In this document: positions 1-32,091 of the stretch, one piece after another
Layout: each line of letters starts with the position of its first letter
How positions within the stretch are numbered: position 1 is the stretch's first letter
Assembly (NCBI GenBank): GCA_938074445.1
Contig: CALJEK010000014.1
Location: forward strand, 1 to 32,091
Reading direction: 5' to 3'
Origin: Candidatus Kryptoniota bacterium
Lineage (GTDB): Bacteria; Bacteroidota; Ignavibacteria; Kryptoniales; Kryptoniaceae
Length of the DNA stretch: 32,091 nt
Translations under genes and position numbers: made by a program
The notes under the pieces: generated by a model
What the model was told of the DNA's origin: nothing
The model's database searches: none
What the model saw: only the letters and a program-made list of their open reading frames with translations

Positions 1-121
1 CGAGCAAGTAAACCCCCACGTATCTCAATGGTACTTTTCATTGTATGCTAACTATCTTTGATCTCGCTATTACCAAATAGCAATATATACCGGCATACTG
101 AACCCTGTTTAACTTTAATGC
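1..121. other. Left edge, no gene seen
   Basis: This stretch lies downstream of the stop codon of the leftward sugar dehydrogenase gene. I see no convincing coding frame, no strong hairpin followed by a T-run and no RNA gene. The operon may continue beyond the window edge. Confidence 0.5.
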
Positions 122-1447
122 TTATATTCCTCTCCCCAAAGCAACATATTTTACCTTTTCGCCCAATTTTTTAGGATCAAGTATTCGCCAGCAATCAATA
201 ATAACTGTAGGTGAGTGAAAAATATAACTCTCTATCGCTTCTTTTAATTTGATGTCACGATGCATTAATACAATAACCCCTGCCTTCTCTAAACAATCTT
301 TTATAGAACTCATATATTCTACCGCGCTACCAAATATCACTCTTGTATTATCAATTGCAAGTGGATCATAGGCTATAACCTCAATGTCATACTTCAATAA
401 CTCTTGAATTAATTTTATCGCTGGTGACTCTGTAATTACCGGAGTATTTGGGACAAAAGATAGACCCAAAATTCCAACTGTTTTATTGCTATGCTCTTTT
501 AGTTCTGATAAAACAATTCTAAGGAGGTTTTCATCTTGAAATTTATTAACTTTCTCAACCGCTTGAATTATCTCTGCTTGAACGTTATATTTTTGGGCAA
601 GGGTTAGATATGCTTTTGTATCTCGTGGAAAGCATGTGCCTCCAAAGGAAAGCCCACCTTGAAAATAATAAGGCGATATTCGTTTATCTACACCAATTGC
701 CTTGGTTATTACATCTACGTCTGCTCCAGGTATACGTTCACAAAGGTTTGATATGGAATTTGCAAAACTTATTTTAACTGTAATATATGAATTTAAACAT
801 ACCTTTGCTAACTCAGCATTTATAAGTGACATCCGAAAAATGGGTGGGTTGTTTTCACACATCTGCTTGTGTATTTCCTCTACAATTTTGCCAGCATCTG
901 CTGAGCTTTCGCCAATAACTACTAAATCAGGATTTAAAAAACCTCTTATCACATTACCAAGCGCAACAAAGTCTGGATCATAACAAACCGAGAAACCATC
1001 ATTAAGTTTTCTTCCTGTAACCCTTTCAAGCAAAGGTATAAACACTTTTTCAGTTGATTCCGGCATAACAGTGCTGCTTATAATAAATAGATGGTGTTCT
1101 TTCTTGCTATTTTTCAATTCATTACCTAATGAGACTAATGCTGATTCTATAAATCTATTAGAGAAACTACCATCGGGATTGCTAGGTGTTGCTACAAGTA
1201 TAAAGGTAACGTCGGTTTTTTCAATTGCCTCCTTATGGTTTGTAGTGGCAATAAGTGTTTTGCCACCATGTCTTGCTAAAAGTTCGTCTAATTTAGGTTC
1301 AAACCATGGAGCTATACCTTGGTTAACTTTCTTTACTACAGATTCTTCAATATCGACTCCTATTACTTTAAAACCTTTTTCAGCAAGGCAACATGCTAAA
1401 CATAAACCTAATTTCCCAAGACCAACAACTGAAATTGAATTAACCAT
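122..1447 (-). CDS. UDP-glucose/GDP-mannose dehydrogenase family protein
   Basis: NAD-dependent 4-electron oxidation of an NDP-hexose to the uronic acid, in the cytoplasm, feeding exopolysaccharide or capsule synthesis. The 441 residues match the family's usual length. The N-terminus has a Rossmann glycine motif (GLGKLGL, about 9-15) followed by VDIEESVV. The central helix NAELAKVCLNSY is near 210-221. The catalytic Cys272 lies in FGGTCFPRD, and a C-terminal NDP-sugar domain follows. The usual NPEFL substrate motif reads DPDFV, so the exact substrate is uncertain. The ATG is preceded by GGAGG at good spacing. It is the last visible gene of the leftward polysaccharide operon, 11 bp after the DUF362 gene. 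The family call is safe; UDP-glucose versus GDP-mannose or UDP-HexNAc is not resolved. Confidence 0.9.
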   Translation of the reverse strand: MVNSISVVGLGKLGLCLACCLAEKGFKVIGVDIEESVVKKVNQGIAPWFEPKLDELLARHGGKTLIATTNHKEAIEKTDVTFILVATPSNPDGSFSNRFIESALVSLGNELKNSKKEHHLFIISSTVMPESTEKVFIPLLERVTGRKLNDGFSVCYDPDFVALGNVIRGFLNPDLVVIGESSADAGKIVEEIHKQMCENNPPIFRMSLINAELAKVCLNSYITVKISFANSISNLCERIPGADVDVITKAIGVDKRISPYYFQGGLSFGGTCFPRDTKAYLTLAQKYNVQAEIIQAVEKVNKFQDENLLRIVLSELKEHSNKTVGILGLSFVPNTPVITESPAIKLIQELLKYDIEVIAYDPLAIDNTRVIFGSAVEYMSSIKDCLEKAGVIVLMHRDIKLKEAIESYIFHSPTVIIDCWRILDPKKLGEKVKYVALGRGI

Positions 1448-1458
1448 TTAAACCTCCG

Positions 1459-2958
1459 TTAATTATTGTGATTTGTTACTTCAATATGACCTATCCATCC
1501 AGGGTAAGGTTTAAAATTAAAAAATTTATTCGATTTGTCTCTCAAACAATTTCTAATCATCTCATCAGATGAAAGGACATCAATATCCTCAAGATTCTTC
1601 AACCCGTAGTTACTATTGGATGACAAAAGATATGTAAATTGTTTAAGCTTCATAGGATCAAAACCCATAAGCCTTGTAGTGACAAGATCTACAGCAAGAA
1701 AATTATCTCCACCAATTAATACACCAACTGGTTTTGGGTCAGGGACTAAAGGACCTTTGTTTTCACCACCAATTATGCCATCAACTATTGAAAATAATTT
1801 TCTTTGTATAGAATCATGGATTTGACCATTTTTATCAGCGAAATGAATTATTTTCATTAAATCAACAACCATTCTCCAAGCGGTGTCATTACCATACCAA
1901 TTACCGGCATCGAATAATCTTTTTTCATCCGCAACCTTTACTCCTAAAGGTTTAACAAGTTTTAAATATAAAAATCCATAGATAATTCTATGTGGTATCT
2001 CCCATAAAATAGAATTTTTTGCAAGGAATGTGTCATACATCCAACGCTCAAATTTTATGATTTTCTGTTCTACCGGGGTCAAAAACCCATCTGGGAACTG
2101 ATCACCTCCTTCGCTGGGTGTTCCTAAAGTATAGTGAACAATTAAATTTTTATTAGTAGCTATCCCAACTAACCCTTTCCCATTTAATGTAACACCAACT
2201 TTTTTGTGAACCTTCATTTTAGGTAAGGAAATCAACACATCAGCTGATAAAATTGTCTTAGATATTTCATATTCCTGCCTTTCGCCCAAATGATGCAAAA
2301 TTGCTTCCTGTCTATGATACACCGCACCATAAAATTTTTTAGGATTCGGATGAGAATAGTATGCACTTTCCTTTCCAAGATTTATCTTTATACTACCTTT
2401 AGGGTCCCCAGGCAATTTTCTTTTACATGACGGCATATGTAAGCTCTTAGACCAATAGTTTCTCAAATCAAGAAGTTTTACCGAAACCCCGGAATAGGAA
2501 GAATAAAAGTCTACAACTTTATCTAATCCAGTTACTTCTATTAATTCCTTAAAATTGCAATTATATTGAGGGGCATCAGCAATTATAATCTCCCCATCTC
2601 CTTGTAGTGCTATCCAGCAATAATCAATTACTGCTCTAATAAGTGACGGGTGGGTGATAATTGAGTATATATCCTTACCTTCAAAATGACGACTGAGTAC
2701 AAAATTTGGTTTTATTACCACTACCATTCCAGGTTTTATGAATTCACCTAATGGATTCCATCTATTTTTACCATAATTTTCAATATCGTAACCCAAGATA
2801 TAAAATAAATCTCTTAAAGCATCGTAAACATAATTTGGTTCAGAAGATAAATTATCACGAAAAGGATACTCAGGATAAGGGGCTGAAGGATTATATGGTG
2901 GGATAGATGGATATACAGGTTTTTTTGCTTGAATAACACCAACCTTAACTTTTTTCAT
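1459..2958 (-). CDS. DUF362 domain-containing protein
   Basis: A 499-residue protein of the DUF362 family. Recognisable stretches are VVIKPNFV near 81-88, the LPKMKVHKKVGVTLNGKGLVG region in the middle, and IGGDNFLAVDLVTTRLMG near 415-432. Family members are uncharacterised or only loosely linked to redox and metal functions. This one has no ferredoxin-type Cys clusters, unlike DUF362-4Fe4S fusions. There is no signal peptide or membrane segment, so it is probably cytoplasmic. Its ATG overlaps the capK-like stop by 4 bp (ATGA), with AGGTGA just upstream, so the two are translationally coupled. Position between a CapK-like enzyme and a sugar dehydrogenase suggests a role in modifying a polysaccharide or its precursor; that role is inference. 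Confidence 0.85.
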   Translation of the reverse strand: MKKVKVGVIQAKKPVYPSIPPYNPSAPYPEYPFRDNLSSEPNYVYDALRDLFYILGYDIENYGKNRWNPLGEFIKPGMVVVIKPNFVLSRHFEGKDIYSIITHPSLIRAVIDYCWIALQGDGEIIIADAPQYNCNFKELIEVTGLDKVVDFYSSYSGVSVKLLDLRNYWSKSLHMPSCKRKLPGDPKGSIKINLGKESAYYSHPNPKKFYGAVYHRQEAILHHLGERQEYEISKTILSADVLISLPKMKVHKKVGVTLNGKGLVGIATNKNLIVHYTLGTPSEGGDQFPDGFLTPVEQKIIKFERWMYDTFLAKNSILWEIPHRIIYGFLYLKLVKPLGVKVADEKRLFDAGNWYGNDTAWRMVVDLMKIIHFADKNGQIHDSIQRKLFSIVDGIIGGENKGPLVPDPKPVGVLIGGDNFLAVDLVTTRLMGFDPMKLKQFTYLLSSNSNYGLKNLEDIDVLSSDEMIRNCLRDKSNKFFNFKPYPGWIGHIEVTNHNN

Positions 2959-4274
2959 AAATCACCTATATCTAACTTCAATTCTTGTACTAAAAATCTA
3001 TGTTTGCCACGAGCTGTTGGAGGTATATCATTAACTTCTTGCATTATCAAATCAACATCATCCCCAAGTTTAACAAGCAGTCTTTTTCTTATGTTTTCTA
3101 TAACATCTGAACTTAAACTGCCCTTAGGAATATACCTGAAAACGACAACACCCTTTTCACGCTGATAAAATTGAAACTGCTTTATAGGATCAAAAATATC
3201 ATCGTGCATATTTATCGCAGTCATCGATATATACCGATTCTTCTTTGTTACTATGAATTCTTGAAGCCTTCCCTCAATCCTTTCCCATAGCTGATACGGT
3301 CTCCCACATGAAGGGCAGCCAAAACCTTTAAAAATAGCAAAGTCACGGGTTTTATATCTAATAAAGGGGGTATTATACATTAAGAAAGAGGTACCAACAA
3401 TTTCTCCCATCTGGCCAGGCTGTGTAACTATATTTCCATTTTTATCAACTAATTCCGCATATCCATATTGAGGTAATACATGATATATATCCTCATATTC
3501 ACAATAACCAGCTAATACAGCCATCTCGTAGTGTCCATAATGGCTAAAAACCCTTGCTCTAAAAATTTCCTTAAAAAGTTCTTTTTGATAGTCATAAAGA
3601 TTTTCAGAAGCACATAAAATTCCTCTAACCTGCGGAAAATCTTTTCCTGTTTCTTTTAAATATTTAGCAAATATATACAAAGACGAAGGATAACCTTTCA
3701 AAAATTCAGGTTGAAATTCAAAAGCCTTCTTTCTGTAAATTTCCATTTGCTCAGGAATTAAATAATATGAAGAACATCTAAGTTCATTAAATTCAGGATA
3801 AAATTCCGTATGATCTTCTGTATTTATTGGTATGCCTCGAAACACCATTTGTCTTACTCCTTCTTTCCAGCCAACTCTATAATATTGATAAGCCTTTGAG
3901 GCTAATTCTCTTGCAAATGCTTTCTTATCACGATAAAAACCAAAAGGAATTCCGGTACTTCCACCTGTTGTTACATACTCCATATCTTCAGTAGGATAGG
4001 TGAACTCTTTTAAATTATCACGGATAATTTCCTTCTCTATGAAAGGAAATTTTCTGAAGTTATCAAATGTTAGTGCATCAATATCGTTTGGTTCAATGCC
4101 CACACTTTTATATAACTTTCTATATCCAGGCACGTTTTCAATAGCATGTTTTATGACCTTCCTTAATTGTTCTAATTGATACTTCTCAATTTCCTCCCTC
4201 GACCAATGCTCCGAGGCTTTCAAAAATTCTATCCATTCAATATAATATGGATTTTGTAAATCTTTATGAATCAT
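2955..4274 (-). CDS. CapK/PaaK-like adenylate-forming enzyme
   Basis: Member of the phenylacetate-CoA ligase / CapK branch of the ANL superfamily, 439 residues. It should activate a carboxylate as an acyl-AMP, possibly for transfer to a sugar. The ATP-loop motif VTTGGSTGIP is at about 101-110. SHYGHYEMAVLA follows in the middle, and the hinge-like IRYKTRDFAIF precedes a CPSCGRP segment typical of CapK proteins. The C-terminal lid carries PPTARGKHRF. CapK homologues are common in capsule and EPS loci, which fits the neighbours (GDP-mannose 3,5-epimerase-like upstream, DUF362 overlapping by 4 bp downstream). The ATG at 4274 has no obvious Shine-Dalgarno. The substrate is unknown; a catabolic phenylacetate role is unlikely here because no paa genes are present. 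Confidence 0.88.
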   Translation of the reverse strand: MIHKDLQNPYYIEWIEFLKASEHWSREEIEKYQLEQLRKVIKHAIENVPGYRKLYKSVGIEPNDIDALTFDNFRKFPFIEKEIIRDNLKEFTYPTEDMEYVTTGGSTGIPFGFYRDKKAFARELASKAYQYYRVGWKEGVRQMVFRGIPINTEDHTEFYPEFNELRCSSYYLIPEQMEIYRKKAFEFQPEFLKGYPSSLYIFAKYLKETGKDFPQVRGILCASENLYDYQKELFKEIFRARVFSHYGHYEMAVLAGYCEYEDIYHVLPQYGYAELVDKNGNIVTQPGQMGEIVGTSFLMYNTPFIRYKTRDFAIFKGFGCPSCGRPYQLWERIEGRLQEFIVTKKNRYISMTAINMHDDIFDPIKQFQFYQREKGVVVFRYIPKGSLSSDVIENIRKRLLVKLGDDVDLIMQEVNDIPPTARGKHRFLVQELKLDIGDL

Positions 4275-4308
4275 AGTTAAAATTTAAGTTTTTTACGGTA
4301 CTTATCCT

Positions 4309-5289
4309 TTATCTAATACCTAAACTTTTCTTAACTTGTTCTTCAACCCATTTATAAGTTATTTTCAAGCCTTCTTTTAAAGGCATCGAAGGAGCCCAGC
4401 CTAGTTTTTCCTTGATTAATCTATTGTCGGAATTTCTACCCCTCACTCCCTGAGGGCCCGGCACATGAACGATCTTTAACTTTTTTCCTGCAATATTCAT
4501 GATCATTTCTGCCAACTGGTCAATAGTGACCATTTCTTCAGAACCGATATTTACAGGACCAGTCCAATTTGATCTCATTAACCTTAAAGTTCCTTCTATG
4601 CATTCATCTATATACAAGAAAGAGCGGGTCTGCTTACCATCGCCCCATACTTCTATATAATCTTCACCTTTAAGTATAGCGGTTGCCACTTTTCTACACA
4701 AAGCAGCAGGCGCCTTTTCCCTGCCCCCTATCCAGGTTCCCTCAGGCCCAAAGATATTGTGATATCTTGCTATTCTTACTTCCATACCATAATTTCTATG
4801 ATACGCCAAATACAGCCTTTCGCTAAAAAGTTTTTCCCAACCATACTCACTATCGGGTGCCGCAGGATACGCTGAGTCTTCTGAACACTTCGGATTATTA
4901 GGGTCTTCTTGATTGTATTTAGGATATATACAGGCTGATGAGGAATAAAATATCCTCTTGATATTTCTCCTGTAGCATGCATCAAGCATGTTAAGATTAA
5001 TCAATGCTGAGTTATGCATAATATCAGCATCATTATCACCTGTAAACACATACCCAGCACCTCCCATATCCGCTGCAAGTTGATACACCTCATCAAATTT
5101 AGTATCTACGATACTTCTGCAAAAATAAGGGTCTCTTAAATCTCCAATAACAAAATCATCTGCTTCAGTTTCACTAAACTCAGGATATTTTAAATCAACT
5201 CCTCTGACCCAATATCCCTCTCTCTTGAGTCTCTTTACAAGGTGACTCCCAATAAAACCACCTGCTCCACAAACTAAAGCTTTCTTCAT
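4309..5289 (-). CDS. GDP-mannose 3,5-epimerase-like NAD-dependent epimerase
   Basis: Extended SDR enzyme of 326 residues, close in motif to GDP-mannose 3,5-epimerases (GDP-mannose to GDP-L-galactose/gulose). NAD-binding GAGGFIGSH is at about 8-16, LAADMGGAGYV at 71-81, SSACIYP at 117-123, the YxxxK pair is Y149/K153, and the diagnostic GTWIGGREKAPAALCRK spans 184-200. Residues equivalent to the known catalytic Ser, Cys, Tyr, Lys and second Lys are S118, C120, Y149, K153 and K192. WGDGKQTRSFLYIDEC follows at 215-230. The protein is slightly shorter than plant GME. An AGGA lies just before the ATG. It is the first intact gene after two decayed ones, so it may now be the first functional product of the operon. 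Another SDR epimerase activity cannot be excluded. Confidence 0.85.
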   Translation of the reverse strand: MKKALVCGAGGFIGSHLVKRLKREGYWVRGVDLKYPEFSETEADDFVIGDLRDPYFCRSIVDTKFDEVYQLAADMGGAGYVFTGDNDADIMHNSALINLNMLDACYRRNIKRIFYSSSACIYPKYNQEDPNNPKCSEDSAYPAAPDSEYGWEKLFSERLYLAYHRNYGMEVRIARYHNIFGPEGTWIGGREKAPAALCRKVATAILKGEDYIEVWGDGKQTRSFLYIDECIEGTLRLMRSNWTGPVNIGSEEMVTIDQLAEMIMNIAGKKLKIVHVPGPQGVRGRNSDNRLIKEKLGWAPSMPLKEGLKITYKWVEEQVKKSLGIR

Positions 5290-5319
5290 AGATAATTTCC
5301 TAATCTTAATTTTTAAGTT

Positions 5320-5820
5320 TCAAGCCTTTACTACTTTTTCAAGGTATTTTTTATTCTTTATTAAATTTCTTGTATCAATAATCAAGTTTGAATGTTCTCC
5401 TAATAAAATCTGGATCATAGGCACTATGATCTGTAACCACTATCACGCAATCGAATTTTTTAAGATTCTCTGGAAGAAGTTCAACTGGCTTTTTTTATAC
5501 TCATATCTGGCTGGCGATATTTGTCAAGTGGAGTAGGAACGCAGATGATAATGCAATCCATAGATGACAGCTGACTGAAGTCAGTTGTTGGAGTAAAATT
5601 TGCTTTGTATTGCACCAAAAAAAGAAGAGTCAATATGTTTGATATAGCTTTTGCCTTCCTTAAGCATCTCAACTTTTTTAGGATCAATATCAAAACCTGT
5701 AACCTCAAAACCTGCCTTAGAAAATTCGATAACAAGAGGAAGGCCAACATAACCAAGCCCGATAATTCCAATTTTTGCTTGTTTTGATTTTATTTTTTGA
5801 ATTAAAAAATCGTGCGACAT
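5320..5820 (-). pseudogene. Decayed UDP-HexNAc 6-dehydrogenase (WecC/WbpA type), internally deleted
   Basis: Remains of a sugar-nucleotide 6-dehydrogenase normally about 430 residues long. The ATG at 5820 opens a clean N-terminus: [14 protein letters not shown], the NAD motif, then GFDIDPKKV and SYIKHIDSS. Near 5600-5625 the frame changes in T-rich runs, and the other frame continues TPTTDFSQL...[20 protein letters not shown]. At a 7-A run (about 5493-5499) the frame shifts again straight into the C-terminal part VELLPENL...DCVIVVTDHSAYDPDF. A last shift near 5370 reaches LIIDTRNLIKNKKY and a stop at 5320-5322. Roughly 270 central residues, including the catalytic Cys region, are absent. Some shifts are in homopolymers and could be sequencing errors, but the large deletion cannot be explained that way. 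Confidence 0.85.
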
Positions 5821-5870
5821 CAGGATTAATTCTTCTTAAATTTATTTAATTACTTAAACCCCATTGCTAG

Positions 5871-5966
5871 TCAAAGCCTACCAACTACTTCGTATCCCTC
5901 TTTCAAAAGAAACTCCGTCACCTTCCAGCCAATAAACCCAGCACAACCTGTAACCAAGATGCACAT
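5871..5966 (-). pseudogene. N-terminal remnant of an NAD-dependent sugar epimerase
   Basis: A 31-codon frame starting ATG at 5966 with AAAGG a few bases upstream. It reads MCILVTGCAGFIGWKV and then a short helix ending EGYEVVGRL before TGA at 5871-5873. This is the beta1-alpha1-beta2 Rossmann start of an extended SDR epimerase, with the GxxGxxG glycines intact. The rest of the gene is missing. It lies between leader copy A and the decayed 6-dehydrogenase, so it was probably the first gene of the ancestral polysaccharide operon, perhaps a UDP-glucuronate or UDP-GlcNAc epimerase. It cannot make an enzyme. Confidence 0.75.
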
Positions 5967-6046
5967 TCGTTTTACCTTTAAATGATTTAAACGGTAATAG
6001 CCAAGATTAATATATAGCAACACACGAGACTTAACTTATCCTCCAG

Positions 6047-6059
6047 ACACGCTACCGCC
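6047..6059 (-). promoter_or_regulatory. ops/JUMPstart-like element, copy A
   Basis: The minus strand reads GGCGGTAGCGTGT. The ops element that recruits the NusG paralogue RfaH in enterobacteria has the core GGCGGTAG followed by a variable pair and TG, and typically lies in the untranslated leader of surface-polysaccharide operons. Here it sits about 67 nt after the predicted transcription start, before a polysaccharide operon. Immediately upstream on the transcript is a hairpin with arms GGGAG and CTCCC (6081-6077 with 6067-6063). No RfaH-like gene is visible in the window. Confidence 0.7.
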
Positions 6060-6132
6060 ATTGGGAGCCCCTTGATCTCCCTAAAATTTAAAACCAATGT
6101 ATGATGATAAGTTAACATCAACCTTAATGCAT

Positions 6133-6161
6133 AATATAATAAATTTCTCAATTCCTGTCAA
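6133..6161 (-). promoter_or_regulatory. Sigma70-like promoter of leader A
   Basis: On the minus strand, TTGACA (6161-6156) and TATATT (6138-6133) are separated by 17 bp. The predicted transcription start is near 6126, reading into the hairpin, the ops-like motif and the polysaccharide genes. The hexamers and spacing are repeated exactly in copy B. Confidence 0.75.
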
Positions 6162-6200
6162 GTTCTAAAATACCTCGCTCAAGAAATTCATTGTTTCAAT

Positions 6201-6874
6201 CTACCATTCAAAACTTTGAACCACTATTACCCCCTTCTCCTCAGCAAACTTAAGAACTTTTTTTAACGCAAAATGTGTAACCAATACGCGAACTATATCC
6301 CTATCCGGATATTCCTCACTCACAATCCTAACCTTTTCCTCAAGCTCGTCAAAAACTTCAACATCATCAAGTTTTGTCTTTGCCTCACCAACTATAACAA
6401 CTTCCTCACCATCTCTCTTGCCCAACCCAAGATATTTATCTCCTTCCCACCTAATTCCGTCCTTACAAATTTTTCCGTAATCTCTATCCCATATCTTTCC
6501 CTTAAAACCTTTGGCAACATCCTGTATGCCTCGTTTTCAAAAGCGTAACCAAAACTATTTGACAATCCACCAACTTGAACTTGAAGATTCCTTACAGCAA
6601 TCGTCAACTTCCTTACTTCTTCTTCAGTCTTTCTTTGTGCTTCTGCAAGCTTATCTATCGATTCCCACACTCTGTTAAAATTCTCTTCTGTGAGCTTCCT
6701 AAAAGTACTAAGTTCCTCTTCCGTTCTTTTTTGTGCCTTTGCTAATTCCCCAATTATTGCTTTAACCTCGGAGAAATCCTCCCTACTGATATAAACAGAC
6801 CTTATATGCTCATCAACTATCTCAATTATTTTCTTTCTTAATGAAGGCGTTATTTTAAGTGTTGATTTCGCCAA
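6201..6874 (-). pseudogene. DUF3782-type PD-(D/E)XK nuclease-like protein, single frameshift
   Basis: Two frames together give a protein of about 224 residues. The first (TTG at 6874 to stop at 6392) has an N-terminal helix, two heptad-like coiled-coil repeats (ELAKAQKRTEEEL and KLAEAQRKTEEEV), VGGLSNSFGYAFENEAYRMLP, then EITEKFVRTELGGKEINIL. The second frame picks up as GKRDGEEVVIVGEAKTKL and ends VIVVQSFEW at 6201. EIN followed by VVIVGEAK is the expected PD-(D/E)XK core. One extra T in GGTTGGGC (about 6415-6425) would restore a single frame, so this is a 1-base loss or a sequencing error. The TTG start is the only good one, since an in-frame TAA lies 24 bp upstream. Proteins of this type are common in thermophiles and archaea; their role is unknown. 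The gene follows leader copy B. Confidence 0.8.
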
Positions 6875-6976
6875 GGTGCCGTTTATCTTTTCTTAACGGA
6901 TTCGTATAAAGAATAAAAAAACATTTGCTAATTATCAAATTAAAACTTGTCCTCTTTCTAAAATTTTGTAAAGTTA

Positions 6977-6989
6977 ACACGCTACCGCC
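6977..6989 (-). promoter_or_regulatory. ops/JUMPstart-like element, copy B
   Basis: The minus strand again reads GGCGGTAGCGTGT, about 64 nt after the predicted start of transcription and three bases past the hairpin. Exact preservation of the 13-mer in two otherwise diverged leaders suggests selection on this sequence or a recent duplication. Confidence 0.7.
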
Positions 6990-7059
6990 ATTGGGAGTTC
7001 TTAACTCCCCCCTCAAATTAAACCGATATGAAAATGTTAACTCCATAAATTGCAAATAC

Positions 7060-7088
7060 AATATAATAAATTTTTCAATACCTGTCAA
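7060..7088 (-). promoter_or_regulatory. Sigma70-like promoter of leader B
   Basis: TTGACA at 7088-7083 and TATATT at 7065-7060 on the minus strand, with a 17-bp spacer, identical in both hexamers to copy A. The predicted start is near 7053. Confidence 0.75.
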
Positions 7089-7106
7089 GACCCCCTATGT
7101 GACCAA

Positions 7107-7122
7107 TGTGACTTCAATCACA
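7107..7122. promoter_or_regulatory. CRP/FNR-type palindrome
   Basis: TGTGA, six bases (CTTCAA), TCACA: a perfect match to the CRP-family half-site consensus. A further TGTGA half-site starts at 7098. The centre (7114.5) is about 61.5 bp upstream of the predicted start of leader B, the classical class I activator position. The distance to the divergent tRNA promoter start is about 91 bp. Which regulator binds, if any, cannot be told from the window. Confidence 0.5.
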
Positions 7123-7170
7123 TCTTGCATCCGCATTGATCAAGCTTTAATTTTTGTTAACTTTTAAGCA

Positions 7171-7199
7171 TTGAAATTTAACTTCGGATTTGTTATAAT
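7171..7199 (+). promoter_or_regulatory. tRNA-Arg promoter
   Basis: TTGAAA (7171-7176), 17 bp, TATAAT (7194-7199). The predicted start is near 7206, just before the mature tRNA 5' end at 7209. It may also serve pdxJ, which begins 30 bp after the tRNA with no clear promoter between. Confidence 0.8.
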
Positions 7200-7208
7200 T
7201 TAACAAAA

Positions 7209-7282
7209 GCGCCTGTAGCTCAACCGGATAGAGCGTGGGCCTCCGGAGCCCAAGGCTGCGGGTTCAAATCCCGCCAGGCGCG
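7209..7282 (+). tRNA. tRNA-Arg (anticodon CCG)
   Basis: A complete 74-nt cloverleaf: acceptor GCGCCTG pairs with CAGGCGC. The D stem is GCTC/GAGC, the anticodon stem TGGGC/GCCCA encloses loop CTCCGGA (anticodon CCG), and the T stem GCGGG/CCCGC encloses TTCAAAT. The discriminator is G. CCA is not encoded. It sits at the boundary between the accessory polysaccharide region and housekeeping genes. Confidence 0.97.
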
Positions 7283-7312
7283 CTATAAACCAAAAATAAA
7301 ATCACCCGACTT

Positions 7313-8029
7313 ATGAAACTATCCGTAAACGTCGACCACGTCGCAACACTCCGCGAGGCAAGAGGAGGACTTGAACCAGACCCCGTAACAGCTGCACATA
7401 TAGCAGAACTCGCCGGAGCAGATGGGATAGTCTGCCACCTCAGAGAAGATAGAAGACATATAAACGACAGAGACCTTAAACTCCTTCGAGAAACCGTAAA
7501 GACAAAACTTGACCTTGAAATGGCTGCAACTGAAGAAATGATTAAAATTGCGATTGAAACCCTCCCCGATCTTGTCACACTTGTCCCAGAAAGAAGACTT
7601 GAAAGAACGACGGAACAAGGATTAAATGTAATTGAACAAATATCGTATCTTTCAGATGTCGTAATGGAAATGCATAAACATGATATAAAAGTCAGTTTAT
7701 TTGTTAATCCCGATCCAAAACAAATTGAAGCATCCGCAAAAACTGGAGCGGATTTCATAGAGATTCACACTGGCGAATACGCCAACGCAAGGGATGAGAA
7801 AAGTCAATTTGAAGAACTGCAAAAAATAAAAGAAAGCGCTAAACTCGCGAGACGTCTTGGACTGAGAGTAAACGCTGGACATGGTTTGAACTATCTAAAT
7901 GTCATACCCATAACAAAAATTGAAGAGATTGAAGAGTTAAGCATCGGACATGCAATCGTAGCAAGGGCAATTTTCGTCGGCTTCGAAAGAGCTGTAAGAG
8001 AAATGGTAAAGATTGTAAAGGGAATATAA
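7313..8029 (+). CDS. pdxJ: Pyridoxine 5'-phosphate synthase PdxJ
   Basis: Condenses 1-deoxyxylulose 5-phosphate with 3-amino-2-oxopropyl phosphate to pyridoxine 5'-phosphate, the last step of DXP-dependent vitamin B6 synthesis, in the cytoplasm. The 238-residue TIM barrel is of normal length. The N-terminus [19 protein letters not shown] is diagnostic. Other landmarks are H42 in [11 protein letters not shown]69 in LDLEMA, LFVNPDP near 129-135, IHTGEYA near 151-157 and H190 in VNAGHGLNY, matching the known catalytic His/Glu/His. No Shine-Dalgarno is visible before the ATG. It follows the tRNA by 30 bp and precedes the transsulfuration gene by 25 bp, so the three may be one transcript. The next product is PLP-dependent, a loose functional link. 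Confidence 0.97.
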
Positions 8030-8054
8030 AAATTAACCTCCCCCACCTAAACAA

Positions 8055-9233
8055 ATGAAACCCAAATTTGGCATCTCAACAGTTGCAATCCACGGCGAGA
8101 TAAAAGACAAATCATTTCACTCCGTTGTCTACCCAATTTATCAAACATCAACATTTGCAGTTGAAAAATCAGACGACTATCAAAAATTTATTGATGAAGT
8201 TGAAGACTTTTACATTTACTCAAGATATGGAAATCCAACGATTAGAGAAGTTGAAAAAAGATTGGCACTTATCGAAAACTGCGACGATGCAATTCTTTTT
8301 TCATCCGGGATGTCCGCAATTACAACAACTATCTTAAGCCTTGTTGAACCCGGTGACGAAATCATATCTTTGAGATCAATTTACGGAGTAACTTACAGAT
8401 TTTTCAGAGACTATATCCCCAAATTTAAAGTCAATGTCAAGTTTATAGACTTAAACCATCTTGACGATTTAAAAAAGCTTATAACGAACAAAACCAAATT
8501 GATTTACTTCGAAACGCCTGTAAACCCTACAACGAGAATCGTTGATATCAAAAAAATCGTCGATGAAGTCAAAGAATACGAAAACATCTTGACAATAATA
8601 GATAACACATTTGCAACCCCCGTAAATCAAAATCCTGCCGATTTCGGCGTTGATATAATTTTGCACAGCGCCACAAAATATTTATCGGGTCACAGCGACT
8701 TAATTCTTGGATGCGTGGTTTCGAGAAAAGAAATAATAGATAAAATTAGAAAGGTCAAAAATACGCTTGGCGGAGTTCCAGACCCGCATCAGGCTTTTTT
8801 ACTCGGAAGAAGCCTAAAAACACTTGAATTAAGAGTTAAAAGACAAAACGAAAACGCATTAAAAGTTGCCGAATTTTTATCGAACCATAAATTTATCAAG
8901 AAAGTATTATACCCTGGACTTCCTTCCCACCCGGATTATGAAATTGCTAAACGACAAATGAAAGGCTTTGGCGGAATGCTTTCGTTTGAAATTGATGGAG
9001 GACTTGAACATGCTAAAAAGTTTTGCGATTCGCTGAAAATCGCACTAAATGCGACAAGTTTAGGAAGCGTTGAAACCCTTGTGAGCATTCCAGTTTTAAC
9101 ATCCCATATAAAAATGGATGAAAGTGAACTTATAAAGGCTGAAATTACCCCATCACTTGTCCGCATCTCAGTTGGGATAGAAAACATCGAAGATTTGCTT
9201 TGGGATTTTGAGCAGGCTTTGAATTCAATTTAA
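8055..9233 (+). CDS. Cys/Met metabolism PLP-dependent enzyme (cystathionine gamma-synthase/lyase family)
   Basis: A 392-residue fold-type I PLP enzyme of the transsulfuration family. Landmarks are YSRYGNPT at 55-62, the phosphate-binding SSGMSA at 83-88, Y110 in SIYGVT (ring-stacking Tyr), D183 in IIDNTFATPV, and the Schiff-base K208 in HSATKYLSGHSD. SLGSVETLVS marks the C-terminal substrate loop. The Cys that follows Tyr-Gly in methionine gamma-lyases is Val112 here, which argues against a classical methionine gamma-lyase. Cystathionine gamma-synthase, gamma-lyase and O-acylhomoserine sulfhydrylase cannot be separated from sequence alone. No Shine-Dalgarno is obvious. The gene ends just before a shared terminator hairpin. 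Confidence 0.9.
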   Translation: MKPKFGISTVAIHGEIKDKSFHSVVYPIYQTSTFAVEKSDDYQKFIDEVEDFYIYSRYGNPTIREVEKRLALIENCDDAILFSSGMSAITTTILSLVEPGDEIISLRSIYGVTYRFFRDYIPKFKVNVKFIDLNHLDDLKKLITNKTKLIYFETPVNPTTRIVDIKKIVDEVKEYENILTIIDNTFATPVNQNPADFGVDIILHSATKYLSGHSDLILGCVVSRKEIIDKIRKVKNTLGGVPDPHQAFLLGRSLKTLELRVKRQNENALKVAEFLSNHKFIKKVLYPGLPSHPDYEIAKRQMKGFGGMLSFEIDGGLEHAKKFCDSLKIALNATSLGSVETLVSIPVLTSHIKMDESELIKAEITPSLVRISVGIENIEDLLWDFEQALNSI

Positions 9234-9242
9234 AATAAAAAA

Positions 9243-9260
9243 GGCGTGCTTTCGCACGCC
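9243..9260 (-). terminator. Intrinsic terminator between convergent genes
   Basis: Perfect 7-bp stem GGCGTGC/GCACGCC. On the minus strand the loop is GAAA and the stem is followed by TTTTTTATTTT, a strong terminator for the peroxiredoxin gene. On the plus strand the tail is weaker (CTCAAAATTTT), so it may also work for the transsulfuration gene. Confidence 0.85.
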
Positions 9261-9269
9261 CTCAAAATT

Positions 9270-9725
9270 TTACTTTAACTCTTCAAGCACCTTTGCAATT
9301 TTATTAACATCTGGAACATTTGGAATCCCATGCTCTTCAACATATCGAATTATACCCTCTTTATCCACGATCACGGTCACCCTGTTGTTAATTCCTTTGT
9401 CTTCAAGATATACACCATATTTTCTCCCGACTTCACCCTTCGGATGGAAATCTGCAAGCAACGGATATTTTATGCCCATCTTCTCAGCAAAAGCCTTATG
9501 AGTCCACGTGCTGTCAACGCTTATTCCAAAAATTTGTGCATCCAATCCTTCAAAAAGTTTCAGCGCGTCAACAAAACATGCGTGCTCATTCGTACAAACT
9601 GGGCTGAAATCAAGAGGATAAAACACCAAAACAACGTTTTTGCCCCTAAAATCACTTAATTTATATTCTTTATCGTCATGCCCTTTGAGCGCGAAATCTG
9701 GGGCTTGCTCACCGACTTTTATCAT
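9270..9725 (-). CDS. Peroxiredoxin, BCP/AhpC-TSA family
   Basis: Thiol peroxidase reducing H2O2 and organic hydroperoxides in the cytoplasm, 151 residues. The N-terminus [11 protein letters not shown] leads to [13 protein letters not shown] with the peroxidatic Cys44. A second Cys at 50 is close to the resolving Cys spacing of BCP-type enzymes but one residue further away, so either an atypical 2-Cys or a 1-Cys mechanism is possible. Later landmarks are [33 protein letters not shown] and [15 protein letters not shown]. The ATG is preceded by GGAGA. The gene is probably monocistronic or follows the 122-residue unknown gene 62 bp upstream; it ends at a strong terminator. Confidence 0.95.
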
Positions 9726-9787
9726 AATTTGTCTCCGATTTTGTTTTTAAAAAATTGCACATCAATATAGCAAACATTGATCTAATT

Positions 9788-10156
9788 TCAAAACTTAACA
9801 ATCATAACCTTGTTCCCAGCCTTGACAAATCCACCTTTTATAATTTTTTTAACTGTTAACTCCAAATCGTTAATTTTTTCAACCCCAAAAATCACTTCTC
9901 CGATCTTTAATAGAAAATTACTTGGCATTTCAACACCCTTCGCCTGAACGTATACAGCAAAATCCTGACTTTTCACTTCAAAAGTTTCATCCCGGTGTAA
10001 GAAAATTTTAATTTTTTCAGCTGAAATTGAATCGACGAACATTTCCCCCAATTTAACTCCAAATAAAGCTCTGTCTCTAATAACCCTTTGCCCGTTTTTT
10101 AGAATGATTTGAACATATGAAACAATCCCGAGTTCTTCGAGGCTCTTTTGGGACAT
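9788..10156 (-). CDS. Hypothetical protein, 122 residues
   Basis: I do not recognise this protein. It starts MSQKSLEELGIVSYVQIIL and alternates short hydrophobic strands with charged turns, suggesting a small mostly-beta cytoplasmic protein: VQIILKNGQRVI, FLLKIGEVIFGVE, LELTVKKII, KVMIVKF. There is no signal peptide, membrane segment or Cys. The ATG gives the longest frame and lies opposite the divergent oxidase operon, separated by 184 bp containing an inverted repeat. It could be a beta-barrel or SH3-like domain, but that is only an impression. Confidence 0.65.
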   Translation of the reverse strand: MSQKSLEELGIVSYVQIILKNGQRVIRDRALFGVKLGEMFVDSISAEKIKIFLHRDETFEVKSQDFAVYVQAKGVEMPSNFLLKIGEVIFGVEKINDLELTVKKIIKGGFVKAGNKVMIVKF

Positions 10157-10195
10157 ATCTTGATATAAAACTTGACTTTTAAATTAGGAAATTTT

Positions 10196-10222
10196 AAATT
10201 AAGACAGATTTTATCTTAATTT
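10196..10222. promoter_or_regulatory. Inverted repeat in divergent promoter region
   Basis: AAATTAAGA and TCTTAATTT are perfect inverted arms around a 9-nt centre, in the 184-bp gap between the 122-residue gene and the oxidase operon. Nearby AT-rich hexamers could be promoter parts, but none is clear. It may be an operator; a chance palindrome in AT-rich DNA is possible. Confidence 0.3.
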
Positions 10223-10340
10223 TCACCTGCGAACCTAATTTTTAAAAAATCCTCGCCCTTAAAATAGCACCTGCCGAGGAAACTTCGTATTTGAAATTAA
10301 TTTGAAAAGTTTAAAACCAAAATACAAGTGGAGGTTCAAT

Positions 10341-10919
10341 ATGGCTTCAATACAAATGGTAGCTGTTTTAATTTTTATATTTTTTGCCATTCTCATCTTT
10401 GGGGTTTATGCTTATTTTTTAAGTTCAACTCGTCGTCCCGCTGAGGGTGAGGAGCACTACAAGGCTGTCGCAAAGTTAAGGTTTCCTTTTTTCATCTTAA
10501 TTTTGCTTTTGCTTATCACCGGGCTTGTTCTCACACTTCCAAAAGTCCCTTACCTATCAAAGGGACATTTCCCTGATGTGGTTGTTTATGTTGCGGGGAA
10601 ACAATTCGCATTTGCGCTTGACACACAACCAATAGAAACTGAAGAAAGATGGAAAGAAAGAAGCGAGGCTGAGCCTGTTCAAGTTCCTGTTGGGAAATGG
10701 GTTGAATTTCGGGTTACAAGTTTGGATGTAAATCATGGGTTCAGCCTTTATAGCGAGGATGGGAAAATTTTGGGTCAGACGCAAGCTATGCCTGATTATG
10801 TCAATCGTTTGTTTATAAAATTTGAGAAACCAGGGATTTACACTGCTTATTGTATGGAATTGTGCGGAAATTCCCACCATGCGATGAAAGGCGTGCTTGA
10901 AGTTGTTGAATCTGAATGA
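10341..10919 (+). CDS. Heme-copper oxidase subunit II with CuA site (sNOR NorS / ba3 subunit II-like)
   Basis: Electron-entry subunit of a membrane heme-copper oxidoreductase, 192 residues. The start is taken at ATG 10341, not the upstream TTG at 10302, because GGAGG lies just before it. Two membrane segments (about 5-28 and 48-68) precede an exported cupredoxin domain. CuA ligands are complete: His in DVNHGFSLY, then Cys, Glu, Cys, His and Met in YCMELCGNSHHAM. The second membrane helix is unlike the single-helix subunit II of Thermus ba3. It is the first gene of an operon with the catalytic subunit and a SCO protein. The order CuA subunit, catalytic subunit, SCO, small ORF is that of norSY-senC-orf1 described in ammonia oxidisers. 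Confidence 0.88.
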   Translation: MASIQMVAVLIFIFFAILIFGVYAYFLSSTRRPAEGEEHYKAVAKLRFPFFILILLLLITGLVLTLPKVPYLSKGHFPDVVVYVAGKQFAFALDTQPIETEERWKERSEAEPVQVPVGKWVEFRVTSLDVNHGFSLYSEDGKILGQTQAMPDYVNRLFIKFEKPGIYTAYCMELCGNSHHAMKGVLEVVESE

Positions 10920-10967
10920 ACTTGATTCAAATAATCTTAATTTAACCAAAAAATTGGGAGGTGCAAA

Positions 10968-12428
10968 ATGGCGGAAATTTCAATAAAAATAGCGGGTGAA
11001 GAGGTAACCGCTAAGGTAAAAAATTTAACACTTGTTTGGACGGGATTAACTTTCATCCTGTTCCCCATCCTTGGTCTTTTAGGATTTTTGATGCGACTTG
11101 TCCAGGGGAATGTTTTCCCTGCTTTTCCGCCTGAGTGGTTTTACTCGATCTTGACACTTCACGGTGTTGGGATGGTCGGACTGTGGTTTGTTGAAGGAAT
11201 GACCGCTGTGATTTATCTGCTTTCAAAGTATGTCAAACCAAGTGTTGGCGTCTCATGGTTCTCATTCGCTCTGACTCTCGTTGGGGTTGCTTTACTTATA
11301 ATTTCAACCATCGGTGGAAGGTTTGGAGCGGGTTGGTATTTTCTATATCCTTTACCATATAAATCCGCTGAGATATGGCCGAATTGGGCTACTGATTTAT
11401 ACTTAATTGGACTTGGAGTTCTCGGGATAGCGTGGACTGTTTGGGTGATCGATGTCTTATGAGCAATTTCCCAAAGATATTCACTGGGTCAAGCTCTTGC
11501 TTGGCATTATCTTGCTGGAAAAACAGAACCCGAGCTTCCGCCGATCATTCTAATTGTTACTGTATCATGCATCTCCGCTGTAACAGGATTTCTTGCAGCG
11601 GTTGCGCTTCTTCTGCTGTTTCTACTTTACCGTGTCTCTGGGACATTCGCGGATCCGCTCCTTATGAAAAACCTTGTCTTTTATTTTGGTCATGTTCTTG
11701 TGAATATAACGATGTATCTTGGAGTTGCAATTTTATATGAGACACTGCCTCAATATACCCAAAAACCATGGAAGACTAATAAACTCGTTGCGTTTGCTTG
11801 GAATACGGTATTATTACTTGTCCTGTTTGCATACTTTCACCATCTCTATATGGACTTCGTCCAGCCGAGAGCTTTCCAAGTGATCGGGCAATTTGCCTCT
11901 TATTTCATTTCAGTTCCAGCTGCAGTGGTAACTATTTTCAGTGCCCTTGCAATTGTATATAAGACAAAGGTTAATTGGACGCTTGGTTCATCTTTGATTT
12001 TCCTCGGGACGATGGGATGGGCTGTCGGTGGCGTCGCTGCAGTGATCGATTCCTCAATAGCAGTTAATTTCAGATTTCATAATACACTGTGGGTTCCAGC
12101 TCACTTTCACACATATTTCTTAATGGGCGTTGTTCTTATGATACTTGGTTTCATTTATCATTTTTCACAAGAGCATTCAAAGGTTCCCGATAACCCTAAA
12201 CTTGCGCGGTTAACTGTATGGCTAATTTTAATAGGCGGATATGGATTTTTAAGCATGTTTTATACCGGTGGCGCCCTTGCAGTTCCGCGAAGATATGCGC
12301 TTTACCCAGCTAATTTTTCAACTGGGGCAACGCTTTCTCAAATAAGCATCGTTTTCGTAAGCATCTTAACAATTGGATTTTTGCTTTACTTAATTCAAAC
12401 CATAAGAAGATGGGCAAGATCATTTTAA
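10968..12428 (+). pseudogene. Heme-copper oxidase/NO reductase catalytic subunit (B-family-like) with in-frame UGA
   Basis: One reading frame of 487 codons interrupted only by TGA at codon 165 (11460-11462); no frameshift is present. GGGAGG precedes the ATG. About 12 membrane helices are expected. Metal ligands are all visible: low-spin heme His65 (LTLHGVGMV), CuB His242 (FGHVLVN) and His291/His292 (YFHHLY), and heme His378/His380 (WVPAHFH). At the position of the Tyr cross-linked to CuB His in ba3 oxidases (His-Pro-x-Val-Tyr) this protein has Asn246. That loss is typical of NO reductases derived from B-type oxidases, such as sNOR. The UGA falls in a loop between helices, where Arg (CGA) would be a one-base change. 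True nonsense mutation, assembly error and read-through all remain possible. The last 19 bp overlap the SCO gene. Confidence 0.82.
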
Positions 12429-13204
12429 TAATTCTGGCGCTGGGGCAACTCGCCCTGGCGCAAAATTTTAATTCGGTTGACAGTTTATTCCCATCCGAAG
12501 CCAAATATATCTATAAAGACGTAAAAGATGTAAAGATTACAACTTCGGATAATCAAACGACAAGCCTCTCCCAAATCTGGCAAGAAAAACCCATAATATT
12601 AACTTTGATCTTCTCCAGATGTGCTGGAATTTGCTCCCCCCTGATTTCATCCCTCAAATTTTCCATTGATAAAATTGCAGGGAGCGAATCTAAATATGAC
12701 TTTTATGTTTTGATCTTGAGTTTTGATCCGAGAGATACACCGCAGGATATGAAAATTTTTAAAGAAAATTTTGAACTTAAAAATTCAAGTGATTGGATCT
12801 TTGGAGTTTTCAGCGAGAGAAATAAAATAGAGGAATTTGCTAAGGAGATTGGATTTTGGTATAAATGGGTTGACTCAACAGGACAATATGACCACCCAGG
12901 GATGATAATCGGGATAAGACAGGGTAAGGTTGTAAGGATTTTAGTTGGGAGCGATGTAACCCTGGTGAAACTTCGCGAGTTATTAACAGAGATAAGGGGT
13001 GAATTCATACCATTCTATTCCATTCAAAAGAATGTCGCCTTTCGTTGCCTAAATTATGACCCAGAAACTGGAAAAGTGAAAGTTGGAACTGGGACAATCA
13101 TAATGATTATACCGGCGATATTAACATTTTTTATAACATTTGCAATTTTTGGCATAGCAAGGATAAATAGAAATTTCCTCTTAACCCACCAAAACAAAAA
13201 TTAA
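12410..13204 (+). CDS. SCO1/SenC-family copper chaperone
   Basis: Membrane-anchored thioredoxin-fold protein that delivers copper to the CuA site of heme-copper oxidases, 264 residues. A signal sequence (about 1-17, ending LALAQ) exports it. The copper-binding CxxxC lies in FSRCAGICSPL (about 70-80) and the third ligand His in QYDHPGM. SFDPRDTPQDM is a typical SCO motif. A C-terminal membrane helix (IIMIIPAILTFFITFAIFG) provides an additional anchor, which is unusual for short SCO proteins. The start overlaps the catalytic subunit by 19 bp, implying translational coupling. Its intactness beside a UGA-interrupted partner suggests the damage is recent or not real. Confidence 0.93.
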   Translation: MGKIILIILALGQLALAQNFNSVDSLFPSEAKYIYKDVKDVKITTSDNQTTSLSQIWQEKPIILTLIFSRCAGICSPLISSLKFSIDKIAGSESKYDFYVLILSFDPRDTPQDMKIFKENFELKNSSDWIFGVFSERNKIEEFAKEIGFWYKWVDSTGQYDHPGMIIGIRQGKVVRILVGSDVTLVKLRELLTEIRGEFIPFYSIQKNVAFRCLNYDPETGKVKVGTGTIIMIIPAILTFFITFAIFGIARINRNFLLTHQNKN

Positions 13205-13215
13205 TGGAGGTAAAA

Positions 13216-13349
13216 ATGAACAAAGTAGATGATTGGGGGAATAAACTGATGAGGAGAGATGGCATTTGGCAAACTATATTTATGCGCTTATCAATGGGAT
13301 CGCGCTTTATGATGGGACGACGATTGAACAGTTGAAGGAGACGAGGTAA
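13216..13349 (+). pseudogene. Small ORF at end of oxidase operon, apparently frameshifted
   Basis: A strong GGAGG precedes an ATG at 13216, 12 bp after the SCO stop. The first frame reads MNKVDDWGNKLMRRDG and then becomes Met/Arg-rich junk to TGA at 13333. The -1 frame from about 13262 reads more naturally: HLANYIYALINGIALYDG then TTIEQLKETR, ending TAA at 13347-13349. One lost base near GATGGCATT would join them into a 44-residue protein. I do not recognise the product. Position matches the small orf1 that closes norSY-senC-orf1 operons, but similarity is not shown. The shared terminator starts five bases after the stop. Confidence 0.45.
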
Positions 13350-13353
13350 AGAA

Positions 13354-13379
13354 AAGCGGGGGTCACGCGTCCCCCGCTT
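13354..13379. terminator. Bidirectional terminator hairpin
   Basis: Nine-bp perfect stem AAGCGGGGG/CCCCCGCTT with an 8-nt loop TCACGCGT. On the minus strand it is followed by TTCTTTACC after the TT of the stem, and on the plus strand by CTGTATCTTTATATCTT. It separates the rightward oxidase operon from the convergent pst-phoU operon. The stop codon of phoU lies inside the loop. Confidence 0.8.
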
Positions 13380-14037
13380 CTGTATCTTTATATCTTCCGT
13401 GTTTTATCACTTTACCTTCAACGATATAAACAACATCCTCTCCGATATTGGTAGCAAGGTCTGCAATCCTTTCGAGATTTCGCGATATCCTCTCGAGGTG
13501 AATTGCCCTCTCAATAGATGTAGGGTCAGAGATCATATAAGTTATGAGCTCTCGCAAAATTTGATCACGATAAGCATCAATTATATCATCCCTCTCGCAT
13601 ACATCCTTGGCAAGCTTTGGGTCATTTTTAATAAAAGAATCAATGCTATCTTTCAACATTCTGATCGTTTCTTCTGCCATCTTAGGGAGATCGATCAACG
13701 GTTTCAGTAGGGGTCTCTCAATCAAAAACAAAGCGCTTTCAGATATGTTTTCCGCCATGTCCGCAATTCTTTCAAGATCATTGTTCATCTTTAAAATCGT
13801 TATTATAGTTCTTAAATCCCGCGCCTCGGGTTGAAATCTCGCGATTAAACTGATGCACATTTCATCTATTTCAATTTCAACTTCATTTGTCCTTGGCTCG
13901 TCAACTTGTATCACCTCAAGTAGAAGCGCTTTATCTTTATTTATAAGCCCACGAATGCTTTTTTCAATCATGCTTTCGACAAGATTTCCCTGTTCAATGA
14001 TTTTTTCTTTAAGTTTGTTTAGCTTTTCATAAAACAT
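13363..14037 (-). CDS. phoU: Phosphate transport regulator PhoU
   Basis: Cytoplasmic all-helical adaptor that mutes PhoR signalling through PstB when phosphate is plentiful; 224 residues, normal for the family. The two metal-binding three-helix repeats are visible: MNNDLERIADMAENI near 83-97 and RNLERIADLATNIGEDV near 187-203. It is the last gene of the pst operon, 22 bp after pstB. The last residues (GDA and TGA stop) are encoded within the terminator hairpin, so the stop sits in its loop; ribosomes finishing phoU would cover the hairpin. Confidence 0.96.
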   Translation of the reverse strand: MFYEKLNKLKEKIIEQGNLVESMIEKSIRGLINKDKALLLEVIQVDEPRTNEVEIEIDEMCISLIARFQPEARDLRTIITILKMNNDLERIADMAENISESALFLIERPLLKPLIDLPKMAEETIRMLKDSIDSFIKNDPKLAKDVCERDDIIDAYRDQILRELITYMISDPTSIERAIHLERISRNLERIADLATNIGEDVVYIVEGKVIKHGRYKDTEAGDA

Positions 14038-14059
14038 AAATTTTCACCTCGAATTATTT

Positions 14060-14833
14060 TTATCCAATTTTACCAGACAAAAATTCCTCTGTCTTTTCAT
14101 GTGAAGGTCTTGTAAAGATAACATCGGTTGGTCCATATTCAACTAATTCGCCAAGATACATAAAGGCAACGTAGTCGGAAACTCGCCCAGCTTGACCAAC
14201 ATTATGCGTTACGATTACTATTGTCACTGTATTTTTTAACTGTTCGAGCAACTCTTCAATTTTCATCGTTGCGACTGGATCAAGCGCCGAAGTTGGCTCA
14301 TCTAAAAGTATAACATCGGGCTTCATAGCTAAAGCCCTCGCAATGCATAACCTTTGTTGCTGTCCACCTGATAAAAAAGCTCCTTTTTTGCGAAGTTGAT
14401 CTTTTACTTCATCCCAAAGTGAAACCTTTTTTAAGGTTTCTTCAACTATTTCATCTGCATCACTTTTTTTAAGTCTTATCCCATTCAATATGTATCCCGC
14501 TATGACGTTCTCGTATATGCTCATCGTTGGGAAAGGATTTGGCTTTTGAAAAACCATACCTATCTTTCTTCTTACCAACATCGGATCAACTGAATAGATA
14601 TCAATTACCTCGTTTGAATTTTCAATCAAGAAAACTTTGCCTTCAACCCTCGCCTTTGGAGATAACTCGTGCATTCTATTAAAGCATCGTATAAGCGTGG
14701 TTTTACCGCAACCGGATGGACCCATAATTGCGGTTATCTTATTCCTAACGATTGAAAGATTTACATTTTTTACAGCGATGTGCTCATCGTATGAAGCGGT
14801 TAAATTTTCAGTTCTTAAGACTATGTCACTCAT
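14060..14833 (-). CDS. pstB: Phosphate ABC transporter ATP-binding protein PstB
   Basis: ATPase of the high-affinity phosphate importer, 257 residues, attached to PstC/PstA at the inner face of the membrane. Walker A GPSGCGKTT at 38-46, the PstB-typical LIRCFNRMHEL after it, Q-loop MVFQKPNPFPTMSIYENV at about 93-110, signature LSGGQQQR at 154-161, Walker B ILLDEPTSALDP at 175-186 and the switch His in VTHNVGQA are all present. The start codon has no clear Shine-Dalgarno and lies 32 bp after pstA. Confidence 0.97.
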   Translation of the reverse strand: MSDIVLRTENLTASYDEHIAVKNVNLSIVRNKITAIMGPSGCGKTTLIRCFNRMHELSPKARVEGKVFLIENSNEVIDIYSVDPMLVRRKIGMVFQKPNPFPTMSIYENVIAGYILNGIRLKKSDADEIVEETLKKVSLWDEVKDQLRKKGAFLSGGQQQRLCIARALAMKPDVILLDEPTSALDPVATMKIEELLEQLKNTVTIVIVTHNVGQAGRVSDYVAFMYLGELVEYGPTDVIFTRPSHEKTEEFLSGKIG

Positions 14834-14865
14834 TTCTTAATTTGCATTATTTTGTGGAGATATTT

Positions 14866-15696
14866 TCATCTTCTGGTACTTATCAATCTTGTTATGATAT
14901 TTAAAGATAAAACAAAAAAAACCAAGATGCAAGAAGCGCCCCATGCCTTTGCCCACCAGTTTTCATACGGGCTGATCGCATATGTGAAAATTAAAAGTGG
15001 GAGTGCACTGATCGGCTTCAAAATGTTAAAACTTAAAAATGGATTCCCAAAAGCTGTAAAAAGCAACGGTGCTGTCTCACCAGCTATCCTTGCAATTCCA
15101 GTGAGGACGCCGGTCAATATTCCACTTAATCCAGCTGGGATCATCACTTTTAAAATTGTTTTATAATAAGGAACGCCAAGCGCAAGAGACGCTTCTTTCA
15201 ACTCATGCGGAATTAACTTTAAAATTTCCTCCGTTGATTTTATCACCAAAGGCAACATTATTATTCCAAGTGCCACACCACCTGAAAGAGCAGAAAAATA
15301 TCCTATCGGCTTAACAACCCATAAATATGCAATTATTCCAATTACAATTGATGGAACGCCTTGCAAAATTTCAGAGACAAGCCTCGAGATAAAAGCAATT
15401 TTAGTTTCGGAACGTTCAGCAAGATATATTCCAGCCAAAATACCAAAAGGAACAGATAAAATTAAAGCAATTGTAACCAAAATTGCCGTCCCAATGATGG
15501 CGTTTAAAATTCCACCTCCAGGTTCACCAACTGGCTTTGGGAGTGAGGTCAAAAATTCCCAATTTATGACCGAAATGCCGTTTTTCATGATAAAGTATAA
15601 TACAAGCAAAAAAGGAAAGGTTGAAACAATGGTGATGAATGTCAAGATAACTGAGATAACCTTGCTTTTAATTATTCTAAGCTCATACTTTGTCAT
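14866..15696 (-). CDS. pstA: Phosphate ABC transporter permease PstA
   Basis: Membrane permease subunit with about six helices, 276 residues. The coupling-helix region reads HELKEASLALGVPYYKTILKVMIPAGLSG, the EAA motif, and is followed by GVLTGIARIAGETAPLLFTAFGNPF, diagnostic for PstA. GGILNAIIGTAILV is near 61-74. The ATG overlaps the pstC stop by 4 bp (ATGA), so PstC and PstA should be made in equal amounts. Confidence 0.96.
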   Translation of the reverse strand: MTKYELRIIKSKVISVILTFITIVSTFPFLLVLYFIMKNGISVINWEFLTSLPKPVGEPGGGILNAIIGTAILVTIALILSVPFGILAGIYLAERSETKIAFISRLVSEILQGVPSIVIGIIAYLWVVKPIGYFSALSGGVALGIIMLPLVIKSTEEILKLIPHELKEASLALGVPYYKTILKVMIPAGLSGILTGVLTGIARIAGETAPLLFTAFGNPFLSFNILKPISALPLLIFTYAISPYENWWAKAWGASCILVFFVLSLNIITRLISTRR

Positions 15697-16592
15697 CGTT
15701 GACTTTGCAATTTCTTTAAAACAAACCTTCCAATTATATTTACAACCGTTGTAACTATAAACAGGGTTAAACCAAGATACATAAGGCTTGAAAGATAAAC
15801 CTCACCTGTAGCTTCTGTAAACTCGTTGGCGATCACGCTTGCGATTGTATTTCCAGGGCTAAATATATTTTCTGGGATACCGTGATAATTACCTATCACC
15901 ATTGTGACAGCCATTGTTTCGCCAAGTGCTCGACCCAAAGATAAAATTATCCCGGCAATGATTCCAGACCTTGCATAAGGAAGCATGATCTTTTTTATCA
16001 TTTCCCACCGCGTCGTCCCAAGAGCATAGGCTGCCTCTTTAAGTTCATTTGGAACAAGTCGCATTGCATCTTTTCCAATTGAGGCGGAATAAGGTAAAAT
16101 CATAAAAGCGAGGATTAGTGAGGCTGTAAAGATGCCAACTCCGTAAGGCGGGAGATCAAATTTCATCTCTAACTCGCGGATGATAGGAACAAGGAAAAAC
16201 AGACCCCAGAAACCAAGCACAACCGATGGGACCCCAGCTATCAACTCTGTCAAATATCTTAAAACCTCAGCGAAAAATCCCTTTTGGAAATATTCGCCAA
16301 GAACAATGCTTATAGCAATTGAAAATGGGAGTGAAATTGCAAGCGCTATAAATGATGTTAAAAGCGTTCCATAAATAAATGGAAGCGCTCCGAACCTCTC
16401 CTGAACGGGGTCCCATTCAGCTTTTACAAAAAAAGACAACCCAAATTCTTTTAACGAGATTAAAGACGCTTGAAATAAACTTAAGAAAAACCCAACGCCA
16501 AGCATTACCAATAGAACAGCGGAAACAACAAGTAGCAAATTAAATAAACTATCTTTACTTAATTCCAACTTCTTTGTAGACTGGTTTGCCAT
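15693..16592 (-). CDS. pstC: Phosphate ABC transporter permease PstC
   Basis: Partner permease of PstA, 299 residues, about six membrane helices. VLGFWGLFFLVP, the EAA-type NELKEAAYALGTTRWEMIKKIMLPYARSG and GRALGETMAVTMVIGN identify it. The chosen ATG at 16592 lies 38 bp inside the end of pstS. A later TTG or a start nearer LELSKDSLF would avoid the overlap, so the first 8-10 residues are uncertain. Confidence 0.94.
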   Translation of the reverse strand: MANQSTKKLELSKDSLFNLLLVVSAVLLVMLGVGFFLSLFQASLISLKEFGLSFFVKAEWDPVQERFGALPFIYGTLLTSFIALAISLPFSIAISIVLGEYFQKGFFAEVLRYLTELIAGVPSVVLGFWGLFFLVPIIRELEMKFDLPPYGVGIFTASLILAFMILPYSASIGKDAMRLVPNELKEAAYALGTTRWEMIKKIMLPYARSGIIAGIILSLGRALGETMAVTMVIGNYHGIPENIFSPGNTIASVIANEFTEATGEVYLSSLMYLGLTLFIVTTVVNIIGRFVLKKLQSQR

Positions 16593-17619
16593 TGTATGTT
16601 ATTGATTTTATTATCTTTTCACCCAATTTTACCACATTATCAGGTAATTTCGCATAATCAAGTGGCTCGTTGTATTTTTGTCCGTCATGTATCATCCACC
16701 AAAGGAGTTTAACAAGTTGTTTTGCCCTCTCAAGACTTCTATTCTTGTAATTTTGTTCCTTATAAACGAGTATCCATGTGTAACTGCTTATGGGATATCC
16801 ATCAGGGGCATCCGTATCAGTGATTGAAATCCTCGTGTCCTCCGGGACATTTACTGCACCCGCAATAGTAATGCTTGATAAATCTGGCTTTATAAATTTA
16901 CCGCTTTTATTTTTCACTAAAGCCACAGGAAGTTTATTTTGTTTCGCGTAGATCAATTCAACATAGCCTATACTTCCGGGTGTCTGTTTAACTAAACCAG
17001 TTACACCTTCATTTCCCTTTCCACCAAGCCCAACAGGCCATGCTACGGACGTTCCACGTCCTACCTTCGTCTCCCACTCTTTGCTCACCTTTGATAGATA
17101 ATCAACAAAGACAAATGTCGTCCCACTACCATCAGATCTGTGAACGACAGTTATATTCATATTTGGCAGTTTCAGCTCTGGGTTTAAACTTGTAATCCTT
17201 GGGTCATTCCACTTTTTTATCTTCCCAAGAAAAATGTCCGCTATAACATCTGGTGTAAGTTTCAACTCAGGATTACCGGGCAAATTATATGTTATAACAA
17301 CTGCACCAAGAGCAATGGGTATGTGAAGCACTTGAGCATCAAATTCTTTAAGTTGCGCATCTGAAAGGAAAGCGTCAGATGCTCCAAAATCAACAGTTTT
17401 TTCCTTCAATTGCCTTATTCCCCCACCTGAACCAATTGATTGATAATTTACTTTAACTCCAGTTTCTTTGTAGTAAGCATCAAACATCTTTGAGTATAGA
17501 ACATACGGAAAAGTTGCTCCAGCACCAAGTAGTTCTTTGTCCTGTGATGCTGCAAAGGGCGAGTTTAAAAGAAATATAGATACAGCGAAGATGAGGACGA
17601 ACAAATTTGAAATTTTCAT
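16555..17619 (-). CDS. pstS: Phosphate-binding protein PstS
   Basis: Exported phosphate-binding protein of the Pst importer, 354 residues. Signal peptide about 1-24 (MKISNLFVLIFAVSIFLLN). Phosphate-binding segments are GAGATFP (32-38), SIGSGGG (61-67), FGASD (78-82) and HRSDGSGTT (160-168). A Cys for a lipid anchor is absent at the signal cleavage site, so the protein is probably soluble in the periplasm. The gene is first after the PHO-box array at 17673-17710, which separates it from phoR. The ATG has no clear Shine-Dalgarno. Confidence 0.96.
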   Translation of the reverse strand: MKISNLFVLIFAVSIFLLNSPFAASQDKELLGAGATFPYVLYSKMFDAYYKETGVKVNYQSIGSGGGIRQLKEKTVDFGASDAFLSDAQLKEFDAQVLHIPIALGAVVITYNLPGNPELKLTPDVIADIFLGKIKKWNDPRITSLNPELKLPNMNITVVHRSDGSGTTFVFVDYLSKVSKEWETKVGRGTSVAWPVGLGGKGNEGVTGLVKQTPGSIGYVELIYAKQNKLPVALVKNKSGKFIKPDLSSITIAGAVNVPEDTRISITDTDAPDGYPISSYTWILVYKEQNYKNRSLERAKQLVKLLWWMIHDGQKYNEPLDYAKLPDNVVKLGEKIIKSITYNGKPVYKEVGIK

Positions 17620-17672
17620 AGATCAAAATTTTTTTGCTTTTAAATCGTCAATACCAAAGTTAAAGGTCAAAA

Positions 17673-17710
17673 GTTAAAATTTGGTTAAGAAAAAATTAAA
17701 GCATCGTTAA
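17673..17710 (-). promoter_or_regulatory. PHO-box array upstream of pstS
   Basis: On the minus strand, four TTAAC/TTAAT units follow each other at exactly 11-bp steps (plus-strand GTTAA/ATTAA at 17673, 17684, 17695 and 17706). PhoB/PhoP dimers bind 11-bp direct repeats of this type. A further TTAAC lies at 17659 off the 11-bp register. The array ends about 54 bp before the pstS start, in the only real gap of the phoB-to-phoU run, and should give pstSCAB-phoU its own phosphate-starvation promoter. Confidence 0.7.
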
Positions 17711-17721
17711 TAAAGTAGGCA

Positions 17722-19080
17722 TCAACCTTCGCCTTTTTTTCTGATGATGGGCAGAAGAATTTCAAATTTCGTTCCAACGCCCACCTTGCTTTCAACATTT
17801 ATTTTTCCATTATACATCAGAACGATATGTTTAACGATCGATAATCCAAGTCCTGTGCCACCAGTTTGTTTTGACCTCGATTTGTCCACAACATAGAATC
17901 TCTCAAATATCCTTGGTAGATGCTCCCGTGGGATGCCTATACCTGTGTCTTCAACTGTTATTTTTATCATATTTGGCTCCCCTTTTGAAAACTCACTGTG
18001 TGGCTCAATCTTAATTTTTATCCCACCCTTTTCAGTATACTTTATCGCATTATCAATGAGATTGGAAAGCATTTGCTCAATTCTGTAAGGGTCTGCTCGA
18101 AATATTGGAATTTTGTCAGATATATCAACTTGACATGATAATTTCTTGTCTTTCAGGTTCTTTTCCTGCATCTTTAAAATTTCATTTATAATCTTTTGAA
18201 AATCGATTTCTTCTTCCTCAAACCAAACCCCTGATTCAACTTTGGAAAGAATCAAAAGGTCGTTTATAATCCTAATTAATCGTTCAGTGTTCCTCTTAAC
18301 GGGCTCAAGGAAAATGAGAATCTCTTTAATTTGTTTCGATCTTCGGCTGAGCTTTACAAGTTCTTCTTCAATCGTTTCAATATAGCCTTTTATGTTTGAA
18401 AGCGGGGTTTTCAATTCGTGAGAGATGTTTTCAACTAACTCTCTCTTTATCTCTGTAAGTTCCTTAGAAAAACTTATGTCGTTAAAGATTATAAAAATTT
18501 CGTCGTCCTTGCTTAAGGCACTTGCTCGAAAAATTTTCCCATCAAATTCCACTTCGCGTGAGACACTTCTATTGTCTTCCATTCTTGCGGTTTCAATTGC
18601 ATACTTTATAAAGTCAATTAAATTAAAATTGCGAATGACTTCCCAGTAAAACTTCTCACTTCGTTTATCATCGTCCTTTCGGATTAGAATTCCAGCTTTT
18701 GAAAAAATTTCTGCGAATCTATCGTTATAAAGTTTCACCACACCTCGATCATCAAGGATTAAAACTGCATCTGGCAAAAATTGAACGATATTTTTAAATT
18801 TAACCTCGCTTTTTTCGAGCATTTTTTGAAGATTTTCGCATTCGTTGAGCAATGTTTCAATGCCTCTATTTACCCCATATAGACTTGGTTCAGCGATCTG
18901 CAATTTTCTTTGAATGAATACTTTTATCTTTTCATCAATTTCGTATAGTGGTTTAATGAAATTTTTTATGCACCACAATCCGAAGGCAATTGCAAATATC
19001 ACACCAATTACAGGCTTGATGATAAGCAAAACAGTTGTGAGCGCACAAAATGTAAAGAATTTAAGGTAGATATTTTTCAT
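17722..19080 (-). CDS. phoR: Sensor histidine kinase PhoR
   Basis: Membrane histidine kinase of 452 residues that phosphorylates PhoB when phosphate is scarce. Two N-terminal membrane helices (about 6-37) have almost no loop between them, as in PhoR proteins that sense through the Pst-PhoU complex, not an external ligand domain. A PAS domain lies at about 94-205 (FLPDAVLILDDRGVV). The H-box is ENISHELKTPLSNIKGY with phosphoacceptor His221. ATPase boxes are NLIDNAIKYT, DTGIGIP, FERFYVVDKSRS and GGTGLGLSIVKH. It lies 3 bp after phoB. Confidence 0.95.
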   Translation of the reverse strand: MKNIYLKFFTFCALTTVLLIIKPVIGVIFAIAFGLWCIKNFIKPLYEIDEKIKVFIQRKLQIAEPSLYGVNRGIETLLNECENLQKMLEKSEVKFKNIVQFLPDAVLILDDRGVVKLYNDRFAEIFSKAGILIRKDDDKRSEKFYWEVIRNFNLIDFIKYAIETARMEDNRSVSREVEFDGKIFRASALSKDDEIFIIFNDISFSKELTEIKRELVENISHELKTPLSNIKGYIETIEEELVKLSRRSKQIKEILIFLEPVKRNTERLIRIINDLLILSKVESGVWFEEEEIDFQKIINEILKMQEKNLKDKKLSCQVDISDKIPIFRADPYRIEQMLSNLIDNAIKYTEKGGIKIKIEPHSEFSKGEPNMIKITVEDTGIGIPREHLPRIFERFYVVDKSRSKQTGGTGLGLSIVKHIVLMYNGKINVESKVGVGTKFEILLPIIRKKGEG

Positions 19081-19083
19081 TAA

Positions 19084-19779
19084 TCATTCAATTTGAATTT
19101 TATATCCCATTCCACGGACGCTTTTTATCAACTTTCCCGCCTTGCCGAGCTTGTCCCTTAGCTTTTTTATGTGTACATCAATAGTTCGATCAACCACAGG
19201 TCTTTCCATTCCCCATATAGCATCTAAAAGTTGCTCCCGTGAGAAAACCCAACCTGGCTTTTGAGCAAGATATGTGAGTATCTTAAACTCCGTCAGCGTT
19301 AATTCAACTTTTTTGCCCTCAACATACACTTCCATTTTGTTTAAATCTATCAGCAAATTATCACCAACTTTAATAATTTCTTGCTTTGTCTCTCTCTCAG
19401 ACTCAGATGTTCTTCTTAAAATTGCTTTTACCCTTGCAATCAGCTCCCGCGGTGAAAATGGCTTCGTGACATAATCATCTGCTCCTAACTCAAGTCCAAT
19501 TATTTTATCTGTTTCTTCAATTTTAGCGGTCAAAATTATGATTGGCAGTTTCGCAGTCTTTGGATTATTCCTTAATATTTTACAAATTTCAAGCCCGTCT
19601 ATATCGGGCAGCATTAAATCAAGAATTAAAACATCGGGAGTTTCGGTGGTAAGATACCTTAAAAATGATTCGCCGTTGGCGAATTTTTTAGCTTTGAAGC
19701 CAGCCTTTTGCGCATGAAGAGCTATAAGTTCGAGTATATCCTTATCATCTTCAATTATTGCTATTGTCTTCCCAAGCAT
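19084..19779 (-). CDS. phoB: Phosphate regulon response regulator PhoB/PhoP
   Basis: OmpR/PhoB-family regulator, 231 residues. The receiver domain has the acidic pair EDD at 10-12, phosphoacceptor D54 in LILDLMLPDIDG, T84 in ILTAK and K106 in VTKPFSPREL. The winged-helix domain reads LTLTEFKILTYLAQKPGWVFSR, then VVDRTIDVHIKKLRDKLG and SVRGMGYKI. The likely targets include the 11-bp repeats ahead of pstS. The gene starts 3 bp after the S58 peptidase stop, so it appears co-transcribed with unrelated upstream genes. Confidence 0.95.
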   Translation of the reverse strand: MLGKTIAIIEDDKDILELIALHAQKAGFKAKKFANGESFLRYLTTETPDVLILDLMLPDIDGLEICKILRNNPKTAKLPIIILTAKIEETDKIIGLELGADDYVTKPFSPRELIARVKAILRRTSESERETKQEIIKVGDNLLIDLNKMEVYVEGKKVELTLTEFKILTYLAQKPGWVFSREQLLDAIWGMERPVVDRTIDVHIKKLRDKLGKAGKLIKSVRGMGYKIQIE

Positions 19780-19782
19780 ATT

Positions 19783-20946
19783 TCACTTTAATTTAAATTT
19801 TTTATCATAATCGAGAACATTGTATTTTTTCAAAATTTCCACGACCTTATCTATTGGAATTGCTTCAACTTTTCTGCCCATGTAACCTGTCGTCGTTTTG
19901 GCTTTTAATAATGAATTATAAATTGCTTCCTCCGTTGCTTCTACAACTGCTTGAAATAGGGGTGATAGAGCGGAATTTTGCAAAACTTGTATAGTTTGCG
20001 GTTTATAATCATCGCTTGATTTAAGTCTACAATTCGGATTAGTTGAGAAAGCTATGACATAATCACCGCTTCCATTCGTTGAAGGTGACCCAGTTCTTGC
20101 AAGTCCAAGCATCGCCCTTTTAGCAAGTCGCTTCAATTGGTGTGGCATAAGTGGAGCATCGGTAGCAACCACAATAATTATCGAGCCATCTGCTCTTTCA
20201 AGTTCATTCTTCAAATAGTATCTTCCAAGTTCAAGCCCAACAGGGGCGCCGTTTATCGTTAAAATTCCACCAAAGTTCGTCTGCACCAAAACTCCAACCG
20301 TCCACCCACCGAGATTTTTCGGCAAAACCCGTGACGCAGTTCCAATCCCGCCTTTCCAACCGAATGCGATTGTCCCAGTTCCAGCCCCAACTGAACCCTC
20401 TTCAACTTCACCGGAACTCGCTGAGTTAATCGCATCAAGAACATCTTGATATGTTATAACTCTATCTTGAATCTTGTTCAAATAGCCATCGTTTGTCTCG
20501 CCGACGACGGGATTAATAGAGCGAATTTCAGCACCTGATTTTTCAAGGGTATATTGAATCAAAGCATCTGCAACTTTTGGAACTGCAAGCGTATTTGTTA
20601 ACGCAATTGGTGTCTCAAGTTCACCAAGTTCCTCAATCTGAGTTGAACCCGCAAATTTCCCAAAAGCATTTCCAGCATAAAAAGCGCACGGAACTTTATC
20701 TTTAAAAATATCCCCATCATGAGGAATTATAACTGTAACCCCAGTTCTTATGCTATCTCCCATTATTATCGTCTTATGCCCGACTTTAACGCCCTTAACA
20801 TCGGTGATCGCGTTGTACTTTCCTGTTGGCAAAACTCCAACGACAACCCCAAGTTCCCTCGCCCTAAATCTTTTGTCATTTTCTCGCGGAATCATATTGG
20901 ATATAAAAATTTGTTGCAGAAGAATTAACAAAAGCAAAATTTTCAT
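19783..20946 (-). CDS. S58 family (DmpA-like) self-processing aminopeptidase
   Basis: N-terminal-nucleophile peptidase of the DmpA/BapA family, 387 residues, releasing N-terminal amino acids (L- or D-) from peptides. Family motifs include NAITDVKGVKVGH (45-57), GVTVIIPH, the GNAFGKFAGSTQIEELG segment, VVGETNDGYLN (147-157) and the self-cleavage site EEGSVGAGTGT, with Gly184-Ser185; Ser185 should become the N-terminal nucleophile. An N-terminal hydrophobic stretch (1-17, MKILLLLILLQQIFISN) looks like a signal peptide, so the enzyme is probably exported. The ATG overlaps the ubiX stop by 4 bp. It sits directly before phoB, with no obvious functional link. Confidence 0.92.
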   Translation of the reverse strand: MKILLLLILLQQIFISNMIPRENDKRFRARELGVVVGVLPTGKYNAITDVKGVKVGHKTIIMGDSIRTGVTVIIPHDGDIFKDKVPCAFYAGNAFGKFAGSTQIEELGELETPIALTNTLAVPKVADALIQYTLEKSGAEIRSINPVVGETNDGYLNKIQDRVITYQDVLDAINSASSGEVEEGSVGAGTGTIAFGWKGGIGTASRVLPKNLGGWTVGVLVQTNFGGILTINGAPVGLELGRYYLKNELERADGSIIIVVATDAPLMPHQLKRLAKRAMLGLARTGSPSTNGSGDYVIAFSTNPNCRLKSSDDYKPQTIQVLQNSALSPLFQAVVEATEEAIYNSLLKAKTTTGYMGRKVEAIPIDKVVEILKKYNVLDYDKKFKLK

Positions 20947-21557
20947 TCCTCCTCACCCCACTTTTTATAAAGGTTATGTTCAACTTTAAATAAAGAAAGA
21001 ACTTTTCCCGCGATGAAATCAGCAAGGTCTTCAAATGTTTTCGGTTTTTGATAGAAAGCTGGAGATGCCGGTAAAATCTTCGCACCAGCATGGGCAAGCA
21101 TAAGCATATTCTGAATGTGAATTAAATTTAACGGTGTCTCTCTTAAAACGAGAACAAGAGTACGATTTTCCTTCAAACAAACATCGGCTGAACGCTCAAT
21201 CAAGTTAGAAGAAATACCATTAGCAATTCCCGAAAGCGTCTTAACCGAGCACGGAACTATAACCATCCCTTCAACTTCAAATGACCCACTTGATATCCTT
21301 GCGGTTAAATCCCTGAAATTATATCTGACGATGGCTCCGCTTTCAACGTCATATCCAAACATTTTTCGGAAAATTTCCATCGGTTCATCGTTTCTTAAAT
21401 CAATTCCACATTCATCTTTCAAAACAAAATTTCCGTAGTCAGAAACAACAAGATGAACTTCAAAACCGTGAATCAGAAATGCCCTTATTGTTCTTATGGC
21501 ATAAATCCCACCGCTTGCACCTGTAACACCTATTATCACTCTTCGCTTATGAGACAT
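20943..21557 (-). CDS. ubiX: Flavin prenyltransferase UbiX
   Basis: Makes prenylated FMN, the cofactor of UbiD-type decarboxylases, from FMNH2 and dimethylallyl phosphate. The 204 residues and the motifs IIGVTGASGGIYAIR (about 8-22), HLVVSDYGNFVL, IVPCSVKTLSGIANGISSNLIERSADV (about 99-125) and LVLRETPLNLIHIQNML are characteristic. No ubiD gene is in the window. The start overlaps the permease-like gene by 11 bp and the stop overlaps the S58 gene by 4 bp, so it lies within a tightly packed run. Confidence 0.96.
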   Translation of the reverse strand: MSHKRRVIIGVTGASGGIYAIRTIRAFLIHGFEVHLVVSDYGNFVLKDECGIDLRNDEPMEIFRKMFGYDVESGAIVRYNFRDLTARISSGSFEVEGMVIVPCSVKTLSGIANGISSNLIERSADVCLKENRTLVLVLRETPLNLIHIQNMLMLAHAGAKILPASPAFYQKPKTFEDLADFIAGKVLSLFKVEHNLYKKWGEEE

Positions 21558-23193
21558 TTAAAATCCCTTTTACTTTTTGCCTCCCCAACTTAGCACTATA
21601 TCTTTCAACGAGCAGAAGAAGAACCAAAGCGAGAAAGAATAAAACATAGTTCTCAAACTTTAAAACAAACTCATAAATCACCTTTTCGATGCCAAGGGCT
21701 ATTATAACAGAGATGATCGTAAAAATTTGTCCTAAAATTTTATCGGATGAACTCAACTTTTCAACTGGCTGAGCCAAAGGTAAACCAGCAAAAATAAGGA
21801 AGACAAAATTTGAAAATATTTTGATCAAAATCAGCGTCATAAGAAAGTGAAAAAGAATCGCTTCTAAATTGCCTATTCGAATTAAATATACGAAGAAAAA
21901 GATTGCAACGCTTGGTAATAAAATGTGATGCCATAAAACCATCAACCCCGAACGAGCCGAGGTATAAATTTCATTTGCCTCGATGAAATTAAAAACCCAA
22001 TTGGCTTCATAATCCCGGTGACTTTGAATCCCTATGATCCCAGCTGTGATGTTAAAGAAAAGTGAAATTAACATCATAACGTTCGCCCTTGAAATTGGTT
22101 CAAAGATTGGATTTTTGATATCTTCAAAAAGCAAAAGGTAAACAGCTATGGCAATTGAAATTACAAACGCAGATAAAAGTTTCACTTTGATGGATTTGTC
22201 TCTTCTGAGATGAAGGTAAACAAGCTCGTAAACAGCGAACGCTGACTCGCTTTTAAAAAAGATATTTTTCAACCTTTCTAAAACAACAAGTGCCAAGTAT
22301 TTTTTAAACCTATTTTTTTCGGGTAAATCAATAAGTATGTTTTGAACATTTTCAACTCTTAAAGCAAATATTGGGCTGATCAGAAGAACTAAAAGTGTAA
22401 ATGCAATCACAATGCCTTCAACAAGCCCCAAAATACCTTCCCCTACGCCGGAGACAGAAACAAAAATTTTAGAAAATATATACTGTGGAAGGAAGGATAT
22501 AAAGTAAGGGGTTTTATCAGCAGATGTAAATATGTTTCCTCCAACTCCCGTTGAAAAATGCTTGCTGATTATCTGATATGTGAAAAATGTTGCGAAAACC
22601 GCGAAAATTAGAAATGGGAGCATAAATTTTTTAAGCTTGCCAATCTTAAACCCCTTCCCAAGTAAAACCAAGATGAGAAGAACAAAATTTGAAATTGAGA
22701 TAACGTATAAAAGCGAAGTGATAAAGTAGACAATTGAGACTTTTATGGACGAAAATTCATAGGCTTCAGGTATAAAAAACCTCACAAATAAAAGGGCGAT
22801 GGTGGGTGAAAGATTAAATGAAAAACTCAACAAGGAGGCGAAGAACAAAAAATTCATATATTTCGCAATGCTATATGAAATTGAATCAACAGGTAAAGTT
22901 GAAAAAAGTTCAATTTCAAAAGGGTTCACCACAATTGTATCAAATTCAACGAGGATCGTGAAAAAGGTCAAGAGTAGCTCAAGTGAAAAAATTATAAAGG
23001 CAAAACCAAAGAGAAGAGAAAATAAATCTCGATCACCGACCTCGGAAATTAGGATTGAAAAACTCAACATCGAAAACCAAACGAAATTGGTCGTTAAAAT
23101 TAACGCAATTCGTCCGTATGATATTTTTCCCTCTTTCTTACTGCGTAGGTCAAGTTTAATTAAAAATTTAAATATTTCTCGAGCTAACTGCAC
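21547..23193 (-). CDS. Polytopic membrane protein, ABC-2-type exporter permease-like
   Basis: A 548-residue integral membrane protein with roughly 12 hydrophobic helices in two clusters, separated by a soluble stretch (about 285-335, NILIDLPEKNRFKKYLA to LHLRRDKSIK). The motif HRDYEANWVFNFIEANEIYTSARSG near 402-425, between helices, resembles the conserved cytoplasmic element seen in some large ABC-2-type permeases. No ATPase partner is nearby, so the transporter role is unproven. It starts 17 bp after mltG and overlaps ubiX by 11 bp. I cannot name a specific family with confidence. Confidence 0.7.
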   Translation of the reverse strand: MQLAREIFKFLIKLDLRSKKEGKISYGRIALILTTNFVWFSMLSFSILISEVGDRDLFSLLFGFAFIIFSLELLLTFFTILVEFDTIVVNPFEIELFSTLPVDSISYSIAKYMNFLFFASLLSFSFNLSPTIALLFVRFFIPEAYEFSSIKVSIVYFITSLLYVISISNFVLLILVLLGKGFKIGKLKKFMLPFLIFAVFATFFTYQIISKHFSTGVGGNIFTSADKTPYFISFLPQYIFSKIFVSVSGVGEGILGLVEGIVIAFTLLVLLISPIFALRVENVQNILIDLPEKNRFKKYLALVVLERLKNIFFKSESAFAVYELVYLHLRRDKSIKVKLLSAFVISIAIAVYLLLFEDIKNPIFEPISRANVMMLISLFFNITAGIIGIQSHRDYEANWVFNFIEANEIYTSARSGLMVLWHHILLPSVAIFFFVYLIRIGNLEAILFHFLMTLILIKIFSNFVFLIFAGLPLAQPVEKLSSSDKILGQIFTIISVIIALGIEKVIYEFVLKFENYVLFFLALVLLLLVERYSAKLGRQKVKGILNVS

Positions 23194-23210
23194 TGATGAT
23201 TTTGTGATTG

Positions 23211-24590
23211 TTAATTTTTTTCTTGCTCTCTTCGAGAAACTATGATCTTGCGATACTTTCTCACCGCTTTAAGATGTTCATCGTATGTTCGAGAAAATAC
23301 GTGTCTTCCACTGCCATCGGAAACAAAGTATAAAAATTTATTTTTTTCTGGATAAAGAACCGCAAGAATTGAACTTTTGCCGGGATTGTTCACAGGTCCG
23401 GGAGGTAACCCCGGATTTAAGTATGTGTTATATGGCGATTCAATTCTTAAATCTTTGTAGAACAATCGCCTTGGACCATCTGGAATTATGTATTGAATTG
23501 TCGGATCAGCTTCAAGTGGCATTTTAAGTCTTAAGCGATTGAAATATACCCCAGCGATTCGTGGTTTTTCATCATCAAATTTCGCCTCACCCTCAACTAT
23601 TGAAGCAAGCGTCACAACTTGATGTGTATTTAATCCGATGATTTTTTCCCTTTCTTTTAAGCTATCGTTGTAAAATTTCTTAAACTCTGAGACCATTTTT
23701 TCTATTATGTTTTCTTCACTATCACCCCAGATGAAAGTATATGTGTCTGGCATCAGATAGCCTTCAAACCCATTTGCATCTATCCCAAGTTTGCGCGCAA
23801 AGTTGGGATCATTCACAAGTTGCATAAATCTTGCAGAGTCAATCCCAACTTTTGATTTCAATATCTGAGCAATCCTCCTTGCAGTTAACCCTTCTGGAAT
23901 TGTGACATTAACAGATAAAGCATAAGCAGGATTAATTATCTCCTTGATCACAACAGCGATCGGTAAATTATCTATAAAAATGTATTTCCCAGCCTTCACC
24001 TTCCTATCAAAGCCGAGCACCTTCCCTGCGTAATAAAAAAGCGTCTTGCTTCTCAAAAGATTTTCCGAATCTAAGATATCCGCTACCCGTTTAAAAGATG
24101 TGTTCTTCGGAATTTCAACAAAAACATATTTTGTAGCTTGAAATTGGGGAACAAAAAATTGGCGATTTAAAAGATAAAGAAATGAGAGAAATAGCAACAG
24201 AGCAAATTTTTTGATGAGGTCTTCCTTGAGATACCACATGGACAAGTTTGGATTCTCTTCCATTTTGTTTTTTAACATTCGTCTTTTTTCGACTGATTCC
24301 CTTTCAAGTCGCCTTGATTCGTCAATTATCCTTTCATACAATCTTTTGATAGCCATATCCGACAAGGGTCCGAAATTATGCTTTATAACATTTTGTATCA
24401 CTTGAGATTCTCTCTCGGGCGAATATATAGGTAAATTTAATTTTTCTTTAATTTTTCCAATTTCATCCGCATACCTTGCTCTCTTGTTTAGCAATCTAAC
24501 AATTTTGACATCAATCTTATCAATTTTTCTTCGCCACTTTTCGATGTCGTCCTTATTTTTTCGCTTCAGCCACCCCATTTTTGAGCTCAC
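23211..24590 (-). CDS. Chorismate mutase (AroQ)-MltG fusion protein
   Basis: One uninterrupted 459-residue frame. Residues about 14-100 form an AroQ chorismate mutase domain with key residues in the expected order: R20, R37, K48, R60, E61, S92 and E96 (E replaces the enterobacterial Gln). A charged linker leads to one membrane helix (about 127-146). Residues about 150-450 are an MltG/YceG endolytic transglycosylase: IPEGLTARRIA, GFEGYLMPDTY, catalytic E333 in ASIVEGEAKFDDE, YFNRLRLKMPLEADPTIQY and PGLPPGPVNNPG. The predicted topology puts the mutase in the cytoplasm and the glycosidase outside. The start overlaps trpA by 38 bp. An internal start for MltG alone is possible (Met105 or Met110), but the mutase frame is clearly conserved. 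Confidence 0.9.
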   Translation of the reverse strand: MSSKMGWLKRKNKDDIEKWRRKIDKIDVKIVRLLNKRARYADEIGKIKEKLNLPIYSPERESQVIQNVIKHNFGPLSDMAIKRLYERIIDESRRLERESVEKRRMLKNKMEENPNLSMWYLKEDLIKKFALLLFLSFLYLLNRQFFVPQFQATKYVFVEIPKNTSFKRVADILDSENLLRSKTLFYYAGKVLGFDRKVKAGKYIFIDNLPIAVVIKEIINPAYALSVNVTIPEGLTARRIAQILKSKVGIDSARFMQLVNDPNFARKLGIDANGFEGYLMPDTYTFIWGDSEENIIEKMVSEFKKFYNDSLKEREKIIGLNTHQVVTLASIVEGEAKFDDEKPRIAGVYFNRLRLKMPLEADPTIQYIIPDGPRRLFYKDLRIESPYNTYLNPGLPPGPVNNPGKSSILAVLYPEKNKFLYFVSDGSGRHVFSRTYDEHLKAVRKYRKIIVSRREQEKN

Positions 24591-25350
24591 TTATGAATTC
24601 ATAAACTATTCTCACGTACTTTGACATATCTTCAGCTCCAGATAGTCTTTTGATCAACGCTGAGCCAACGACCGCCCCATCAGCATGCTCCCAAGCTTTT
24701 AGCACATGCTCTCTTTTTGAGATTCCAAACCCTATCACATATGGCTTTTTTGAATTTGCTTTAACTCTTCTCATAAAACTTTCAAACTCCGCTCCACCAA
24801 AGCTTTCCCTCTCGCCCGTCACACCCGTAACTGAAACGCAATAGACAAAATGAGTTGATTTTTCAGATATCATCTTTATCCTTTCATCGCTCGAAGTTGG
24901 GGCAATTAAAAAAATATTGCTTAACCCAAATCTATTTGATGTCTTGATCAATTCATCCGCTTCTTCAACGGGTAAATCTGCAACTATTAGACCGTCAACG
25001 CCATTTGAAATAGCCTCCTGAACGAACTTTTTTATTCCACATGATAAAATCGGATTAAGATAACCCATCAAAATTAACGGCGTAGAATATTTTTTTCTAA
25101 ATTCCGCAACAAGATTAAAAATTTTTTTCAAGTTTACGCCGTTTTTGAGCGCGATATAAGAGGAATACTGAATAGTTGGTCCATCAGCTATTGGATCGCT
25201 AAATGGGATGCCGATCTCAATCATATCGCTTCCAGCTTCAACCAATGCTTCAAGCAACGGCAAAGTTGCTCCTTTGATCGGGAATTCAGGTGTGAGATAC
25301 GGGATGAGCAGTTTTTTTCTCTCATTCAAAACTTCCGCAATCCTGTTCAT
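24553..25350 (-). CDS. trpA: Tryptophan synthase alpha chain TrpA
   Basis: Cleaves indole-3-glycerol phosphate to indole and glyceraldehyde 3-phosphate; indole passes to TrpB. The 265-residue TIM barrel is of normal length. Catalytic residues are E45 and D56 in MIEIGIPFSDPIADGPTIQ. Later come VDGLIVADLPVEEADEL, IFLIAPTSSDERI, VYCVSVTGVTGERESF and VIGFGISKREHV. It is not next to trpB or other trp genes, and starts 13 bp after tsaD. The 3' end overlaps the chorismate mutase-MltG gene by 38 bp, linking two aromatic amino acid functions. Confidence 0.97.
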   Translation of the reverse strand: MNRIAEVLNERKKLLIPYLTPEFPIKGATLPLLEALVEAGSDMIEIGIPFSDPIADGPTIQYSSYIALKNGVNLKKIFNLVAEFRKKYSTPLILMGYLNPILSCGIKKFVQEAISNGVDGLIVADLPVEEADELIKTSNRFGLSNIFLIAPTSSDERIKMISEKSTHFVYCVSVTGVTGERESFGGAEFESFMRRVKANSKKPYVIGFGISKREHVLKAWEHADGAVVGSALIKRLSGAEDMSKYVRIVYEFISELKNGVAEAKK

Positions 25351-25363
25351 TTGTAATTGGATT

Positions 25364-26395
25364 TTAGATTTTAAGATTTGGAACGGGAGCTAAATCGAAA
25401 TCGCTCTCAATCCCATTTTTAAGTTTAATATATCCGACAAAAGCTATCATCGCAGCATTATCCGTGCAATAAGCGAGGTCGGGGATGAAAAGCTTTAGTC
25501 CTTCACTTTCTGCTTTTTCCCTCATTGTTTTTCTTAATTCAGAGTTTGCTGCTACACCCCCAGCAATGGCGACGTTTTTAACATTAAAATCTTTCGCTGC
25601 TTTTATAGTTTGCTCAACAAGCGCATCAACAACTGCTCTTTGGAAGCTTGCACTCACATTTTTGACTATCTTGTTTTTTTCTTCTTCGCCAAGGTTTTGA
25701 AAGTTTATCTTTCTCAAATAATAAAGCACAGCGGTTTTTAAACCGCTGAAGCTAAATTCATAGTTCTCGTTTGTTTTCGCAGAACCTTTTGGTGATGGAA
25801 TTGGCTTTGGAAACTTCACAAAATTTGGATCCCCCTCACGAGCCAACTTATCAATAAATGGTCCACCTGGATAACCTAAACCTAAAAGCTTTGCAACTTT
25901 ATCAAAAGCCTCGCCAGCTGCGTCATCGCGCGTTTGACCAAGTAGTTTCATCTTTAAAAAATCCTCAACAAGTATAAGCATCGTATGCCCACCCGAGACA
26001 ACAAGTGATATAAAAGGAAACTCCGGATGCTCATCCATCAGAAAAGTTGAAAATATGTGACCTTCAATGTGATTGACGCCAACTATTGGAATCTTTAAAC
26101 CGTAAGCCATCGCTTTTGCGAAGCTAACACCAACAAGCAAAGAACCAATCAACCCAGGTCCATAGGTTACAGCAATTCCATCAAGTTCTTCCTTTTTAAC
26201 TCCAGCCGAGTTTAGCGCCTCATCAACAACCTTTACAATGACCCTTTGATGTGCTCGGGATGCAAGCTCCGGGACAACACCGCCATATTTTGAATGAAAA
26301 TACTGTGAAGAAACAACGCTCGAGAGCAACTTTCCATCCTTTAAAACAGCTGCAGATGTCTCATCGCAAGAAGTTTCTATACCGAAGACAATCAC
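25364..26395 (-). CDS. tsaD: tRNA threonylcarbamoyladenosine biosynthesis protein TsaD
   Basis: Transfers the threonylcarbamoyl group from TC-AMP to A37 of ANN-decoding tRNAs, with TsaB and TsaE. The 343 residues are full length. GIETSCDETSAAVL (5-18) opens the ASKHA fold. Metal-binding H109 and H113 lie in GVNHIEGHIFS. SLVVSGGHTML, the GEAFDKVAKLLGLGYPGGP block and D312 in CTDNAAMIA complete the set. It is the first gene of the long leftward run and is divergent from comF with 161 bp between. Confidence 0.98.
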   Translation of the reverse strand: MIVFGIETSCDETSAAVLKDGKLLSSVVSSQYFHSKYGGVVPELASRAHQRVIVKVVDEALNSAGVKKEELDGIAVTYGPGLIGSLLVGVSFAKAMAYGLKIPIVGVNHIEGHIFSTFLMDEHPEFPFISLVVSGGHTMLILVEDFLKMKLLGQTRDDAAGEAFDKVAKLLGLGYPGGPFIDKLAREGDPNFVKFPKPIPSPKGSAKTNENYEFSFSGLKTAVLYYLRKINFQNLGEEEKNKIVKNVSASFQRAVVDALVEQTIKAAKDFNVKNVAIAGGVAANSELRKTMREKAESEGLKLFIPDLAYCTDNAAMIAFVGYIKLKNGIESDFDLAPVPNLKI

Positions 26396-26493
26396 TTTTA
26401 TCTTTACCAGGGGTTTTTAAAAAAATTAATCAAAACAAACAACTTATTCAAGCAAAGAAAAGATACAAAACTGTTTCCATTACAAAGCGCCTC

Positions 26494-26522
26494 TTGACTT
26501 TTTAGTCTGGGCTTGATATGTT
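26494..26522 (+). promoter_or_regulatory. Promoter of comF
   Basis: TTGACT (26494-26499), 17 bp, TATGTT (26517-26522), followed by a 35-nt leader with GAGGAG and the comF ATG. The opposite strand of the same 161-bp gap must hold the tsaD promoter, but I could not fix its hexamers. Confidence 0.55.
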
Positions 26523-26556
26523 TTTATAACAAGAGCAACAACGAGGAGCAAAAATT

Positions 26557-27258
26557 ATGTCAATACTTGAATTTCTACTCGATTCAATTCTTGATTTCAT
26601 CTTCATCTATGAGTGTGAAATTTGCCATCGTCATCTTGAGGATAAAAAAGCAATAATTTGCTATGATTGTCTTCATAAAATTGAGAAGGTGGAGCCAATC
26701 AAGATGAACGAAACTTTTAATTTAAAGTTCGGTGAGCACGGATATATAACAAAAGCTTTTTCATGTTTCCACTTCAAAGAGGAAAACATAATTCAAACGC
26801 TGATTCACGAACTCAAATATAGAAACAAAAAAAGCATTGGTATACTCCTTGGCGAAATCGTTGGGAACGCAATTAAATATGATAATGATTTCACCAGCGC
26901 AGATGCTCTAATTCCAGTCCCACTTCACAAAATTAGACTTAGGGAAAGAGGATACAACCAAAGTGAATTGATAGCCCAAGGGATAAGCAAAACTACAGGG
27001 ATAAGAGTTATAAATGATATGCTCATTAGGCGAAAAAATACACAAACTCAAACTAAACTGAACTTTGAACAGCGGAAAGAAAATGTTAAAGATGCTTTTA
27101 TGATCAACAAAAAATACAAGAGTTTTATCGTTGGTAAAAAGTTTATTATCGTTGACGATGTGATAACTACAGGCTCGACGATAACCGAATGCGCGAAGGA
27201 ACTTATCAACTCGAGTGCATCTCAAGTTCTGGTTTTATCTGTAGCGATAGCAAGTTAA
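26557..27258 (+). CDS. comF: ComF family protein (phosphoribosyltransferase-like)
   Basis: Competence-type ComF/GntX protein of 233 residues. The N-terminal zinc-ribbon uses C20/C23 (CEIC) and C35/C38 (CYDC). A phosphoribosyltransferase domain follows: ALIPVPLHKIRLRERGYNQSELIAQGI in the middle and the PRPP loop IIVDDVITTGST at about 197-208. Family members take part in uptake or processing of transforming DNA, but many occur as lone genes, as here. GAGGAG precedes the ATG. Its stop is only 5 bp from the stop of the convergent acyl-CoA dehydrogenase, with no room for a hairpin between. Confidence 0.92.
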   Translation: MSILEFLLDSILDFIFIYECEICHRHLEDKKAIICYDCLHKIEKVEPIKMNETFNLKFGEHGYITKAFSCFHFKEENIIQTLIHELKYRNKKSIGILLGEIVGNAIKYDNDFTSADALIPVPLHKIRLRERGYNQSELIAQGISKTTGIRVINDMLIRRKNTQTQTKLNFEQRKENVKDAFMINKKYKSFIVGKKFIIVDDVITTGSTITECAKELINSSASQVLVLSVAIAS

Positions 27259-27263
27259 TAGGT

Positions 27264-28421
27264 TTAATCAAAGTGTGATAATTCTTTTAAAATTTTGTTT
27301 GCGATGATAATTTTTTGAATTTCGCTTGTCCCTTCCCCTATCGTAAGAAGTTTTGCATCTCTATAAAGTTTTTCAACGGGATACTCTTTGATATAGCCAT
27401 ATCCACCATAAATTTGAACTGCTTCGTTTGCGCATTTAACAGCAACTTCACTTGCGTAATATTTTGCCATTGAAGCGTAAAGGTGATAATCCTTACCTTG
27501 ATCTTTAAGGTAAGCTGCTTTATAGGTAAGCAATCTTGCTGCTTCTATCTGGGTTGCCATATCAGCAATTTTCCATTGTATTGCTTGGAATTCAGCGATA
27601 TATTTGCCAAAGGCTTTCCTTTCTTTCGCATATTTTAAACTTAAATCCAAAGCACCCTGTGCAAGCCCAACGGAAAGAGCAGCTATCCCTATTCTACCAC
27701 CGGCGAGGATTTCCATCGATTGCCTATAACCCTGCCCTTCCTCTCCAATTAAATTTTCCACCGGAATCTTACAATTGTCAAAAGTTAGAGAGCATGTATC
27801 ACTTGCGCGCATTCCAAGTTTATCCTCTTTTTTCCCAACGATTACACCATCATAATTTTTCTCAACTATAAAGGCAGAGATTCCATTTTTGCCCTTGCTT
27901 TTATCCGTCACAGCCATAACGACGATTATTTCACCGACCCCAGCATGTGTTGTGAAAACCTTGTTTCCATTCAAAATGTAACAATTACCTTCGCGAACTG
28001 CCGATGTTAATAAATTTGCTGCGTCGCTTCCAGCTTGTGGTTCTGTCAAAGCCCATGCCCCTATTTTTCTACCTGTGCAAAGCTCAGGAAGATATTTCTG
28101 CTTTTGTTCTTCGCTCCCAAACATAAAAATGTGATTTGTGCAAAGCCCATTATGCGCTGCAACACTCAAACCAATCGCTGGATCGATCCTCCCGATTTCC
28201 TCAATTATCACAACATAATCGAGATAAGATAAACCAGCGCCACCATATTTCTCTGGGAATGTAATTCCGAGAAAGCCAATATCTCCAAGTTTTTTCATTA
28301 TTTCTGTTGGGAATTCCCCGGTGGCATCAAATTTTCTGATATAAGGGGCGATTTCGTTTTCAGCAAATTCCCTGGCAAGGTTTTTAACCTGCCTTTGAGT
28401 TTCAGTTAAATAAAAATCCAT
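27264..28421 (-). CDS. Acyl-CoA dehydrogenase
   Basis: FAD enzyme of short/medium-chain acyl-CoA oxidation, 385 residues, the family's usual size. FAD-contacting AWALTEPQAGSDAANL and NGNKVFTTHAGVGEIIVV lie in the middle barrel. AQGALDLSLKYAKERKAFGK, QIYGGYGYIKEYPVEKLYRDAKL and the catalytic Glu363 in GEGTSEIQ are in the C-terminal helical domain. The catalytic Glu position is that of short-chain and butyryl-CoA dehydrogenases, not isovaleryl-CoA dehydrogenase. It lies 45 bp after meaB, which suggests branched-chain or propionate-linked acyl-CoA metabolism. The electron acceptor (ETF) genes are not in the window. Confidence 0.95.
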   Translation of the reverse strand: MDFYLTETQRQVKNLAREFAENEIAPYIRKFDATGEFPTEIMKKLGDIGFLGITFPEKYGGAGLSYLDYVVIIEEIGRIDPAIGLSVAAHNGLCTNHIFMFGSEEQKQKYLPELCTGRKIGAWALTEPQAGSDAANLLTSAVREGNCYILNGNKVFTTHAGVGEIIVVMAVTDKSKGKNGISAFIVEKNYDGVIVGKKEDKLGMRASDTCSLTFDNCKIPVENLIGEEGQGYRQSMEILAGGRIGIAALSVGLAQGALDLSLKYAKERKAFGKYIAEFQAIQWKIADMATQIEAARLLTYKAAYLKDQGKDYHLYASMAKYYASEVAVKCANEAVQIYGGYGYIKEYPVEKLYRDAKLLTIGEGTSEIQKIIIANKILKELSHFD

Positions 28422-28466
28422 GGCTTTTCACCATAAATTGTTTTTAATCGAAGCTTTTGGCTTCGT

Positions 28467-29453
28467 TTATAAAGAATTTTGCTGGTAAAAATGTTCAATT
28501 AATTCTTCGGCTACTTCAATCGGATTTACATGGGAGTTCATAATTGAACTAATTCTTTCATCGAGCAATTTAATTCGATCCTGAGTCCAAAAGTTTTCAC
28601 GAAGCCTTTCTTCAACTATTTCTTTAATCTTCAGTTTTAATTTCTCCCTCCTTCTTTTTTCAAACTCCCCAGTCTTAAGCAGAAAATCGCGATGTTTTTT
28701 TATCTGATTTAAAAGTTCATCAACCCCAAATCCAGTGTTCCCAATTGTTTTTATAACTTCAATTTCCCATTCATCTTTTTTCAACCTAAAGCTTAACACG
28801 CTTTTAATCGCATTTACTGCTATATCGGCACCTTCCCTATCGCTTTTATTCAAAACGAATATGTCGGCTATTTCCATCAAACCAGCTTTCATCGCTTGAA
28901 TTGAATCCCCCGACTCGGGGACAAGAACAACGACGACAGTATCAGCTGCTTTAACGATGTCAAGCTCAGATTGCCCAACCCCAACGGTCTCAAAGATGAT
29001 ATAATCAAAACCGCTTGCATCAAGTATATCTCCGGCTTCAATCGCTTTTTTGCTTAATCCACCCAAACTTCCACGCGTAGCCATACTTCTTATAAAAACT
29101 CCATCGTCAAGAGCTAATTCGCTCATTCTTACCCTATCGCCAAGAAGTGAGCCACCTGTAAATGGGCTTGTTGGGTCAACTGCTATAATTCCAACTTTCT
29201 TGCCCTCTTTTCTCAAAAGCTTTGTGAGATGAAAAACAAGCGTGCTTTTCCCAGCCCCAGGCGGACCTGTGATGCCAATTTTATAGGCTTTTCCTGCGTA
29301 TTTATAGATTTTTTTAAGTAACTCTTTCGCATCATCTTGCTCATTTTCGACGAGCGATATTGCTCTCGAAATCGCTTTGAAATTTCCATCTATTATTTTT
29401 TGAACGAACTCAAGCACCGCCTTAAGATTTAAATTTGTTTTTAAAAAATTCAA
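28467..29453 (-). CDS. meaB: MeaB-family GTPase (methylmalonyl-CoA mutase chaperone)
   Basis: G3E P-loop GTPase that protects and reloads a B12-dependent acyl-CoA mutase, 328 residues. Walker A is GPPGAGKST at about 63-71. IAVDPTSPFTGGSLLGDRVRM and ETVGVGQSELDIV are the switch and Walker B regions, and VLNKSDREGAD the base-recognition motif. A helical C-terminal dimerisation arm follows. The listed start is a TTG overlapping the galE-like gene by 32 bp; a GTG at 29417, just past that gene's stop, is an alternative that would remove 12 residues. No mutase gene is in the window. Confidence 0.93.
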   Translation of the reverse strand: MNFLKTNLNLKAVLEFVQKIIDGNFKAISRAISLVENEQDDAKELLKKIYKYAGKAYKIGITGPPGAGKSTLVFHLTKLLRKEGKKVGIIAVDPTSPFTGGSLLGDRVRMSELALDDGVFIRSMATRGSLGGLSKKAIEAGDILDASGFDYIIFETVGVGQSELDIVKAADTVVVVLVPESGDSIQAMKAGLMEIADIFVLNKSDREGADIAVNAIKSVLSFRLKKDEWEIEVIKTIGNTGFGVDELLNQIKKHRDFLLKTGEFEKRRREKLKLKIKEIVEERLRENFWTQDRIKLLDERISSIMNSHVNPIEVAEELIEHFYQQNSL

Positions 29454-30348
29454 CAGTCAATCTCAGCCCTTCATCAAGGGATATCTCAGGTTTCCATCCA
29501 AGCGTTTTGTAAATTTTCTCATAGCTTATAACGCTTCTCCTCTGCTCACCCGGCTTCGGTGGCCCATGGACTTCATCACAATTTGCTTTTGTCAAATTCT
29601 TCAGTTTATGAAACAAAGTATTTACATCTGTTTCAATGCCCGTTCCAATATTAAAAACATCGGACTTTTCGTAATTAAGAGCAAGAAGGTTTGCTTTTAC
29701 AACATCACCAACGTAGGTGTAATCACGCGTCTGAAGTCCATCTCCATTAATTATTGGTTGTTCCCCTTTTAACATCTTGCTTGTAAATATAGCAACGACG
29801 CCAGCTTCGCCATGCGGATTTTGCCTCGGTCCATAAATATTGGCGTATCTCAAAATAACATAATTTAATCCGTAAACCTCTTTGTAAAAATATAGATATT
29901 TTTCAACTGTTAACTTCGCCACGCCATATGGAGAAAGCGGTCTCGTCGGATGTTCTTCATCCGCTGGAAAATAATCTTGCTCGCCATAAATTGCTCCCCC
30001 TGTTGAGGCAAAGATAAATTTCTTTACCCCGTATCTTATGCTAAACTGCAAAAGTTTTAAACTTCCAATGATATTTACATCTGCATCATAGATTGGGTCT
30101 TCAACGGATTTTCGAACATCCATCTGCGCTGCGTGATGATTTACAATATCAATTCCCTCATTTTTAAAAATTTCCTCAACTTTATCATCCCTTATATCAA
30201 GGTGGTAAAACTTTGCCTTCGGATTTAAATTTTCAAGCGAACCTGAAGAAAGGTTGTCAACAACAATTACATTATGCCCGAGCTCGATATAAGAATCTAC
30301 AACATGTGAACCAATAAAGCCCGCACCTCCAGTTACAAGTATGTTCAT
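29422..30348 (-). CDS. UDP-glucose 4-epimerase-like NAD-dependent epimerase
   Basis: Extended SDR enzyme of 308 residues. NAD motif TGGAGFIGSH (6-15), VVDNLSSG (29-36), HHAAQMDVRKSV (71-82), the catalytic triad S115 or T116 with Y141 and K145 (SPYGVAK), and LRYANIYGPRQNPHGEAGVVAIF are the landmarks. This pattern is close to UDP-glucose/UDP-GlcNAc 4-epimerases of bacterial and archaeal GalE-like type. It overlaps meaB and lies 4 bp inside the peptidase gene's stop, so it is co-transcribed with genes of unrelated function. The substrate is not fixed by sequence. Confidence 0.9.
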   Translation of the reverse strand: MNILVTGGAGFIGSHVVDSYIELGHNVIVVDNLSSGSLENLNPKAKFYHLDIRDDKVEEIFKNEGIDIVNHHAAQMDVRKSVEDPIYDADVNIIGSLKLLQFSIRYGVKKFIFASTGGAIYGEQDYFPADEEHPTRPLSPYGVAKLTVEKYLYFYKEVYGLNYVILRYANIYGPRQNPHGEAGVVAIFTSKMLKGEQPIINGDGLQTRDYTYVGDVVKANLLALNYEKSDVFNIGTGIETDVNTLFHKLKNLTKANCDEVHGPPKPGEQRRSVISYEKIYKTLGWKPEISLDEGLRLTVEFFKNKFKS

Positions 30349-32091
30349 TTAGCCCCCAATTTTAGTTTTAAAATATTTTGAATTTCCTGTATGAGTTCGT
30401 CAATTATTTCCTCAAATAATTTAGCCTCTTTCAATGCAACATCAAAATTGTTAAAAAGCAGTGCTTCATTTATTCCGGGCAACACTTGTGTCCCATAGCC
30501 AAGATAATAACCTGGGGCATAGACCCTATGCCTATACCAGCTTCTATTCGGGAGCCCAACTTTTCGCGTGAACTTTCGTTCAAGTTTGTAAACGTCAAGA
30601 TTTAAAAATGTCTTTTGTTTCATTTTTAATGAATCGGCATACAACTTCATAATCTTGATCTTCTCTTTGACATCGTTAAAATTAAGCCCATTTTCTTTAA
30701 GAATTTCGCCGTAATTTTTTTCGATTTCATTCATATACCTCTCAATTTCATTTGCGTAATTGACATAATCAAAAGGAAAATAATCACATGAGCTCAATCG
30801 CATCAAGGCGAGACCAACTATTTTAACCATAGTCTCATGGTATTTAAACTCAGGATCGCCGAAATTTTTCATCCAATAGAAATTGTCAAGTTGAGAATGA
30901 TAAACTCCATATGGTCCTGTGAAGCTCATATCAATTGACGGTATACCTGCAAAATCAAGAAATGCTGTATAATCTGAACCGCTCCCCAACCTACCAAATT
31001 TAACTTTTGCAGTATCAGGTGGATTCGAAATATTCTTTGAAATAGGCTCGTTTTGCCTTTTCCAAGTTTCAGCGAAAATCGTATTCCCCGTGTTGGGGTC
31101 ATTAACAGATTTAATTAATTCCTCAATGAACCCATCAAGTGAAGGTACAGAGCTTGCGGAAAAATTTCTACCTGATACAGCAACATCAACATTTATGTAA
31201 GCAACCGCATTTTTGACAAGATCATTGTAATTTTCTTCCACCCATTCATTTGAGCCAATCAACCCATACTCTTCGGCATCCCACGCGCAAAATAAAATAG
31301 TTCTCTTGGGTCTCCAACCTTGTTTCATTAATTCAGCCAGGGCTCTTGCCGTCTCAAGCATCACTGCAGTTCCACTGTTGGGGTCAACCGCTCCATAAAT
31401 CCAAGCATCATGATGATTGCCGAAAATTATTTTTTTATCCGGCTCTTCATAGCCTCTAATTTCTGCTACCACATTTTTAATCTGCCTTATCTTCCAATCG
31501 GATTTTATTTTCATTTTGACTTTAGTTGGACCTGGTCCGACATGATAAGCAAAGGGTAAACCACCTTGCCATCCTTCAGGGACATTCGGACCCGCAAGAT
31601 TTTCAAGAATTTCTCTTGCAATTTTATATGAGACAGGCAAAGTTGGAATTTTTGGTAAGCTTTTCGCTTGTCCCGGCGCGATTCTTTTCGCTTCTTTAAT
31701 AGCAGGGTAACCCGGGGTTAGTGGGTCGCCGGGATATTCAAACATATAGTATATGCTACCTCTCTGCACCGCACCTTCAGGTCTCCATGGACCCCTTGGG
31801 TAGACATCACCCTTCATATATCCATCGTCCATTGGATCGGAGTAAATAATCAAACCGACAGCTCCGTTTTCCTCTGCTACTTTTGCCTTCACACCTCTAA
31901 ATGATTTACCATATCTTGCTATCGCGATCTTTCCTTTGACATTGATTCCAATCTCCTTGAGTTTTTCATAGTCCTCGGGCAAACCGTAGTTAACATATAC
32001 AACTTGAGCTTCAACTTCACCATCCGGAGAATAAGCGTTGAAAAATGTAAAGATGTTATCATCATACGTATCCTTGTCCCAAGACCATGAT
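30345..32091 (-). CDS. GCPII-like M28B metallopeptidase, 5' end outside window
   Basis: The frame is open to the right edge: residues SWSWDKDTYDDNIFTFFNAY and SPDGEVEAQVVYVNYG precede the TTG at 31982, so that TTG is not the start. This is a glutamate carboxypeptidase II-type peptidase with a PA-domain insertion (KGKIAIARYGKSFRG). The di-zinc site is complete: His in GNHHDAW, Asp in AVDPNSGTA, Glu-Glu in WDAEEYGLIGS, Asp in NVDVAVSG and His in YHSQLDNF. The C-terminal transferrin-receptor-like dimerisation domain is present (SWYRHRVYAPGYYLGYGTQV). Close relatives are exported, but the signal peptide would be outside the window. At least 582 residues are visible. Confidence 0.95.
   Translation of the reverse strand, partial: SWSWDKDTYDDNIFTFFNAYSPDGEVEAQVVYVNYGLPEDYEKLKEIGINVKGKIAIARYGKSFRGVKAKVAEENGAVGLIIYSDPMDDGYMKGDVYPRGPWRPEGAVQRGSIYYMFEYPGDPLTPGYPAIKEAKRIAPGQAKSLPKIPTLPVSYKIAREILENLAGPNVPEGWQGGLPFAYHVGPGPTKVKMKIKSDWKIRQIKNVVAEIRGYEEPDKKIIFGNHHDAWIYGAVDPNSGTAVMLETARALAELMKQGWRPKRTILFCAWDAEEYGLIGSNEWVEENYNDLVKNAVAYINVDVAVSGRNFSASSVPSLDGFIEELIKSVNDPNTGNTIFAETWKRQNEPISKNISNPPDTAKVKFGRLGSGSDYTAFLDFAGIPSIDMSFTGPYGVYHSQLDNFYWMKNFGDPEFKYHETMVKIVGLALMRLSSCDYFPFDYVNYANEIERYMNEIEKNYGEILKENGLNFNDVKEKIKIMKLYADSLKMKQKTFLNLDVYKLERKFTRKVGLPNRSWYRHRVYAPGYYLGYGTQVLPGINEALLFNNFDVALKEAKLFEEIIDELIQEIQNILKLKLGAK

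Follow-up and report, generated by a model that had tools for sequence, protein, structure and literature searches.

Leaders built around the ops element stand before polysaccharide genes in Kryptonia, and sequence comparison indicates that they are probably (a probability of about 0.7) recruitment sites for a specialised NusG paralogue working like RfaH. Together, leaders and paralogue make up a putative RfaH/ops-like system in a separate NusG-paralogue lineage, for which we infer both pausing and recruitment. The window, meaning the whole 32,091-base stretch that was analysed, is the entire contig C14 of assembly G000 (2.28 Mb, 53 contigs, 94% complete). The source genome belongs to Kryptonia, a group described from high-temperature springs (PMC4737851). 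Relatives in the genus include Ca. Kryptonium thompsonii (G001), Ca. Chrysopegis kryptomonas and Ca. Thermokryptus sp. NCBI taxonomy assigns K. thompsonii to the phylum Ca. Kryptoniota of the FCB group; GTDB places it in Bacteroidota.

Two leaders with an exact ops element in the window

A 13-mer search was used to locate GGCGGTAGCGTGT in the window. It occurs twice, both times on the minus strand (Table 1), which bears out an earlier note on this DNA that had described two leftward leaders with an exact ops core. These are the only window sites within two mismatches of the 13-mer; 100 dinucleotide shuffles of the window gave a mean of 0.11 and a maximum of 1. The exact ops 12-mer has two matches in the whole 2,278,726-base assembly, both in the window, and its reversed control has 0. 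The earlier note had held that scatter of the motif through the genome would speak against its reading. Sites in G000 with up to two mismatches number 47 (2 exact, 3 with one mismatch and 42 with two) versus 84 for the reversed pattern, and a hairpin was seen by eye at only the two window sites among the 30 of 47 whose contexts were examined. The exact motif is not scattered: there is no excess beyond the two exact sites. Genome counts, shuffles and the six leaders described below rule out a chance origin.

Both window leaders have the same parts in the same order: TTGACA-17-TATATT, about 50 nt, GGGAG-loop-CTCCC, AAT and GGCGGTAGCGTGT. This order agrees with the earlier description of promoter, hairpin, three bases and 13-mer. 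The 40-45 nt that it gave for the gap between promoter and hairpin applies only when counted from a presumed start point; from TATATT the distance is 51 nt in leader A and 50 nt in leader B. The ops 12-mer starts 99 or 102 nt past the start of TTGACA and 3 nt past the hairpin. The two leaders are 930 nt apart. Leader B is syntenic (tRNA, pdxJ) with the leader on contig C1 of K. thompsonii, and both window copies resemble that leader up to the exact 3' edge of the motif and no further.

Table 1. Leader elements and genes on the leftward strand of the window.
Feature	Position	Strand	Basis
Leader A, promoter-like TTGACA-17-TATATT	6133..6161	-	sequence
Hairpin A, GGGAG / 9-nt loop / CTCCC, ends 3 nt before ops	6063..6081	-	sequence and shuffles (7/1000)
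ops motif A, GGCGGTAGCGTGT	6047..6059	-	exact match
Leader B, promoter-like TTGACA-17-TATATT	7060..7088	-	sequence
Hairpin B, GGGAG / 7-nt loop / CTCCC, extendable by two pairs to 7 bp	6993..7009	-	sequence and shuffles (0/1000)
ops motif B, GGCGGTAGCGTGT	6977..6989	-	exact match
160-aa ORF between the leaders	6392..6874	-	no Pfam match at 1e-3, no NCBIfam match at 1e-5
Short ORF like the start of a sugar epimerase, first behind leader A	5871..5966	-	by eye
Decayed nucleotide-sugar dehydrogenase, three pieces	5384..5814	-	39, 61 and 71% identity to the K. thompsonii gene
Intact NAD-dependent epimerase/dehydratase; close relative directly behind the G003 leader	4309..5289	-	Pfam/NCBIfam
AMP-dependent CoA-ligase-like protein	2955..4274	-	NCBIfam matches below cut-off, no Pfam match
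DUF362 protein	1459..2958	-	Pfam
Nucleotide-sugar dehydrogenase, TIGR03026 above cut-off	122..1447	-	Pfam/NCBIfam

Six leaders of one build across the genus

Four further leaders of the same build are present in three sister genomes: two in G001, on contigs C1 and C10, and one each in G002 and G003. The G001 C1, G002 and G003 leaders came from a motif search that allowed at most 3 mismatches. Covariance model R1, built from four leaders with copy B and the C10 leader left out, refound these and added the one on G001 C10. Within the genus, R1 returned the five GGGAG/CTCCC leaders at E values of 2.2e-11 or better and the C10 leader at only E = 0.007, so a diverged leader elsewhere could escape the model.

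The core GGCGGTAGC is kept in all six leaders, and conservation ends at the 3' edge of the motif. Positions 1-9 and 12 of ops are invariant, with changes confined to position 10 (G or A) and positions 11 and 13 (each C in one leader). The 12-nt ops is exact in three leaders, carries G10A in two and is altered at positions 10 and 11 in one; one leader has both C at position 11 and a four-pair stem. The distance from the start of TTGAC to the start of ops is 97, 99, 102, 103, 104 or 107 nt. Mean pairwise identity among the six is 0.94 for AAT plus ops, 0.65 for the hairpin region and 0.67 for the first 34 nt, and falls to 0.48 between the -10 element and the hairpin and to 0.32 downstream. The earlier impression of a diverged middle between conserved ends was thus broadly right.

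The stem ends exactly 3 nt before ops in 6/6 leaders. In five the stem is GGGAG/CTCCC and the loop is 7 or 9 nt long. In the C10 leader the loop has 13 nt and GCGA/TCGC replaces GGGA/TCCC, which amounts to one compensatory pair and the loss of the fifth pair. The loops are six different sequences of 7, 9, 9, 9, 9 and 13 nt, none of them UNCG. Hairpins were matched by eye and by script, and an in-house score was used to compare them with base shuffles of the 40 nt upstream of ops; shuffles scoring as well numbered, per 1000, 7 for A, 0 for B, 9 for G001-C1, 13 for G002, 13 for G003 and 48 for G001-C10. Folding energies of five whole leaders are ordinary (z = -0.36 to 0.52), so the case for the hairpin rests on its position and conservation.

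Genes behind the leaders

Leader A had been taken in the earlier note to head a surface-polysaccharide operon. Intact sugar genes are indeed present, but the first genes are decayed (Table 1): an epimerase-like fragment and a broken dehydrogenase precede four intact genes that run to the contig end, of which two are sugar enzymes, one is CoA-ligase-like and one is a DUF362 protein. Leader B heads a short interrupted gene and no sugar gene. The 160-aa ORF between the leaders apparently continues in another frame to about position 6202 (6202-6874, minus strand).

The sister leaders have fuller clusters. Behind the G001 C10 leader, 13 same-strand ORFs fill the 17.8 kb examined, and the 10 that were scanned comprise a nucleotide-sugar dehydrogenase, a flippase (Polysacc_synt), a UDP-galactopyranose mutase, two glycosyltransferases, a Wzy_C protein, a dehydrogenase/oxidoreductase fusion, a UDP-GlcNAc 2-epimerase, a DUF354 protein and one ORF without a match. 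The G002 leader heads a comparable cluster, with 13 ORFs in 14.7 kb (10 scanned). Epimerase remnants, recognised by eye, come first behind the G001 C1 leader; next comes a cluster of 15 ORFs on the same strand, 6 of which were scanned and encode a flippase, Wzy, two glycosyltransferases, an epimerase and an oxidoreductase. The G003 leader lies directly before a sugar epimerase at a contig end. Wzx/Wzy-type polysaccharide clusters with flippase, Wzy-type and glycosyltransferase genes stand behind 3/4 sister leaders.

Decayed fragments at leader A (5384-5966, minus strand) and at K. thompsonii C1 look as if sugar cassettes had been exchanged while the leader stayed in place. Leaders seem to persist longer than the genes that follow them.

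A second NusG-domain protein with two of the four RfaH contact residues

The earlier note had named a genome with only one NusG as evidence against its reading. The G000 assembly encodes two NusG-domain proteins. The housekeeping NusG adjoins ORFs like rplK and rplA, which come after it (by eye). The paralogue (175 aa, G000:C31:79193) is encoded directly downstream of a wzc-type gene (Wzz/tyrosine kinase), a further gene that it could regulate, and motifs of such a gene lie upstream of it in the five other genomes with flank. It is present in 7/7 genomes of the genus, at 70-88% identity in the six others, one copy being truncated at a contig edge. Paralogue and leaders are on different contigs in all four leader-bearing genomes, which are draft assemblies, and the paralogue probably acts in trans. 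The sequence ACGGCGG, which is not ops, is conserved 78-102 nt before the paralogue gene (L063-L068) in 6/6 genomes with flank.

NCBIfam profiles gave the paralogue 92.6 and 74.1 bits with two RfaH models, 86.6 with UpxY, 65.7 with LoaP and 62.4 with NusG. RfaH was the best of six matches, and none of the NCBIfam cut-offs was passed (144.5 for the RfaH equivalog, 100 for UpxY); the RfaH cut-off was passed in 0/395 genomes of the phylum. Seven other phylum proteins, none with R73, score higher on the RfaH profile (92.4-101.7 bits) than the Kryptonia paralogue (92 bits), so the overall score does not single it out. The closest solved structures are those of RfaH (E = 1e-10). An AlphaFold model from three sequences had a mean pLDDT of 35.4 and was set aside.

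RfaH contacts ops via the side chains of K10, H20, R23 and R73 (PMC5995543). PMC7593976 describes K10 as older than RfaH and R73 as later, lists E48, I93 and F130 as needed for autoinhibition, and gives the Rho-contact loop of NusG as I-F-G. In RfaH numbering, the equivalent of K10 is found in 6/6 readable Kryptonia paralogues and those of F56 and T72-R73-G74-V75 in 7/7; K10 and R73 are K11 and R72 of the paralogue. H20 is replaced by Y or W and R23 by L, S or F, so two of the four DNA-contacting side chains are missing. The Rho-contact loop IFG is changed to SMD (145-147) in 7/7 paralogues; the housekeeping copy has IFG, and L at position 56. At the autoinhibition positions E48 is V, F130 is V or I, and I93 is I or V. 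The absence of two of these three residues suggests a constitutively active or differently controlled form. RfaH homologues predicted to stay in the active fold, and constitutively active in assays, are reported in a 2026 preprint (PMC13015549).

Residue 73 separates Kryptonia from the other phylum paralogues compared. R73 is present in 0/51 other phylum rows (27 E, 8 D, 5 N, 1 K and 10 others), and position 10 is K in 21 and R in 30 of them, so in this sample K10 is not diagnostic and R73 is. The 51 rows are best-scoring matches rather than a random sample and correspond to about 50 proteins, since L078 and L193 are the same gene; L090 and L003 (housekeeping NusG) and L186 (a repeat of the Kryptonia paralogue) were left out of the residue table. 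R73 is also found in 5/7 proteobacterial sequences used, those from E. coli, Rahnella, two Erwiniaceae and Pseudosulfitobacter.

Ancestry of the paralogue

A maximum-likelihood tree of 65 sequences was rooted on housekeeping NusG. It sampled few RfaH sequences, covered the Bacteroidota phylum and Proteobacteria, and left out L090, L186 and L069, the last being truncated. All Kryptonia proteins fall together on a single branch (100). They group with the 51 other rows of the phylum at UFBoot 78, and those 51 rows are monophyletic at 100. Four enterobacterial RfaH proteins group at 100 with Kryptonia outside, and RfaH joins both phylum groups at 99; three alphaproteobacterial proteins fall outside RfaH plus the phylum paralogues. 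This placement argues against a recent transfer of rfaH from enterobacteria. The missed RfaH cut-off, the two absent autoinhibition residues and the position outside the RfaH branch likewise tell against the transferred signal that the earlier note had offered as one option, insofar as a simple recent RfaH transfer is meant, and the same three points rule out filing the paralogue as RfaH.

Sampling confined to the phylum and Proteobacteria means that the tree fits an ancient origin and convergence alike. Tentatively, and at slightly under even odds, a NusG-paralogue lineage separate from RfaH recognises the very ops word that RfaH reads, with a hairpin placed likewise before it. The code would then either be older than the split between Proteobacteria and FCB/Bacteroidota or have been reached twice, on the same widespread pause and with the same arginine, in Kryptonia without the RfaH-type autoinhibition residues.

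Distribution of leader and paralogue

R1 found no leader in G004 or G006 (97% complete) or in G005 (71%), though all three keep the paralogue with R73. Of 13 weak R1 matches in these genomes, none of the 10 examined looks like a leader, and the four GGCGGTAGCNNG sites of these genomes were judged by eye to fall within coding-like sequence or at its end. The dehydrogenase that stands behind two of the leaders follows a related pattern in the genus: intact copies of at least 53% identity occur only in G001, G002 and G003, the gene is broken in G000 and a fragment in G004, and G005 and G006 have 29%-identity relatives and small pieces. Target and signal may have been lost together in G004-G006. 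The paralogue would then need another use there, perhaps in its own wzc operon. Its retention in three genomes without the leader is the main unexplained point.

Across 395 phylum genomes, R1 at E <= 0.01 with stricter filters matched 10 genomes, of which only G000 is convincing; the nine other matches lie in stop-free frames of 253-652 codons. The classic JUMPstart model matched 0/296 phylum genomes at E <= 0.01, and G000 fails too, so this result excludes just the enterobacterial form. The exact 12-mer is present in 24/100 genomes of the class, G000 included, and the reversed control is also present in many. Examination of 28 of the 30 listed class sites outside the window (G046:C218 and G040:C45 were left out) identified one as the K. 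thompsonii C1 leader. No hairpin was seen by eye at the other 27, which fall within stop-free frames of 89-1004 codons (109 or more in 26 cases), and they were rejected.

Searches of the open-licence PMC literature yielded no account of ops or of RfaH-like recruitment in Kryptonia. JUMPstart is listed for Gammaproteobacteria, and its conserved stem-loop was already remarked on in 2010 (PMC2864571). A 2020 survey counted RfaH in 1/1,908 Bacteroidota genomes and called the recruitment of operon-encoded paralogues unknown (PMC7593976). Its single RfaH-bearing genome could be a relative of the source genome.

Proposed mechanism and alternatives

Under the preferred reading, RNA polymerase would leave the TTGACA/TATATT promoter, make the short hairpin and pause at the end of GGCGGTAGCRTG. 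In the paused complex the exposed non-template strand would form a small DNA hairpin (C3:G8), to which the 175-aa paralogue encoded on contig C31 would bind via K11 and R72. Having lost its own Rho loop, the paralogue would stay on the polymerase and keep housekeeping NusG, and hence Rho, away, and the polymerase with its paralogue could then cross the long polysaccharide operon as it does with RfaH. The base of the RNA hairpin is 14 nt from the presumed pause end, which by our own reckoning is near the RNA exit from polymerase, and the hairpin may act against backtracking or favour the pause. The sequences directly show the motif, the position of the hairpin, the spacing, the conservation of all three, the gene clusters and the paralogue with its residues, and from these we infer pausing, binding, Rho exclusion and what the hairpin does.

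In the mutational results given in PMC5995543 for E. coli ops, changing C3 or T6 weakens RfaH recruitment and changing G4, G5, A7 or G8 abolishes it, and none of these bases is needed for pausing; all six are kept in 6/6 leaders. An element that acts as a strong pause plus hairpin, with housekeeping NusG or no factor while the paralogue serves other targets, would fit the description of ops as matching the consensus pause and of ops-like sequences as pausing diverse polymerases (PMC5995543 and PMC7593976), as well as the three genomes in which R1 found no leader although the paralogue and its R73 are retained. It is an unlikely account, since C3-G8 vary in the pause consensus yet are invariant here, and, in the phylum paralogues examined, R73 occurs in this genus alone. 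Recruitment could instead go through RNA, with the nascent hairpin binding the paralogue and the ops-like sequence supplying only the pause. LoaP binds a leader RNA hairpin (PMC12691694), and the stem is kept in 6/6 leaders with one compensatory pair; against this stand six different loops, none UNCG, and a stem altered in one leader where the 9-mer never is, which makes RNA recruitment improbable.

Conservation of the leader as a recombination border for the exchange of sugar cassettes, unread by any factor, is highly improbable, although several observations would suit it: the genes behind the leaders differ, with the first ones decayed in the window and at K. thompsonii C1; similarity of both window copies to the C1 leader stops exactly at the motif's 3' edge; and two copies lie 930 nt apart. 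A border alone leaves unexplained why the 9-nt core and the stem position are spared when identity between promoter and hairpin is 0.48, and border use and antitermination are compatible. Recruitment of the paralogue remains the preferred reading. The earlier proposal that a specialised NusG reads the same signal gains partial support from the recurrence of motif, hairpin and promoter spacing before sister polysaccharide genes and from the second NusG; a simple recent RfaH transfer finds no support.

Comparison with known systems

The Kryptonia system resembles RfaH/ops (Rfam RF01707) in having the exact 12-nt ops in half of its leaders, before polysaccharide clusters, with a stem just 5' of ops (gap of 1 nt in the Rfam consensus and 3 nt in Kryptonia). 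Its stem sequence and spacer differ, and the RF01707 gathering score of 35 is not reached by leader A (20.3 bits, E = 0.17), with leader B unlisted up to E = 10. The paralogue is like RfaH in being encoded elsewhere, in K10, F56 and T72-R73-G74-V75 and in the lost Rho loop. It is unlike RfaH in lacking H20, R23, E48 and F130, in its score below cut-off, in its separate branch and in its place behind a wzc-type gene. The UpxY/WSDRKK-type paralogues of Bacteroidota share with it the tie to polysaccharide genes and a weak sister grouping (UFBoot 78), whereas the Kryptonia protein lacks the WSDRKK segment and has R at position 73 where they mostly have E, D or N. In contrast to UpxY, its gene is off the contigs of the presumed target clusters and its putative DNA signal is defined. 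LoaP also combines a NusG paralogue with a leader hairpin, but the Kryptonia loops are not UNCG and the invariant part is ops rather than the hairpin.

How a factor reads the non-template strand during elongation has been studied in great depth for RfaH/ops. If a second lineage uses the same word with a partly different contact surface and no obvious autoinhibition, the proposed order of RfaH evolution, namely Rho loss, K10, R73 and autoinhibition, could be put to the test. A NusG paralogue from this region of the tree would also gain a named DNA signal.

Elsewhere in the window, the COX1 (cytochrome c oxidase subunit I) gene at 10968-12428 on the plus strand is broken in two, one ORF matching profile positions 3-139 and the other 203-430, which reflects either a sequencing error or a pseudogene.
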